A stretch of DNA of 64,000 bases from Nonomuraea sp. MG754425 (GTDB taxonomy: Bacteria; Actinomycetota; Actinomycetes; Streptosporangiales; Streptosporangiaceae), in contig NZ_SSXE01000028.1 in the NCBI RefSeq assembly GCF_021699195.1, positions 1 through 64,000 on the forward strand, read 5' to 3'. Shown here one piece after another: positions 1 to 64,000 of this stretch. Below the pieces are notes generated by a model. That model saw only the letters and a list, made by a program, of their open reading frames with translations, was not told the DNA's origin and did not search any database. Within the stretch, counting starts at the first letter, position 1, and each line of letters opens with the position of its first letter. Made by a program: the position numbers and the translations under genes.

Positions 1-2
1 CC

Positions 3-530
3 ATCCCACAGACCAGCCCCGCGGCACCCGCCGCCGACAACACGACCTTGACCGGCGCCGAGATCAAGCGCATCCAGGACAAGAGCACACCCAAGCCCGC
101 CTGGAAGATCGCACTCAGGTTCGCCATGCACAAACGCGGTATCCCGTACGTCTGGGGCGGGACCAGCGACCGAGGTTACGACTGCTCGGGGCTCATGCTC
201 AGGGCGTACCAGCGAGCCGGCATCAGCCTGCCGCGCGTCACCAACGACCAGTACGCGGCGTTCTCCAGGAAGATCTCCTGGCAGCACCTCAAGCCTGGCG
301 ACCTCGTGTTCTTCAGCAACCTGGGCCATGTCGGAATGATCTCCAAGCCCGGGTACATGGTGCACGCGCCGCGATCCGGCGACGTCGTGAAGGAGGAGAA
401 GCTGTCGAGTTGGCGCAGGCAGTCCTTCGTGGGCGCGGTACGGCCCGACGCCAAGGGCGTACGTCAGTGGTCCAAGGTGCTCAAGAAGCGCAACGAACCC
501 GCCGAGACGTCGTTCACCGCGACCCTCTGA
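3..530 (+). CDS. NlpC/P60 family cell-wall hydrolase, C-terminal part (5' end outside window)
   Basis: The frame is open to the left edge, so the true start lies upstream. An internal TTG at 48 exists but has no reason to be the start. The visible part is an NlpC/P60 cysteine peptidase domain, a family that cuts D-Glu-diaminoacyl bonds in peptidoglycan stem peptides outside the membrane. The catalytic Cys is in DCSG (codon at 183), the His in GHVGM, and a third polar residue in MVHAP. PYVWGGTS before the Cys and LKPGDLVFF are also typical of the family. A basic tail of about 30 residues follows the domain. Export signal and N-terminal domains cannot be seen. Confidence 0.9.
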   Translation: MPQTSPAAPAADNTTLTGAEIKRIQDKSTPKPAWKIALRFAMHKRGIPYVWGGTSDRGYDCSGLMLRAYQRAGISLPRVTNDQYAAFSRKISWQHLKPGDLVFFSNLGHVGMISKPGYMVHAPRSGDVVKEEKLSSWRRQSFVGAVRPDAKGVRQWSKVLKKRNEPAETSFTATL

Positions 531-634
531 AAACCCCGGCCCTTCTGAAACCTCGACCCGCTGTTACCGCGGCCTTTCGAGACCGCGGCCCCTGAAAGCA
601 CCGGCCCGCAGCGCGCCGAGTGCCGGAAGACCAC

Positions 635-669
635 GAGCGGGCCCCGCGCGTCCCCTGCGGGGTCCGCTC
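635..669. terminator. Hairpin between convergent genes
   Basis: Arms GAGCGGGCCCCGC (635-647) and GCGGGGTCCGCTC (657-669) pair over 13 positions with one mismatch. It lies between the NlpC/P60 gene on + and the small ORF on -, so it could stop transcription from both sides. There is no U-run, as is common in actinomycetes. Confidence 0.6.
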
Positions 670-694
670 GTACTCGTCGAGTTCCGGGCGGGCG

Positions 695-823
695 CTACCG
701 GCCCGGGTACTGCGGGGCGCCGCCGTTGTCGCGGCGGTCCAGCGCGGTCTGCAGCGCCTCGGCCGCCTCGTCCTCGTGCTCCTCGGCGCGGTTCCAGGCA
801 TACATGTCGTACATGTGACTCAT
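695..823 (-). CDS. Small hypothetical protein, 42 aa
   Basis: ATG at 823 begins MSHMYDMYAWNRAEEHEDEA and the protein ends NGGAPQYPGR. It is charged and has no signal peptide or membrane segment. The middle (about residues 12-31) could form an amphipathic helix. I do not know a function. It is supported by its composition, which is unlike random high-GC translation (repeated Met/Tyr, acidic run), and by a terminator hairpin just past its stop. The ribosome site is weak (GA-rich). It could also be a chance ORF; homologues in related genomes would settle this. Confidence 0.45.
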   Translation of the reverse strand: MSHMYDMYAWNRAEEHEDEAAEALQTALDRRDNGGAPQYPGR

Positions 824-1134
824 CTCATTTCGCGGACGTCGTTTCCTGAAGGAAGCCGGACTCCGGTCGCGAATCCGATCGGGGCCGATCTCGCCGGCCC
901 GGGTCACGAACCGGAACGAATGGGACTTACTGGCCGACACGAACGCCGCACTCCGCGGCGGGTCGTCGACCTGCCCTAACAGGCCCCGCCGCGGCAGGCA
1001 ATGAGTACGAAGACCTGGCGCATCAGCAGCCACAGTACCCGAGCATTCTGCTTGGATGTCCTACTATCTCGCATCGTGAGACACAAAAGGGCCGCCACCC
1101 GGACGGGTGACGGCCCCTTCGAACGCTCGGGAGG
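824..1134. other. 311-bp region between serA and the small ORF: terminator plus possible regulatory sequence
   Basis: No gene of normal size is present. The right part holds the serA terminator (1085-1119). At 1067-1081 is an imperfect inverted repeat with TCTC/GAGA arms. Further along on the minus strand (1023 to 976) is a 15-codon ORF, MRQVFVLIACRGGAC, that looks like an amino-acid-biosynthesis leader but has no downstream biosynthetic gene. The rest shows nothing I recognise. Confidence 0.4.
1085..1119 (-). terminator. serA intrinsic terminator
   Basis: Arms GGGCCGCCACCC (1089-1100) and GGGTGACGGCCC (1105-1116) pair with one mismatch. Read on the minus strand the hairpin is followed by TTTTGTG. 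It starts 16 bases beyond the serA stop codon. Confidence 0.85.
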
Positions 1135-2724
<1,590 letters not shown>

Positions 2725-2810
2725 GTCTGTGCATCCTTTAGGCACGGCGGGCTTGGGGGGACACCGTCCACGGATCCCCCCGGCGGTCCCACAGAGTGTA
2801 TCCGCAGCTT

Positions 2811-2824
2811 GTGAACGCATTCAC
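2811..2824. promoter_or_regulatory. Palindrome upstream of serA
   Basis: GTGAA-CGCA-TTCAC is a 5-bp inverted repeat about 90 bp upstream of the serA GTG, in the shared region between serA (-) and the SseB-like gene (+). It may be an operator, but short palindromes arise by chance at this GC content. Confidence 0.25.
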
Positions 2825-2952
2825 GAGGGGCCACCATGTGAGACGGCCGCCGTTGTACCCAGCCGACGGCAAACTCATCCAAGCTGGGCCCATCTTTGTC
2901 TTGATCGGGGGATTTATTCGCCATTAGCCTGATAAGCCGTGACCGACTACCT

Positions 2953-3819
2953 ATGGTTCGTCATATGAGCATCGGGAATCCTGCGCTTGCCGACGTGCTC
3001 GCACAGCATGGCACGCCACATCGCCTGCTGAGCGCTCTAGCCGACGGCGGAGTCCTGGTGGCAGTGCGACCAGACCGTTCCGTCGTCCTCGGGACGACGC
3101 AGGCCGGCGACCGCGTCCTGCTCGGATACACGAGCGCGACCACCTACGCCCGGCACCGTGGCAGCCATTCCCTGTCGGCCTGCGACGCCGACACCATCCT
3201 GGACATCCAGCGCGTCACCGGGGTGCGCGAAATCGTGATCGACGCGGCCGGACCAGCCGCCGCGGCCGTGCCGATCGACGATCTCCAGCGCTTCATGACC
3301 ACGACCCGCACCGGGCCGACGCCCGTGCTGTCGGGGACGGTCCCGGCCGCCTACGCGACGGGCGCGATGGCCACCGTGTCGCGCGGCGCCGCGGTGGCCC
3401 AGGTGGCGCCCCCGAGCCCGCACGCCCCGTCGCTGCCCTGGGTCCCCGCGCCCCGGCCGCACCTGTCGGGGCCGATGCAGCAGGTGGACCCGGGTTACCG
3501 GCGCTGCGCGCATCCCATCCTGCCCGCGCTGCGGCAGGCGATCGGGTACCTGCTCGTGGACTTCCCGCTCGTGCACCACGTCTGGATCTCCGAGGCCGGC
3601 ACGGCGTCCGGGGCCACCGGGATCATGCTGCACGTCAAGGTGCACATGTCGGCCGCCGAGGACGTCGTGCGCGACCTGCACCGCCTGGTGCGCGCCCGGC
3701 TGCCGCAGTTCGCCGCCTCCGGGGCGCCGATCCTCATGGCCCGGGTGGCGGACACCCGTAGCGAGCAGCGGATGATCGAGATCGGCGCGCACGTCGTGTG
3801 CGCCAGCGTCTCGGACTGA
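2953..3819 (+). CDS. SseB-like domain protein, function unknown (288 aa)
   Basis: The N-terminal 100 residues (LLSALADGGVLVAVRPD, VLGTTQAGDRVLLGYTS, then ALSACDADTIL-like spacing and a REIVIDAAGP strand) resemble the SseB N-terminal domain, which is frequent in actinobacterial proteins of unknown role. A Pro/Ala-rich linker follows (about residues 140-175). The C-terminal part (HPILPALRQAIGYLLVDFPLVHHVW to ILMARVAD) resembles the second SseB-type domain. There is no signal peptide. Two starts are possible, 2953 and the ATG at 2965; neither has a strong ribosome site. It is transcribed alone and ended by the hairpin just downstream. Confidence 0.85.
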   Translation: MVRHMSIGNPALADVLAQHGTPHRLLSALADGGVLVAVRPDRSVVLGTTQAGDRVLLGYTSATTYARHRGSHSLSACDADTILDIQRVTGVREIVIDAAGPAAAAVPIDDLQRFMTTTRTGPTPVLSGTVPAAYATGAMATVSRGAAVAQVAPPSPHAPSLPWVPAPRPHLSGPMQQVDPGYRRCAHPILPALRQAIGYLLVDFPLVHHVWISEAGTASGATGIMLHVKVHMSAAEDVVRDLHRLVRARLPQFAASGAPILMARVADTRSEQRMIEIGAHVVCASVSD

Positions 3820-3821
3820 GC

Positions 3822-3872
3822 GTGCCGGGAGGGCCCTCCGGGAGCGATCCGGGAAAGTGGGCCCTCCCGCAC
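3822..3872 (+). terminator. Terminator after the SseB-like gene
   Basis: GTGCCGGGAGGGCCC (3822-3836) pairs with GGGCCCTCCCGCAC (3859-3872), a 14-bp stem with one bulged base, starting two bases after the stop codon. Confidence 0.75.
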
Positions 3873-3899
3873 GGGCCGCCGCTCGGCTGTAATGAGGGG

Positions 3900-5255
3900 A
3901 TGATCACATCGGCGGCGAGCATGGCCACCGTTCCCAGAGGCGTGCGCTTCGGCTACGGGGTCGGCTCGTTCTGCACGGCCACCTTCAACGGCGTGCCCGG
4001 GCTGCTGCTGCTGTTCTACATGACGAACTTCCTGGCCGTGCCCGCGTGGCTGGCCGGGGTGGTGGTCACCGCGCCGAAGGTCTGGGACCTGTTCGTCAAC
4101 CCCCTGGTGGGACGCTGGTCCGACCGGACCGTCTCGCGCTGGGGGCCGCGGCGGCCGTGGCTGCTGGCCGGGGCGTGCACGCTGCCGATCACGTTCTTCC
4201 TGGTGTTCGCCGGGCCGCCGCTGACCGGGGTGCCGGCCGCGCTGTACGTCGGGGCCTGCTTCCTGGCCGCGGCGACCGCGTACGCGCTGTTCGAGGTGCC
4301 GTACAAGGCGATGCCCGGTGAGATGACGCACGACTACCACGAGCGCACGTCGCTGCTGCAGTGGCGGATGGTGTTCGTGGGGGCGGCGACCGCGATCATC
4401 GGGGTGCTCGCGCCGATCATCGCCACCAGCGAGGGCGCGGAGGGCACACTCGGCAGCTACCGGCTGATGGCGCTCACGATCGCGGTCATCCTGCTGGTCG
4501 CCATGCTCGGCTCGTTCTTCGGCACCGCCCGCGCCCCCATGACCGGCGCCCCCGAGCCGGACCGCGGCGGGTGGCGCGAGCAGTTCGCCGCGATCAAGGG
4601 GGACTCGGCGTTCCTGTGGCTGACGGTGCTGGCCTGCGTGCAGATGCTGGCCGTCAGCATGATGCTGGCCGCCGCGCCCTACTTCGCCACGTACACGCTG
4701 GGCTCGGCCGCGGCCACGCAGACGCTCTTCGCCGCGCTGGTCGGCCCGATCCTGCTGACGATGCCGGTGTGGGTGCGGGTGGCCAGGCGCTTCGACAAGC
4801 GCGGCGCGATGCTCCTCGCGGTGCTGCTGTTCGGGGGCGGCACGACGGCCGCCATGGCCACGCCGCTGTTCGGCCCGGTCTGGGCGCACTGCACGATCCT
4901 GCTGGTCGGCGTCGGGTACGCCGGGCTGCAGCTCATGCAGTTCTCCATGCTCGCGGACGTGATCGCGGTGGACGCGGCCAGGACGGGCAAGCGGCGGGCC
5001 GGGGTGCTGACCGGCCTGTGGACGGCCATCGAGAGCGGCGTCAGCGCGTTCGGCGCGCTGATCTTCGGGATCATCCTGTCGGTCGGCGGCTTCATCGAGT
5101 CCGACCCGAGCAGGATGGTCGAGCAGCCCGACAGCGCCCTGACCGCGGTGCTCATCGGCCAGACCGCGATCCCCGCCGTGATCATCTTCGCCTCGGCGCT
5201 GATCACGCTGAAGTATCGGCTCAGCTCACCCGTCGCACCGGATGCCCGTGCCTGA
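3900..5255 (+). CDS. GPH-family (MFS_2) sugar:cation symporter
   Basis: This is a 451-aa membrane protein with about 12 hydrophobic segments. The start region RFGYGVGSFCTATFNGVPG, the loop DRTVSRWGPRRPWLL after TM2, and EVPYKAMPGEMTHDYHERT are typical of the glycoside-pentoside-hexuronide (MelB-like) family, which imports sugars with H+ or Na+. The substrate cannot be read from sequence. ATG 3900 gives MITSAASMATVPRG; ATG 3921 is an alternative, because GAGGGG directly abuts 3900. No glycosidase or sugar regulator is adjacent. Confidence 0.88.
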   Translation: MITSAASMATVPRGVRFGYGVGSFCTATFNGVPGLLLLFYMTNFLAVPAWLAGVVVTAPKVWDLFVNPLVGRWSDRTVSRWGPRRPWLLAGACTLPITFFLVFAGPPLTGVPAALYVGACFLAAATAYALFEVPYKAMPGEMTHDYHERTSLLQWRMVFVGAATAIIGVLAPIIATSEGAEGTLGSYRLMALTIAVILLVAMLGSFFGTARAPMTGAPEPDRGGWREQFAAIKGDSAFLWLTVLACVQMLAVSMMLAAAPYFATYTLGSAAATQTLFAALVGPILLTMPVWVRVARRFDKRGAMLLAVLLFGGGTTAAMATPLFGPVWAHCTILLVGVGYAGLQLMQFSMLADVIAVDAARTGKRRAGVLTGLWTAIESGVSAFGALIFGIILSVGGFIESDPSRMVEQPDSALTAVLIGQTAIPAVIIFASALITLKYRLSSPVAPDARA

Positions 5256-5351
5256 TCGCCATGGATGCCGAGTATGCATACCGAGCAGCCCCGGGGCACC
5301 CCGATCGCCGTATTCTGGACACGCACCGAGGTTGAGGCCGATACTCGCTCT

Positions 5352-5900
5352 ATGAGCTCCACGCATCCGCCCTTTCGCGCCTCAGATGGGGAACGTGACC
5401 GTGCGATCGACGAGCTCAAAGAGCGGGCGGTGGAAGGCCGGATCTCGCACGACACCTTCGTGGGCCGGGTCGACCAGGTGCTGCGCGCCCGCAACCAGAA
5501 CGAGCTCGACGATCTCGTGGCCGACCTGCCACGACGCCAGTCGCTGCGGCAGCGGCTGACCGACGCCGTCTCCTCGGTCTCCGAGTTCACCACCCGGTTG
5601 CAGTCGGCCTGGCGGCGGCCCCGCCTGCCGCGGCTGGCGCTGCCCGCCGACGACCGCCTGCGGTACGTGGTGGGCCGGGGCTCGGCCTGCGACCTCGTCC
5701 TGTCGGATCTGACGGTCTCCCGCGTGCACGCCGAGTTGCGCCGGGAGGGCGACGGCGGCTGGATGCTGGTGGACCTGGGCTCGCTCAACGGCACCCGGCT
5801 CAACGGGTGGCGGCTGGTGGGGCCGATGCGGGTGAAGTCGGGCGACGAGGTCTCGTTCGGCGACTGCGGGTTCATGGTGACCTCGCAGCAGCCGATCTGA
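5352..5900 (+). CDS. DUF1707 plus FHA domain protein
   Basis: This is a 182-aa cytosolic protein. Residues about 8-60 (RASDGERDRAIDELKERAVEGRIS, then DELDDLVADLP-type sequence) form a DUF1707 (SHOCT-like) segment, common at the N-terminus of actinobacterial small proteins. Residues about 100-180 form a forkhead-associated domain: YVVGRGSACDLVL, SRVHAELRR, LGSLNGTRLNG. The Gly-Arg, Ser-Arg-x-His and Asn-Gly residues that bind phosphothreonine in FHA domains are present. It may therefore read out Ser/Thr kinase activity; three such kinases lie at 57.9-62.7 kb, though no physical link is shown. ATG 5352 is chosen because upstream codons lack family resemblance. Confidence 0.88.
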   Translation: MSSTHPPFRASDGERDRAIDELKERAVEGRISHDTFVGRVDQVLRARNQNELDDLVADLPRRQSLRQRLTDAVSSVSEFTTRLQSAWRRPRLPRLALPADDRLRYVVGRGSACDLVLSDLTVSRVHAELRREGDGGWMLVDLGSLNGTRLNGWRLVGPMRVKSGDEVSFGDCGFMVTSQQPI

Positions 5901-6052
5901 GCCGGCTCTCGCCGGGCCGGTGCGGCCGTTCGGCACGTCTGGCGTGCGACTTCACCGCCCGCTTAGCCCCTATAAATACGGATATTTGCGGATCACAGGC
6001 CGACTGTACTGATCCATGCTCTCATGCGATCCCCCAGTCACTTGGAGACCCC

Positions 6053-7597
6053 ATGCGGCGCACCTCAGCCTCCCTCGTCGCGGGCACGCTCGTCGCGGCC
6101 CTCGCGTGGGCGTCCGGACCCTCCGCTCCCGCCATCGCACTCGACCCCGCCGTCGGCGTGGCGGACCTGACCCAGGACATCAACCAGATCCTCAGCGACT
6201 CACGCCTCACCATCGCCAGAGCGGGCGTCGTGGTCAAGAGCGCCCGGACCGGCGAGGAACTCTACGCCACCGACGCCGGCAAGCTGCTCCTCCCGGCCTC
6301 CAACACCAAGCTGTTCACCTCGACGGCGGCGGTCGAGACGCTCGGGCTCGACTACCGCTTCCCTACCACCGTGCTGAACACCGGCCGCAAGGCGGGCTCG
6401 GTGCTGGCCGGCGACCTGGTGCTGCGCGGCACCGGCGACCCGACCATGCTGGCCGAGGACTACGACGCGCTGGCCGCCGAGGTGGCCGCGTCCGGCGTCA
6501 AGGTCGTCACCGGCAAACTGGTGGCCGACGACACCTGGTTCGACGCCCAGCGGCTCGGCAACGACTGGTCCTGGGACGACGAGACCGCCTACTACGCCGC
6601 GCCGATCTCCGCGCTGACCGCCTCGCCCGACCGGGACTACGACGCCGGCTCGGTGATCGTGGCGGTGGCCGCCGACGGGGACAAGGTGAAGGTGTCCACC
6701 ACGCCGGAGACCGACTATCTGAAGATCGTCAACAAGGCCACGGTGGGCGCCGAGACCGACGTGCTCATCGAGCGGCAGCACGGCACCCGCACGGTGGTGA
6801 TCACCGGCACGGTCGCGGACCCGTACCAGGAGTGGGTGGCCGTGGACGACCCCACGGCGTACGCCTCCGCGCTGTTCCGCGCGTCGCTGGCCAGGCACGG
6901 GGTCAAGGTGCTCGGCCAGACCGTCACGGGGGCGACCCCGTCGGGGGCCAAGGAGCTGGCCGCGCACGAGTCGATGACGCTGGGCGAGCTGCTCGTGCCG
7001 TTCATGAAGCTGAGCAACAACATCCACGCCGAGATCCTCACCAAGGCGATGGGGCGCAAGGCGTCGGGCCAGGGCACCTGGTCGGCCGGGCTCAAGGTCA
7101 GCACCGACTTCGCCAAGGCCAACGGCGTCCAGGTGATCAACATGCGGGACGGCTCGGGCCTGTCGCGCCGCGACGGCTTCTCGCCGGGCTCGATCGTGCA
7201 GCTCCTGTCGGCCGTACGCACCAAGCCGTGGTTCACCACCTGGTACGACGCCCTGCCGATCGCGGGCAACGCCGACCGCTTCACCGGCGGCACCCTGCGC
7301 TCCCGGATGCGGGGCACGCCGGCGGAGAACAACGTGCACGCCAAGACCGGCTCGCTCACCGGGGTCACCGCGCTGTCCGGCTACGTCACCGGCGCCGACG
7401 GCGAGCCGCTGATCTTCTCCATCATGCTCAACCAGTACCTGTCGGGCTCGCCCAAGGACATCGAGGACAAGATCGCGGTCCGGCTCGCCCAGTTCTCCCG
7501 GAACTCGGCCGCGGGCGACGCCGCCCAGCTCCGTGTCCCGGCCGCGGGCGCGACGGGCGACCTGGAGTGCTCCTGGACGAAGCCCGCGGAGTGCTGA
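6053..7597 (+). CDS. dacB: D-alanyl-D-alanine carboxypeptidase/endopeptidase (peptidase family S13)
   Basis: This 514-aa exported penicillin-binding protein of the PBP4 type trims the terminal D-Ala of peptidoglycan peptides and may cut cross-bridges. A signal peptide (MRRTSASLVAGTLVAALAWA) precedes the mature protein. Active-site motifs are in order: SxxK in PASNTKLF (about residue 82), SxN in KLSNNIHAE, and KTG in HAKTGSLTG. The insertion domain between the first two motifs is as in other S13 enzymes. GGAGA six bases before ATG 6053 supports the start. An AT-rich TATAAAT box lies at about 5970 in the upstream gap. A perfect hairpin follows the stop. Confidence 0.95.
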   Translation: MRRTSASLVAGTLVAALAWASGPSAPAIALDPAVGVADLTQDINQILSDSRLTIARAGVVVKSARTGEELYATDAGKLLLPASNTKLFTSTAAVETLGLDYRFPTTVLNTGRKAGSVLAGDLVLRGTGDPTMLAEDYDALAAEVAASGVKVVTGKLVADDTWFDAQRLGNDWSWDDETAYYAAPISALTASPDRDYDAGSVIVAVAADGDKVKVSTTPETDYLKIVNKATVGAETDVLIERQHGTRTVVITGTVADPYQEWVAVDDPTAYASALFRASLARHGVKVLGQTVTGATPSGAKELAAHESMTLGELLVPFMKLSNNIHAEILTKAMGRKASGQGTWSAGLKVSTDFAKANGVQVINMRDGSGLSRRDGFSPGSIVQLLSAVRTKPWFTTWYDALPIAGNADRFTGGTLRSRMRGTPAENNVHAKTGSLTGVTALSGYVTGADGEPLIFSIMLNQYLSGSPKDIEDKIAVRLAQFSRNSAAGDAAQLRVPAAGATGDLECSWTKPAEC

Positions 7598-7620
7598 CCG
7601 CCCGCCGATCGTGAGATCGC

Positions 7621-7643
7621 GGCCCCCTGACGCTCAGGGGGCC
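7621..7643 (+). terminator. Terminator after the S13 carboxypeptidase gene
   Basis: GGCCCCCTGA-CGC-TCAGGGGGCC is a perfect 10-bp stem with a 3-base loop, 23 bases after the stop. Confidence 0.85.
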
Positions 7644-8021
7644 GTCACGGTTTACCGAGATGAGCGCGATTGGTATGACGATTCAGCAACTTGGAGCTCC
7701 AAGTTCACCTCTCAATTTCCGTACATAGCCGACTTGAGGGGACCAGAATGCGGATTCGACGCACTGTCGAGCCCCTCGACCGGAGGACGGAATGCACGAA
7801 CAGCCCCAGGCTGTGATCCGCCCCGGACGACCGGGGTCCGCCAGCCGCTGAACAGGACTCCCCCGACCAAGGGAGCGTCGGGCTTTCACCGGCCCCACCC
7901 CGAGCCGGTATCCCACCGCACGCCCACACGCTCCCCTCCGGGCGGACCCGGCCGCGCCTCCCCCCGCACACAGGACCGCGGCCGGGTCCGCACACCTCCG
8001 GACCCGGACCACGCCGTCAGG
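7644..8021. other. 378-bp gap with an 18-bp perfect palindrome and a short ORF
   Basis: There is no normal gene. AACTTGGAGCTCCAAGTT at 7688-7705 is a perfect 18-bp palindrome in an AT-richer patch. At 7792-7851 (+) a 19-codon ORF, MHEQPQAVIRPGRPGSASR, has GGAGG at 7782-7786, an ideal distance from its ATG. It is followed by an inverted repeat CCCGAC/GTCGGG and CTTTC. No + strand gene follows, so a leader role has no obvious target. The end of the gap holds the terminator of the ABC operon. Confidence 0.4.
7982..8007 (-). terminator. Terminator of the ABC transporter operon
   Basis: CCGGGTCCG (7982-7990) pairs perfectly with CGGACCCGG (7999-8007). It sits 15 bases past the stop of the last permease gene on the minus strand. 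Confidence 0.65.
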
Positions 8022-8801
8022 TCACCCGGGACGCCGGTCGGAGAACCGGGCCAGGACGAGCGCCTCGACGACGCCGACGGCCGCGTACGCCAGGATGGAC
8101 ACCCCCGTGACCACCACGATGTCCGCCCACACCTCGTCGTAGCGGAAGCCGCCGATCGCCCGCAGGATCTCGGCCCCGATGCCCTCACCGGTGGCCAGCC
8201 ACTCGGCGATCAGCGCCCCGATGATCGACGCGGGCACGGAGATCCGCGCCGAGGCGAACACCGACGGCATCGCCGTCGGCACCGCCACCTTGCGCAGGAC
8301 GGTCAGCCGGGTGCCGCCGTACGCCCTGACCAGGTCCGTGGCCTGCGGCGAGGCCGAGCGCAGGCCGAAGGCGATGGTCACCAGCGCGGGGAAGAACACC
8401 ACGACGCCGCCGATCACCGCCACGCCCAGCAGCTCGCGGCCGAAGACGAGCGTGATCAGCGGCGTCATCACCACGAGCGGCACCGAGCGCAGCAGCATGG
8501 CGACCGGCATGAACGTCTGCTCGACGGTCCTGAACAGCACGAACGCGACCGCCACGGCCATCGCGGCGACCATCCCGGAGACGAAGCCGATGGCCGCGTC
8601 CCTGATCGTGATGCCCAGCGCGCCGAAGACGGCCTCGCGGTGCGCCTCCGACGACGTCAGGTACTCCCAGACCTGCGGCGGGCGCTTGCCCACCAGCGGG
8701 CTGATCCCGAACGCCTCCAGCGCCAGCCACCACGCGGCCACCACGATGACGACCGACGGCACCAGCGGCCCGACGATCCGCGCGACGGTGCGGCCGATCA
8801 C
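8022..8801 (-). CDS. ABC transporter permease (SsuC/TauC/ThiX type), second
   Basis: This is a 259-aa inner-membrane permease with about six hydrophobic segments. The EAA loop (YGGTRLTVLRKVAVPTAMPSVFASARIS) contacts the ATPase. It belongs to the BPD_transp_1 family used by importers for sulfonates, taurine and thiamine-pyrimidine precursors. GTG 8801 overlaps the stop of the preceding permease by four bases (GTGA), so the two are probably translationally coupled and form a heterodimeric channel. It is the last gene of a four-gene operon that starts with the binding protein. Confidence 0.92.
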   Translation of the reverse strand: MIGRTVARIVGPLVPSVVIVVAAWWLALEAFGISPLVGKRPPQVWEYLTSSEAHREAVFGALGITIRDAAIGFVSGMVAAMAVAVAFVLFRTVEQTFMPVAMLLRSVPLVVMTPLITLVFGRELLGVAVIGGVVVFFPALVTIAFGLRSASPQATDLVRAYGGTRLTVLRKVAVPTAMPSVFASARISVPASIIGALIAEWLATGEGIGAEILRAIGGFRYDEVWADIVVVTGVSILAYAAVGVVEALVLARFSDRRPG

Positions 8802-9547
8802 TGGGCCTCCCCTCTCGACCACGGGGTGACCACGCGGGCGACGAGCGCGACGACGGCGTACCCGAGGCCCGCGATCAGGCCGGACACCAGCGCCAGCCCC
8901 CAGGTGCGCGGCACCTGGAACTGCTGCTGGGAGATCATCAGGGACACGCCGAGGCCCTGGTCGTTGCTGCCGAGGTACTCGCCGATGATGGCGCCGAGCA
9001 GCGCGGACGGGGCCGAGATCCGCAGGCCGGCGAACGTGCTGGGCAGGGCGGAGACGATCTGCACGTAGCGCAGCCGGGCCAGGCGCCCGCCGCCGTACAC
9101 GGTGATCAGGTCGAGGCTGGCCCGGTCGGCGGAGCGCAACCCGAGCAGGGCGCCGATGAGCGTGGTGAAGAAGACGGAGATGGCCGCGAGGAACACCACG
9201 GTCGCGTCGCCGCCGAAGACGACGAGCACGATCGGCCCGATGGCCAGCAGCGGAATGCAGTAACTGATCACGGCGAGCTGCGTGGCGACGGCTTCGAGCC
9301 TGGGCACGAGCAGCACCAGCAGCGCCACGCCGATGGCCAGCCCGTTGCCCCACAGGAAGCCCTGGACGGCGGCGGACAGGGTGGCCGAGGCGTTGGGGCC
9401 GTAGAAGGCCCAGCCGTCGCGGCCCATGGAGTCCAGCACCGCGACCGGGGTGGGCACCGCGCCGCCGTCGGCGAACACCGTCACGGCCAGCAGCCACCAC
9501 AGCGCGACGAGGGCGACGACACCGGCCAGTCCCTGGAGCCGCCTCAT
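8798..9547 (-). CDS. ABC transporter permease (SsuC/TauC/ThiX type), first
   Basis: This 249-aa membrane protein opens with a hydrophobic segment ([16 protein letters not shown]). It has the EAA-type loop [28 protein letters not shown] and a C-terminal segment before [10 protein letters not shown]. It is homologous to the next gene in the operon but diverged, which fits a heterodimeric permease. Its ATG overlaps the ATPase stop by four bases and its own stop overlaps the next start, so expression is likely coupled across the operon. Confidence 0.92.
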
Positions 9548-10296
9548 GCCCCGTGCCCGAACAGCAGGTCGCTGAGGTGGTCGTGGATGGCGTGGAACTC
9601 GGGCGTACGCATCATCTCGGGGGTGCGCGGGCGCGGCAGGCCGATCTCCACCATCTCGACGACCCGTCCGGGACGCGGGCTCATGACCGCCACCAGGTCC
9701 GACAGGAAGATCGCCTCGCCGATGCCGTGGGTGACCATGAGGGTCGTGGCGGGCTTCTCCGTCCAGATGCGCAGCAGCTCCAGGTTGAGCCGCTGACGGG
9801 TCATGTCGTCCAGCGCCCCGAACGGCTCGTCCAGCAGCAGCACGCTGGGCTTGACCACCAGGGCGCGGGCGATCGAGACGCGCTGGCGCATGCCGCCGGA
9901 CAGCTCGGCGGGCCGCGCCTTCTCGAAGCCCTCCAGGCCGACCAGCTTGATCAGGTCGTCGATCACGCCGGGCTCCGGCTTGATCCCGGCCACCTCCAGC
10001 GGCAGCCGGATGTTGGCCGCGACGCTGCGCCAGGCCAGCAGCGCCGAGTCCTGGAAGGCGATGCCGAGATGGTGGCTCCTGCGCAGTTCCTGCGGCGTCT
10101 CACCGTTGACCCGGATCTCGCCCGTCGTGGGCTCCTCCAGGCCGGCGAGGATGCGCAGCACCGTGGACTTGCCGCAGCCGGACGGGCCGAGCAGCGACAG
10201 GAACGAGCCCTTCGGCGTCTGGAGGTCCACGCCCTCGACGGCGGTCAGGCCCTTGCCGAAGGTCTTGCTCAGTCCGGAGAGGCTGATCCCGCTCAT
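9544..10296 (-). CDS. ABC transporter ATP-binding protein
   Basis: This 250-aa cytosolic ATPase powers the importer. Walker A is GPSGCGKST (about residues 38-46), the Q-loop lies in [13 protein letters not shown], the signature is [15 protein letters not shown], Walker B is [11 protein letters not shown], and the H-switch is in MVTHGIGEA. It is in the family of SsuB/TauB/ThiZ-like ATPases. Its ATG overlaps the end of the binding-protein gene by four bases. All catalytic motifs are intact. Confidence 0.95.
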
Positions 10297-11354
10297 GAGA
10301 GCTTGAGGCTCGGGTCGGCCTGGTAGATCTCGGTCAGGATCGACAGGTCGAAGAGCTGCTCGGCCTTGATGTCCAGGCCGGCCTTGGCCAGCGAGGAGAT
10401 GTTCTGCTCGATCAGCTCGGGCGTCATCGTGAACAGGCCGTTGGCCTTGGCGTCGTCGGTGACGACGAGCTCGTTCTGCATCTTGGCCTCCTCGGTCTGC
10501 TCCTTGACGTCGAGGTTCTGGTCCTTGCCGTAGACGGTGGCGGCCAGTTCGGCGGCCTTGGCCGGGTCGGCGACGGCGTCCCTCCAGCCCTTGATCTCGG
10601 CGGTCAGGAACGCCTTGAGCTTGTCGCGCTCGTTGTCGATGGTCTGCTGCGTGACGGTGAACGTCTCGGCGACCAGCGGCAGGCCGGCGTCGGCGAGCAG
10701 CAGGTACGCCGGGTCGTGCCCCTTCATGCGCAGGTTGACCGGGCCGCTCGTGACGAAGCCGACGTACCCGTCGAGCTGTCCGGAGGTGAGCATCGACGGG
10801 TCGGACTGGAACGGCACCCTGGTCACGTCGGCGGCGTCGATGCCGTTGGCCTTGAGCAGCGCGTTCCAGACCAGCTCGTTGGAGTCCTGGACGCCGATCT
10901 TCTTGCCGACCAGGTCCGCGGCCTTCTCGATCGGGTTCTTGCTCAGGGAGATGACGGCGAACGGGTTCTTCTGGAACGTCGCCCCGACGATCTTCAGCGG
11001 CGCGCCCTGGAGCACGGCGGGGGCGGTGATGGTCGGCGCCGACAGGCCCGCCCAGCAGCGGCCCGTGGCCAGGCCCGACTCGACGGAGGTGCCGGAGCCG
11101 CCGCCGGACAGCAGCTCGACCTGGGTGAACCCGGCCGCCTTGAAGTAGCCGTTGGTGTCGGCGAAGTACTCGCCGGCGAACTCGACGTTCTTCTTCCAGG
11201 AGAGCTGGAGCTTGACCGACCCGAACCCGCCGCCGCCACCGCCGCCGCCGGACGCGGACGTGGGTGCGCCGTCGCTCCCGCAGGCGGCCAGACCGAGCGC
11301 CAGACCGGCCAAGCCGGAGGTCCGCAGGAACGCGCGACGGTCGAGGGTAGCCAT
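10293..11354 (-). CDS. ABC transporter substrate-binding lipoprotein, NMT1/THI5-like
   Basis: This 353-aa solute receptor is anchored outside the membrane. The start [20 protein letters not shown] carries a twin-arginine-type motif, then a lipobox LAAC (Cys about residue 26). A run of Ser/Gly forms the linker. The mature part ([20 protein letters not shown]) is typical of NMT1/THI5-like receptors, which bind hydroxypyrimidines, riboflavin or other small heterocycles. ATG 11354 is chosen for AAGGAG six bases upstream. It leads a coupled operon with ATPase and two permeases. The divergent amidohydrolase, the PucR regulator and the adenine-deaminase-type gene suggest a purine or related ligand; this is inference. 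Confidence 0.92.
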
Positions 11355-11408
11355 AATTCTCCTTGAACGGCCGTGAAAATGCAGGTCAGGACGGTATCCA
11401 TCGATTAT

Positions 11409-11427
11409 TACCATCGTGTGACGATGG
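11409..11427. promoter_or_regulatory. Candidate operator between the ABC operon and the amidohydrolase
   Basis: ACCATCGT-GTG-ACGATGGT is a perfect inverted repeat with 8-bp arms, 55 bp upstream of the binding-protein start in the divergent promoter region. The nearby PucR regulator is the natural candidate to bind it, but I did not find a second copy near the PucR or deaminase genes. Confidence 0.45.
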
Positions 11428-11572
11428 TTTCGGACAGTGCGACCGGGAGAGGGGGCGCACACCCGAAGACCGGCAAAACCGCTGGCGGCCCCTGTAGGTC
11501 CCTACGAGAGGGCCGCGCGAGGACCGTAGATCCCTCCAGCCGCCCAGGGGCTCGGGTAGCGTCGAGCCCGAG

Positions 11573-12757
11573 ATGAGACTTGACGGAATCCCCCTTTGGG
11601 ACGGTACCGAATTCCGCGGCCCGGTCGATCTGACCTGGGAGCCGGACCGGATCACCGAAGTCAGCCCCGCCGCGACGGCGCGCCACGGTGACCTGTGCGT
11701 GCTGCCCGGCCTGGTGGACACGCACGTCCACCTCGTCGGTCACGCCGGTTCCGGCGACCCGCCCGACTTCGCGACCTGGCCGCTCACCACCACCCGCGAC
11801 GAGCAGGTGCTGCACGGAGCCGCGCACGCCCAGCAGGCCATGCGGCACGGCGTGACCACCCTGCGGGACCTGGCCGGCGACGAGGCGCAGATCGCGCTGC
11901 GCCGCGTCTTCGACGCCGGGGTGCTGCCGGGGCCGCGCATCCAGGTGCACGGCGTGGTGGGGATGACGGCCGGGCACAACGACCTGTTCGTGCCGCCGGC
12001 CTTCCCCATCAGGAAGCCCACGGCCGACGGGCCGGACGAGTGCCGCAAGCTCGTCCGCACCTGGGCCAGGGCCGGCATGGACGGCATCAAGCTCACGACC
12101 AGCGGCGGCGTGCTGTCCATCGGCGACAAGAACGTCTGGCGCAACTACACCCGCGACGAGATCAGGGCGGTCGTGGACGAGGCCCACGCGCTCGGCATGC
12201 TCGTCGCCTCCCACGCCCACTCCGAGGACGGCATCCGCGTGGCCGTCGAGGAGGGCGTGGACTCCATCGAGCACGGCACGCTCATGAGCCGGGACCTGGC
12301 CGAGACGCTGGCCGCCCGCGGCACGCCCGTCGCGCCGACGCTGCTGATCAACGAGGCCATCGCGCAGGGCCGCGTCCCTGTCACGGCCGAGGCGATGGCC
12401 AAGGCCGCCGAGCTGGTCGCCACCCGTGACATGCTGCTGGCCCAGGCCGCGGCGCTGGGCGTGCGGTTCGTGCTGGGCACCGACGCCAACGGCCACCACG
12501 TGCGGTTCGGCGACCAGCTCGCCGAGGTCGTGCACATGACCCGGATCCTGGGTCTCGGCGCGGAGGCGGCGCTGCGCGCGGCCACCTCCGACGCGGCCGA
12601 CTCGATCGGCATGCCCGTGGGCCGGGTGCGGCCGGGGCTGGGCGCCGACCTGGTCGTGCTGCGCGGCCGGCCGTGGGAGCGCATCGAGGACCTGGCCACG
12701 GAGAACATCGTGGCCGTCGTCTCACGTGGCCGGGTCGTCGCGGGCCGCCTGCCCTGA
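11573..12757 (+). CDS. Amidohydrolase (metal-dependent, imidazolonepropionase/prolidase-like group)
   Basis: This is a 394-aa cytosolic enzyme. Metal-binding residues of the amidohydrolase superfamily are visible in order: HxH in GLVDTHVHL (about residues 50-52), a Lys in GIKLTTSGG, His in VASHAHSED, His in IEHGT, and Asp in LGTDANGHH. A small beta domain is formed by both ends. The family cleaves amide, imide or cyclic bonds; the substrate cannot be told. Position beside an importer of heterocycle type and a PucR regulator suggests ring opening of an N-heterocycle. Its 3' end overlaps the convergent PucR gene by 36 bases. Confidence 0.88.
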   Translation: MRLDGIPLWDGTEFRGPVDLTWEPDRITEVSPAATARHGDLCVLPGLVDTHVHLVGHAGSGDPPDFATWPLTTTRDEQVLHGAAHAQQAMRHGVTTLRDLAGDEAQIALRRVFDAGVLPGPRIQVHGVVGMTAGHNDLFVPPAFPIRKPTADGPDECRKLVRTWARAGMDGIKLTTSGGVLSIGDKNVWRNYTRDEIRAVVDEAHALGMLVASHAHSEDGIRVAVEEGVDSIEHGTLMSRDLAETLAARGTPVAPTLLINEAIAQGRVPVTAEAMAKAAELVATRDMLLAQAAALGVRFVLGTDANGHHVRFGDQLAEVVHMTRILGLGAEAALRAATSDAADSIGMPVGRVRPGLGADLVVLRGRPWERIEDLATENIVAVVSRGRVVAGRLP

Positions 12758-13864
12758 CCGCAGCGCCAGGTACAGGTCGGTACGGTCGCGCATCGACGAC
12801 ATCCGCCGCCCGGTGAGCTCCTCGATCCGCTGCATCCGGTAGCGCAGGGTGTTGACGTGCACGTACAGCTCGTCGGCCGTGCGCTGCCAGGATCCGCACG
12901 TCTCCAGGAAGATGTCCAGGGTGCGCAGCAGCTCCGAGCCGTGCCGCGCGTCGTACTCCTCCACGGGGCCGAGCAGGTGCTCGCGGAAGGAGCGGCGCAC
13001 GCTCGACGGGAGCGCGGCGAGCAGCAGGTCGAAGCTGTCGATGTCGGCCACCGACATGATCGACACGGGCCCGAGTCCGGTGCGCGCCGACTCCATGCCG
13101 CGCCTGGCCGTCTCCAGCGCCTCGCCGAGTTGCGACACGCTGGCCGCCATCTCGCTGATCCCGGCCGCGATGCTGGTGCCCCGCCTGTCCGCGACCAGGC
13201 CGCGCAGTTCGTCGGCCAGGCTCTTGCGCGAGGCCCGGCCGTTGACCAGCACGATCGCCTCGCCGGGGGTGCCGCCCACGACCAGGTGGCGGCCCTTCCT
13301 GGACAGCCCCTCGTGCAGCAGCTCGGGCAGATCGAGCTCCGGGCCACCGGTCAGGGTGACCGCCATGGCCGCGGTCGGCAGGCCGGGGTCGGCGCCGAGC
13401 AGCCGCAGGTGCGCCGAGACCTCGCCGGGCGGGATGCGGCCGAGCACGTCGAGCAGCGTCTGCGCCCTGACCCGCTCGGCCCTGCGCTGCTCGGCGGCGA
13501 AACCCTCGGCGGTCACCACCTCGCTGATCGCGCCGAACGCCTGGTCGGGCGCGGCCAGCAGCAGCGGCAGCCGCCTGCGCTCGCACGCCTCGACCAGCTC
13601 GCGCGGCAGCTCGCCCAGCACGATCAGGCCGATCACCAGGCCGGCGACGTCGGCCGCCCACAGCGCGTCGGCGAACCGCTCGCAGTCGGACGGGCGGGCG
13701 TACCAGACGCCGCTGGTCAGCACGAGGTCGCCGGTGCGCAGGTAGCGCCGGGGGTCGGGCAGGTCCGTCGGGTACGCGCGCCGGACCTCGCGGTCGAGCT
13801 CGTCGGCGCCCGTCACCAGCGTCAGCCGTAGGTCCTCGCGGGCCAGCAGATCCGACAGCCTCAT
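12722..13864 (-). CDS. PucR-family transcriptional regulator
   Basis: This is a 380-aa regulator. The N-terminal about 120 residues (MRLSDLLAREDLRLTLVTGADELDREVRRAYPTDL-type start) match the PucR N-terminal ligand-binding domain. A middle GGDEF-like region follows. The C-terminal HTH_30 domain is ETCGSWQRTADELYVHVNTLRYRMQRI (given in part). Known family members (PucR, CdaR) control purine or sugar-acid catabolism and often act as activators of neighbours. It is divergent from the deaminase gene (87-bp gap) and convergent with the amidohydrolase, so it is well placed to control this catabolic group. Confidence 0.92.
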   Translation of the reverse strand: MRLSDLLAREDLRLTLVTGADELDREVRRAYPTDLPDPRRYLRTGDLVLTSGVWYARPSDCERFADALWAADVAGLVIGLIVLGELPRELVEACERRRLPLLLAAPDQAFGAISEVVTAEGFAAEQRRAERVRAQTLLDVLGRIPPGEVSAHLRLLGADPGLPTAAMAVTLTGGPELDLPELLHEGLSRKGRHLVVGGTPGEAIVLVNGRASRKSLADELRGLVADRRGTSIAAGISEMAASVSQLGEALETARRGMESARTGLGPVSIMSVADIDSFDLLLAALPSSVRRSFREHLLGPVEEYDARHGSELLRTLDIFLETCGSWQRTADELYVHVNTLRYRMQRIEELTGRRMSSMRDRTDLYLALRSGQAARDDPAT

Positions 13865-13951
13865 GAAATCTGATGTTATGCCAGCTCAGCGGGGGAAGGT
13901 TCAGAGGTTCGCACGATACCTCCGTGCTCCGGGGTCCGGTTTACTCGATGC

Positions 13952-14881
13952 ATGCGTCCCAAAGCGGAACTCCACCTGCACATCGAGGGCACTCTGGAGC
14001 CCGAGCTCGTCGTCGAGCTGGCCCGGCGGAACCGGATCGACCTGCCCACCTTCGACGTGGAGGCCATCCGCGCGCGGTACTCCTTCGCGAACCTGCAGTC
14101 GTTCCTGGACGTGTACTACGAGAACATGGCCGTCCTGCGCACCGAGGAGGACTTCCACGACCTGGCCGCCGCCTACCTGCGGCGAGCCGCCGCGCAGGGG
14201 GTGCGGCACGCGGAGATCTTCTTCGATCCGCAGGCCCATCTGAGCCGGGGCGTGCCGCTGGAGACGGTGTTCGACGGGCTGTCGGCGGCGCTGAAGGGCA
14301 GCGACGTGTCGGCCGCACTGATCTTGTGTTTCCTCCGTGACAGGGGCGCGGAGGAGGCCGAGCAGGTGCTGCGGGCGGCGTTGCCGTACCGGGAGCGGTT
14401 CATCGGGGTGGGGCTGGACTCGGCGGAGGTGGGGTACCCGCCGTCGTTGTTCCGCCGGGTCTTCGAGATCGCCGCCGCCGAGGGGCTGCGCCGGGTGGCG
14501 CACGCGGGCGAGGAGGGCGGGCCCGACTACGTGTGGGAGGCGCTGGACGTCCTGCGCGTGGAGCGGGTGGACCACGGCATCAGGGCGATGGAGGATCCGC
14601 AGCTCGTGGCCCGGCTGCGGGCCGAGCGCATCCCGCTGACCGTGTGCCCGCTGTCGAACGTGCGGCTGCGGGCGGTGCCGTCCCTGCGTGACCACATCCT
14701 GCCCGCGATGCTGGACGAGGGCCTGGTCGTGACCGTCAACTCCGACGACCCCGCCTACTTCGGCGGCTACGTGGAGGACAACTACCAGGCGCTGCGGCGG
14801 GAGCTGGGGATGACCGAGGAGCAGCTCGACCGGATCGCGCGCAACTCCTTCGACGCGTCCTTCGCCTACGCGCGCTCCTAG
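13952..14881 (+). CDS. Adenine deaminase (adenosine-deaminase superfamily, Aah1 type)
   Basis: This 309-aa enzyme is predicted to turn adenine into hypoxanthine with Zn2+. The metal HxH is in KAELHLHIEG (residues 7 and 9). The other ligands and catalytic residues are His in VAHAGEEGG with its Glu, His in RVDHGI, and Asp-Asp in NSDDPAYFGGY. Segments such as IFFDPQAHLSRGVPLE, VGLDSAEVGYPPS and NSDDPAYFGGYVEDNY match what I remember of adenine deaminases of the yeast Aah1/Pseudomonas PA0148 type rather than true adenosine deaminases, which are usually longer. The assignment fits the purine theme of the PucR neighbour. A strong terminator follows. Confidence 0.88.
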   Translation: MRPKAELHLHIEGTLEPELVVELARRNRIDLPTFDVEAIRARYSFANLQSFLDVYYENMAVLRTEEDFHDLAAAYLRRAAAQGVRHAEIFFDPQAHLSRGVPLETVFDGLSAALKGSDVSAALILCFLRDRGAEEAEQVLRAALPYRERFIGVGLDSAEVGYPPSLFRRVFEIAAAEGLRRVAHAGEEGGPDYVWEALDVLRVERVDHGIRAMEDPQLVARLRAERIPLTVCPLSNVRLRAVPSLRDHILPAMLDEGLVVTVNSDDPAYFGGYVEDNYQALRRELGMTEEQLDRIARNSFDASFAYARS

Positions 14882-14902
14882 CCCTGCCCGGGTGGTCAGA
14901 CG

Positions 14903-14934
14903 AAAAGGGCCCGCCCTCACGGGCGGGCCCCTTT
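14903..14934. terminator. Bidirectional terminator
   Basis: AAAAGGGCCCGCCC, loop TCAC, GGGCGGGCCCCTTT: a stem of about 13 bp with A/T flanks on both sides, between the convergent deaminase and small secreted protein genes. Confidence 0.88.
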
Positions 14935-14946
14935 CAACACGTCTCG

Positions 14947-15183
14947 TCAGCCACTCAGGACCGAGCTCAGCAGCTCGTTCAGGAGGTCGAGGTCGAGGAT
15001 GTCGTTGTCCTCGCCGAAGTTGTTCCACTTACCGAAGTCCCAGTCCGCGTCGTCGTGACCATGGTTGGGGCCGGGCAGGATGCGCGACTCGGCGGTGACG
15101 CTGGGTGCCGCGGCGAGCGCGGTGCCCCCGAACATGACCATCCCGCCGACGAGCCCGGCGAGGACGAGTCCGTTTCTGTACAT
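14947..15183 (-). CDS. Small secreted protein, 78 aa, unknown function
   Basis: A clear signal peptide (MYRNGLVLAGLVGGMVMFGG, cleavage near ALA-AAPS at about residue 25) leaves a mature peptide of about 53 residues. The mature part is rich in Asp, Asn, Trp and Gly (HGHDDADWDFGKWNNFG) and ends in a hydrophobic, Asp/Leu-rich helix-like tail (ILDLDLLNELLSSVL). It has no cysteines. AGGGGGAA lies before the ATG. I do not recognise the family; it could be a surface-active or cell-envelope peptide. It is transcribed alone, with its own promoter region of about 230 bp. Confidence 0.8.
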   Translation of the reverse strand: MYRNGLVLAGLVGGMVMFGGTALAAAPSVTAESRILPGPNHGHDDADWDFGKWNNFGEDNDILDLDLLNELLSSVLSG

Positions 15184-15413
15184 AGTGATTTCCCCCTGAT
15201 ACTTCTCGACTACTCTCCGTAGCTATCGCAGGAAGATCTCCCCCCCGCCCTTCTTCGACAAACGCTCGCAATTTTGCTCTTGACCTGGGGGAACACCGGG
15301 CCTGGACGAACGGATGACCAAGATCGGACGGCTTGACGCGCAGGTGTGCGCGGATGGCCGGCACCCGACCCGATCCTGCCCGTCCCATGACCGCGAATCA
15401 GGGCCCCGAAGAT

Positions 15414-15440
15414 CCCCGAGGCCCTCCGGCGGCCTAGGGG
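15414..15440 (-). terminator. Possible terminator at the end of map
   Basis: CCCCGAGGCC (15414-15423) and GGCCTAGGGG (15431-15440) form an 8-of-10 stem that includes the map stop codon. It is weaker evidence than for other hairpins in the window. Confidence 0.4.
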
Positions 15441-16201
15441 AGGGTCAGGATGACCGGGCCGTCCTCGGTGATCGCCACGGTGTGCTCGACGTGTACGCTC
15501 CTGCTCCCGTCGGCGGAGCACACCGACCAGCCGTCGTCGGCCATGTGGTAGCCGTCGTCGCCGCCGGCCATCAGGCTGGGCTCGATCGCGATCACCAGCC
15601 CCCTGCGCAGCCGCAGGCCCCGCCCGGCGCGGGCCTCGTTCGGCACGAACGGTTCCTCGTGCATGGCCCGGCCGATGCCGTGGCCGCCGAAGTCGTTCTG
15701 CATGCCGTAGCCGGCGCCGCGCCCGACCGTGGACATCGCGTGCCCGATGTCCCCCATCCGGCCGCCCGGCACGGCCGCCTCGATGCCCGCCGCGAGCGTC
15801 TCCTCCGCGACTCTGATCAGCTTGAGGTCCTCCGCGCGCGGCTGCCCGACGGCGAAGCTGACCGCGCCGTCGGCGTGCCAGCCGTCGACGTGGGCGGCGC
15901 AGTCGACGCTGATCAGGTCACCGTCGCGCAGCCGGTACGGCGACGGCAGCCCGTGCAGCATGACCCCGTTCACCGAGGTGCAGATCACGCCCGGATACGG
16001 CGTCGCCCCGAACGACGGGTGGTAGCCCAGGAACGACGGCTTCGCGCCGGCCTCCGCGATGACCGTCCTGGCCACCTCGTCCAGCTCCTTGAGTGACACG
16101 CCCACGGCCGCCGCCTCCCGCGTGGCGGCGTGGACGGCGGCGACGACCCTGCCGGACTCGCGGATCGCGGCGATCTCCCCGGCTGACTTGTACTCGAACA
16201 C
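15434..16201 (-). CDS. map: Methionine aminopeptidase, type I
   Basis: This 255-aa enzyme removes the initiator Met from new proteins. Five metal ligands are visible: Asp in SVDCAAHVDGWHAD (both Asp), His in GGHGIGRAMHEEP, Glu in AIEPS, and Glu in VEHTVA. The GTG start at 16201 is supported by GAGGAGG nine bases upstream. It is away from the usual ribosomal-protein operon position, so it is probably an additional copy; actinomycetes often carry two or three. A 24-bp imperfect palindrome just upstream may control it. Confidence 0.95.
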   Translation of the reverse strand: MFEYKSAGEIAAIRESGRVVAAVHAATREAAAVGVSLKELDEVARTVIAEAGAKPSFLGYHPSFGATPYPGVICTSVNGVMLHGLPSPYRLRDGDLISVDCAAHVDGWHADGAVSFAVGQPRAEDLKLIRVAEETLAAGIEAAVPGGRMGDIGHAMSTVGRGAGYGMQNDFGGHGIGRAMHEEPFVPNEARAGRGLRLRRGLVIAIEPSLMAGGDDGYHMADDGWSVCSADGSRSVHVEHTVAITEDGPVILTLP

Positions 16202-16215
16202 GGCCCCTCCTCGGC

Positions 16216-16239
16216 GATAACTATACCGGTATTATTATC
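16216..16239. promoter_or_regulatory. Imperfect 24-bp palindrome in the map promoter
   Basis: Left half GATAACTATACC, right half GGTATTATTATC: 10 of 12 positions are complementary. It is strikingly AT-rich for this genome and lies 15-38 bp before the map GTG. Its minus strand contains TATAGT, which could be the -10 box, so the site may overlap the promoter. Confidence 0.45.
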
Positions 16240-16283
16240 ACGGATCATGGCGCCGGAGCGACATGGAGGGCCCCGTGCCCGGT

Positions 16284-17006
16284 TCAGTCCATCCCCCTCC
16301 TGCCCGGGGTCCAGAAGGGTTTGGTCCGCACGTCCCCGCGCGACCAGCCGCGCTCCCCGACCAGATGGGCGCGCACCGCCTGGATGGTCCGCGCCTCCCC
16401 CGCCAGGTAGGCCACGCCCGGCCCGTCGGGCAGTTCCAGCTCCCTGACCGCGTCCACCAGCACCTGCGACCGCGCGGCGGACGCGCCGCCCCGGCACACC
16501 TTGACCAGGCCGCCGGGCAGGTCGAGATGGTCACCAGGCTCGCCCGCCTCCACCACGCCGTGCACGCCCGCCCCCGCGGGCAGGGCCCGCACCATCGCGC
16601 CGAACGCCACCGACGCCGTCTCCTCCCCCGCGAACAGGTGGTACGGCGCCTCCTCCCGCACCACGAAGCTCCCCTCGGGGCGGGTGAAGGAGACCTCCTG
16701 GCCGGGCCGCGCGTTCCTGATCCACGCGACGCCCGGGGAGTCGCCGCCGTGGTCGTAGCCGATCAGGTCCACGACCCCCCAGGTGGGGTCGTACCACCAG
16801 ATCGAGTACGTACGCAGCACGCCGCCCAGCGGCCCGCCCGCGCCGACCAGCAACCGGACGTGCTGGCCCGGCGTCCAGCGCAGCTCCCCGAGGTCCTCCC
16901 CGGCGATCCGCACCCGGCGCATCCGGGCCGTGATCTGCTCGGCCTCCACCACCTCACCGGTGCGGAACAGCCGATCGAGCAGCCTGCGGGCGATGGTCCG
17001 CCGCAC
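16284..17006 (-). CDS. Siderophore-interacting protein (NfeF/YqjH/ViuB-type ferric reductase)
   Basis: This 240-aa FAD-dependent reductase releases iron from ferric siderophores. An N-terminal FAD-binding barrel has RRVRIAG, WTPGQHVRLLV and RTYSIWWYDP, the flavin motif. The C-terminal SIP domain includes LAGEARTIQAVRAHL and ends with the family hallmark TKPFWTPGRRGMD. It lies 10 bases after the PadR gene in the same direction, so the two are probably one operon. This pairing matches E. coli YqjI-YqjH (NfeR-NfeF), where the PadR protein represses the reductase in response to metal. Confidence 0.93.
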   Translation of the reverse strand: MRRTIARRLLDRLFRTGEVVEAEQITARMRRVRIAGEDLGELRWTPGQHVRLLVGAGGPLGGVLRTYSIWWYDPTWGVVDLIGYDHGGDSPGVAWIRNARPGQEVSFTRPEGSFVVREEAPYHLFAGEETASVAFGAMVRALPAGAGVHGVVEAGEPGDHLDLPGGLVKVCRGGASAARSQVLVDAVRELELPDGPGVAYLAGEARTIQAVRAHLVGERGWSRGDVRTKPFWTPGRRGMD

Positions 17007-17016
17007 CTTTGCCTCC

Positions 17017-17544
17017 CTATCTCCATCTCTTGGAATCGAGCCGCTCGATCCGCTGACGGGCGTCGACGAAGATCTCCTGGATGCGCTCGACCACCCGGGG
17101 GTCGCCGTGGGCGTGGGCGAGCGTCTTCACGGCCGCCTTGACCAGGCGCAGCGCGGGGCCGATGATCTCGGCAGCCTCGGGCTCGCGGAACATGCCCCAC
17201 TCGCCCCTGCTGGCCGCCCGGCCCCACAGCCGCTCGATCTCGTCGGCGTGCTCCGCGCTCACCCGGCGGCCCTCGTCGGTGATGTGGTGCACCTTGCGCC
17301 CGTCGGCGGGCTCGACCCGGACGAGGCCCTCGTCCTCCAGCAGTTGGAGGGTGGGGTAGACGGAGCCGGCGCTCGGCTCGTACGTGCCGTTGAAGCGGTC
17401 GGCCAGGCGGCTCATCACCTGGTAGCCGTGGCCGGGCTGCTCGGCGATCAGGGCGAGGATCGCCAGGCGCAGTTCGCCCGGCCCGAAGAAGCGGCCCGTG
17501 GGGCCCATCCCGCCCGCGCCCGGGTTGCGGCGTGCGTTCATCAT
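17017..17544 (-). CDS. PadR-family repressor (NfeR/YqjI-like)
   Basis: This is a 175-aa regulator. The winged helix spans about residues 18-95: GRFFGPGELRLAILALIAE, HGYQVMSRL, GSVYPTLQLLEDEGLV, HHITDEGR. A C-terminal helical dimerisation part follows. The RFFGPGELRL block is as in E. coli YqjI. The start is ATG 17544 or the next codon (MMNARR). Unlike YqjI there is no obvious His/Cys-rich N-terminal metal tail, so the signal may differ. It probably represses itself and the downstream SIP gene through the palindrome just upstream. Confidence 0.92.
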   Translation of the reverse strand: MMNARRNPGAGGMGPTGRFFGPGELRLAILALIAEQPGHGYQVMSRLADRFNGTYEPSAGSVYPTLQLLEDEGLVRVEPADGRKVHHITDEGRRVSAEHADEIERLWGRAASRGEWGMFREPEAAEIIGPALRLVKAAVKTLAHAHGDPRVVERIQEIFVDARQRIERLDSKRWR

Positions 17545-17557
17545 GTGTCGGATGCTA

Positions 17558-17569
17558 TATCGAACGATA
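17558..17569. promoter_or_regulatory. Candidate PadR operator
   Basis: TATCG-AA-CGATA is a perfect 5-bp inverted repeat 14 bp upstream of the PadR start, in an AT-rich promoter patch. Autoregulation is common for PadR proteins. Confidence 0.5.
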
Positions 17570-17732
17570 CACGTAGGTAAAGACGTACTATCGCGTTCTC
17601 CGGGCCATACGCCGCCGGAGCACGGGCGGCATCCTCCCTCAGGCACCGTCCGGGCGGCATGACCTCCGTCATGGCCGCATGGGTCTGCGGCCCGATGTGC
17701 GCGTGACCGGTCGCCGCCTAGCGTCGGACGGT

Positions 17733-18539
17733 ATGCGAATCCTGGTTGCCATCCTGGTCCCGATCGCGATCCTCCTCGCGGTCCAGTTCGGCGTGAGCGC
17801 GGCCATGAGCCCGCTGCCCGAGGCCGCCGCGAACTTCGGGGGCCCGCCCCTGGTCACCCTCGGCGTCCTCGCGCTGCTCTACGCCTACCGGCGGCTGACC
17901 GGCCGCCACCCCTGGGCCGGGCTCGGCCTCACGCGTACCTGGTGGGCGCTGCCGCAGGTGCTGCTCGGCGCCCTGGCGGGCCTGGCCGCGCTGTTCGCCG
18001 GGTGCGCCGTCACCGTGTGGGCCGGCGCGGCGGCCTGGGGATCCGCCGCCACCTCGCCGGAACCCCCCGCCATGTACGTCCTCGCCTTCACGCTCGTCGT
18101 GTTCCAGGCGTGCTTCCCGGAGGAACTGCTGTTCCGCGGGCACCTGTGGGACGTGCTCTCCGACCGGTTCGGGCCGCACGGCGTGCTCGTGGTCACCTCC
18201 GTGTCGTTCGGCCTGCTGCACCTGCTCTCGCAGAGCCCGGCGACGGGGGCCGGCGAGCGGACGCTGTTCATGGTGCAGGCCGTCGCGCTCTTCCTGCTGT
18301 GCGGGGCCACCAGGCAGCGCACGGGCGCGATCTGGACGGCGGTCGGCGTGCACCTGTCGATCTACCTGGGCACGCTCATCCCGATCACGGCCGCCGACTA
18401 CGGCGTGCAGCTCGCCTTCCAGACCATCATGCTGGCCCTCGCCGCCGCCCTCGTCCTGTTCGGCCCCACGCTCCGAACGCACCGGCCGGCCCCGCGGGCG
18501 GTCCGGGCGGACGCCCCGTCGCCGTCCACGGGGGCGTGA
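17733..18539 (+). CDS. CPBP-family intramembrane metalloprotease
   Basis: This is a 268-aa protein with about seven hydrophobic segments. The CPBP/Abi motifs are visible: EELLFRG (within FPEELLFRGHLWD, about residue 130) with the paired Glu and Arg, and FGLLHLL with the His. A third His lies in AVGVHLSIYLG. Members of this family (CAAX-type Abi proteins) cut within membranes; many are linked to bacteriocin self-immunity, but the substrate here is unknown. ATG 17733 begins MRILVAILVP directly at the first membrane segment. It stands alone between convergent neighbours. Confidence 0.9.
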   Translation: MRILVAILVPIAILLAVQFGVSAAMSPLPEAAANFGGPPLVTLGVLALLYAYRRLTGRHPWAGLGLTRTWWALPQVLLGALAGLAALFAGCAVTVWAGAAAWGSAATSPEPPAMYVLAFTLVVFQACFPEELLFRGHLWDVLSDRFGPHGVLVVTSVSFGLLHLLSQSPATGAGERTLFMVQAVALFLLCGATRQRTGAIWTAVGVHLSIYLGTLIPITAADYGVQLAFQTIMLALAAALVLFGPTLRTHRPAPRAVRADAPSPSTGA

Positions 18540-18552
18540 GGCCGGCGGCGGT

Positions 18553-19521
18553 TCACAGGGTGATCACCACCTTGCCTCTGGCATGGCCGCGTTCCACGTG
18601 CGCGATCGCCTCGGGGACCTCGCTCAGCGGGTGGGTCCGCCCGACCACGGGGGCCAGCCTGCCCGCCTCGATCAGCTCACGCAGGGTGACCAGGTCGGCG
18701 GCGTTCTCGCGGGTGACGAAGGAGGGCAGGGCGTGGCGGACGACCAGGTTCAGCGCGTTCAGGCGGATGATCCGGCCCATCGGGCCGAACCAGCGGCCTC
18801 CTGAGCCGCTGTTGTGCAGGTAGGTCCCGTCAGGGGTGAGCAGGCGGCGGCAGTCGGCGACCGGGCGGTTGCCGACGTTGTCGAGGACGACGTCGTAGCG
18901 GCGGCCGGTGCGGGTGAAGTCCTGGCGGGTGTAGTCGATCACGTCGTCGGCCCCGATCGAGCGGACCAACTCGACGTTCCCGCCGCCGCACACGCCGGTG
19001 ACCTCGGCCCCGTACGCCTTGGCGAGTTGCACCGCGAACGTGCCGATCCCGCCCGCGGCCCCGTTGACCAGCACCTTCTGCCCCTGCGCGAGCCGCCCCT
19101 TGTCGCGCAGCGCCTGCAGCGCGGTCAGCGCGGAGGTGGGCACGGCCGCGGCCTGCTCGAACGTCAGCCCGGCCGGTTTCCCGGTCACCGGGCCGCTCTC
19201 GGGGACGGTGACGTACTCGGCGAACGAGCCGGGGGCGCAGCCGTACACCTCGTCGCCGGGCGCGAACCGGGTGACCTCCTTGCCGACGGCCTCGACGACG
19301 CCCGCGAAGTCGGCCCCCAGCCCGTGGGCCTTCGGCCGGGTCAGCCCCGCCACGGCGCGGAAGACGTACGGGCTGCCGCGCAGCAGGTGCCAGTCGCCCG
19401 GGTTGACCGAGGCGGCCCGCACGCGGACGAGCACGCCGTCGTCGCCGGGCTCGGGCCTGCCGGTCTCCTCCAGGGAGATGACCTCAGGCGGGCCGTACGC
19501 GTAGTACCGGATGGCCTTCAT
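18553..19521 (-). CDS. NAD(P)-dependent zinc-free alcohol dehydrogenase / quinone oxidoreductase (MDR family)
   Basis: This is a 322-aa enzyme. The N-terminal GroES-like domain (PGDDGVLVRVRAASVNPGDWHLLRG) is followed by a Rossmann domain with VLVNGAAGGIGTFAVQLAKAYGA (given in part). It lacks the Cys/His pattern of catalytic zinc, as in quinone reductases. It is probably an NADPH-dependent reductase of enones or quinones, often stress-induced. ATG 19521 is chosen because MKAIRYYAYGPPEVI is the usual family start and AAAGG lies upstream. Two direct repeats just upstream may be operator sites. Confidence 0.9.
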   Translation of the reverse strand: MKAIRYYAYGPPEVISLEETGRPEPGDDGVLVRVRAASVNPGDWHLLRGSPYVFRAVAGLTRPKAHGLGADFAGVVEAVGKEVTRFAPGDEVYGCAPGSFAEYVTVPESGPVTGKPAGLTFEQAAAVPTSALTALQALRDKGRLAQGQKVLVNGAAGGIGTFAVQLAKAYGAEVTGVCGGGNVELVRSIGADDVIDYTRQDFTRTGRRYDVVLDNVGNRPVADCRRLLTPDGTYLHNSGSGGRWFGPMGRIIRLNALNLVVRHALPSFVTRENAADLVTLRELIEAGRLAPVVGRTHPLSEVPEAIAHVERGHARGKVVITL

Positions 19522-19531
19522 CGCAGCCTTT

Positions 19532-19564
19532 CTGACACATGAAAGGTTTTGCTGACACATGAAA
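19532..19564. repeat. Two direct repeats upstream of the MDR gene
   Basis: CTGACACATGAAA occurs at 19532-19544 and again at 19552-19564, exactly 20 bp apart (about two helical turns), 11-43 bp before the MDR start codon. It is a plausible tandem operator for an unlinked regulator. Confidence 0.45.
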
Positions 19565-19589
19565 ACCATACCTCCACGCAACGAAAAAC

Positions 19590-19614
19590 GGGCGGGAGGA
19601 CGAACCTCCCGCCC
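19590..19614 (-). terminator. ilvBNC terminator
   Basis: GGGCGGGAGG and CCTCCCGCCC form a perfect 10-bp stem with a 5-base loop, followed on the minus strand by GTTTTTCGTT. It lies 28 bases after the ilvC stop. Confidence 0.88.
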
Positions 19615-19641
19615 GCCACGTGCGGACCCTCAGGGGCGAAC

Positions 19642-20634
19642 TCAGCCCTTGAGCCAGCTCATCATCGGACGAAGCTCGGCGCCGGTCTTCTCGATCGGGT
19701 TCTCGGCCAGCTCGTCACGGTAGCGCTGGAACTCCTTCTGGCCGCCGTCGAACTCCTCGACGAGCTGGCGGGCGAAGGTGCCGTCCTGGACCTCGGCGAG
19801 AATGCGGCGCATCTCCTGACGCGACTCCTCGTTGATGACGCGCGGGCCACGGGTGTAGCCGCCGTACTCGGCCGTGTCGGAGACCGACCAGTACATCTTC
19901 GAGATGCCGCCCTCGTACATGAGGTCGACGATGAGCTTCATCTCGTGCAGGCACTCGAAGTAGGCCACCTCCGGCTGGTAGCCGGCCTCGATCAGAGTCT
20001 CGAAGCCCGCCTTGATCAGCTCGGAGACGCCGCCGCACAGCACGGCCTGCTCGCCGAACAGGTCGGTCTCCGTCTCCTCCTTGAACGTGGTGCGCAGCGC
20101 GCCGGCGCGGGTGCCGCCGATGCCCTTGGCGTAGGAGAGCGCGAGGTCGAGCGCCTTGCCCGAGGCGTCCTTCTCGACGGCCACGAGACACGGCACGCCG
20201 CGGCCCGCCTCGAACTGGCGGCGGACCAGGTGGCCCGGACCCTTGGGAGCGACCATGCAGACGTCGACGCCCTCGGGGGCCTCGATGAGGCCGTAGCGGA
20301 TGTTCAGGCCGTGGCCGAAGAACAGCGCGTCGCCCTCGACCAGGTTGGGGGCCACGTGCTCGGCGTACAGGTGGCGCTGGATGTGGTCCGGCGCCAGGAT
20401 CATCGTGAGGTTGGCCTCCTCGACCGCCTCCGACGGGGTCAGCACGCGCAGGCCGTCGTTCTCGGCCTTCTCCCGGCTCTTGGAACCCTCGGGCAGGCCG
20501 ACGCGCACGTCCACGCCGGAGTCACGCAGGGAGAGAGCATGGGCGTGGCCCTGGCTGCCGTACCCCAGCACGGCCACGTGGCGTCCCTGAATGATCGACA
20601 GGTCGGCCTGGTCGTCGTAGAAAATCTCGGTCAC
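19642..20634 (-). CDS. ilvC: Ketol-acid reductoisomerase, class I
   Basis: This 330-aa enzyme isomerises and reduces acetolactate (or acetohydroxybutyrate) with NADPH and Mg2+ in valine, leucine and isoleucine synthesis. The Rossmann motif [18 protein letters not shown] (about residues 24-41) has the Arg/Ser pattern of NADPH preference. The metal site residues Asp and Glu are in ETDLFGEQ (about 190-197), with Glu in YFECLHE and later Glu/Ser in the C-terminal knotted domain. The length is typical of class I. It is third in the ilvB-ilvN-ilvC operon, 14 bases after ilvN. Confidence 0.98.
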
Positions 20635-20648
20635 TTGCTCAAAACCTT

Positions 20649-21173
20649 TCAGGCGGTACGGTCCAGTGCCCTGAGGGACCGGTCGGTGATGGAGCGGGCG
20701 CCGCGGCCGATGGCCACCATGCCCGACTGGACGAGTTCTTTGATCCCGAACGGCTCGAGGACCTTGACGAAGGCCTCGAGCTTGTCGGGGGTGCCGGTGA
20801 CCTCGATGGTCACGGCGTCGGACGCCACGTCGACGCAGCGGGCCCGGAAGAGGCTGACGAGTTCCAGCACGTGCGAGCGACTCTCGGCGTCGGCCTTGAC
20901 CTTGATCAGCATCAGCTCGCGCTGCACCGCCTGCGACGGGTCGAGCTCGACGATCTTGAGCACGTTCACCAGCTTGTTGAGCTGTTTGGTGACCTGCTCG
21001 AGCGGCAGCTCCTCGACGCTCACCACGATCGTCATGCGGGAGATGTCGTCGTGCTCGGTGGGCCCGACGGCCAGGGAGTCGATGTTGAACCCCCTGCGGC
21101 TGAACAGCGCCGACACCCGCGCGAGCACGCCCGGCCTGTTCTCGACAAGCACAGACAGCGTGTGTCTACTCAT
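20649..21173 (-). CDS. ilvN: Acetolactate synthase small (regulatory) subunit
   Basis: This 174-aa subunit binds valine and activates and feedback-controls IlvB. The N-terminal ACT domain ([27 protein letters not shown], in part) is followed by a second ACT-like C-terminal domain ([21 protein letters not shown]). The Gly and Asn residues of the valine pocket ([13 protein letters not shown]) are present, so feedback inhibition is expected. ATG 21173 overlaps the ilvB stop by eight bases (ATGAGTAG), which gives translational coupling and a 1:1 supply of subunits. Confidence 0.97.
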
Positions 21174-22905
21174 CCTCGTTCTCCCACTTCGGCGCCATGT
21201 CACGGGCGATCTTGATGTCGTCGTTGCTGGTGCCCGCCGCGACCATGGGCCAGACCATGGCGTCCTGGTGGACGACGAAGTCGACCACCACAGGAACGTC
21301 GTTGATCTCCATGGCCTTCTTGATCACGGCGTCCACGTCCTCGGCGCGTTCGCAGCGCAGGCCGACACAACCATAGGCGTCGGCCAGCTTGACGAAGTCC
21401 GGGATCCGGCGCGCCGTCTGCAGGTTGGTGTTGGAGTAACGCTCGTCGTAGAAGAGCGTCTGCCACTGCCGGACCATGCCGAGATTACCGTTGTTGATGA
21501 CCGCCACCTTGACCGGCACACCCTCCAGGGCGCACGTGGCCAGCTCCTGGTTGGTCATCTGGAAGCAGCCGTCGCCGTCGATGGCCCACACGACGGAGTC
21601 GGGGCGGCCCATCTTCGCGCCCATCGCGGCCGGGACGGCGAAGCCCATCGTGCCGAGGCCGCCGGAGTTGATGAACGTGCCCGGGTTCTGGTAGCCGATG
21701 AACTGCGCGGCCCACATCTGGTGCTGCCCGACCCCGGCCACGTAGTACGTGTCGGGGCCGGCGATGGCGCTCAGCCGCTCCATGACGTACTGCGGGGCCA
21801 GCGAGCCGTCCTCGAACGTCTCGTAGCCCAGCGGGTAGGTCTGCTTGTAGCCGTTGAGCACCGTCCACCAGTCGGCGTAGTCGCCCTGCTGGCCGGACGC
21901 CTGGATGGCGGCGACGAGGTCGGTGATGACCTCCTTGCAGTCGCCCACGATCGGCACGTCGGCGTGGCGGTTCTTGGAGATCTCCGCCGGGTCGATGTCG
22001 GCGTGCACGATCTTCGCGTACGGGGCGAAGGACGACAGGTCGCCGGTCACCCGGTCGTCGAACCGCACGCCCAGCCCGATGATCAGGTCGGACTGCTGCA
22101 GCGCGCCCACGGCCGAGACGCTGCCGTGCATGCCGGGCATGCCCATGTGCTGCGGGTGGCTGTCGGGGAACGTGCCGCGCGCCATCAGGGTGGTGATGAC
22201 GGGGATGTGCGTCAGCTCGGCCAGCCGCAGCAGTTCGGCCGAGGCGCCCGCCTTGTGGACGCCGCCGCCGACGTACAGGACCGGCCGCCTGGCCTCGGCG
22301 ATCAGCTTGGCGGCCTCGCGGATCTGCTTGGAGTGCGGCCTGGTGACCGGGCGGTAGCCCGGAAGCTGCATCGTGGGCGGCCAGACGAAGGTGGTGTCGG
22401 ACTGCAGGGCGTCCTTGGAGATGTCCACCAGGACCGGGCCGGGACGACCGGTGGAGGCGATGTGGAACGCCTCCATGATCGTGCGGGGGATGTCCGCCGG
22501 ATCGGTGATCAGGAAGTTGTGCTTCGTGATCGGCATGGTGATGCCGGAGATGTCGGCTTCCTGGAAGGCGTCCGTGCCGATGGCCTTGCTGGCCACCTGC
22601 CCGGTGATCGCCACGATCGGCACCGAGTCCATGTAGGCGTCAGCGATCGGCGTCACCAGGTTCGTGGCCCCCGGGCCGCTGGTCGCCATGCACACGCCCA
22701 CCTTGCCCGTGGCCTGCGCGTAGCCCTCGGCCGCGTGACCGGCGCCCTGCTCGTGCCGTACAAGCACGTGCCGGACCTTGGTCGAGTCGTAGAGAGGATC
22801 GTAGGCCGGCAGAATGGCACCGCCCGGGATCCCGAACACGGTGTCGACTCCAACGTGCTCCAACGCCCTGACCAGGGCCTGTGCACCTGTCATCCGTTCG
22901 GTCAT
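21166..22905 (-). CDS. ilvB: Acetolactate synthase large (catalytic) subunit
   Basis: This 579-aa ThDP-dependent enzyme condenses pyruvate with pyruvate or 2-oxobutyrate, the first common step of branched-chain amino acid synthesis. The N-terminal ThDP-binding domain has the catalytic Glu in [15 protein letters not shown] (Glu about residue 50). A central FAD-binding domain follows, then a C-terminal domain with the GDG...N motif ([17 protein letters not shown] and [14 protein letters not shown]) that binds ThDP-Mg. Expression is controlled by the attenuator 38 bases upstream of its ATG. Confidence 0.98.
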
Positions 22906-22942
22906 CGGCTCGTTCCTTGCGTGGCTACTCGCTTAAGGACAT

Positions 22943-22980
22943 AAAAAATGCCCCGTCCCACCAGGAGGCGGGTCTGGGGC
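22943..22980 (-). terminator. ilvB attenuator terminator
   Basis: On the transcript GCCCC, then CCCGCC-TCCT-GGTGGG, then GGGGC form a two-part stem followed by ATTTTTT, one of the few true U-runs in this window. It lies 37 bases before the ilvB ATG and downstream of the leader peptide, so it is an intrinsic terminator that must be bypassed for ilvBNC expression. Confidence 0.88.
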
Positions 22981-23020
22981 GGCGCGCAGGTCGTCGTGCT
23001 TCGCTATCGGCCTGCGCGCC
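22981..23020 (-). promoter_or_regulatory. ilvB leader pause hairpin
   Basis: GGCGCGCAGG (22981-22990) and CCTGCGCGCC (23011-23020) are perfect 10-bp inverted repeats with a 20-base loop. One arm is inside the leader peptide reading frame and the loop contains its stop codon, so a ribosome on the leader will open this stem. It directly precedes the terminator hairpin. Confidence 0.8.
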
Positions 23021-23054
23021 GGCGAAGTACTACGAGAATCTCACTGCGAAGCAT
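23004..23054 (-). CDS. ilvB leader peptide, MLRSEILVVLRRRAGR
   Basis: This 16-codon ORF contains Leu, Ile, Leu, Val, Val, Leu at positions 2 and 6-10, i.e. codons for all three end products of the operon. GGAGG lies only two bases before the ATG; an in-frame ATG four codons upstream (MVEA extension) is an alternative start. In branched-chain attenuation, ribosomes stall at these codons when charged tRNA is scarce and the downstream terminator does not form. The peptide itself need have no other role. Confidence 0.82.
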   Translation of the reverse strand: MLRSEILVVLRRRAGR

Positions 23055-23109
23055 GGCCTCCACCATAGCCGCTCGGAAGGCCCTGGTGTCAACTTCGTGG
23101 ACACTTGTC

Positions 23110-25878
23110 TCAAACAGTGAGACTCGTACGCATCAGCGAGTCGACCCCGCGGGCCGCCATCGGCCGCGCCACCAGGAACCCCTGCCCCCTCGTGCACCCC
23201 ATCTGCTTCAGCAGTTCGAGCTGCTCGGGACGCTCGATCCCCTCCGCGACCACGATAAGCCCGAGGTCGTGCCCGAGCCGCACGATCGTGCGGGTGAGCA
23301 GGGTCAGCGTGTCGTCGCGGCCGAGCCCCGACACGAACGACGGGTCGATCTTGATCATGTCGACGGGGAGCTGCCGCAGGAACGCCAGCGAGGCGTAGCC
23401 GGTGCCGAAGTCGTCGATCGCCAGCCGCACGCCCAGCGCCCGCAGCTCGGACAATCGCTTGATCGTCTCCTCCGCGTCCTCGACCAGCATCTCCTCGATC
23501 ACTTCGAGGGTGAGCACGGAGGCGGGCAGCCCGCTCTCGGTCAGCGCCTGCTCCACGGTCTCGACGAACCTGGGCGCCATGATCTGGCGCGCCGACAGGT
23601 TCAGCGACAACCCGATGTCCCAGGACGAGGCCCGCCAGGCGGCCACCTCGCGGCACGCCTCGCGCAGGATCCACTCGCTCAGCGGCACGATCAGCCCGGT
23701 GTCCTCGGCCGCGCCGAGGAACTGCTCCGGCGGCACGAACACGGAGCCCCGCCACCACCGCACCAGCGCCTCCACCGCGGTCACCCGCGACGTGGCGAGG
23801 TCCACCACCGGCTGGTACTCGATCGCGAACTGCTGCTCGATCAGCGCCCGCTGCAGGTCGGCGGCCAGCTCCAGGCGGCGCATCACGTCGGCGTGCATCT
23901 GCGCGGCGAACACCTCCACCCGCCGCCCGCCCAGCTCCTTGGAGCGCGCCATGGCCACATCGGCGTTACGCATGAGGTCGCCCGCGGGCATGTCGTCCTC
24001 GGTGAAGGCGACGCCCACACTCGCGGTCAGCGCCACGTCGCGGTCGGCGACCCGGAACGGCTCCTGCGAGACCGCGCGCACCAGGCGCTCGGCGAGGTCC
24101 ACCGCGACCTGCGCGTCGCCGCCGGTCTCCACGAGCACCGCGAACTCGTCGCCGCCCCACCGGGCGAGCGTGTCGTCGGCGCGCACCGCGCCGCGCAGCC
24201 TGCGGGCCGCCTGCCCGAGCAGGTAGTCGCCGCTGGCGTGCCCGACGGAGTCGTTGACCGAGGTGAAGCCGTCGAGGTCGAGGAAGATCACCGCGACGTT
24301 GCCGGTCGTGCGCCCCGGCAGCACCTCGCGGGTGCGCTCCTCGAAGTAGGCGCGGTTGGGCAGCCCGGTGACGCCGTCGTGGAAGGTCAGGTGGGCCACC
24401 TGGTTGCGCAGCGCCTCCTCGTCGCTGATGTCGCGGGTCGTCACGAGCATCAGGTCTTCGCCGCCCGCGTGCCGGGTGGCCACGGACTCGGTGGGACGCC
24501 AGGTGCCGTCGGCCGCGCGCACCCGGCAGGCGATCAGGCAGGCGCCGGGCGTGACGTCGTCCTCGTCGAGGTTCATCGCGCGCATGGCGGCCTGGATGGC
24601 CGGCACGTCCTCCGGGTGGATGTAGTCGAAGATCGAGCCGCCGGTCACGTCGTCGGGACGGTAGCCGTAGGTGACCTCGACCCCGGCGCCGATCTCGTGT
24701 ACGACGCCCTGGTAATCGCAGGTGAACACCACGTCGCCGGTGCTCTCGGCCAGCTCGCGCAACTGGCGCTCGCCCAGTTTGACCAGGCCGCGCAGGCGCA
24801 CGTTGGCCGCCCCGGTGGCGAACAGCCGCACGAGCAGCAGCAGCACCACGGAGACGGCGATCACCACGATGCCGGTGACGGGCGGCTCGGCACGGCCACT
24901 GGCCTGCTGGACGAGCAGCGTGCACGCGGCCACGGCCACCAGCGCCAGGGGCACGAGCGCGACGACGTGGTTGACCGCGGAGCGGCCCGCCGGCCCGGCC
25001 CGCGGCCCCCACACGACCGCCGCCAGCAGCAGGAACGCCACCGGCGCGAGCATGACGCTCCAGAGCTGCGGCTCGCCGTCGAGCAGCCGCGCCACCGCCG
25101 CCGCCACCCCGGCCACCGTCATGGCGGCCAGCGTGACCAGCCCGGCCAGGCTCAGCGGCCAGGACGGCGCCCTGCTGATGAGCACCGACGGGATCACCGC
25201 GCAGGTCACCAGCAGCACGAGCATCGGCGGCAGCATGACCAGCGTGAAACCGGCCGGATCGGCCGTCTCGGCGTAGACGTGGCGCAGCGCGGTCATCCAG
25301 CCGATCAGGAAGAGCGAGGCGGCGCAGAGGTAGGCGTCGGTGAGATGCCGTAATGCCACCCCGGCCGGGAACCTGCGGTCGGCGGCGATCACCGCCCCGC
25401 CCGCCGTGATCACGGAACCGAGCAGCATGAACATGTCGGCGAAGCTGACGACGAAACTCTCGGCGAACGGCCGCAGCGCCACCCCCGCCGTCCAGATGAC
25501 GGCGCCGCCGCCCATCCAGCGGGCGCTCATGGACGTCGGGCGGTGCGTGGCGGCCTGTCGTACCGAGGCGATCAGCAGGGAAGCGGCGGCGACCAGCGCC
25601 GCGAGCGCTCCCGCGACCGCTCCGGTGACCAGAGCCGGGCTCTCCAGCAGGAGGGCGGCGGCGAACGCCACCGCTCCGGCCGCCAGCGCGGCGGCCGGCG
25701 GCACCCGGGGGTCACGCCAGCGGATCACAGTCGTTGCCCATCCCGTCTCGAACTCTGCACCGATGACCGCCGAAGCCCGGTCGGTCACTTCGCCAGTGTG
25801 TGCTGTCGTGGGTGCGCGGGTGGTGACAACGGCGATGTCGTCACCGATCTGATAACCAGACAGACCTTTTGCCGCCAA
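23110..25878 (-). CDS. Membrane PAS-GGDEF-EAL protein (cyclic-di-GMP turnover)
   Basis: This 922-aa protein carries about ten hydrophobic segments in the first 370 residues. A PAS domain follows (LAESTGDVVFTCDYQGVVHEIG to VTTRDISDEE), then a GGDEF domain with intact [10 protein letters not shown] and an EAL domain with intact VEALVRW, LNLSARQ and DDFGTGYASL. Both the synthase and phosphodiesterase signatures are conserved, so it may make or break c-di-GMP depending on signals. TTG 25878 is chosen for AAGGAA upstream; a later GTG is possible. It lies 55 bases upstream of the ilvB leader peptide on the same strand. Confidence 0.92.
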   Translation of the reverse strand: MAAKGLSGYQIGDDIAVVTTRAPTTAHTGEVTDRASAVIGAEFETGWATTVIRWRDPRVPPAAALAAGAVAFAAALLLESPALVTGAVAGALAALVAAASLLIASVRQAATHRPTSMSARWMGGGAVIWTAGVALRPFAESFVVSFADMFMLLGSVITAGGAVIAADRRFPAGVALRHLTDAYLCAASLFLIGWMTALRHVYAETADPAGFTLVMLPPMLVLLVTCAVIPSVLISRAPSWPLSLAGLVTLAAMTVAGVAAAVARLLDGEPQLWSVMLAPVAFLLLAAVVWGPRAGPAGRSAVNHVVALVPLALVAVAACTLLVQQASGRAEPPVTGIVVIAVSVVLLLLVRLFATGAANVRLRGLVKLGERQLRELAESTGDVVFTCDYQGVVHEIGAGVEVTYGYRPDDVTGGSIFDYIHPEDVPAIQAAMRAMNLDEDDVTPGACLIACRVRAADGTWRPTESVATRHAGGEDLMLVTTRDISDEEALRNQVAHLTFHDGVTGLPNRAYFEERTREVLPGRTTGNVAVIFLDLDGFTSVNDSVGHASGDYLLGQAARRLRGAVRADDTLARWGGDEFAVLVETGGDAQVAVDLAERLVRAVSQEPFRVADRDVALTASVGVAFTEDDMPAGDLMRNADVAMARSKELGGRRVEVFAAQMHADVMRRLELAADLQRALIEQQFAIEYQPVVDLATSRVTAVEALVRWWRGSVFVPPEQFLGAAEDTGLIVPLSEWILREACREVAAWRASSWDIGLSLNLSARQIMAPRFVETVEQALTESGLPASVLTLEVIEEMLVEDAEETIKRLSELRALGVRLAIDDFGTGYASLAFLRQLPVDMIKIDPSFVSGLGRDDTLTLLTRTIVRLGHDLGLIVVAEGIERPEQLELLKQMGCTRGQGFLVARPMAARGVDSLMRTSLTV

Positions 25879-25964
25879 GAGTTCCTTGACTACCAGTCAG
25901 GAACTCCCGGCAAACGTAACCGTACGCACCGAAGGTCACGGACCAGCCACGTTCCGGGATCCTC

Positions 25965-26873
25965 TCAGTATGAGTCGGTGATGACGTTCGCCAACCGCTC
26001 CCCGGCCAGGTACTTCGCCACCTGAGCGCGGACGAGACGGAGCGTGCGCCGCAGCGACGCGGGGGTGCTGCCGGCGATGTGCGGGGTGATCAGCACGCCC
26101 GGCGCGCTCCACAGAGGGTGACCATCGGGCAGCGGCTCGGGCGCGGTCACGTCGAGCGCGGCGCGCAGGCGGCCGGTCTTCAGCTCCGCGACCAGCGCGC
26201 CGGTGTCGACCACCCCGCCTCTGGCGGCGTTGACCAGCACCGCGCCGTCCTTCATGCGGGCCAGGAAGGCGGCGTCCACCATCCCGGCGGTGGCGGCGGT
26301 GGCCGGGACGAGCAGCACCACGACGTCCGCCTCCGGCAGCAGCGCGGGCAACTCGTCCATGGCGTGCACGCCGTCGCGGGCGCTCCTGGCCACGCGGACG
26401 ACGTCCACCTCGAACCCGGCGAGCCGCCGCTCCAGCGCGGCGCCGATGGAGCCGTGGCCGACGATCAGCACGGTGGAGTCGGCCAGCACGCCGGTGTGGC
26501 GGTAGGTCCACGCGCCCGCCCGCTGCGCGTCCACGAACTGCGGGAACTCCCTGAGGACCGCGATCATCGCGCCCACCGCCCATTCGGCGGTCCCCGCGTC
26601 GTGCACGCCGCGCGCGTTGCACAACACCGCGCCCTCGGGCATGTGCGGCCGGTACGGCTCCACCCCCGCGGTCACCGTCTGCACCAGCCGCAACGAGCGC
26701 ATCCTGGCCAGCGTCCCCGGCACGTCGGGCACGGTGACCAGCGGAGGGATCCACACCTCCACCTCGTCCACGCCGTCCGGCATCGAGGACGTGCCGTCGT
26801 ATACAGCACATTCGACGCCAGGAAGGTCGGACAGCGCATCGGCCACAGAATCGGACGGAACCCAGGTCTTCAT
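25965..26873 (-). CDS. D-isomer-specific 2-hydroxyacid dehydrogenase
   Basis: This is a 302-aa NAD(P)-dependent oxidoreductase. The cofactor domain has VLIVGHGSIGAALERRL (GxGxxG). Catalytic Arg in NAARGGVVDT, Glu in VTAPEPLPDGHPLW and His in TPHIAGSTPAS are all present. The substrate 2-hydroxy or 2-keto acid is unknown; the sequence is closer to general reductases than to SerA and has no ACT domain. It is divergent from the sugar dehydrogenase gene with only 29 bases between starts, so the promoters overlap the coding starts or are leaderless. Confidence 0.93.
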   Translation of the reverse strand: MKTWVPSDSVADALSDLPGVECAVYDGTSSMPDGVDEVEVWIPPLVTVPDVPGTLARMRSLRLVQTVTAGVEPYRPHMPEGAVLCNARGVHDAGTAEWAVGAMIAVLREFPQFVDAQRAGAWTYRHTGVLADSTVLIVGHGSIGAALERRLAGFEVDVVRVARSARDGVHAMDELPALLPEADVVVLLVPATAATAGMVDAAFLARMKDGAVLVNAARGGVVDTGALVAELKTGRLRAALDVTAPEPLPDGHPLWSAPGVLITPHIAGSTPASLRRTLRLVRAQVAKYLAGERLANVITDSY

Positions 26874-26902
26874 GCCGAGAACCTTACGACCGCGAGGGAA
26901 GT

Positions 26903-27979
26903 ATGGAACATATGCCGAAGCTCCGGATGATCATGCTCCTGACCGCGCTCACCGCCTGCTCCGTGCTCACCGCCTGCTCCGAACGCGGCGGCGCGGTCGC
27001 GCCCACGACGGCCGTGCCCGCGGGGCCCGCGCCGGGCGCTCCGAAGGACGTGGTGACGGGGCTGTCCGTGCCGTGGGGCATCGCGTTCCTGCCCGGCGGC
27101 GACGCCCTCGTCACCGAACGCGACACCGCCCGTCTCCTGCGGGTGACCCCGGCGGGCCGGGTGAGCCAGGTGGCCAGGATCGAGGACGCCCGCCCCAAGG
27201 GCGAGGGCGGCCTGATGGGCGTGGCCGTCAAGGACGACCTGGTCTTCCTCTACTACACCGCCGAACGCGACAACCGGATCGTCCGTCACCGCCTGACCGG
27301 CGGCGGCCTCACCGACCGGCGGATCCTGGTGCGGGACATCCCGAAGGGCGCCGTCCACAACGGCGGGCAACTCGCGATCGGGCCCGACGGCCTCCTGTAC
27401 GCCGGCACCGGCGAGACCGGCGACCGCCCGCTGGCCCAGCGGCGCGACTCACTCGCGGGCAAGATCCTGCGCGTGACCGTGGACGGGGCTCCCGCGCCCG
27501 GCAACCCGTTCGGCACGCCGGTCTACAGCTACGGCCACCGCAACGTCCAGGGCCTGGCCTGGGACCGCTCCGGCCGCCTGTACGCCTCGGAGTTCGGTGC
27601 CAGCGCCTACGACGAGATCAACCTGATCAGGCCCGGCGCCAACTACGGCTGGCCCGAGGTCGAGGGCCGCGGGAACGACCGGCGCTTCGTCAACCCGATA
27701 CTCACCTGGCCCACCGCCGAGGCGTCGCCGTCGGGGATGGCGTACGCGAACGGGTCGCTCTGGGCGGGGGCCCTGCGCGGCGAGCGGCTGTGGCAGGTCC
27801 CGCTCGGCGCGGACGGCTCGGCCGGGACACCGGTGGCCCACTTCACCGGCCGCTACGGCCGCCTGCGCGCGGTCGCCGCCGCCCCGGAGGGCACGCTGTG
27901 GGTCGGGACCAGCAACAAGGACGGCCGCGGCTCCCCCAGGCCGGGAGACGACCGCATCATGACCGTCACCCCCGCCTGA
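26903..27979 (+). CDS. Glucose/sorbosone dehydrogenase family lipoprotein (PQQ-type beta-propeller)
   Basis: This is a 358-aa secreted protein. The hydrophobic start MPKLRMIMLLTALTACSVLTAC offers two lipobox-like LTAC sequences, so the protein is probably lipid-anchored. The mature part is a six-bladed propeller of the GSDH family: LSVPWGIAFLPGGDALVTERD, HNGGQLAIGPDGLLYAGTGETGD, GHRNVQGLAWD, EINLIRPGANYGWPEVEG. Relatives oxidise sugars with PQQ; no PQQ synthesis genes are seen here, so the cofactor may come from elsewhere or the protein may have another role. Starts at 26903 or 26912 are both possible; GAGGGA is before the first. Confidence 0.9.
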   Translation: MEHMPKLRMIMLLTALTACSVLTACSERGGAVAPTTAVPAGPAPGAPKDVVTGLSVPWGIAFLPGGDALVTERDTARLLRVTPAGRVSQVARIEDARPKGEGGLMGVAVKDDLVFLYYTAERDNRIVRHRLTGGGLTDRRILVRDIPKGAVHNGGQLAIGPDGLLYAGTGETGDRPLAQRRDSLAGKILRVTVDGAPAPGNPFGTPVYSYGHRNVQGLAWDRSGRLYASEFGASAYDEINLIRPGANYGWPEVEGRGNDRRFVNPILTWPTAEASPSGMAYANGSLWAGALRGERLWQVPLGADGSAGTPVAHFTGRYGRLRAVAAAPEGTLWVGTSNKDGRGSPRPGDDRIMTVTPA

Positions 27980-27991
27980 CCGGTCGGCCCA

Positions 27992-28018
27992 CCGCCGCGC
28001 CCGCCGGGGGCGCGGCGG
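27992..28018. terminator. Bidirectional terminator
   Basis: CCGCCGCGCCC (27992-28002) and GGGCGCGGCGG (28008-28018) form a perfect 11-bp stem between the convergent sugar-dehydrogenase and VanW genes. Confidence 0.8.
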
Positions 28019-28020
28019 GC

Positions 28021-30024
28021 TCAGCCCGGGACCGCGGCGGTACAGGTCAACTGGGCCTGCGGCCGGTACTCCGTGGTCAGCTTCTCGTCCTTCTTGACGA
28101 TCTTGCCGTCGTCGTGGAACACCCGGGTCACGTCGATGGTGAACCCGCGCTCCCCCACCGTCGGCAGGCAGTTGGCCGCGGAGCTGGTCTCGCGCCGGAA
28201 CTCCGTGAAGTCCCGCCGCTCCGACTCCACCGCCTCGATCTTGTCGTAACGCTTGGTGCTCCACAGCACCACGGTCACGGACGTGTCGGTGAAGGCGGTC
28301 TTGAGCAGCACCCCGTGCTCGGAGTCGTTGCGCCACTTCAGGTCCACGTCGGGATGCAGCAGGGCCACGTCCCGGCCGGCCGGGTAGCGCGGCGCGTAGT
28401 ACTCCATCGGCTGGTGCGCGACGTCCTCGAAGCCGCCGAAGTACATCGCGTTGTACAGGGTGGTCGCGAACTGCGAGCCGCCGCCGCCGACGATGCCGAC
28501 CATCCGCCCGCCGACGATCTGCCCGGCCTCGACGTACCCGTCCTCGACGGTGCGCTCGCCGAGCGTCCCGTTGAGCGAGAACGTCTCGCCGGGCTTGACC
28601 ACGTGCCCGTCGAGCTCCTGCGCCATGCGCTGGATGTTCTTCACCCGGGTCTGGCAGCAGTCGAACGTCGTGGTCATCTCGGCCACGACCTCCTTGATCC
28701 CGAGCCCCTGGACCTGCGAGGTCTGCACGGCCGGCGCGACGGTGCCCAGCCGGACCGGGATCGTGCGCTGCCCGCTCGAGGCGAACACCCGCTCGGCGTC
28801 CCTGGCCAGCAGCTTGTCGTTGACCCCGCGACCGGCGCGGGCGGGCACCAGGACGGGGCTGCCGTTCACGATCTCGTACGTGGCGTCGCGCGGCTGCTGC
28901 GCCGCGTCCACCAGGCTGCTCTCCACGGGGACCAGCGCCTTCTCGGCGTCGAACGCGGGCGTGAGGCCGCCGTCGCCGTCGGAGACGTACGTCAGGTTCG
29001 CCGCGATCAGCGCGGGCGAGAGCTGCGCCTGCCTGGTCCCGAGCGTCAGCGTCAGCGGGGTGGCCACCGCCGCCTTCGCCTTGGCCAGCGCGGCCGTGAC
29101 GGCCTCCGGGGTGGTGGTGGGCTTGGCCGGCCTGAGGGTCAGGACGACCGAGCCGCCCCCGCCCAGGAAGGCGTCGTTGATCTTGCTTACGGCGTCGTCG
29201 CGGTCGAGCAGCACCCCGTCCTCGGGCTGCCGGGCCCTGGGCTGCAGCCCCATGAAGGCCACCCGGCCCTCGACGGCGCGCTTGTCGACGCTCTCCGCCA
29301 GCCCTTCGACGGTCCTGGTGAGCTGGGCGGAGTCGACGCTGATCCGGGGCTGGAGCTCGGTGGTGCCGGTCAGCCCGCGCCACACCTCGATCGGGCTGGG
29401 GAAGCCGCTGGGCGCCTGCCCGATGGTGCCGACCACGTCGAGATCGAGCCCGGCCTCGTCGGCCTGGATGGTCTCCTTCTCGCCGCCGATGTCGGCCACG
29501 ACCGGCTTGCTGAGCCTGCTGCCCAGCTCGGTGCGCAGCTTGTCGGCCGCCTGCGTCACGGTCAGCCCGCCGATGTCCACCCCGCCCACGCGCGTGCCCC
29601 GCAGGACGGAGCCGGACATGAGCACGGCGGGCACCACGTACGCCAGCGCCGCCAGCGTCAGCACGACCACGACGAGACCGGGCAGCAGACGGCGTCGGCG
29701 CGGCGGCTCCGGCTCGTACACCACGGGCCGCTCGGGCATGCCGAACGCGGTGACCGACTGGCCCGACGGCTCTCTCTCCGAGGCCACGGGCCAGGGTTGG
29801 GCGGGCTGGGCCACCGGCGGCAGCGCGCCCTTCCCCGACGATCCGCCCTGGTCGCTCGGGCCTTGGTCCTGCCGGGGCTCCTGGCGGTCCGGCGGGCCGA
29901 AGATGTCCCGGGAGACCCCCGGGGGCAGTCCTTCGATCCGCGGCCTCCTGGTGACGGCCGACGTCGGTAACGGCACCGAGGCGAACGGGTCGGTCGGTGA
30001 TTCGATCGGTCCGGCGTTTCGCAC
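28021..30024 (-). CDS. VanW-family membrane protein with peptidoglycan-binding-like domains
   Basis: This is a 667-aa protein. Residues 1-108 are a cytosolic Pro/Ser/Gln-rich tail, followed by RRRR and one membrane segment (LLPGLVVVVLTLAALAYVV). Outside are two repeats of the YoaR-like putative peptidoglycan-binding type (about 135-250 and 300-420; note GVDIGGLTVTQAADKL and the later AELSPALI-like region). A VanW domain follows: TTTFDCCQTRVKNIQRMAQELDG, KPGETFSLNGTLG, GGGGSQFATTLYNAMYFGG. VanW proteins occur in vancomycin-resistance loci and widely in Gram-positives, but their biochemical role is unknown. The long N-terminal tail is a possible target of Ser/Thr kinases. Confidence 0.92.
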   Translation of the reverse strand: MRNAGPIESPTDPFASVPLPTSAVTRRPRIEGLPPGVSRDIFGPPDRQEPRQDQGPSDQGGSSGKGALPPVAQPAQPWPVASEREPSGQSVTAFGMPERPVVYEPEPPRRRRLLPGLVVVVLTLAALAYVVPAVLMSGSVLRGTRVGGVDIGGLTVTQAADKLRTELGSRLSKPVVADIGGEKETIQADEAGLDLDVVGTIGQAPSGFPSPIEVWRGLTGTTELQPRISVDSAQLTRTVEGLAESVDKRAVEGRVAFMGLQPRARQPEDGVLLDRDDAVSKINDAFLGGGGSVVLTLRPAKPTTTPEAVTAALAKAKAAVATPLTLTLGTRQAQLSPALIAANLTYVSDGDGGLTPAFDAEKALVPVESSLVDAAQQPRDATYEIVNGSPVLVPARAGRGVNDKLLARDAERVFASSGQRTIPVRLGTVAPAVQTSQVQGLGIKEVVAEMTTTFDCCQTRVKNIQRMAQELDGHVVKPGETFSLNGTLGERTVEDGYVEAGQIVGGRMVGIVGGGGSQFATTLYNAMYFGGFEDVAHQPMEYYAPRYPAGRDVALLHPDVDLKWRNDSEHGVLLKTAFTDTSVTVVLWSTKRYDKIEAVESERRDFTEFRRETSSAANCLPTVGERGFTIDVTRVFHDDGKIVKKDEKLTTEYRPQAQLTCTAAVPG

Positions 30025-30116
30025 GCCTCAATCTCCTCCCGGTCCGCAGCCAATTCTCAGGCAACAGTAAGGCACGCGGATCCGCATATGTCACGGGAAA
30101 TGGCTACGGAAGTGTG

Positions 30117-30776
30117 TCAACCTAGCCACCGGTAGCGATGTTCCGGCCTCCCGGCGGTGCCGTACCGGGGCCGGAGTTCGGCCTGCCCCGCCGCGCACAG
30201 GTACTCCAGGTAGCGGCGGGCGCTGACCCGCGACAGGCCCGTGAGCTCGGCGGCCTCCGCGGCCGACAGATCGCGGCCGGCCTCCCGCAGGGCGTCGGCG
30301 ACCAGCGCGCACGTGGCCGCGGACAGCCCCTTCGGCATGGGCGCGGCGGTCCGGGGCGAGACGCCGAAGAGCCGGTCCACGTCGTCCTGGCGGGCCTCGG
30401 GGCCGATGGCGGTCAGGCGTCTGCGAGTGTCGGCGTACTGCTGCAGGCGCTCGGTCAGGGCGACGGCGGTGAACGGCTTGATGAGGTAGTTGACCGCGCC
30501 GCCGCGCATGGCCTGCCTGACGGTGGGCACGTCGCGGGCCGCGCTGATCATGAGCACGTCCACGTCACGCAGCGCCTTGAGCACCTCCAGGCCCGACATG
30601 TCCGGCAGGTAGACGTCGAGCAGCACGAGGTCGGGACGCAGGTCGGCGACCGCCGCGAGCGCGCCCGCCCCGTTGTGCGCGACGGACACGACGTCGAAGC
30701 CCGGCACCCGGCTCACGTAGCCGCTGTGGATGCGGGCCACCATGAAGTCGTCGTCCACGACCAGCACCCGGATCAT
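30117..30776 (-). CDS. Response regulator, CitB/DcuR type
   Basis: This is a 219-aa cytosolic regulator. The receiver domain (residues 1-120) has VVDDD, the phospho-acceptor Asp in VLLDVYLPDMSG (Asp about residue 54), Ser in MISAARD and Lys in LIKPF. A C-terminal HTH follows (LSAAEAAELTGLSRVSARRYLEYL). ATG 30776 overlaps the kinase stop by four bases, so kinase and regulator are coupled. With the divergent tctCBA genes this matches the CitAB-tctCBA arrangement known from Corynebacterium glutamicum, where the pair turns on citrate uptake. Confidence 0.93.
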   Translation of the reverse strand: MIRVLVVDDDFMVARIHSGYVSRVPGFDVVSVAHNGAGALAAVADLRPDLVLLDVYLPDMSGLEVLKALRDVDVLMISAARDVPTVRQAMRGGAVNYLIKPFTAVALTERLQQYADTRRRLTAIGPEARQDDVDRLFGVSPRTAAPMPKGLSAATCALVADALREAGRDLSAAEAAELTGLSRVSARRYLEYLCAAGQAELRPRYGTAGRPEHRYRWLG

Positions 30777-32347
30777 GACCCCGCCTTCGCCGGCAGCAGG
30801 GCGGTGAAGACCGCCCCGCCCGCGTTCCGCACCCGTACCCAGCCGCCTCTGCGCAGGCACGCCTGCCGGGTCAGCGCCAGGCCCAGCCCGCGCGGCCCCG
30901 CCTTCGCGGCCTTGGTCGTGAACCCCTCCCTGAAGACCTCCTCCACCAGGTCGGGCGCGATGCCGGGGCCGGAGTCGCCGACCCGCACCCGCAGCCCGTC
31001 GGCGTCGGCCCGCACCGAGACCTCGATCGTGCCCTGCGCGCCGTCGAGGGCGTCGATGGCGTTGGCGACCAGGTTCCCCACCACCAGGACCGCGTCGCGG
31101 GGGTCGCCGAGCAGGCCCTCGGGCACCGAGGAGTCGTCGGCGAGCACCAGTTCGGCCCCGCGTTCGGCCGCCTCGGCGGACTTGGCCAGCAGCAGGGCGG
31201 CGAGCGTGGGGTCCTGGATGCGTTCGCGCAGGTCGGTGGCGTAACCGCCGTAGGTGGTGCGGGTGATGAAGCTGACGGCCGCCTCGTGCTCGCCCAGTTC
31301 GAGCAGGCCGACGACAGTGTGCATGCGGTTGGCGAACTCGTGCGCCTGGGCCCGCAGCGCCTCGGTGGCGCTGCTGGTGTCGTGCAGCTCGCGGGCCAGC
31401 CGGACCAGCTCGGTGCGGTCGCGCAGGGTCACCACCCAGCCGCGGTGGCGTCCGCGTACCCAGACGGGGGTGCGGTTGAGCACCAGCACCCGCTCGCCGT
31501 GCAGCACGACGCGGTCCTCGCCCGGGTCGGCGCCGCCGAGCACGTCGCGCATGCGCTCGGAGACCGGCATCTGCGTCAGGTCCGCGCCGACGTCACCGAG
31601 CAGCTCGCGGGCGGCGTCGTTGACCAGGGTCACCCTGCCGCCCAGGTCGAGCGCGAGCACGCCCTCCTTGACGCCGTGCAGCACGCCCTCGCGCTGCTCC
31701 AGCAGCGCGGCGATCTCGCGCGGCTCCAGCCCGAACGTCTGCCTGCGCACCCGCGCCGTGATCAGCGCGGCCAGGGCCAGCCCGGCCAGCAGCACGGCCA
31801 GCGCGGTCCACATCAGCGGCGGCAGGGCCTGGAAGAGCTGGCTCATGACCGTGGTCTCCAGCACGCCGACCGAGACCAGGCCGATGATCTCGCCGTACTC
31901 GTCGCGGATCGGGGTCTTGCCCCTGACCGTGGTGCCGATGGTGCCGGTCTCGGTGCCCACCCAGCTCCGGCCCGTACGCAGGACCGCGCTGCCGTCGGTG
32001 GACAGCCGCTTGCCGATCAGGGAGGCGTTGGGGTGGGCGTAGCGCGTCTGGTCGGTGTTGGCGATGACGACGTAGTCGGCGCCGGTCTCGTGCTGCACGC
32101 TCATGGCCAGCGGCTGCAGCACGCTCTGCGGGCGTTCGAGCGCGAACGCGGCCCTGACCTGCGGCAGCCCGGCCACCGACTGGGCGATCGCGAGCGCGCG
32201 CTGCTGGTGCAGCGCGTCGAACTGGTCACGCGTGTGCTCGGCCCACACGCCTCCGGTGCCTCCGACGGCGAGCAGCACGATCACCATCTGGAGGACGAAA
32301 AGCTGGGTCCCGAGGGAGGCGTCACGCACCCGTCTCACCCGGCCCAT
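30773..32347 (-). CDS. Sensor histidine kinase, CitA/DcuS type
   Basis: This 524-aa membrane sensor has TM1 at about residues 16-38 and an extracellular PAS-like (CitA-type) sensing domain to about 175, including the GLVSVGVLETTV strand. TM2 is at about 180-200. A cytosolic PAS domain follows (VLHGVKEGVLALDLGGRV). The His box is of the SpoOB/CitA kind (AQAHEFANRMHTVVGL, His about residue 338). The ATPase domain has the N box NLVANAIDAL, G1 GDSGPGI and G2 GPRGLGLAL. It senses an external ligand, probably a di- or tricarboxylate judging from the divergent tct genes. Confidence 0.94.
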   Translation of the reverse strand: MGRVRRVRDASLGTQLFVLQMVIVLLAVGGTGGVWAEHTRDQFDALHQQRALAIAQSVAGLPQVRAAFALERPQSVLQPLAMSVQHETGADYVVIANTDQTRYAHPNASLIGKRLSTDGSAVLRTGRSWVGTETGTIGTTVRGKTPIRDEYGEIIGLVSVGVLETTVMSQLFQALPPLMWTALAVLLAGLALAALITARVRRQTFGLEPREIAALLEQREGVLHGVKEGVLALDLGGRVTLVNDAARELLGDVGADLTQMPVSERMRDVLGGADPGEDRVVLHGERVLVLNRTPVWVRGRHRGWVVTLRDRTELVRLARELHDTSSATEALRAQAHEFANRMHTVVGLLELGEHEAAVSFITRTTYGGYATDLRERIQDPTLAALLLAKSAEAAERGAELVLADDSSVPEGLLGDPRDAVLVVGNLVANAIDALDGAQGTIEVSVRADADGLRVRVGDSGPGIAPDLVEEVFREGFTTKAAKAGPRGLGLALTRQACLRRGGWVRVRNAGGAVFTALLPAKAGS

Positions 32348-32484
32348 GGAAACAAACCGAGGTCACGTCCAGGTCGCGACCAATACGACCACTACGACGC
32401 CAAGCGTGCAAAGCCTCGACGTGCGGCGGCGAGAGGCTCACCATGCCAGTTCGATAACGGTGAAATCCCCCCAATGGAGTGATC
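32348..32484. promoter_or_regulatory. Divergent promoter region of the sensor kinase and tctC
   Basis: These 137 bp separate the kinase start (-) from tctC (+), so both promoters and the response-regulator sites should be here. The patch around 32380-32400 is AT-richer (ATACGACCACTACGACG). I could not find a convincing palindrome. Confidence 0.4.
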
Positions 32485-33453
32485 ATGCGCTTGCGCGTAC
32501 TCGCCGCCCTCGCGGCACTCTCCCTCGGCGCCCTGACGGCCTGCGGCAGCGGATCAGGCACCTCCGCCAGCGCCTCCTTGCGCATCATGGCCCCGGCCGC
32601 GCCCGGCGGCGGCTGGGACCAGACCTCCCGCACGGCCGAGCAGGCGTTCAAGTCGTCCGAGCCGCAGCGCAAGGTCGAGGTGTTCAACGTGCCGGGCGCC
32701 GGCGGCACGATCGGCCTGGCGCAACTGGCCGGCGAGAAGGGCAACGGCAACCTGCTGATGACCATGGGCCTGGTCATGGTGGGCGCCATCGAGCAGAACA
32801 AGTCGAAGGTGACGCTGGCCGAGACCACGCCCATCGCCAAGCTGACCGAGGAGTACGAGCTGGTCGTGGTGCCGGCCGAGTCCCCGTTCAAGTCGGTGGC
32901 CGACCTGGTGGCGGCCTGGAAGGCCGACCCGGCGAAGGTGTCGATCTCCGGCGGCTCGGCGGGCGGCACCGACCACATCGTGGCCGGCCTCATGGCCAAG
33001 GCCGCGGGCGTGGACCCCAAGCAGGTCAACTACATCGCCCACTCGGGCGGCGGCGAGGCGCTGAACGAGCTGCTCGGCAACAAGGTCAGCGCGGGCATCT
33101 CGGGCGTGGCCGAGTTCGCCGAGCACGTGAAGTCCGGCAAGCTGCGCGCGCTCGGGGTGACCTCCGGCGAGCGGGTGCCCGGCCTGGACGCCCCCACGCT
33201 CAAGGAGGCCGGGCTGGCCGTCGAGCTGGCCAACTGGCGCGGCTTCGTCGCCCCCGGCGGGCTCTCCGACGCCGACAAGAAGGCCCTGACCGACGCGGTC
33301 ACCAAGATGCACGACGCCCAGCCGTGGCAGGACGCGGTGGCCAAGAACGGCTGGATCGACTCCTTCCAGACCGGCCAGGAGTTCGCCGACTTCCTCGCCG
33401 CCGAGCAGGAGCGGGTCAAGGGCATCATCGCCGAGATGGGGCTCGTGTCCTGA
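32485..33453 (+). CDS. tctC: Tripartite tricarboxylate transporter receptor lipoprotein
   Basis: This is a 322-aa extracellular solute receptor. The signal MRLRVLAALAALSLGALTAC carries a lipobox (Cys about residue 20). The mature part has the TctC/Bug hallmarks: IMAPAAPGGGWDQTSRTAEQA (in part), FNVPGAGGTIGLAQLA, SISGGSAGGTDHIVAGLMAKAAG and the second-domain NYIAHSGGGEA. The family binds citrate or other carboxylates. ATG 32485 is chosen over GTG 32479 because GGAG lies at 32476-32479. It ends in TGATG, sharing one base with tctB. Confidence 0.95.
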   Translation: MRLRVLAALAALSLGALTACGSGSGTSASASLRIMAPAAPGGGWDQTSRTAEQAFKSSEPQRKVEVFNVPGAGGTIGLAQLAGEKGNGNLLMTMGLVMVGAIEQNKSKVTLAETTPIAKLTEEYELVVVPAESPFKSVADLVAAWKADPAKVSISGGSAGGTDHIVAGLMAKAAGVDPKQVNYIAHSGGGEALNELLGNKVSAGISGVAEFAEHVKSGKLRALGVTSGERVPGLDAPTLKEAGLAVELANWRGFVAPGGLSDADKKALTDAVTKMHDAQPWQDAVAKNGWIDSFQTGQEFADFLAAEQERVKGIIAEMGLVS

Positions 33454-33931
33454 TGATCGGCCGTTGGTGGCGGCCCGAACTCGGGCTGGCGGCCGTGGTG
33501 CTGGTGCTGGGCGTGCTCGTCGTGATCGGCACGCTCGACGTGTCGGCGGCGGCCTCCCAGCTCGGCGTCGGGCCGCGCTTCTTCCCCATGCTGGTGGGCG
33601 GCGCCATGGTGCTCATCGGCCTGTTCTACGTCGCCGACGTCCTGCGCGGCGGGCGCGGCGACCCTGAGGAGAGCGAGGACGTGGACGCCGAGGCGCCCAC
33701 CGACTGGCGGGGCGTGCTCCTGGTCAGCGGCGTCTTCCTGGCCTTCGCCGCGCTCCTGGACGTGCTCGGCTGGATCATCGGCGCGAGCCTGCTGTTCTTC
33801 GGCGTGTCGGTGGCGCTGGGGGCCGAGCACCGGCTGCGGGCGGCCGTGGTCGCCGTGGTGCTGGGCGTGACGACGTACCTGCTGTTCGTCAACGGCCTCG
33901 GCGTGACGCTGCCGGGCGGGGTGCTGGCGCG

Positions 33932-33935
<4 letters not shown>
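33453..33935 (+). CDS. tctB: Tripartite tricarboxylate transporter small membrane subunit
   Basis: This is a 160-aa protein with four hydrophobic segments: [58 protein letters not shown] with [14 protein letters not shown], and [18 protein letters not shown] (each given in part). A charged acidic loop ([12 protein letters not shown]) lies in the middle. TctB subunits are poorly conserved and help the large subunit. The gene overlaps tctC by one base and tctA by four, so the three proteins are coupled. Confidence 0.92.
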
Positions 33936-35449
<1,514 letters not shown>

Positions 35450-35494
35450 CGACGGCCCTGGCCGGGAACCTCCATAAGCGGTTCTTGGCCGCGC

Positions 35495-35526
35495 GGCCCC
35501 GCCGGTGTGTCCGGATCGGCGGGGCC
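35495..35526. terminator. Bidirectional terminator between tctA and gatB
   Basis: GGCCCCGCCG (35495-35504) and CGGCGGGGCC (35517-35526) form a perfect 10-bp stem between the two convergent genes. Confidence 0.78.
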
Positions 35527-35534
35527 CGCCGGGG

Positions 35535-37043
35535 TCACTCGCTGACGCCGAGCTTGTCCAGGATGAGCTGCCGGGCCCGGCCCGCGTCGGCCTTCCCCTT
35601 GCTGGCCCGCATCACGCCGCCGACGAGCGCGCCCGCCGCGGCGATCTTCCCGGACCGCACCTTCTCGGCCGCGTCGGCGTTGTCGGCGAGCACCTGGTCG
35701 ATGATCGCCGACAGCTCGCCCTCGTCGTTGACGATGCGCAGCCCGCGCCGCTCGACCACCTCGTCGGGCGTGCCCTCGCCGGCGAGCACGCCTTCGAGCA
35801 CCTCGCGCGCCAGCTTGTCGTTGAGCGCGCCCGAGGCCACCAGTTCGGTCACCCGGGCGATCTGCGCGGGCGTGATGGGCAGGTCGGCCAGCGGCGTGCC
35901 GCTCTCGTTGGACTTGCGGGCCAGCTCGCCCATCCACCACTTGCGCGCGTCGGCCGCCGGCGCGCCGGCCGCGACGGTGGCCTCGACCAGGTCGAGCGCG
36001 TCGGCGTTGTACATGGCCTGCATGTCGAGGTCGGACAACCCCCACTCGGCCTGCAGCCGCTGGCGCCGGACCGACGGCATCTCGGGCAGGGCCGCCTTCA
36101 GCTCGGCCACCCACGCCATGTCGGGCGCGATCGGCACCAGGTCGGGCTCGGGGAAGTAGCGGTAGTCCTGCGCCTCCTCCTTGGAACGGCCGGACGTGGT
36201 GCCGCCGGTGTCCTCGTGGAAGTGGCGGGTCTCCTGGATGATCTTCCCGCCCCCGGTGAGGACGGCCGCCTGCCGCTCGATCTCGCTCCGCACGGCCCGC
36301 TCGACGCTGCGCAGCGAGTTGACGTTCTTGGTCTCCGTGCGGGTGCCCCACTCGGAGGCGCCCCGCGGCATGAGCGAGACGTTGACGTCGCAGCGCAGCG
36401 AGCCCTCCTCCATGCGCACGTCGGAGACGCCCAGCGAGCGCATGATCTCGCGCAGCTCGGTGACGTACGCCTTGGCCACCTCGGGCGCGAGCCGGTCGGT
36501 GCCGGGGATGGGCTTGGTCACGATCTCGACCAGCGGGATGCCGGCGCGGTTGTAGTCGACGATCGAGTAGTCGGCCCCCTGGATGCGCCCGGTCGCGCCG
36601 CCCACGTGGGTGGACTTGCCGGTGTCTTCTTCCAGGTGCACCCGCTCGATGCCGATCCGCACGGTCTGGCCCTCGATCTCGACGTCGAGGTACCCGTCGA
36701 AGCAGAGCGGCTCGTCGTACTGGGAGATCTGGTAGTTCTTCGGCATGTCCGGATAGAAGTAGTTCTTCCGGGCGAAGCGGCACCACTCGGCGATCGAGCA
36801 GTTCAGCGCCAGGCCGATGCGGATCGTCGACTCGATGGCCTGGGCGTTGGCCACCGGCAGCGACCCCGGCAGCGCCAGGCAGGTCGGGCAGACCTGCGTG
36901 TTGGGCGGGGCCCCGAAGGCCGTCTTGCACCCGCAGAACATCTTCGACCTGGTGCCCAGCTCGACATGCGTCTCGAGACCGAGCACCGGCTCGAACCGCT
37001 CGAGCGCTTCGTCGTACGGCATGGTCCCTGCTGTGTCAATCAC
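35535..37043 (-). CDS. gatB: Asp-tRNA(Asn)/Glu-tRNA(Gln) amidotransferase subunit B
   Basis: This 502-aa subunit binds and phosphorylates mischarged tRNA so that GatA-derived ammonia can amidate it. The kinase core has [27 protein letters not shown] (zinc-binding Cys pairs), [18 protein letters not shown] and [11 protein letters not shown]. The C-terminal YqeY-like tail reaches [13 protein letters not shown] 37043 is chosen because GAGG lies upstream; [10 protein letters not shown] at 37022 is an alternative. The start overlaps the end of the DUF4276-like gene by eight bases, so gatB translation is coupled to an accessory gene rather than directly to gatA. Confidence 0.97.
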
Positions 37044-37686
37044 GGATCAACCTCAGTTCTTTCAAAGCCTCGCGCGTCTCGGCCAGCCAGAGACGATACG
37101 AGGGCACGCTTTCCAGGTAATCCAGGCTCATCGACTCGGCGATGAGCGTGAGGTAGTCGCCCGCTTCCCGGCCCGCTCGGCGACGACGCCTGCCACTCGC
37201 GACGATGTCCTTCAGTGTCCGCTTCGGATCGGAGAGACACTCCACGCGTGGGAGCCGATCGCCTTCGAAGACGTCCCTGGCACCCCACGCCGACCCGGTG
37301 ACCTCGCGCAGCACATCCCGGTCACTCAGCGCCCAGCTCTCCATCTCGCGGATCGGGACCACTCTCACCAACGGCCGTCGCAACCTGTGCTCGTTCCACG
37401 CCTGTCGTAACGGAGCCCAGTATTTCCGCTCGTCGCGGTCCGGAGCCGCCGAACCGTCATAGTGGTAGAAGAGCAAGGTCATCCCGGCCACCGCCGACCG
37501 TGCCGCCCGGCACACCGCCTCATGGCGCGACTCCTGGTCCCGCACGGATACCCGCAGGACCTGAACCTGAGCCACGCCGAGGTCGTACGGAAGGCACATG
37601 CGGTTCAGCGCCCTCTCCAGCAACACCGGCAGGAAATCGTAGTCGGAGTTCCCCTCGGCGGTCAGAAAGGCGTTGACCTCGATCAC
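37036..37686 (-). CDS. DUF4276-like protein, putative TOPRIM-type nuclease partner of the ATPase
   Basis: This is a 216-aa cytosolic protein. The start [23 protein letters not shown] has the Glu-Gly-x-x-Asp pattern, and [13 protein letters not shown] carries Asp residues after a hydrophobic strand; together these resemble the acidic cluster of TOPRIM folds. [14 protein letters not shown] resembles the later conserved block of DUF4276 proteins. The family call is from memory and moderate. GTG 37686 overlaps the ATPase stop by four bases (GTGA) and its own end overlaps gatB by eight. ATPase plus DUF4276/DUF4435/RloB-type pairs are a recurring layout of phage-defence systems; the role here is inferred. 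Confidence 0.75.
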
Positions 37687-39089
37687 GAGGCCTCCTCCAG
37701 CAACTGCCGGGCCTCTTCCTTCGAGATGGCGGAGAAGGCCCGCCGCTCGGGCCCCGAGACGACCAGCCCGACCTCGTCCAGCGGGGGCGTTCCGTGCGGC
37801 GTGCTCGGCACCAGACGCCGGGCGCGTGAGACACGGCTGCCGACACCGGACGCACCGCTGTCCGGCACGGTGATCCAGTCCATGACCAGGAGGTCCTTGG
37901 AATCCAACGCCACGAGCATCAGGGGCGAGTGGCTGCTCATGATGAGCTGCGCGAGAGGCTCCTCCTCTTCGACGACCCGAGCCGGATCGGTGACGAGCTT
38001 GCGGAGGTGCCGTACGAGTTCGCGCAGGCGCTGCGGGTAGATCCCGTTCTCCGGCTCTTCGAAACAGATCAGCCCCCGGTGGGCCGGGTCGTAGAGCGCC
38101 GCCAGGAGGGCCAGCACGCGCAACGTGCCGTCGGACGCGACGCGGGCACTCACCCTTCCCTCGTCCCGCGTTCGGAGGTAGATCTCCCACTGCTCCTTGG
38201 CGAGGTTCTCCTCCACCTCGATGCCGGCGAACCCGCGGACGACACGCGCCATGTCGGCGGCGATCTCGTTCAGCGAGGAGCCGAACTCGTCCGCGGTCGT
38301 CTGCTCGATCCGGCGCAGGACCTTGGCGAGATTCGCGCCGCTCGGGTCAAGCTGCTCCCCTCTTTGGTGACGGGAACTCGGCATTCGCAGTGAGGCCGGG
38401 TCGAGCTGCAGGAAACGCCAGGACGCGATCTCCTTCCTGAGCGCGTACAGCAGCGGGAACTCGCCCGCCGACGTGATGCTCGAAAGGACGGTGGCCTCCG
38501 CGGCGTGCGCCGCGAGCTCTCGCTTGCGCCCCTGTCTCCCCTCCTGCGCGATCCGGAAGACTCGACGGCCGGCGTCGTCCACGGTCGTCTCCAGGAGAGG
38601 GGACTGCCGTTTGTAGCGCAGGAACGAGGCTCGGAAGTCCTTTCCGGCCTGCTGATCACGCACCCAGGCGTCATCGGCCGAACGGATGGGACGTGCTTCC
38701 TCCCGCGCCACGTAAGGCCGTACGAAGCCGTCGTCGCTCCGGCGCTGGACGATCTCGAGCTCGTAGCGGATGCGGGTGTGCGACACCTCGAACTCCGCGC
38801 CGAACTGATCGACCACCTTCGGGTCGAGAAGGACTTCGATCGCGAAGGTCATGCCACCCACGAAGCTGCCGTCGCCACGCCGCCTGAACAACTCGCCGAG
38901 GTCACCCCGCGCCTCGGCGAACGCGTCATAAAGGCTGGGGGTGTCCACGAGCCGGCGAAGTAGCTGAACGCCATCGAAAAGGTTGGACTTCCCGCTGGCG
39001 TTCGGACCGATCACCACGAGGAACGGCGGCACGTCCAGCTTGAAGTTCGCGAACGACTTGAAGCCGTCGATCTCGATGTGCGTGAGCAT
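37683..39089 (-). CDS. AAA/RecF-like ATPase (AAA_15/AAA_21 type), putative defence ATPase
   Basis: This is a 468-aa ABC-type ATPase of the OLD/SMC group. The N-terminal strand LTHIEIDGFKSFANF leads to Walker A GPNASGKSN (about residues 28-36). The signature-like segment is ASDGTLRVLALLAALYD, Walker B is LICFEEPENGIYP (Glu-Glu-Pro-Glu-Asn, about 357), and the switch His is in MSSHSPLML. No nuclease domain is fused; the DUF4276-like partner may supply it. GGAGG stands before ATG 39089, 21 bases after gatA. In its first 60 codons I count eight with A/T in the third position, against two of 60 in gatA, which hints at later acquisition. Confidence 0.88.
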   Translation of the reverse strand: MLTHIEIDGFKSFANFKLDVPPFLVVIGPNASGKSNLFDGVQLLRRLVDTPSLYDAFAEARGDLGELFRRRGDGSFVGGMTFAIEVLLDPKVVDQFGAEFEVSHTRIRYELEIVQRRSDDGFVRPYVAREEARPIRSADDAWVRDQQAGKDFRASFLRYKRQSPLLETTVDDAGRRVFRIAQEGRQGRKRELAAHAAEATVLSSITSAGEFPLLYALRKEIASWRFLQLDPASLRMPSSRHQRGEQLDPSGANLAKVLRRIEQTTADEFGSSLNEIAADMARVVRGFAGIEVEENLAKEQWEIYLRTRDEGRVSARVASDGTLRVLALLAALYDPAHRGLICFEEPENGIYPQRLRELVRHLRKLVTDPARVVEEEEPLAQLIMSSHSPLMLVALDSKDLLVMDWITVPDSGASGVGSRVSRARRLVPSTPHGTPPLDEVGLVVSGPERRAFSAISKEEARQLLEEAS

Positions 39090-39110
39090 GCCGCCGTCCC
39101 TCCTGCAGCC

Positions 39111-40597
<1,487 letters not shown>

Positions 40598-40601
<4 letters not shown>

Positions 40602-40897
40602 GCCTCCTCCCCGAGGATGCGCGGCACCCGGAAGCGGTCGTCCTCGACGGCGGGGGCGCCGGCGAGCGCCTGGTCGGGCGTCAGGGACTGTCGCACCTCG
40701 TCGGCACGGAAGACATTGGTCAGCGGAAGCGCGTGCGACGAAGGCGGCACGTCCTCGGCGGCGACCTCGGCCACCTTCGCGACCGACTCGATGATGGCAT
40801 CGAGCTGGGTGGCGTAGTGATCGAGTTCGTCGTCGGTCAGCGCCAGCCTGGACAACCGGGCCAGGTGTGCGACCTCGTCGCGGGTTATGGCGGACAT
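40598..40897 (-). CDS. gatC: Asp-tRNA(Asn)/Glu-tRNA(Gln) amidotransferase subunit C
   Basis: This 99-aa subunit wraps around GatA and GatB and stabilises the complex. The start [23 protein letters not shown] and the end [14 protein letters not shown] are typical of the family. It is the first gene of the operon; its promoter must lie in the 105-bp gap to the GGDEF-EAL gene. The length is normal. Confidence 0.95.
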
Positions 40898-41002
40898 GAG
40901 TCGTTGAACCCGTTTCGTGGATGGAGTCTTTGGACAGTGCCATCCTAGGGGGCTTGACGTCGCAGCCCCGAACCATTAACCCACCGGCAACATCCGCACC
41001 TG

Positions 41003-43069
41003 TCAGGCCGGGCTGCTGACCTCAGGCTGGTACCCGTACTCGGCCGCGCCCCCGGCGCGATCGCGCAGCCACGCGGCGGCCTGCGCGGCGGGCATCGGGT
41101 GGCAGAACAGCCAGCCCTGCCCGACGTCGCAGCCCATCTCCGCCAGCCGCATCGCGACGTCGTCCGACTCCACGCCCTCCGCGACCGACCGCAGCCCGAG
41201 CGAGCGGACGAGGTCCACGATGGAGCGGACGATGCGGTAGTCGTCCTCGGACTCGGCGATCCGGCGGACGAAGGAGGCGTCGATCTTGACCTCGGACACC
41301 GCCAGCCGCTGGAGCCGGATCAGCGAGGAGTAGCCGGTGCCGAAGTCGTCGAGCGCGAGCGGCACGCCGAGCGTGGCCAGGGCCTTGATGGTCTCCTGCG
41401 TGTACGCCTGGTCGCCGGTCAGGATGCGCTCGGTGACCTCGAGCTGGATGGCCGCGGGCGGCAGGCCGTACCGGGCCAGGCCCACTTCGAGCTGCTCGGG
41501 CAGGGCGGAGGCGAGCAGGTCGCGGGCCGAGATGTTGACCGAGATCTGCACCCGCAGCCCCGAGTGCCACCAGGCGGCGGCCTGCTCCAGCGCCTCCTCG
41601 ATCACGTACGCGGTGAGTTGCCGCATCAGGTACGACTGCTCGGCCAGCGGCACGAACTCCGACGGCGCGATCATCCCGTGCGCCGGATGCCGCCAGCGCA
41701 GCAGCGCCTCGACGCCCTGCACGTCGCCGCCGGCCAGCCCGACCTTGGGCTGGTAGTGCAGGCGCAGCTCGCGGTTGTCGATGGCGCGGCGCAGGTCACC
41801 GAGCAGGGACAGGCGCTCGGGCGAGTTGCGGTCCTTGTCGGCCTGGTAGAGCTCGACGCCCGTACGGCCCTCCTTGGCCAGGTACATGGCCACGTCGGCC
41901 CGCTGCAGGAGCAGTTCGAAGTCGGGGGCGTGGTCGGGGTAGAGCGCGATGCCGACGGAGGCGTCGAGGTCGAAGGTCATGCCCTCCAGGCGCACGGGCT
42001 CGGTGAGCGCCGCCCGCAGCCGGGCGGCGACCTCCCTGGCCGCGTGCGCGTCCCTGATGGAGGGCAGCAGCACCGCGAACTCGTCGCCGCCGAGCCTGGC
42101 CACGACGTCGCCGGGCCGTACGGAGTGGGTGAGCCGGTGCGCGATGAGCTGCAGCAGCCGGTCGCCCACCGGGTGCCCGAGCGTGTCGTTGACCTCCTTG
42201 AACCGGTCGAGGTCGAGCAGGAACAGCCCGACGCGCTCGTCCTGGCGCGCCTCGGCCAGCGCCTCCTCGGTGCTGACGATGAGCAGCTTGCGGTTGGGCA
42301 GGGCGGTCAGCTCGTCGTGCATGGCCTGGTGGTCGCGGCGCATGGAGAGGGTGGCGGTGAAGTAGACGGCGGCCAGCGGCGCGACGAACAGCGGCACGAG
42401 GCCGGGCGAGTGGCTCATGACCACCACGACCAGGGGTGCCAGGCCCAGCAGGCCGGTGTAGACGAGGCTCTGGGGGCCCACGGTGGCCCTGAGCACCCGC
42501 ATGATCGAGCGCCGCTCGTGCAGCGCGACCGCGCCGGTGACCAGGGTGGCCCTGGTGACGAAGTACGCGATCCCGGACAGCGCGATCGCCGCCAGGTCGC
42601 CCCCGCCGGGCATCCAGGGCATGGCGGGGCTCGGCACGATGCCGAACGTCCCGAGCACCACGGCCGCGGCGGTGAGCGCGAGGGTGGACTGGGCGATGTT
42701 GAACATGACCCGGTGCCACGACCTGCGCGTCACCACGCCGTTCATGACGACGGCGACCGCCTGCATCAGCACCGCCACGGGCAGCCCGAGGTGCAGCAGC
42801 ACGGCGAATGTGAACATGGTGGACGGGTACGTGCCGCCCACGACCGTCGCGGACGACACCATCACGGGCCTGAGCTCACCCAGGATCACCAGCACCGCGA
42901 GCATCCAGAACAGCGGCGTGCGGGCGAGCCCGGCCAGGCCGGCCGCGTCCAGCCGCAGCATGGCCACCACCAGGGCGGTGAAGCCGATCACGGTGATGCC
43001 CGCGAGATAACCCCACAGGGGGCTGCCGGCGCGTGGGCCGGTGTCACGGGTGTCGGTTGGGTCAGTCAT
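41003..43069 (-). CDS. Membrane GGDEF-EAL protein (cyclic-di-GMP turnover)
   Basis: This is a 688-aa protein. About eight hydrophobic segments fill residues 18-270 (an integral sensor region), then comes a GGDEF domain with intact [11 protein letters not shown] and [18 protein letters not shown], then an EAL domain with [15 protein letters not shown] and [10 protein letters not shown]. Both active sites look complete. Unlike the protein at 23.1-25.9 kb it has no PAS domain. ATG 43069 (MTDPTDTRD) is preferred; ATG 43087 is in frame and possible. It lies between gatC and ligA with no link to either. Confidence 0.92.
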
Positions 43070-43261
43070 CGGTAACAGAACCCCCATTAGGTCACTATGG
43101 GAGGGTACGACCTTCACCCCACTTCGCGAAACCAAGCGCGTACGTTCCGTCACTTCTCCTATCCGACATATACCCAAAAAGCACCCTCAGTAGCAAACCG
43201 TGCACGCAACGACGAAGGGGCCCGCCCGCACCCGGCGAACGAACCCCTGCGAAACGCGGGC

Positions 43262-45478
<2,217 letters not shown>

Positions 45479-45507
45479 CTACCGCCGAGGGCCCCGGCCG
45501 ACACGCT

Positions 45508-46488
45508 TCAGCCCGCCCCCGGGTCGTCCCTGAGCACCTGCGCCGCCTTCCGGCAGGCCGCCAGCGCGGCCCGCGCGTACGAGGGAGAGGCCCCCGCGAG
45601 CCCGCACGCCGGCGACAGCACCACCTGGGAGGCCAGCCGGTCCGGTTCGAACCCCAGCCGCCGCCACAGCTCCACCGCCGGCCTGGCCACCGCGCCCGGC
45701 CCGGCCGGCCGCGTGCCCCTCCCCGGCACGACGCCCATGAACAGCACCGTCCCGGCCTCGAACAGCTCTCCCAGCGCGTCCTCGTCCCTGCGCCGCAGCA
45801 GCGCGGCGTCCACCGACACCCCCCGCACCCCGGCCCGGCGCAGCAGCCCGAACGGCACGCCGGGCGCGCAGCAGTGCACCACCGGGGCGTCGAACGAGCG
45901 CAACGACTCCTCCACCCGCCACTCCTCGACGGCCGCGAGCCGCCCGAACCCCGACGCGGTCGGCACGGTGCCCGCCAGCACGCCGGGCAGCCCCGGCTCA
46001 TCGAGTTGCAGCACGATCTCGGTCACGCCGGGCAGCCGCCGCCGCACCTCGGCGCAGTGCTCGGCCACGCCCTGGGCCAGCGAGGCGGTCAGGTCGCGGA
46101 CGGCCCCGGCGTCGGAGAGCATCTTGTCCCCGTGCTTGAGCTCGATCGCCCCGGCCAGCGTCCACGGCCCGCAGACCTGCAGTTTCAGTGGCCCCGCGTA
46201 GTCGTGGGCGATCTCCTCCAGCCCGTCGAGGTCGCGCCGCAGATGATCGACGGCCCGCTGGTGGTCGCGCCCCGGCCGGTCGGTCAGCCGCCAGCCGGAG
46301 GGCTGAACCTCGACGGACAGCTCGACCAGCAGCGCCGCCGTCCTGCCGACCATGTCGGCGCCCACGCCTCTGGCGGGCAGCTCCGGCAGGTACGGCAGCC
46401 CCGGCACCTCCCCGAACACGACCCTGATCGCCTCTAGATGATCCTCACCCGGATGCGAACCGACTCCGGTGGCTTCCCACGTTGACAT
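45508..46488 (-). CDS. Cobalamin-independent methionine synthase-like protein (MetE C-terminal type)
   Basis: This is a 326-aa protein, much shorter than MetE (about 750 aa), matching only the catalytic barrel. It has ATGVGSHPG at the start, LKLQVCGPWTLAGAIEL, LQLDEPGLPGVL, VVHCCAPGVPF and VVLSPACGLAG near the end. His, Glu/Asp and two Cys residues that bind zinc in MetE have counterparts (HCC and PACG). Such short proteins are common beside ligA and mnmA in actinomycetes, and their substrate is not certain; they may use another methyl donor. It is divergent from the MBL gene with 24 bases between starts. Confidence 0.88.
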   Translation of the reverse strand: MSTWEATGVGSHPGEDHLEAIRVVFGEVPGLPYLPELPARGVGADMVGRTAALLVELSVEVQPSGWRLTDRPGRDHQRAVDHLRRDLDGLEEIAHDYAGPLKLQVCGPWTLAGAIELKHGDKMLSDAGAVRDLTASLAQGVAEHCAEVRRRLPGVTEIVLQLDEPGLPGVLAGTVPTASGFGRLAAVEEWRVEESLRSFDAPVVHCCAPGVPFGLLRRAGVRGVSVDAALLRRRDEDALGELFEAGTVLFMGVVPGRGTRPAGPGAVARPAVELWRRLGFEPDRLASQVVLSPACGLAGASPSYARAALAACRKAAQVLRDDPGAG

Positions 46489-46512
46489 GGGCACAAGCGT
46501 AGGCTCTGGCGA

Positions 46513-47145
46513 ATGAAGCTCACGAAGTACGGCCACGCCTGTGTTCGCGTGGAGAAGAACGGCAAGGTCCTGGTGATCGACCCGGGCGCGTTCACGGCCG
46601 ATCCGGTGCTCGACGACGCCGACGCGGTGCTCATCACCCACGAGCACTTCGACCACGTGGACGTGGCGAAGCTCAAGGCCGCCGCCCCCGGCCTGGAGAT
46701 CTGGACCTGCGAGGCCGTCGCGGCCGGGTTGACCGAGGTGCCGGGCCGGGTCCAGGTGGTAGGCCACGGTGACGACTTCGAGACGGCCGGGTTCCGCGTG
46801 AAGGCGTTCGGCGAGTGGCACGCCGCGAACCACCCCGACGCTCCCATCGTGCAGAACGTCGGTTTCCTGGTCGACGACGAGCTGTTCTACCCGGGCGACG
46901 CGCTCACCGTCCCCGGCGCGGAGGTGGGCACGCTGCTGGTGCCGACCGGCGCGCCGTGGCTGAAGCTGTCGGAGACGGTGGAGTATCTGCGGACGGTCCG
47001 GCCGGCGCGGGCGTACTCCACCCACGACGGCCTCTACAGCGAGGCCGGCCTCGGGCTGGTGGACAACTGGCTGCGCATGGAGGCCGACAAGCAGGGCGCC
47101 GACATCCGCCGCCTCGCGGTCGGCGAGTCGGCCACGCTGAGCTGA
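46513..47145 (+). CDS. MBL-fold metal-dependent hydrolase
   Basis: This is a 210-aa cytosolic protein of the UlaG-like small metallo-beta-lactamase-fold group. The metal motif is THEHFDHVD (about residues 42-50), a later His is in GEWHAANHP, Asp in YPGDALTV, and a terminal His in STHDGLYSE. The substrate is unknown. It sits between two minus-strand genes and has its own short promoter space. Confidence 0.9.
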   Translation: MKLTKYGHACVRVEKNGKVLVIDPGAFTADPVLDDADAVLITHEHFDHVDVAKLKAAAPGLEIWTCEAVAAGLTEVPGRVQVVGHGDDFETAGFRVKAFGEWHAANHPDAPIVQNVGFLVDDELFYPGDALTVPGAEVGTLLVPTGAPWLKLSETVEYLRTVRPARAYSTHDGLYSEAGLGLVDNWLRMEADKQGADIRRLAVGESATLS

Positions 47146-47173
47146 CCCGCCCGCGCCCGCCGGCGGCGAGGAG

Positions 47174-48232
47174 TCAGCGGGCCGAGACGATGGTCGCCGA
47201 GCCGATCACCGTCTCGCCGGAGTACAGCACCGCGGCCTGCCCCGCCGCGACGCCGGTGGCGGGCCGGTCGAGCTCGATCGTGAGCCCGCCGTCGTGCTCC
47301 TCGAAGCGGCACGCGTAGACCTCGCCGTGCGCCCTGAGCTGCACGGTCAGGTCGTGCTGGGCGGACGGCCCGTTCCACACCGGCGCCCCGCAGGTGACCG
47401 TGGTGACCTCCAGCGCCGCGCGCGGCCCGACCGTCACCGTGTTGGACACCGGCTCGATGGACAGCACGTAACGCGGCCTGCCGTCGGCCGCCGGACGGTC
47501 GATGCGCAGGCCCTTGCGCTGCCCCACCGTGAACCCGTGAGCCCCCTGGTGGCTGCCCACGACCTCGCCGCTCTGATCGACGATGGGGCCCTCGGCCGCG
47601 CCGAGCCGCCCGGCCAGGAAGCCCCGGGTGTCGCCGTCGGCGATGAAGCAGATGTCGTGGCTGTCGGGCTTGTCGGCCACGGTGAGACCGCGCCTGGCGG
47701 CCTCCTCGCGCACCTCGGCCTTGGTCGAGTCGCCCAGCGGGAAGATCGCGTGCCCGAGCTGCTCGCGGGTGAGCACGCCGAGCACGTACGACTGGTCCTT
47801 GCCCTGGTCGACGCTCCTGGACAGCACCCCGCCGGCCAGCTTGGCGTGATGGCCGGTGGCGACCGCGTCGAAGCCCAGCGCCAGCGCCCGGTCGAGCACC
47901 GCGGCGAACTTGATCTTCTCGTTGCAGCGCAGGCACGGGTTGGGGGTACGGCCCGCGGCGTACTCGGCCACGAAGTCCTCGACCACGTCGCGCTGGAAAC
48001 GTTCGGCCATGTCCCAGATGTAGAAGGGGATGCCGATCACGTCGGCGGCGCGGCGCGCGTCCCGCGAGTCTTCGATCGTGCAGCAGCCCCTGGCTCCCGT
48101 GCGATGGGATTGGGGGTTGGCCGAGAGCGCGAGATGGACACCAGTGACGTCGTGACCGGCCTCGGCGATCCGAGCGGCGGCCACGGCGGAGTCGACGCCG
48201 CCCGACATGGCGGCAAGTACACGCAGTCCCAT
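47174..48232 (-). CDS. mnmA: tRNA 2-thiouridylase
   Basis: This 352-aa enzyme puts sulfur on U34 of tRNA for Lys, Glu and Gln. It has the PP-loop [11 protein letters not shown] (about residues 10-20), the first catalytic Cys in [12 protein letters not shown], and the second in [11 protein letters not shown]. The C-terminal beta-barrel includes [10 protein letters not shown]. Sulfur should come from a cysteine desulfurase, and one is encoded about 1.1 kb upstream (49371-50534) on the same strand, a common pairing in actinomycetes even though a + strand gene lies between. Confidence 0.97.
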
Positions 48233-48298
48233 GACCGTTCCAGCGTACTGTCCGGCCGGGAGTGCGCGACCATGCCCTCGGTCTGGAAGTATTCGACC

Positions 48299-49351
48299 AT
48301 GCGACTGTTCGGGCGCAAGGACGCAGACGAAGTGGCCGGTGGATCGGCCGAGGCCATCGCCGGTTTCTGGGCATGGTGGCAGGAAAACAGGCCGGGTCTC
48401 GACTCGCTGGTGGCCGCGGGCGCGGGCGAGGAGCTGGACGAACGGCTCCGCCCGGCGGTCGCCGCGATCCACCCCGGGCTGGTCTACGAGGTGGCCCCAG
48501 GCCGGCAGGCCGCGCACGCCCTCGTGGTGACCGCGGCGGGCGACGCCGAGCTGCGCTCGCCGGCCCACCGCTGGGCCGGGGCCGCGCCGCCGTCCGACCT
48601 GCTGTGGGAGTTCCACCCGTCGCGGCAGGCCAACCCGCTGGCGATGGACCTCACGCTCGACGTGGGCGGCTTCGAGTTCGCGCTCGACAAGCTGACCCTC
48701 GGCCTGCGCGTGCCGCCCAACCAGCCCCGGGTGGATGTCTCGGTCCACCATCCGATCTTCGCCGACCTCGACGAGGACACCCGGACGGAGGCCGCGCTGC
48801 TGGCCCTCGACTGGCTGCTCGGCGAGGACGACGTGGCCAGGTGGGTGGGCGAGATCACGGCGGTCACGTCCGACCCGATCGACTCCGTGGCCGCCGCGCA
48901 CCTGCCGGCCGTGGTCGCCGACGTGGCCTCGGGGTACACCGAGGAGGAGTGGGTGCTCCTGGAGGGCCGTACCGGCACCGGCGCGCCGCTGGTCGCCACC
49001 GCCCGCCACCCGCTGCGCCCGGTCGACCATCCGCTCTTCGACCAGCACATCGCGATCACGCTCCCGTACGCCCACCGCGACGAGAACGGCCTGCCGGTCG
49101 GCGACTCCCTGGCCGCGCTGCGCGACTTCGAGGAGCGGCTGGCGGCCCGGCTGCTCAAGCTCCGCGACGACGCCGTCCTGGCCGCGCACCTGAGCGCCGA
49201 GGGCCACCGGATCATCCACGTGTACGCCGATCCGACGGGCGACGCCGCCATCCACGCCAAGGAGCTGATCGTGGGCTGGGAGGAGGGCGAGCCGCGGGTG
49301 GACGTGGGCGCCGACCCGGCCTGGACCGCGGTGGCCCCCTTCCTGACCTGA
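48299..49351 (+). CDS. Conserved hypothetical protein, 350 aa
   Basis: This cytosolic protein has no signal or membrane segments. Recognisable features are [15 protein letters not shown] near the start, [25 protein letters not shown] (in part), a [11 protein letters not shown] block, and a second half with [19 protein letters not shown]. Related sequences are frequent in actinomycetes and I do not know a function; a DUF695-type relation is possible but unsure. ATG 48299 (MRLFGRKDA) is preferred; ATG 48272 is in frame upstream. It is divergent from mnmA and convergent with the desulfurase. Confidence 0.85.
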
Positions 49352-49370
49352 CGCGGCCCGCGGGCGGCGC

Positions 49371-50534
49371 TCAGCCGAGCCCGGCGCGGCGGGCGCGTTC
49401 GACGGCGGCGGGCAGCACCTCGATCAGCCGGTCCACGTCGTCGGGCGTGGAGGTGTGGCCCAGCGTGAACCGCAGCGAGCCCCGGGCCGCCGCGGCGTCC
49501 GCGCCCATGGCCAGCAGCACGTGCGACGGCTGCGCCACCCCCGCCGAGCAGGCCGACCCGGTCGAGCACTCCACGCCCTTGGCGTCGAGCAGCATGAGCA
49601 GCGCGTCGCCCTCGCAGCCGGGGAAGGAGAAGTGGGCGTTGCCGGGCAGCCGGTCGTCGGGGTCTCCGTTGAGCACCACGTCGGGCACCGCCGCGCGGAC
49701 CCGCCGGATGAGCTCGTCACGCAGCGACGCCAGCCGCGGGGCCAGTGTCTCGCGTTCGCGCACGGCGCTGCTGACGGCGGCGGCGAATCCCGCGATGGCG
49801 GGCGCGTCGAGCGTGCCGGAGCGCACGTCGCGCTCCTGCCCGCCGCCGTGCTGCACGGAGACCGGTGTCAGCCCTCTGGCCAGCAGCAGCGCCCCCACCC
49901 CCATCGGGCCGCCGATCTTGTGGCCGGTGAGGGTGAGCGCGTCGGCCCCCGAGCCGGAGAACGACACGGGCAACTGCCCGACCGCCTGGACCGCGTCGGT
50001 GTGGAACGGGATGCCGTGGTCGTGCGCGATGGCGGCCAGCACCCGGACCGGCTGGACGGTGCCGACCTCGTTGTTGGCCCACATGACGCTGATCATGGCC
50101 ACGTCGTCGGGGTCGCGCTCGATGGCGGCGCGCAGCGTCTCGGGGTGCACCCGGCCGTGCTCGTCCACCGGCAGCAGGTCGACCTCGGCGCCCTGGCCGT
50201 CGGCCAGCCACTGGGCGGGGTCGAGCGCGGCGTGGTGCTCCACCGAGCTGATCAGGACGCGCCGCCGCAGCCGGCGGGCCCAGTAGAGCCCCTTGATCGC
50301 GAGGTTGTCGGCCTCGGTGCCGCCGGAGGTGAAGACCACCTCGCTGGGCCGGGCCCCGAGCGCGCCGGCGATCGTCTCGCGTGACTCCTCGACCACTCTG
50401 CGCACCTGCCGGCCGGCGGCGTGCAGCGAGGAAGCATTTCCGACGCGTTTGAGTTGTTCCGTCATCGCCTCGATCGCTTCGGGCAGCATGGGGGTGGTAG
50501 CCGCATGATCAAGGTAGGCCGACGGTCTCGTCAC
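49371..50534 (-). CDS. Cysteine desulfurase (IscS/NifS-like)
   Basis: This 387-aa PLP enzyme takes sulfur from cysteine to an active-site persulfide. The start is [11 protein letters not shown]. The PLP region has [19 protein letters not shown] and [10 protein letters not shown]. The PLP Lys is in [11 protein letters not shown] (about residue 202), and the catalytic Cys is in STGSACSAG (about residue 323). It probably feeds MnmA just downstream and perhaps iron-sulfur assembly. GTG 50534 is chosen by alignment with the family; the ribosome site is weak. Its promoter overlaps the TetR operator at 50559-50580, so the TetR may also affect it. Confidence 0.95.
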
Positions 50535-50558
50535 GTGCTCAGGGTATCTCGTTTGCAA

Positions 50559-50580
50559 CTGTACCGTCCGGACGGTACAG
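50559..50580. promoter_or_regulatory. Perfect 22-bp palindrome, TetR operator
   Basis: CTGTACCGTCC and GGACGGTACAG are exact reverse complements with no spacer, 7 bp before the TetR start and 24 bp before the desulfurase start. Size, symmetry and place are those of a TetR operator. Confidence 0.85.
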
Positions 50581-50587
50581 TCATCCC

Positions 50588-51103
50588 ATGCGAAGGGACG
50601 AGCTGTTGGACGCGGCAGAGGACCTCCTCTGCGACCAGGGCTCGACCGCGCTCACCCTGGCCGCCGTGGCGGACCGGGCGGGCGTGAGCAAGGGCGGCCT
50701 GCTCTATCACTACGGCTCCAAAGAAGCCCTGATCAAGGGCATGGTGGAGCGGTTGATCGAAGACTTCGACGGGCTGCTGGCCGCCCAGCCCGGTGACACC
50801 TATACCGAGCGCTACCTGAGCGCCACCCTGGCCGCCGTGCGATCGGGCCGCCTGCGACGATGGGCGGTCGTCACGGGGGCGTCCGGCAACCTCTTCCTGC
50901 TCGCGCCGCTGCGCGAGGCCATGGCGCGCTGGCATCGCGAGGAACTGGCCAACGAGCCCGACCCGGTGGCCGCGCAGATCGTCCGGCTCGCGTGCGAGGG
51001 GCTCTGGGACGTGGCCAGCCACGACCCGGAGCTGAACTCGGAGGACGACCTCCAGGCCCTCGACCGACGCCTCAGAGCGCTGATCAAACCCGAATCCGCG
51101 TAA
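50588..51103 (+). CDS. TetR-family repressor
   Basis: This is a 171-aa regulator. The N-terminal HTH is [29 protein letters not shown] (in part; about residues 20-48). The C-terminal ligand domain contains [25 protein letters not shown] (in part). The [12 protein letters not shown] helix is typical of the subgroup that controls nearby MFS pumps. A perfect operator overlaps its own promoter, and the MFS gene follows in the same direction, so an efflux or uptake response to a small ligand is likely. Confidence 0.93.
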
Positions 51104-51115
51104 CCCCCTCCCTCC

Positions 51116-51144
51116 GGGGAAGCCGGGCCCGGCCCTGCTTCCCC
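51116..51144 (+). terminator. Hairpin after the TetR gene
   Basis: GGGGAAGC (51116-51123) and GCTTCCCC (51137-51144) form a perfect 8-bp stem 12 bases after the TetR stop. It may separate or attenuate transcription into the MFS gene. Confidence 0.55.
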
Positions 51145-51305
51145 GCCTGTCCGCGCGTCCCCGTCACCACGTGGCGCCGACGCGCGCTCCGGCGCGCCCC
51201 CCTGCGGACGCGCCCCCTTCTTCGACCCATCCCGGGCTCGGGCCCGCAAGGCACCCCCGCCTGCCCGATTTCCCGCAAAGAACTACTTCAGTGAGGTGTG
51301 GACTC

Positions 51306-52499
51306 ATGACCCGCGAGCTGAGGAGCGCCCGTTACGGGGCGGTCCTCACCTTCGTCCTTGCCGGCCTGATGGTGGGCACGATGACCGTGCGCATCCCCGC
51401 CCTGACCGACAAACTCGGCCTGACCGAGGCCATGGTCGGGACGATCCTGCTGGTGTGGGGTCTGGGAGCGCTGGTGACGATGCAGTCCATGCGGCGCGTC
51501 ATGGCGCGCGTGGGCAGCCGGACACTGCTGCGGGCAGGCGGTCCCCTGACGGCGCTCGGCCTGCTCGGCCTGGCGCTGGCCCCCGACCTGCCCCTGCTCA
51601 TGGTGGCCGTGGCGATCTTCGGCATGGCCTTCGGCACCGTGGACGTCGCCATGAACGCCCAGGGCTCCGCCGTCGAGCAGGCGTACGGGCGGCCGCTGAT
51701 GAACGGCATGCACGCCGGCTGGTGCGTGGGCGCGATCTCGGCGGGCGCGCTGGGCAGCCTGGCGATCGCCGCCGGCCTGTCGTTCACCGCGAACGTGGCG
51801 CTGGTCGCGCTCGTCTCGCTGCCGGTCATGCTGCTGGTCGGCCGCACGTACCTGCCGGAGCCCCCGGCGGCGGCGAGCGCGGGGACCGGACGCAGGCGGC
51901 TGCCGCCGGTCGTCTACCTGCTCGGCACGATCATGTTCTTCGCCTTCATGGTGGAGGGCACGGTGGCCGACTGGAACGGCCTGTACGTGCGCGACGAACT
52001 GGGCGCGCCCGAGGCCGTGGCGGCGCTCGGCTACCCGGTCTTCGAGCTGGGCATGCTGATCGCCCGGCTCACCGGTGACCGGCTGCGGGTCAGGTTCGGG
52101 GTACGCGGGATGCTGGCGGTGTCCGGGGTGGCCACGGCCGGGTTCTTCGCGGTGGTGCTGATGGCGCCGGTGGCGTCGGTGGCGGTCGCCGCGATGTTCT
52201 TCGTGGGCCTCGGGGTGGCGACGATCTCGCCGCTGACGCTGTCGCTGGCGGGCACCGCCACCGGCACGCCCGGACCCGCGATCGCCCAGGCGGGCGCCAT
52301 GGGCTACGCGGGGCTGCTGCTCGGGCCGGTGGCCATCGGCTTCCTGTCGGACGCGACCTCGCTGCGCACGGCACTCGGCATCGGCGTCGTGCTCGGCGTC
52401 CTGATCGCCCTGTCCTCCCGCCTGCTCCCCCGTACAGAGCCCTCCCCCGACCACCCGTCCCCACTGCCCGCCAGGGAACACGTCGAGGCCGCCGCCTGA
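51306..52499 (+). CDS. Major facilitator superfamily transporter
   Basis: This is a 397-aa protein with about 12 hydrophobic segments (for instance AVLTFVLAGLMVGTMTV, LLMVAVAIFGMAFGTVDVAM). The GAEMVGTILLVWGLGALV-like TM2 region and NAQGSAVEQAYGRPLMNGMHAGWCVG resemble the YbjJ/FucP-like group of MFS proteins whose substrates are mostly unknown. ATG 51306 is preceded by GTGAGGTG. The adjacent TetR with its operator suggests drug or metabolite export, but direction cannot be read from the sequence. Confidence 0.9.
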   Translation: MTRELRSARYGAVLTFVLAGLMVGTMTVRIPALTDKLGLTEAMVGTILLVWGLGALVTMQSMRRVMARVGSRTLLRAGGPLTALGLLGLALAPDLPLLMVAVAIFGMAFGTVDVAMNAQGSAVEQAYGRPLMNGMHAGWCVGAISAGALGSLAIAAGLSFTANVALVALVSLPVMLLVGRTYLPEPPAAASAGTGRRRLPPVVYLLGTIMFFAFMVEGTVADWNGLYVRDELGAPEAVAALGYPVFELGMLIARLTGDRLRVRFGVRGMLAVSGVATAGFFAVVLMAPVASVAVAAMFFVGLGVATISPLTLSLAGTATGTPGPAIAQAGAMGYAGLLLGPVAIGFLSDATSLRTALGIGVVLGVLIALSSRLLPRTEPSPDHPSPLPAREHVEAAA

Positions 52500-52511
52500 C
52501 ACCATCAGCCG

Positions 52512-53009
52512 ATGAACACCGAACGGAACGTCCCCTTCGACGTCGACGCCTACACGGCGCGGGCGAGGTCCCGCCCCTGCTTCATCTGCGCCGTGGCCGC
52601 CGGGCACCCCGACTACGCCCTTGAGCAGATCGTCTACGAGGACGATCGGCACCTGGCCTTCCTGGCGCGCTACCCCACCCTGCCCGGCTACCTGCTGGTC
52701 AGCCCGAAGCGGCATGTCGAGCACGTGGTGCGCGACCTCGACGAGGACGCCTACCACGCGCTGATGGGCGTGGTCAGGAAGGTGGCGCTGGCCGTGGAGT
52801 CGGTGGTGCCGTCGGAGCGCACGTACGTGCTCTCGCTCGGCAGTCAGCAGGGTAACGCGCATCTGCACTGGCACGTGGCCCCGCTGCCGCCGGGCACCCC
52901 TTACGAACGGCAGCAGTTCCACGCGCTCATGTCCGAGAACGGGCTGATCTCCTGGAGCCAGGAGCAGGCCGAGGAGCTCGCCGCCCGGTTGCGGGTGGTG
53001 CTCGGGTGA
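52512..53009 (+). CDS. HIT-family nucleotide hydrolase
   Basis: This is a 165-aa cytosolic protein. The His triad is NAHLHWHVAPLP (about residues 117-128). CFICAVAAGHPDY at the N-terminus and LPGYLLVSPKRHVEHV also fit. The family cleaves dinucleoside polyphosphates or nucleoside phosphoramidates. It begins 12 bases after the MFS stop in the same direction, so it may be co-transcribed, but a functional link is not evident. Confidence 0.93.
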   Translation: MNTERNVPFDVDAYTARARSRPCFICAVAAGHPDYALEQIVYEDDRHLAFLARYPTLPGYLLVSPKRHVEHVVRDLDEDAYHALMGVVRKVALAVESVVPSERTYVLSLGSQQGNAHLHWHVAPLPPGTPYERQQFHALMSENGLISWSQEQAEELAARLRVVLG

Positions 53010-53030
53010 GCGGGGTGGTGGGCGGCAGGC

Positions 53031-53642
53031 TCAGCGGGTGAAGTCGCCGTAGGTCGCGTCGCCCACCGGCTGGTAGACGTTGACGACGCAGCCGCTGCCG
53101 GTCGTCCTGGATTCGAGCAGGCGCAGCGAAGTGGCCTTGCGGCCCGGCTCGAACAGCCGCCTGCCGCTGCCCAGGACGACCGGGTAGTTCCACAGCCGCA
53201 ACTCGTCGATCAGCCCGGCGTCCAGCAGCGACTGGGCGAGCGCGCCGCTGCCGTGGATCTGCAGTTCCCTGCCCGGCTTGGCCTTCAGCTCGGCGACCTC
53301 CTTGAGGACGTCGGAGCCGATCAGCGTGGCGTTGTGCCAGCCGACCGCGTCCAGGGTCGTCGAGACGACGTACTTGGGCAGGGCGTTCAGACGGGCCGCG
53401 ACCGCGTTGCCCGGGTCGGTCACGGTCGGCCAGTGCGCCGCGAAGATCTCATACGTCCTGCGGCCAAGGAGGAACGCGTCGGCCTCGGCGAACCACTCCG
53501 TGGTGAAGGTCTCCAGTTCCTCGTCCGCGAAGGGATGCTGCCAGCCGCCATGCGTGAAGCCGCCGCGGAGGTCCTCGCCGGGCATTCCCGGCGCCTGCAT
53601 GACTCCGTCGAGCGACAGGTACGTCGCCAAGGTGATCTTCAT
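53031..53642 (-). CDS. Dihydrofolate-reductase-fold protein (RibD C-terminal family)
   Basis: This is a 203-aa protein. The start MKITLATYLSLDGVMQAPG, the middle FLLGRRTYEIFAAHWP and the end LDAGLIDELRLWNYPVVLGSGRRLF are typical of the RibD_C family of small NADPH reductases common in actinomycetes. The substrate is unknown and real folate reduction is unlikely. It is transcribed toward the HIT gene, with 21 bases between their stops. Confidence 0.9.
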   Translation of the reverse strand: MKITLATYLSLDGVMQAPGMPGEDLRGGFTHGGWQHPFADEELETFTTEWFAEADAFLLGRRTYEIFAAHWPTVTDPGNAVAARLNALPKYVVSTTLDAVGWHNATLIGSDVLKEVAELKAKPGRELQIHGSGALAQSLLDAGLIDELRLWNYPVVLGSGRRLFEPGRKATSLRLLESRTTGSGCVVNVYQPVGDATYGDFTR

Positions 53643-53731
53643 GAACGTGCTCCCATCGGTTGCCGCGACTGTACCGATGGAGACCGTTCCCGCGCCCGGA
53701 ACTCACCGCCCTCCCGCCCGGACGACCGCCG

Positions 53732-54418
53732 TCAGGCGACGGTGAACCCGCCGTCCACCGGCAGGATCGAGCCGGTGACGTAGGGCGCGCCGATCACGTA
53801 CCGGACGGCGGCGGCCACGTCCTCCGGACGGCCCACGCGGCCCGCGGGGATCGTCTCGGCGACGGCCCCGAACTGGGCCCGCCGCTCCTCCTCCGGCAGG
53901 AACGACCACCAGGCCGTGTCCACGACCCCCGGCGAGACGGCGTTGACCCGCACGGGGGCGAGTTCGGCCGCCAGCGGGGACACGATCCGCTCGATCGCCC
54001 CGTTCACGGCGGCCAGGGTGGCGGTCCCCGGCAGCCCGGCGCGGGCGCTGCCCGCCGACACCATGGTGATGGAACCGGTCACCCGGGCCCGCTGGACGGC
54101 GTACAGGTACGCGAACAGCTTGCCCTCGAACGCCGCCCGCAGGGCGTCCGGTGTGACGCCCGGCAGCGGCCCCATGCCGACGGCCCCGGGGCTGAAGGCG
54201 AGCACCAGGTGGCCGAACTCCCCGACCCGCTCGAAGAAGGCGGCCACCTCCTCCTGGGAGGTGCCGTCCACCTGGTCGGCCGCCGTCACGCCGCCCTTGG
54301 CGGCGGCCAGCCGCTCCGGGTCACGGCCGGTGACGATCACCTCGGCGCCGTCCTCCGTCAGCAGCCGGGCCGTGGCCAGCCCGATGCCGGCCGTACCGCC
54401 CATGATCACTACACGCAT
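53732..54418 (-). CDS. Short-chain dehydrogenase/reductase lacking the YxxxK pair
   Basis: This is a 228-aa Rossmann protein. The cofactor motif is MGGTAGIGLATARLL, and the late motif is VRVNAVSPGVVDTAW, with PVDGGF at the end. The Ser of the active site may be present (ITMVSAGSARAG), but where the Tyr-x-x-x-Lys pair belongs the sequence reads GTATLAAVNGAIERI, with no Tyr or Lys. It may therefore be catalytically altered or a regulatory SDR (NmrA-like use of cofactor binding is one option). ATG 54418 has GAGGC upstream. It is divergent from a TetR gene, with two operators between. Confidence 0.88.
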   Translation of the reverse strand: MRVVIMGGTAGIGLATARLLTEDGAEVIVTGRDPERLAAAKGGVTAADQVDGTSQEEVAAFFERVGEFGHLVLAFSPGAVGMGPLPGVTPDALRAAFEGKLFAYLYAVQRARVTGSITMVSAGSARAGLPGTATLAAVNGAIERIVSPLAAELAPVRVNAVSPGVVDTAWWSFLPEEERRAQFGAVAETIPAGRVGRPEDVAAAVRYVIGAPYVTGSILPVDGGFTVA

Positions 54419-54435
54419 GCTCAAGCCTCTTTTCT

Positions 54436-54473
54436 AGACGTGTCGTCTCGTTTTTATACGAGACCACAAGTCT
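54436..54473. promoter_or_regulatory. Two AGAC-N5-GTCT operators between SDR and TetR genes
   Basis: AGACG-TGT-CGTCT lies at 54436-54448 and AGAC-CACAA-GTCT at 54461-54473, 25 bp apart. The whole 38-bp stretch is also a larger inverted repeat (13 of 15 positions). It overlaps both divergent promoters and is a textbook TetR target layout. Confidence 0.82.
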
Positions 54474-54488
54474 TGTAAAGTGGCCGGC

Positions 54489-55061
54489 ATGACAGGCGAG
54501 CGACGGCTGGGACGACCACGCAGCGAGGCCACCCGCACCGCGATCCTCACCGCGGCGCTGGAGGAGCTGGACGAAGGCGGCTACGCCGCGCTCACCATCG
54601 ACGGCATCGCGCGCCGCGCGGGCTGCGGCAAGCAGACGATCTACCGGTGGTGGCCGTCCAAGGCCGACGTCGTCCTGGAGGCGCTGCTGGAGCGCGCGGA
54701 GACCACGATCGAGATCCCCGACGAAGGCTCGCTCCCCGCCGACCTGGCGGCCTTCCTCCAGGCCACCTTCCGCCAGTGGGGGCAGCGCCCCACCCTGGTC
54801 GGCCTGATGGCCCAGGCGCTGCTCGACCCCGTCTTCGCGACCGCGTTCAAGGAGAAATTCCTGTTCCGGCGGCGCGCCGCGCTGCGGGTCGTCATGACCA
54901 GGGCGGCCGAGCGCGGCGAGATCGCCCCCGGCACCGACGTCGAGCTGCTCCTCGACGTCGTCTACGGCGTGCTGTGGTACCGCCTGCTGCTCGACCACGC
55001 GCCGCTCGACGAGCGCGCCGGGGAGCAGCTCGCCGCGCTCGTCGTACGGGCGACGCGCTGA
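54489..55061 (+). CDS. TetR/AcrR-family repressor
   Basis: This is a 190-aa regulator. The HTH is ALTIDGIARRAGCGKQTIYRWWPSKADVV (in part; about residues 33-62), and the C-terminal domain is of the AcrR type with LLDVVYGVLWYRLLL. The KQTIYRWWPSKA recognition helix is typical of a large actinobacterial subgroup. ATG 54489 is preferred; GTG 54480 is in frame upstream. It should repress the divergent SDR and itself through the operators at 54436-54473. Confidence 0.92.
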   Translation: MTGERRLGRPRSEATRTAILTAALEELDEGGYAALTIDGIARRAGCGKQTIYRWWPSKADVVLEALLERAETTIEIPDEGSLPADLAAFLQATFRQWGQRPTLVGLMAQALLDPVFATAFKEKFLFRRRAALRVVMTRAAERGEIAPGTDVELLLDVVYGVLWYRLLLDHAPLDERAGEQLAALVVRATR

Positions 55062-55071
55062 CCCTCCGGCC

Positions 55072-55458
55072 CTACTTGTGCTGCGCGATCTGGATGAGGT
55101 TGCCGCAGGTGTCGTCGAGGACGGCGGTGGTCACCGGGCCCATCTCCACCGGCTCCTGGGTGAAGCGCACCCCGAGCCCGCGCAGCCGGTCGAACTCGGC
55201 GCGCACGTCGTCCACGGCGAAGGAGGCGGCCGGGATGCCGTCGGCGGCCAGCGCCGTCCGGTAGGGCCCCACCGCCGGATGGCCGGAGGGCTCCAGCAGC
55301 AGCTCGGTGCCGTCGGGGTCCTCCGGCGAGACCACGGTGAGCCACCGGTCCTCGCCCAGCGGGACGTCGGTCTTCTTCACGAAGCCGAGCACGTCGGTGT
55401 AGAAGCTCAGCGCCTTGCCCTGGTCGTCGACGAAGACGCTGGAAAGGTGGATCCTCAT
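55072..55458 (-). CDS. VOC-family (glyoxalase/dioxygenase fold) protein
   Basis: This is a 128-aa protein with two beta-alpha-beta-beta-beta units: IHLSSVFVDDQGKALSFYTDVLGF and SFAVDDVRAEFDRLRGLGV. Possible metal ligands are His near the start, Glu in GTELLLEP, and Gln/His near the end (LIQIAQHK). The function is unknown; relatives give resistance or detoxify small molecules. ATG 55458 has GGAGGGAA upstream and overlaps the ArsR stop by four bases (ATGA), so the ArsR protein is probably its direct controller. Confidence 0.92.
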   Translation of the reverse strand: MRIHLSSVFVDDQGKALSFYTDVLGFVKKTDVPLGEDRWLTVVSPEDPDGTELLLEPSGHPAVGPYRTALAADGIPAASFAVDDVRAEFDRLRGLGVRFTQEPVEMGPVTTAVLDDTCGNLIQIAQHK

Positions 55459-55748
55459 GAGGTTCCCTCCGATTTTTCGGGTTTGAGCCACCGCGTCACG
55501 ATGTGCTCAAGAGGTTCGGTGTTCAGGTCGTGGAACTTGTAACGGCCCTGACGCCGCGAGCGGACCAGATCCGCGGCCTCCAGCACGGCCAGGTGCTGGC
55601 TGACCGCCTGGCGGGAGAGCGCCAGGCCGTGCTTGGACATCAGCCGCGCGCAGATCTCGAAGAGGGTCTGGCCGTCCCGTTCCACCAGCTCGTCGAGGAT
55701 GCGCCGGCGGGTGGGATCGGACAGTGCCTTGAAGATGTCTTCCGCCAC
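55455..55748 (-). CDS. ArsR-family repressor
   Basis: This is a 97-aa winged-helix repressor: IFKALSDPTRRRILDELVERDGQTLFEIC, then LSRQAVSQHLAVLEAADLV and GRYKFHDLN. It has no metal-type Cys pair (ELCVCD) in the recognition helix, so it is likely to sense something other than metals, as in the ArsR-VOC/AHSA1 pairs common in actinomycetes. The start is one of two adjacent GTG codons (55751 or 55748). It is coupled to the VOC gene and preceded by two strong operators. Confidence 0.9.
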   Translation of the reverse strand: MAEDIFKALSDPTRRRILDELVERDGQTLFEICARLMSKHGLALSRQAVSQHLAVLEAADLVRSRRQGRYKFHDLNTEPLEHIVTRWLKPEKSEGTS

Positions 55749-55760
55749 CACGCCAGCATA

Positions 55761-55804
55761 GGCAAGTAGTGACTTGCCTATCAAGAGGCAAGTGACGACT
55801 TGCC
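55761..55804. promoter_or_regulatory. Tandem ArsR operators
   Basis: GGCAAGT-AGTG-ACTTGCC (55761-55778) and GGCAAGT-GACG-ACTTGCC (55787-55804) are two perfect 7-bp inverted repeats with identical arms and different 4-bp spacers, 26 bp apart, just upstream of the ArsR start. Confidence 0.88.
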
Positions 55805-55840
55805 CGACATGGGAACGTTCCAATCGGCCGGCGACATGAC

Positions 55841-55873
55841 GGTGGGGCCCGGAGCCGTGCCCCGAACCCCACC
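55841..55873 (-). terminator. Possible etfBA terminator
   Basis: GGTGGGG (55841-55847) and CCCCACC (55867-55873) pair perfectly around a GC-rich loop, 20 bases after the etfA stop. Confidence 0.5.
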
Positions 55874-55893
55874 GGCAGCCGAACAGAAAGGCC

Positions 55894-56847
55894 CTACTTG
55901 CGCTTGTCGATCTCCTCGGTGAGCTGCGGCACCACCTGGTGGAGGTCGCCCACCACGCCGTAGTCGGCCAGCTCGAAGATCGGCGCCTCGGGGTCCTTGT
56001 TGATGGCCACGATCGTCTTCGCCGTCTGCATGCCGGCCCGGTGCTGGATTGCGCCGGAGATGCCGGCCGCGATGTAGAGCTGCGGCGAGACCGTCTTGCC
56101 CGTCTGGCCCACCTGGAACTGGTGCGGGTACCAGCCGGCGTCCGTGGCGGCGCGCGAGGCGCCCACGGCCGCGCCGAGGGCGTCGGCGAGGCCCTCGATG
56201 ACCGAGAAGTTCTCGGCCGAGCCGACGCCACGCCCGCCGGAGACCACGATGGCGGCCTCCGTCAGCTCGGGACGGGCCCCCTTCTCCTGCTTGACCCGCT
56301 CCACGACCCTGGCGGCCTTGGCCACGTCGGAGAGCTCGACCGCGACCTCCTCCTCCGCGCCGGCGCCCGCGGCGGGCACGGGGGCGGTGGAGTTGGGACG
56401 TACGGCGATGATGGGCGTGCCCTTGCGCACCCGGGAGTGCACGTTGACGCCACCGCCGAAGATCGACTGGTCGGCGACGAAGCCCTCGCTCAGGCCGACG
56501 GCGTCGGTGATGACGCCGGAGTCGGTCTTGACGGCGAGGCGGCCCGCGACCTCCTTGCCCTCGGCCGTCGCGGCCACCAGCACCGCGGCGGCCGACTTGC
56601 CGGCCACGAGCTGGGCGAGCAGCTCGGCCTTGGGCGCGACCACGTGGTCGACGATGTCGGCGGAGCCGGCCACGTAGATCTTCTCGGCGCCGTACTCGGC
56701 GAGCCTGGCCTTGGCCTCGGCCGTGATGCCGGGGCCGGCCCAGACGGCGGCGGGCGTGCCGAGCGAGCGGGCCAGGGTCAGCAGTTCGAGCGTGACCTTC
56801 TTGACCTCGCCTTCGGCATGCTCCACGAGAACGAGAATGTCCGACAT
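55894..56847 (-). CDS. etfA: Electron transfer flavoprotein, alpha subunit
   Basis: This 317-aa subunit binds FAD and takes electrons from acyl-CoA and other dehydrogenases. The C-terminal FAD domain has the ETF-alpha signature [39 protein letters not shown] and [13 protein letters not shown] slightly longer acidic linker ([11 protein letters not shown]) is present in the middle. It lies 18 bases after etfB, so the two form an operon. Confidence 0.97.
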
Positions 56848-56865
56848 TTCAGTAAACCCCCGTTC

Positions 56866-57645
56866 TCAGATGAACTTCTTGGACGCCAGGAAGTCGGCCG
56901 CCTTCTCGCCGCCGTCGCCCTCGTCCTTGACGATCGTGCCGGCCGTGCGCGGCGGGGCCGCGGCGAAGTCGACGACCTCGGACCAGGCGGCGCCCAGGCC
57001 CACCTGCTCGGCGTCGATGGCGGCGTCGGCGATGGCGAGCGTCTCGACCGGCTTCTTCTTGGCCGCCATGATGCCCTTGAACGAGGGGTAGCGCGGCTCG
57101 TTGATCTTCTCCACCACGGAGACGACGGCCGGCAGCGTGGCCTGGACCCGGTCGTAGCCGTAGTCGGCCAGGCGCTGGACCGTGATGGCGCCGCCCTCGA
57201 CCTCGACCTTGTTGGCCAGCGTGAGCTGCGGCGTGCCGAGCCGCTCGGCCAGCATCGCGGCCAGCATGCCGGTGCGGGCGTCGGTCGACTCGGAGCCCAG
57301 GATGACCAGGTCGAACCCGATCTTCTTGAGCACCTGGGCCATCGCGTACGAGGTGGACAGCGCGTCGGAGCCGTGCAGCGCGTCGTCACTGAGGTGGACG
57401 GCCTTGTCGGCGCCCATCGCCAGCGCCTTGCGGATGGTCTCGGTCGCCCTGCCCGGACCCATGGTGAGGACGGTCACCTCACCGCCGTGGGCCTCCTTGA
57501 GCTTCAGGGCCTCTTCGACCGCGTACTCGTCAAGCTCGTTGACCACGCCGTCGGCGGCGTCGCGGTCGAGCGTGTTGTCATCGGACCGCAGCTTGCGCTC
57601 GGTCGCCGTGTCGGGGACCTGCTTCACGCAGACGACGATGTTCAT
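56866..57645 (-). CDS. etfB: Electron transfer flavoprotein, beta subunit
   Basis: This 259-aa subunit pairs with EtfA. The start NIVVCVKQVPDTATERKLRSDDNTLDRD (in part), the AMP-binding region VTVLTMGPGRATETIRKALAMGADKAVHL (in part) and the ETF-beta signature around VEKINEPRYPSFKGIMAAKKKPV (in part) are clear. The length is normal. A 16-bp imperfect palindrome about 130 bp upstream may be the site of a fatty-acid-responsive TetR. Confidence 0.97.
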   Translation of the reverse strand: MNIVVCVKQVPDTATERKLRSDDNTLDRDAADGVVNELDEYAVEEALKLKEAHGGEVTVLTMGPGRATETIRKALAMGADKAVHLSDDALHGSDALSTSYAMAQVLKKIGFDLVILGSESTDARTGMLAAMLAERLGTPQLTLANKVEVEGGAITVQRLADYGYDRVQATLPAVVSVVEKINEPRYPSFKGIMAAKKKPVETLAIADAAIDAEQVGLGAAWSEVVDFAAAPPRTAGTIVKDEGDGGEKAADFLASKKFI

Positions 57646-57777
57646 GGCCGGTGGCCGACCTCCCGTAGTTCGCGTGCGCCCCCGCCTCGCTGCGGTGGGC
57701 GCCGAAGTGCATCTGTCCAGACTGCCAGGTGCCCCGGGGGCATCCGACAGAGGGTCTGCCGTGGTTTTCGCGGTTAT

Positions 57778-57793
57778 GTTACCCATCGGTAGC
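57778..57793. promoter_or_regulatory. Candidate TetR-type operator upstream of etfB
   Basis: The minus strand reads GCTACCGATGGGTAAC, with six of eight positions symmetrical. Its form (TACC/GGTA arms) recalls operators of TetR regulators of fatty-acid breakdown in actinobacteria, from memory. It lies in the 230-bp gap that must hold the etfBA promoter. Confidence 0.35.
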
Positions 57794-57875
57794 TTACGTG
57801 CAAACCCGCCCGCTGACGCGATCGACCCGGCACCACTACCGATGCCCACAATACCGAACTTTATTCGGTCGTCCG

Positions 57876-59087
57876 CTACGCGGACATCAGGAACACGACC
57901 CCGACCACCAGCGCCGTACCCGCGAACAGCGCCAGCGTGGCCGTGCTGAACAGCGACGCGAGCCCGAAACAGAGCCCGACCGCCCCCGCCACGCTCGCCA
58001 CGTCCGCGATCATGCGCACGCGCCGGAAGCGCCCGCGGGAGAACAGCGCCACCCCGGCGTCGGCGACGACCCCCAGCGCGTACGCCGCCAGCAGGAACAG
58101 CGACACCTCCGGCCACGGCTCCCGGGCCGCCGCCGCCAGCAGCGACACGAACAGCCCCGAGCCGATCAGCCAGCGCCGGCGCACCTTCTCCCGGTGCCTG
58201 GCCCTGGACTCCTCCACCGAACCGCGATAACGGTCCTTGCCCGGCCGCCACTCCCTGGTGCTCTCGTCGTCGGCGACCGACCGCGAACGCGCGAGCGGCC
58301 GGACCGGCGGCGGGTACGCGGCGGGCGCGACGTCCAGCGTGGCGCAGAGCCGCTCAGCCGTGGGCCGGGCCGCGGGGTCGGTGGACAGGCACTCGCGTAA
58401 CAGCGTGCCGAGCCACTCGGGGACGCCTTCCAGGTCGGGCTGGTGGTGCACGACCCGGTAGGCGACCGCGGAGGCCGGGCCCTGCCCGTACGGCTGCCGC
58501 CCGGTGGCCGCGTACGCCAGCGTCGCCCCGAAGGAGAACACGTCGGCCTCCATGCCCGCGGCCCGCCCTTCGAGCACCTCGGGGGCCAGGTAGCCGGGCG
58601 TGCCCACCACCGCGCCCGAGGCCGTGACGGACAGCGAGTCGAGCGCGCTGGCGATGCCGAAGTCGATCACGACCGGCTCGCCCTCGGTCATCATCACGTT
58701 GGCCGGCTTGAGATCGCGGTGCACCACCCCGGCCGCGTGCATGGCCCGCAGCGCGTCGGCCAGCCCCGAGGCCAGCCGCCGCAGGCCGGTCACCGGCACG
58801 GGCACGGAGCTGAGCGGACGGCCCTGCACGTACCGGGTGACCAGGTACGGCCTGCCGCCCTCCAGCGAGGCGTCGAGCACCTCCGCGACGTGCGGCCCGC
58901 CGACCATGCGCATGGTCTCCACCTCGCGCGCCAGCCGGGCCAGCGCCCCGCCGTCGGCGGCCACGTGCGGATGCAGGACCTTGACCGCGACCGTGCGCCC
59001 CTCGGCGTCGAGCGCCAGGTGCACCTCGCCGAATCCGCCGGCCCCGAGCCGGGAGAGAAGCTCGTACGGGCCGAGGTGCTCGCTCAT
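57876..59087 (-). CDS. Membrane Ser/Thr protein kinase (third gene of kinase operon)
   Basis: This is a 403-aa kinase. The Gly loop is LGAGGFGEVH (about 14-23), the Lys is in VAVKVL (36), HRDLKPAN at 123-130, DFG at 142-144, and TPGYLAPE at 163-170, all intact. A basic juxtamembrane stretch (SRARHREKVRRRW) precedes about four hydrophobic segments at the C-terminus, so the kinase domain is cytosolic. There is no extracellular PASTA domain. It follows the pseudokinase gene by 36 bases and is the last of three related kinases. Confidence 0.94.
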   Translation of the reverse strand: MSEHLGPYELLSRLGAGGFGEVHLALDAEGRTVAVKVLHPHVAADGGALARLAREVETMRMVGGPHVAEVLDASLEGGRPYLVTRYVQGRPLSSVPVPVTGLRRLASGLADALRAMHAAGVVHRDLKPANVMMTEGEPVVIDFGIASALDSLSVTASGAVVGTPGYLAPEVLEGRAAGMEADVFSFGATLAYAATGRQPYGQGPASAVAYRVVHHQPDLEGVPEWLGTLLRECLSTDPAARPTAERLCATLDVAPAAYPPPVRPLARSRSVADDESTREWRPGKDRYRGSVEESRARHREKVRRRWLIGSGLFVSLLAAAAREPWPEVSLFLLAAYALGVVADAGVALFSRGRFRRVRMIADVASVAGAVGLCFGLASLFSTATLALFAGTALVVGVVFLMSA

Positions 59088-59123
59088 ACTTCGATTTCTC
59101 CCCCGGGGAGGCGGCAGGGACAC

Positions 59124-60734
59124 TCAGGACCAGGGATTGAGCCGATCCAGCCAGCCCAGCCCCAGACCGTCGAGCAGGCTGCCGATCAACCCGGTGATCA
59201 GGCCGATCGTGCTCTGCTTCGCGTCGCTGGCCAGATCGTTGATCACCGACTCGGGCGCCCGCCACGGGGCCCACGTCGGGTCCTGTCCCAGCGCGAACAT
59301 CACCGAGAACAGCGCCGCGGTGCCGACCAGCACGACCGCGACCAGCGCGGCGCCGGGGCTGCGCAGCACGCCGGTGAGCGTGCGGGTGACGGTCTTGCGG
59401 GGCGCGCCGCCGCCCGGCAGCACGAACAGCCCGGCCGCGAAGGCGCCCGCCGCGTACGCCGCCGCCTCGTTGACGCCCATCTGCCCGGCCCAGTAGAGCA
59501 CGCCCCAGACGCAGATGCCGAACAGCAGTGCCAGCGGCACGTGCACCGCCGTCACGAGCGCGGACTTGACCAGCGCCCACGGCGTGCCGAGCAGGGCCAG
59601 CAGCGGGTCGGCCGCGCTGCTGCCGCGCATCTGGCGGCGCTTGACCAGGTCGCCGAACAGGTACTCGCCGATGCGCAGCACGAGCGCGAGCGCAACGGCC
59701 ACCGCGCCGGCCATGACCGGCATCATCACGGTCAGCGCCACCAGCGTGACGAGCAGCAGCAACCCGACCACCTGGCTGCCGAACAGGTACCGCTTGCGCT
59801 CCGACGGCGGGGTGTACGGCGGCGGCGTGTACGGCCGCGCCGGCGCCGGCGAGGTGGGCGCGGGCACCACCCGCCGGTCGGGCGGCGGAGGACCGGCCAC
59901 GCGCTGGTCGGAGTGCGGCACCGGCCGGTCGTGCATGGGCGCGGGCACGTAGGGCGGCGGGCGCTCCTCGCGCCGCGTCGGGTTGCGCGGCTGCGGGGGC
60001 GCGGGCGGCGGCGCGGCCTGGCCGTACTCGACCGGCGGCAGCAGGTCGGAGAACGTCTCCATGGTCCGGGTGCGGTCGCCCAGCCGCTTGGTGCCGGTGG
60101 GCCCCTCGTTGAACGTGGTCACCGACGGGTCGAGCGCCCTGGCCAGCCGCAGCAGCTCCTGGGCGCCGGGCCGGACCGACGGCTCGACCTGCAGGGCCCG
60201 GTTGAGCCAGCCGCGCAGCCAGACGGGCGCCTTGTCGAGCTGGGCCCGTCCTTCCATGATGTTGAAGCAGACCGACTCGAACGTGCCCGTGCCGAACGGC
60301 GGCGTGCCGGTCGCGGCGAAGAACACCGTCGAGGCCAGCGCGTGCACGTCGGCCGCCTGGATGGCCACCAGCGCCTGGCACAGCCCCTGGGCCAGCCCGA
60401 TGACCTCGCGGGCCGCCAGCGGCCCCTCGGCCAGCACGGTGTCCTCCAGGGTGCGGCCGGGCGCGAAGCGGGTCACCACGTACGGCTGGCCGCCGACCAG
60501 CTCGGCGTCGAGCACCTCCGCCACGAACGGGCTGCGTACCCGCCGCATCGTCTCGACCTCTCGGGTGAGCCGGTCGCGCGCCTTGAGGTCGGCGGCGACA
60601 TGCGGATGCAGCACCTTGATGGCGACTTCCTGCCCCTCGCCGTCGAGGCCGAGGTGGACGACCCCCATGCCGCCCTCGCCGATCTTCCTGACCAGGCGGT
60701 ACGGACCCAGGCGTTCTGGTGCTTGGATGCTCAT
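59124..60734 (-). CDS. Membrane pseudokinase with internal deletion of the catalytic segment
   Basis: This is a 536-aa protein. The N-lobe is intact (IGEGGMGVVH at 18-27, Lys 40 in VAIKVL, Glu in REVETM), and so is the following VTRFAPGRTLEDTV. Then AIQAADVHALASTVFFAATGTPPFG jumps straight from the helix before the catalytic loop to the helix after the APE motif. Compared with both flanking kinases about 60 residues are missing: HRD, DFG, activation segment and APE. The frame is kept, and the remaining C-lobe, a Pro-rich linker (about 215-310) and about seven membrane segments are intact. ATP binding may remain; phosphotransfer is not expected. GGAAGG precedes ATG 60734. Confidence 0.9.
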   Translation of the reverse strand: MSIQAPERLGPYRLVRKIGEGGMGVVHLGLDGEGQEVAIKVLHPHVAADLKARDRLTREVETMRRVRSPFVAEVLDAELVGGQPYVVTRFAPGRTLEDTVLAEGPLAAREVIGLAQGLCQALVAIQAADVHALASTVFFAATGTPPFGTGTFESVCFNIMEGRAQLDKAPVWLRGWLNRALQVEPSVRPGAQELLRLARALDPSVTTFNEGPTGTKRLGDRTRTMETFSDLLPPVEYGQAAPPPAPPQPRNPTRREERPPPYVPAPMHDRPVPHSDQRVAGPPPPDRRVVPAPTSPAPARPYTPPPYTPPSERKRYLFGSQVVGLLLLVTLVALTVMMPVMAGAVAVALALVLRIGEYLFGDLVKRRQMRGSSAADPLLALLGTPWALVKSALVTAVHVPLALLFGICVWGVLYWAGQMGVNEAAAYAAGAFAAGLFVLPGGGAPRKTVTRTLTGVLRSPGAALVAVVLVGTAALFSVMFALGQDPTWAPWRAPESVINDLASDAKQSTIGLITGLIGSLLDGLGLGWLDRLNPWS

Positions 60735-60750
60735 CGCCACCTTCCCCGCG

Positions 60751-62712
60751 TCATCCCCCGGAATTCCCCCCTAGCTGGTCGAGCTGCTGTGTCACTGGTA
60801 CGACGTTCAGCGGAGTCCATACGGCCCCCTTTGGTTCGTCCCCGAACGTGCTGAAGGCGAGGATCAGCGAGAGCGCGGCGCCCACCGCGAGCGCTCCCGC
60901 CATCACCATCGCCGCTGTTCTCGAGGGTACGAGCGATGAGAGCGTTCTGCGCATCTGTTTGCCAGGTCCTTCGACTCCGGGACCTGCGCATACCGTCCAC
61001 AGCGCGATCGCCGCGCCCCAGGCCAGGGCGTTGGCGGAGGTCATCTTGGCCACCACGGTGAGCAGCAGAGTCACCGGGAGGCCGAGGATGAGCGCGTAGA
61101 GCACCAGGGCCAGCGTGATGCCCGCCGACTTGGCCAGCGCCGCCGGGTAGGCGAACACCCTGAGCACGTCGAGCGCCGCCGCCCCCGCCGGCCTGCGGCC
61201 CGCGAGCTGGGGCTGGGCCAGGTCGGCCGCGCGCAGCAGGATCGCGATCGGGATGGCCACGGCCGAGACGAACACGGGCGCGAGCACGGCCGCCACGATC
61301 ATCATGACCAGCAGCATGCCGCCCGCCAGGCCGTACGCCTTGGAACGCTGCAGCACGTTGCCCGGCTGCACGCCCGGGACGTACGGCTCCCGCTTGGTCC
61401 GGATCGGGTCGGGCTGCGGCGGCGGGAACTGCTGCTGCGCCGGGATGTACGGCGGCGGCTGCGCCGGGACCGGGCCGGGCCGGCCGTAGTCGGGCACGTC
61501 GGGGCCGGCGAGCGGCCTGCCGGGGCCGGAGCCGGGCTGGGCGCTCAGCCTGCGGTAGTCGGGAGAGTCGGGGCGCACCCGCCTGGTGGGCCCGTCGATC
61601 TCGCCCTGCGGCGCGGGGGCGTTGTGGCCGGCCGGCGGGGCCTGCGGCGGGTAGGCGCTGGCCGCCTCGCGCTGGATCTGCCGCAGTTCCTCCGGCGAGA
61701 CCCGGCGGGTCGGCCACGGGTCGGGCTGGTTGGGCAGCAGCGAGACGTACTGCTGCTCCTGCGGCGGCGGGGCGGGCCGCTCCTGGTCGTCGAGCAGCCG
61801 CCGGGTCGGCACCGGCGGCGTGGAGACGTCGTACGACGGCCGCTCCGTCACCCGGGGCGGGACCGGCTCGGGACGCGGCACGGTGGGGATCTCGTCGGGC
61901 GTCGAGGAGGCCGGACGGGCCTGCCGGGGCAACATCCGGGCGGTCTGCTCGGCCAGGTCGGCCGCCGTGGGCCGCTTGCCGGGATTGCGCTGGAAGGCCG
62001 CCTTGAGCAGCGGCCGCAGCTCGGCCGGGGCGGCGCTGATGTCGGCCTTGCCCGCGGTGATGTTGTAGAAGATCATCTCCAGCGTGCCCTTGCCGAAGGG
62101 CGGCTGGCCCGTCCCCGCGAACAGCAGGGTGCCGGCCCACGCGTGGATGTCGACCTCGGGGCCGGCCTCCTGGCCCTCGATGATCTCGGGGGCGAGGTAG
62201 CCGGGCGTGCCGATGAACATGCCGGTCTGCGTCAGCCGGGTGGCGTCGACCGCCTGGGCGATGCCGAAGTCGATCAGGACCGGCTCGCCGTCGAGGATCA
62301 GCACGTTGCCGGGCTTGAGGTCGCGGTGGATCACGCCCACGGAGTGCACGACGGCCAGCGCCGAGGCCACCCCGTGGGCGATCCTGAGCAGCGCGGGCAG
62401 GCCGAGCGGCCCGTCGTTCTTGACGATCTCGTCGAGCGGCGGACCCGGGACGTAACGCGTGACGATGTACGGACGATGACCGGTGACATCGGCGTCGATC
62501 ACCTCGGCGATGTACTGGCTGCGCACCCGGCGCATGGTCTCGACCTCGCGTGAAAGCCGCCGCCTGGCGACCTCGTCACCGGCGACCTCTCCGCGCAGGA
62601 CTTTGACCGCCACCTGCCGCCCCTGAGGGTCGACAGCGAGGTGGACAACGCCCATCCCGCCTTCACCGAGCCGCCTGAGCAGCCGGTAAGGGCCTAGTCG
62701 GTCATCGTTCAT
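60751..62712 (-). CDS. Membrane Ser/Thr protein kinase (first gene of kinase operon)
   Basis: This is a 653-aa kinase. The Gly loop is LGEGGMGVVH (15-24), the Lys is in VAVKVLR (37), HRDLKPGN at 129-136, DFG at 148-150, and TPGYLAPEIIEG follows. A Pro/Arg/Gln-rich cytosolic linker (about 270-440) with several possible phosphothreonine sites (TRR repeats: PTRRL, PTRRV, TRRVRP) leads to about five C-terminal hydrophobic segments. ATG 62712 is used; ATG 62727 is in frame. Sixteen bases separate it from the pseudokinase gene, so they are co-transcribed. Confidence 0.94.
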   Translation of the reverse strand: MNDDRLGPYRLLRRLGEGGMGVVHLAVDPQGRQVAVKVLRGEVAGDEVARRRLSREVETMRRVRSQYIAEVIDADVTGHRPYIVTRYVPGPPLDEIVKNDGPLGLPALLRIAHGVASALAVVHSVGVIHRDLKPGNVLILDGEPVLIDFGIAQAVDATRLTQTGMFIGTPGYLAPEIIEGQEAGPEVDIHAWAGTLLFAGTGQPPFGKGTLEMIFYNITAGKADISAAPAELRPLLKAAFQRNPGKRPTAADLAEQTARMLPRQARPASSTPDEIPTVPRPEPVPPRVTERPSYDVSTPPVPTRRLLDDQERPAPPPQEQQYVSLLPNQPDPWPTRRVSPEELRQIQREAASAYPPQAPPAGHNAPAPQGEIDGPTRRVRPDSPDYRRLSAQPGSGPGRPLAGPDVPDYGRPGPVPAQPPPYIPAQQQFPPPQPDPIRTKREPYVPGVQPGNVLQRSKAYGLAGGMLLVMMIVAAVLAPVFVSAVAIPIAILLRAADLAQPQLAGRRPAGAAALDVLRVFAYPAALAKSAGITLALVLYALILGLPVTLLLTVVAKMTSANALAWGAAIALWTVCAGPGVEGPGKQMRRTLSSLVPSRTAAMVMAGALAVGAALSLILAFSTFGDEPKGAVWTPLNVVPVTQQLDQLGGNSGG

Positions 62713-62844
62713 GGCATGAAGCACCATACCGGCTTAATCCCCGCCCACGAGATGAACCATGAGGCCACATTCCCACTCGTACAACGTCCAGAACGGCCTC
62801 ACCGGTTTCCCATCCAACGGTCTCGAATCGGCCTCAGTTTTCCT

Positions 62845-63357
62845 TCATCCGGTCAGCGAGAGCACCTCGGCGCCCTTCAGCCCGGCCAGCGTGGCTCCGG
62901 AGACGGCGAGCTTCGACCTGCGCACACCGCTGCCGATCACCACCCGCGCGTGCTCCGCGACGTGCGCGTCCACCAGGATCGGCCACTCCCCGGGCAGGCC
63001 GAGGGGGGTGATGCCGCCGTACTCCATTCCGGTCAGCTCGACCGCGTCCGCCATGGGGGCGAAGCTGGCCTTGCGGGCGTCGAGGTGCTTGCGCACCACG
63101 CCGTTCACGTCGACCCGCATCGTCGCGAGCACCATGCACGCGGCGTAACGCGTCTCGCCGCCCCGCTTGGCCGCCACGACGACGCAGTTGGCCGACTCGT
63201 CGAGAGTCACGCCGTACTGCTCGCAGAACGCCGCGGTGTCGGCCAGACCGGGGTCGATCTCGGCCACCTCGACGCCCTCCAAGTTCGCCACGGCGCCTGC
63301 CACCGGATCGGCCAGCAGGTCGATCCGGTCGGTCGCGGGCACCCAGTGCAAGGTCAT
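62845..63357 (-). CDS. YbaK/ProX-type aminoacyl-tRNA deacylase-like protein
   Basis: This is a 170-aa cytosolic protein. The fold is seen in ANCVVVAAKRGGETRYAACMVLAT (in part), a Lys in VRKHLDARKASFA, and the signature GMEYGGITPLGLP with WPILVDAHV. Family members clear wrongly charged tRNA (for example Cys- or Ala-tRNA(Pro)). The specificity cannot be told. It is transcribed toward the kinase operon, with 132 bp between. Confidence 0.92.
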   Translation of the reverse strand: MTLHWVPATDRIDLLADPVAGAVANLEGVEVAEIDPGLADTAAFCEQYGVTLDESANCVVVAAKRGGETRYAACMVLATMRVDVNGVVRKHLDARKASFAPMADAVELTGMEYGGITPLGLPGEWPILVDAHVAEHARVVIGSGVRRSKLAVSGATLAGLKGAEVLSLTG

Positions 63358-63418
63358 TCCATCTCCTCGATCGCCTCTCCCAGGAGCCTACTTGCGCTCC
63401 CGGGAACGGCGGGCGGCG

Positions 63419-64000
63419 TCACGGGGACTGCAACACTCGCTGGTGCAGTTTGGTGACGGCGTCGCGGGCGGACTCCATGGCGCCCGCCTGCCATGCGATC
63501 AGATGGGTCAGCCAGTCACCCGCGAAGTAGACCCTTCCTGCGGGGCGTTGCAGAAGAGTGAAGGACGAATCAAAGGACGGCCAGCGCATCCAGGCACCCT
63601 GGATGTGCTCCTGGCGTTCCCAGGCGATGGACGCGCTGGACAGGACGTTCTGGCGGTACTTCTCGCCGTGGATCTTCTTGCCCTGCGTGAGCGCCCGCCG
63701 CCTCCTGTCCTCCGGGGTGAGGGCGGCGTACAGCTCGGCGGCGGCGTCGGTGTTGTAGTAGCCGACGAGCAGGCCGCGCTCGGCGTGGTAGTCGTGCGAC
63801 GGGTACCAGATGTGGGTGAGGTCGAGGTCGGTCTCGGTGACGCCGCCGTAGACGCGGTCCTCCAGTTCCCACCAGCGCCGGCCGTACTCCAGGCCGATCT
63901 TGCCGGCGGAGACGGGGACGGGGGTCCTGAGGGCGGCGGTGACCTGGGCTCCGAGGTTGTGCGGGATCCGGGCCAGCAGGTGCGGCGGGAGGGTGGCGAC
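63419..64000 (-). CDS. Flavin-dependent amine oxidase, C-terminal part (5' end outside window)
   Basis: The frame is open to the right edge; 193 residues are visible. The end has the monoamine-oxidase-type FAD motif RVYFAGDWLTHLIAWQAGAMESAR (in part), where the Asp and Gly bind the FAD ribityl and the Trp/Thr region lies near the flavin. Upstream are KIGLEYGRRWWELED and HIWYPSHDYHAERG, also seen in bacterial flavin monoamine oxidases. The substrate is unknown. The stop codon lies 61 bases from the start of the YbaK-type gene, same strand. Confidence 0.92.
   Translation of the reverse strand, partial: VATLPPHLLARIPHNLGAQVTAALRTPVPVSAGKIGLEYGRRWWELEDRVYGGVTETDLDLTHIWYPSHDYHAERGLLVGYYNTDAAAELYAALTPEDRRRRALTQGKKIHGEKYRQNVLSSASIAWERQEHIQGAWMRWPSFDSSFTLLQRPAGRVYFAGDWLTHLIAWQAGAMESARDAVTKLHQRVLQSP

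What the first reader, a model, noticed from the sequence alone, without database searches (positions are those of the whole stretch)
37036..39089. Two-gene ATPase/DUF4276-like module embedded in the essential gatCAB operon
gatC, gatA and gatB are normally contiguous in actinomycetes. Here gatA and gatB are separated by an OLD/RecF-like ATPase and a small acidic-motif protein (DUF4276-like, possibly TOPRIM). The spacing is tight: 21 bases with a strong GGAGG from gatA to the ATPase, a GTGA overlap between the two module genes, and an eight-base overlap into gatB. The ATPase has more A/T-ending codons (8 of its first 60, against 2 of 60 in gatA). ATPase plus small effector is the layout of PARIS (AAA_15 + DUF4435), AbiL and similar phage-defence systems. 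Being translationally coupled to an essential tRNA-amidation operon would prevent easy loss and could link effector action to translation (for example sensing or cutting tRNA or DNA on infection). This pairing in this place is, to my knowledge, undescribed.
Basis: partly seen in the sequence, partly recalled or inferred. Interest (0 to 1): 0.88.

Follow-up and report, generated by a model that had tools for sequence, protein, structure and literature searches.

The report
Swappable defence-like cassette inside gatA-gatB
Between two genes that some soil actinomycetes need to make glutamine- and asparagine-tRNA sits a two-gene, defence-like cassette that related species gain, lose and exchange for very different versions at the same spot, which suggests a fixed and possibly functional tie between a bacterial immune module and an essential protein-synthesis operon.

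Summary
In a Nonomuraea genome, gatC-gatA and gatB are separated by an OLD/ABC-type ATPase (468 aa) and a DUF4276 protein (216 aa), tightly coupled to each other and to gatB. Both match PADLOC's candidate system HEC-01 best, not PARIS or AbiL. The placement is not a one-off: 77 of 341 Streptosporangiaceae genomes carry the pair or a recognisable decayed copy at this junction, as do 11 of 12 strong Streptomycetaceae matches; the one strong exception is a fused copy. The pairs fall into three deep types that differ between sister species while gatA and gatB stay alike. In 54 Nonomuraea genomes the junction is empty (32), a short leftover gap (12), type C (7) or type A (3, with the window). Forty other genomes without an intact pair showed no recognised unrelated gene there: 26 empty, 11 with module relics, 3 with short unrecognised gaps. 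A possible gatB start codon overlaps the DUF4276 stop in 57 of 78 loci. Both genes are under purifying selection. Best reading: an HEC-01-like, probably anti-phage, ATPase/effector cassette lodged in the gat operon. Anti-phage activity, nuclease chemistry and a functional link to GatCAB are inferred; the DUF4276 fold is unresolved.

The parts
40598..40897 (-). gatC
   Evidence: ORF of 99 aa; as tblastn query it matches upstream of gatA in all 13 named loci
39111..40601 (-). gatA
   Evidence: Pfam Amidase E 7e-155
39090..39110 (-). 21-base gap gatA stop to ATPase start, with GGAGG ribosome-binding-type motif at 39099-39103
   Evidence: sequence
37683..39089 (-). OLD/ABC-type ATPase, HEC-01A-like, 468 aa (type A form); by inspection Walker A GPNASGKSN, signature SDGTLR, Walker B EEPENG, H-loop SSHSP (motif names from general knowledge)
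   Evidence: AAA_21 8.2e-30; PADLOC HEC-01A PDLC04184 4.6e-158; conservation in a 99-row alignment
37683..37686 (-). GTGA overlap of ATPase stop and DUF4276 start
   Evidence: a 4-nt overlap also in 59 of the 76 unfused gat loci outside Nonomuraea
37036..37686 (-). DUF4276 protein, HEC-01B-like, 216 aa; putative effector with conserved E11, D15, H75xD77, E116xWxLxD122, E149
   Evidence: Pfam DUF4276 3.3e-9; PADLOC HEC-01B PDLC04210 4.3e-49; conservation
37036..37043 (-). 8-nt overlap of DUF4276 stop with possible gatB GTG start (coupling)
35535..37043 (-). gatB (conserved ATG at 37022; possible coupled GTG start at 37043)
   Evidence: GatB_N 4e-113; the ORF listing 35535..37043

Best explanation
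This is a two-gene HEC-01-like module: an OLD/ABC-type ATPase as sensor/switch and a DUF4276 protein as effector. A clade of such modules has become anchored in the gatA-gatB junction, where it reads as part of the gat operon and where alternative versions replace one another like cassettes. Shown: the genes, their families, the recurrent site, the constant pairing (including single-ORF fusions), overlapping start/stop codons, purifying selection, decayed copies and type differences between sisters. Inferred: the ATPase senses phage interference and unleashes DUF4276, probably a metal-dependent nuclease acting on nucleic acid (RNA/tRNA or DNA), stopping growth as PARIS does; expression comes from the gat promoter; and the site persists because the cassette supplies a start for gatB and can be moved by recombination in the conserved flanking genes.
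For: Best PADLOC hits are HEC-01A/B, and the same two models are best for one type C, one type B, one non-gat and one fused example. Site: 13 of 13 named loci; all 77 strongest places (E<=3.6e-18) of 117 listed in 341 family genomes; 11 of 12 strong Streptomycetaceae loci. The gat-embedded rows plus one non-gat fusion (L240) are one side of a branch at SH-aLRT 100 against 10 non-gat ATPases and 9 non-gat DUF4276 rows (quick trees, the tool warns of long branches). Both gene trees give the same three types with no mixed pair seen. Type labels need 19 changes on a gatA+gatB tree of 86 rows, minimum 2. L042 (A) and L049 (C) are 98-99% identical in the 150 bp on either side of unlike modules. Open-frame fusions: L202, L240, and L228, whose DUF4276 match lacks its first 39 profile positions. 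dN/dS 0.06-0.23 in six pairs. Overlapping gatB start in 57 of 78 loci; the overlap is exactly 4 nt in 38 and 8 nt in 18. Leftover gaps hold ATPase 5' ends and/or DUF4276 3' ends.
Against: No experiment here, or found in print, shows antiviral activity for this pair. Of five non-gat neighbourhoods whose large neighbours were scanned (10 proteins), only L323 (beside a PglX homologue) looks like a defence locus; the others hold glycoside hydrolases, pullulanase/amylase, a sensor kinase and a helicase/WYL protein. No Foldseek hit below E 1e-3; hhalign to OLD TOPRIM gives only 19% probability; the ATPase model is unusable (pLDDT 45). In one genus (g79) all 16 genomes carry type C, which also fits a housekeeping role. 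The search profile was built from gat-embedded rows and so favours them. No chance control was run for the gatB start overlap.
Confidence: 0.6

Rival explanations
1. Housekeeping helper of GatCAB: the pair monitors or repairs tRNA-dependent amidation (for example destroys mischarged Glu-tRNA-Gln or Asp-tRNA-Asn) and has no role against phage.
For: The clade was found almost only at gat, and no unrelated gene was recognised at the junction in 40 genomes without an intact pair. The host's draft genome has no AsnRS or GlnRS match above curated cut-offs, so GatCAB is presumably the only route to both charged tRNAs. 16 of 16 genomes in genus g79 carry it.
Against: Most relatives do without it: 32 of 54 Nonomuraea junctions are empty and 12 hold leftover gaps. 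Three very unlike types replace one another, more typical of conflict genes than of a core helper. Family profiles are those of a defence candidate.
Confidence: 0.2
2. Passenger or selfish cassette: translational coupling to gatB makes it a hostage-taking element that persists without helping the host.
For: A possible gatB start overlaps the DUF4276 stop in 57 of 78 loci. Lower GC3 than gatA and gatB, though hardly lower than gatC. Frequent decay.
Against: Purifying selection on both proteins (dN/dS 0.06-0.23). In the window the junction holds only the two genes, neither a mobility gene. Leftover gaps in which gatB keeps its own start region are common, so coupling does not hold the host hostage.
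Confidence: 0.12
3. Generic integration hot spot: any defence system may land between gatA and gatB.
For: Repeated gain, loss and exchange at one site; two tandem modules of types C and B in L200.
Against: No unrelated gene was recognised in the junctions of 54 Nonomuraea genomes or of 40 others sampled (in the 40, ORFs were inspected only in gaps over 300 bp and no family scan of the gaps was made). The clade is hardly found elsewhere.
Confidence: 0.06

Closest known systems
HEC-01 (PADLOC-DB candidate; HEC = 'Hma embedded candidates', PMC10855318 table passage)
   Same: Both proteins match its A and B profiles best, as an adjacent same-strand pair.
   Different: Located in gatA-gatB, not in an Hma locus; coupled to gatB; three swapping types at one core site.
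PARIS (AriA + AriB)
   Same: OLD/ABC ATPase plus small partner; AriA profiles match the ATPase (1.5e-30); single-gene fusions occur in both (PMC10568477 passage).
   Different: Effector is DUF4276, not DUF4435; DUF4435 found in 0 of 120 family genomes; HEC-01A fits the ATPase far better.
RloA/RloB-type ATPase pairs
   Same: A viral RloB-like model is the second Foldseek hit of the DUF4276 model (prob 0.91, E 0.023).
   Different: No RloB profile match in Pfam; TM-score only 0.38.
MADS MAD3 ATPase
   Same: NCBIfam antiphage_MADS3 aligns to the ATPase, E 1.2e-40.
   Different: 140 bits against a cut-off of 420, so not a member by that model.

Membership tests
HEC-01 | ATPase matching HEC-01A as best profile | tested here: met
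   PDLC04184 4.6e-158 over residues 1-431
HEC-01 | DUF4276 protein matching HEC-01B, next to HEC-01A on the same strand | tested here: met
   PDLC04210 4.3e-49; 4-nt overlap
HEC-01 | Sits inside an Hma locus (origin of the name; I recall, unverified, that PADLOC does not require it) | tested here: not met
   Flanked by gatA and gatB (relatives). I therefore call it HEC-01-like, not simply HEC-01
HEC-01 | Antiviral activity | not testable with these tools
   A passage of PMC12988326 says several HECs including HEC-06 are active; HEC-01 is not named there
PARIS | AriB effector with DUF4435 | tested here: not met
   Effector is DUF4276; no DUF4435 in the host genome
PARIS | AriA-type ATPase | tested here: inconclusive
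   AriA 1.5e-30, but HEC-01A 4.6e-158
TOPRIM nucleases (OLD, AriB) | TOPRIM fold with E and DxD metal ligands | tested here: inconclusive
   EGxxD and HxD motifs conserved; alternating beta-alpha topology in a pLDDT 79 model; hhalign 19% with the EG motif in register; no clear fold match
RloB | RloB fold | tested here: inconclusive
   One weak structural match; no Pfam match
MADS (MAD3) | Score over the NCBIfam cut-off | tested here: not met
   140 bits against 420

The most novel reading that the evidence does not exclude
The module is functionally wired to tRNA amidation: the ATPase watches GatCAB (or its tRNA substrates) and, when a phage disturbs amidation or translation, releases DUF4276 to destroy tRNAs that only GatCAB can complete (tRNA-Gln, tRNA-Asn), making the gat operon a guarded immune locus whose sensor/effector alleles are swapped as cassettes.
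Probability: 0.18. Interest if true: 0.9.

Novelty: new variant of a known kind. Interest (0 to 1): 0.7.

Why it matters
From general knowledge, defence genes usually sit in islands or mobile elements that host many unrelated systems. Here one clade of ATPase/effector pairs keeps to a single junction inside a presumably essential operon in two actinomycete families, with very unlike versions in sister species and start codons of gatB supplied at the module's edge. It gives a natural, directly testable case for linking immunity to tRNA charging, and a way to find modules that island-based searches may overlook.

Tried and rejected
Single insertion unique to this genome: rejected. Strict vertical inheritance: rejected. 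Generic hot spot: disfavoured. PARIS/AbiL identity: rejected by profile ranking and, for PARIS, lack of DUF4435. Sequence search of the PDB with the DUF4276 alignment gave nothing (best E 0.98); with the ATPase alignment it gave SMC, OLD, PtuA and Ec83 matches, which supports the ATPase class only.

Fold of DUF4276: Foldseek PDB best E 0.048 to an unrelated enzyme; VIA-align put Argonaute/PIWI MID domains on top (Z 10.9, rmsd 2.8, 117 aligned), which I take as a shared Rossmann-like arrangement, not as kinship; BFVD second hit RloB-like. AriB was not among the 50 rows shown. The ATPase model (pLDDT 45) was not used.

First protein query of genome contigs found nothing; the alignment query found 13 loci. 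Plasmids: only a N. gerenzanensis record (80%). Phages: one weak match (25.6%, E 6e-4). A DUF4435 search meant to supply relatives for comparison found none. Literature: DUF4276, 0 papers; DUF4276 with defense and phage, 0; gatCAB with antiphage, 0. 'HEC-01' gave 15 listings; by title 14 look unrelated, and the one I opened, PMC12724379, names HEC-01 in a list of systems in Desulfovibrio piger (one passage). The preprint that defines HEC (Payne 2024, cited in PMC12988326) is not held and was not seen.

Rows dropped: L199 and L134 from the concatenated tree, L134 from the gatB tree, for incomplete sequence. In one search, L200 (both types) was labelled C. In one search residues were counted only where aligned. 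In one search one gatB comparison (L066/L068) failed.
Full report
OBSERVATION. The gene order gatC-gatA-ATPase-DUF4276-gatB, the coordinates, the 21-base GGAGG spacer, the GTGA overlap, the 8-base overlap into a possible gatB GTG start and the codon counts are as stated. gatC, however, has about the same GC3 (0.880) as the ATPase (0.868), so codon use alone is a weak mark of foreignness. The window lies on a 122 kb contig of an 11.3 Mb assembly with 4.77% estimated contamination; the same arrangement in other genomes makes an assembly artefact unlikely.

FAMILIES. The ATPase is AAA_21/AAA_15, best PADLOC model HEC-01A at 4.6e-158; the small protein is DUF4276 (3.3e-9), best model HEC-01B at 4.3e-49. 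PDLC04184 and PDLC04210 are also best for a type C pair (L049), a type B pair (L216), a non-gat pair (L319) and a fused protein (L326). In DUF4276 the set E11, D15, H75, D77, E116, W118, L120, D122, E149 and P154 is kept in 77 to 87 of the 85 to 88 gat rows aligned there and in each of the 8 or 9 non-gat rows aligned. This is an enzyme-like acidic set reminiscent of TOPRIM, but the fold tests are inconclusive.

SITE. A pattern-seeded search of the 84,980-genome collection with the alignment gave 13 confirmed relatives, and 13 of 13 lie between gatA and gatB: six Nonomuraea, five Microbispora, one Spongiactinospora, one Streptacidiphilus. In 341 Streptosporangiaceae genomes, 100 have a match at E<=1e-5 and 117 places are listed. 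All 77 places with E<=3.6e-18 (76 genomes) are flanked by gatA and gatB, as is one decayed copy (G154), so 77 genomes carry the pair or a recognisable decayed copy there: 10 Nonomuraea and 67 others. At least five of the 67 look incomplete or interrupted (L199, L227, L228, L229, L230). The other 39 listed places are weak and mostly partial. I fetched neighbourhoods for nine of these genomes and for five from the class and Streptomycetaceae searches, the G965 fusion included; none of the 14 shows gat genes. The remaining weak places were not examined. In 345 genomes of the family of Streptacidiphilus (Streptomycetaceae), 23 have a match at E<=1e-8 and 12 are strong (E<=4.7e-32); 11 of the 12 are flanked by gatA and gatB. 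The exception, L240, is a single-ORF fusion. In a class-wide draw of 394 genomes the strong matches (E<=8.6e-23) were all in the window's family. The profile was built from gat-embedded rows, which biases its sensitivity towards that clade.

EMPTY SITES AND LEFTOVERS. In 54 Nonomuraea genomes the junction is type A in 3, type C in 7, a gap of 33-578 bp in 12 and 2-23 bp in 32. Three of the 12 keep a tblastn-detectable ATPase N-terminus; in the others I see, by eye, first codons of the ATPase and/or the leader that precedes gatB in type C loci. I sampled 40 of the 213 other-genus family genomes that have gatB but no match at gat: 26 gaps of 11-20 bp and 14 of 101-553 bp. Of the 14, two have an ATPase fragment by tblastn, nine more show the start of the ATPase and/or the end of DUF4276 by eye, and three (L249, L272, L278) show nothing I recognise. 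No unrelated gene was recognised, but ORFs were listed only in gaps over 300 bp and no family scan was made.

SWAPPING. ATPase and DUF4276 trees give the same three types: A (window, G064, G025, two g71 genomes and one Streptomycetaceae genome), B (18 rows in each tree, window's family only) and C (65 rows: 54 from the window's family, 10 gat-embedded Streptomycetaceae and the L240 fusion). These are quick trees, and the tool warns that several long branches meet. On a gatA+gatB tree of 86 rows the labels need 19 changes; shuffled labels average 22.2 and are as low in 5 of 200, so the types are nearly scattered. Well-supported unlike sisters: L050(A)/L054(C) 100/99, L233(A)/L239(C) 100/96, L166(C)/L217(B) 100/100, L200(C+B)/L227(B) 100/99. 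L042(A)/L049(C) has 100/94 there, but 95/70 in the 54-genome DNA tree. The Streptomycetaceae type A copy has an ATPase 70% and a DUF4276 54% identical to the window's, while its gatB is 69% identical; transfer between families followed by residence at the same junction is the simplest reading. L042 and L049 are 98% and 99% identical in the 150 bp of gatA and gatB next to unlike modules, so the exchange has sharp edges. The first six to seven codons of gatB differ with the module type. L200 holds a type C and a type B module in tandem.

COUPLING AND SELECTION. In 78 gat loci outside Nonomuraea, the two module genes overlap by 4 nt in 59, by 1 nt in 11, share one open frame in 2 (L202, L228), and 6 give other or no value; an in-frame start codon for gatB overlaps the DUF4276 stop in 57 of 78 (4 nt in 38, 8 nt in 18, 14 nt in 1) (the 4- and 8-nt counts repeated). 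No shuffled control was run for this. dN/dS in six Nonomuraea pairs is 0.06-0.23 for both genes; gatB synonymous distances are lower, which codon bias may explain in part. A simple consensus scan found no promoter-like site on the operon's strand in 35300-41200, which is weak evidence.

FUNCTION. The host draft genome has no AsnRS or GlnRS match above NCBIfam cut-offs, only lower-scoring ones that I take for related synthetases, so by established knowledge GatCAB should supply both Gln-tRNA and Asn-tRNA. The nearest understood analogue in layout is PARIS: AriB cuts tRNA-Lys, tRNA-Thr and, secondarily, tRNA-Asn (PMC12409363, abstract and passages). The same paper reports that tRNA-Gln(UUG) was not cut by AriB, which speaks against a simple transfer of that idea. 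OLD-ABC ATPases paired with alternative nucleases are described as conflict modules (PMC12839542, passages). I infer sensor ATPase plus effector; the defence role rests on family profiles, cassette-like turnover and one non-gat relative beside a PglX homologue (L323), with four other neighbourhoods not defence-like.

PRINT. No paper in the library contains 'DUF4276' or both 'gatCAB' and 'antiphage'. HEC-01 is named in one phage-related passage seen (PMC12724379). The preprint defining HEC is not held. So the family is a known candidate; the gat-anchored, swapping clade was not found described within these searches.

VERDICT. New variant of a known kind; the functional link to tRNA amidation is open and testable.

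Noticed in passing
L200 (G234), about 3775-7622 after orienting to gatB: Two different modules (type C then type B) stand in tandem between gatA and gatB in one genome.
   Followed up: partly
L326:8001-9800 (G965) and ORFs in L202, L228: ATPase and DUF4276 share one continuous open frame; the G965 fusion is the only strong match found away from gat, and the L228 copy lacks the start of DUF4276.
   Followed up: partly
L323:7854-13754 (Streptomycetaceae draw): A non-gat pair lies directly beside a PglX homologue (BREX/Pgl-type).
   Followed up: partly
L324:6573-10009: Two ATPase genes matching this family's profile close together, with a DUF4276 match at about 8001-8342.
   Followed up: no
L231-L239, L241, L134: In Streptomycetaceae the gatA-gatB gap is 2.0-2.5 kb against mostly 1.7-2.1 kb elsewhere; L134 shows an extra short reading frame after gatA, before the ATPase.
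   Followed up: no
L284:3581-4222 (MT836135, phage contig from human faeces): A distant DUF4276-like match (25.6%) on an unannotated phage contig.
   Followed up: no
window 33932-35449 (+) and 41003-43177 (-): By eye, a TctA-like membrane protein convergent with gatB, and a GGDEF/EAL-type regulator beyond gatC; names recalled, not tested.
   Followed up: no
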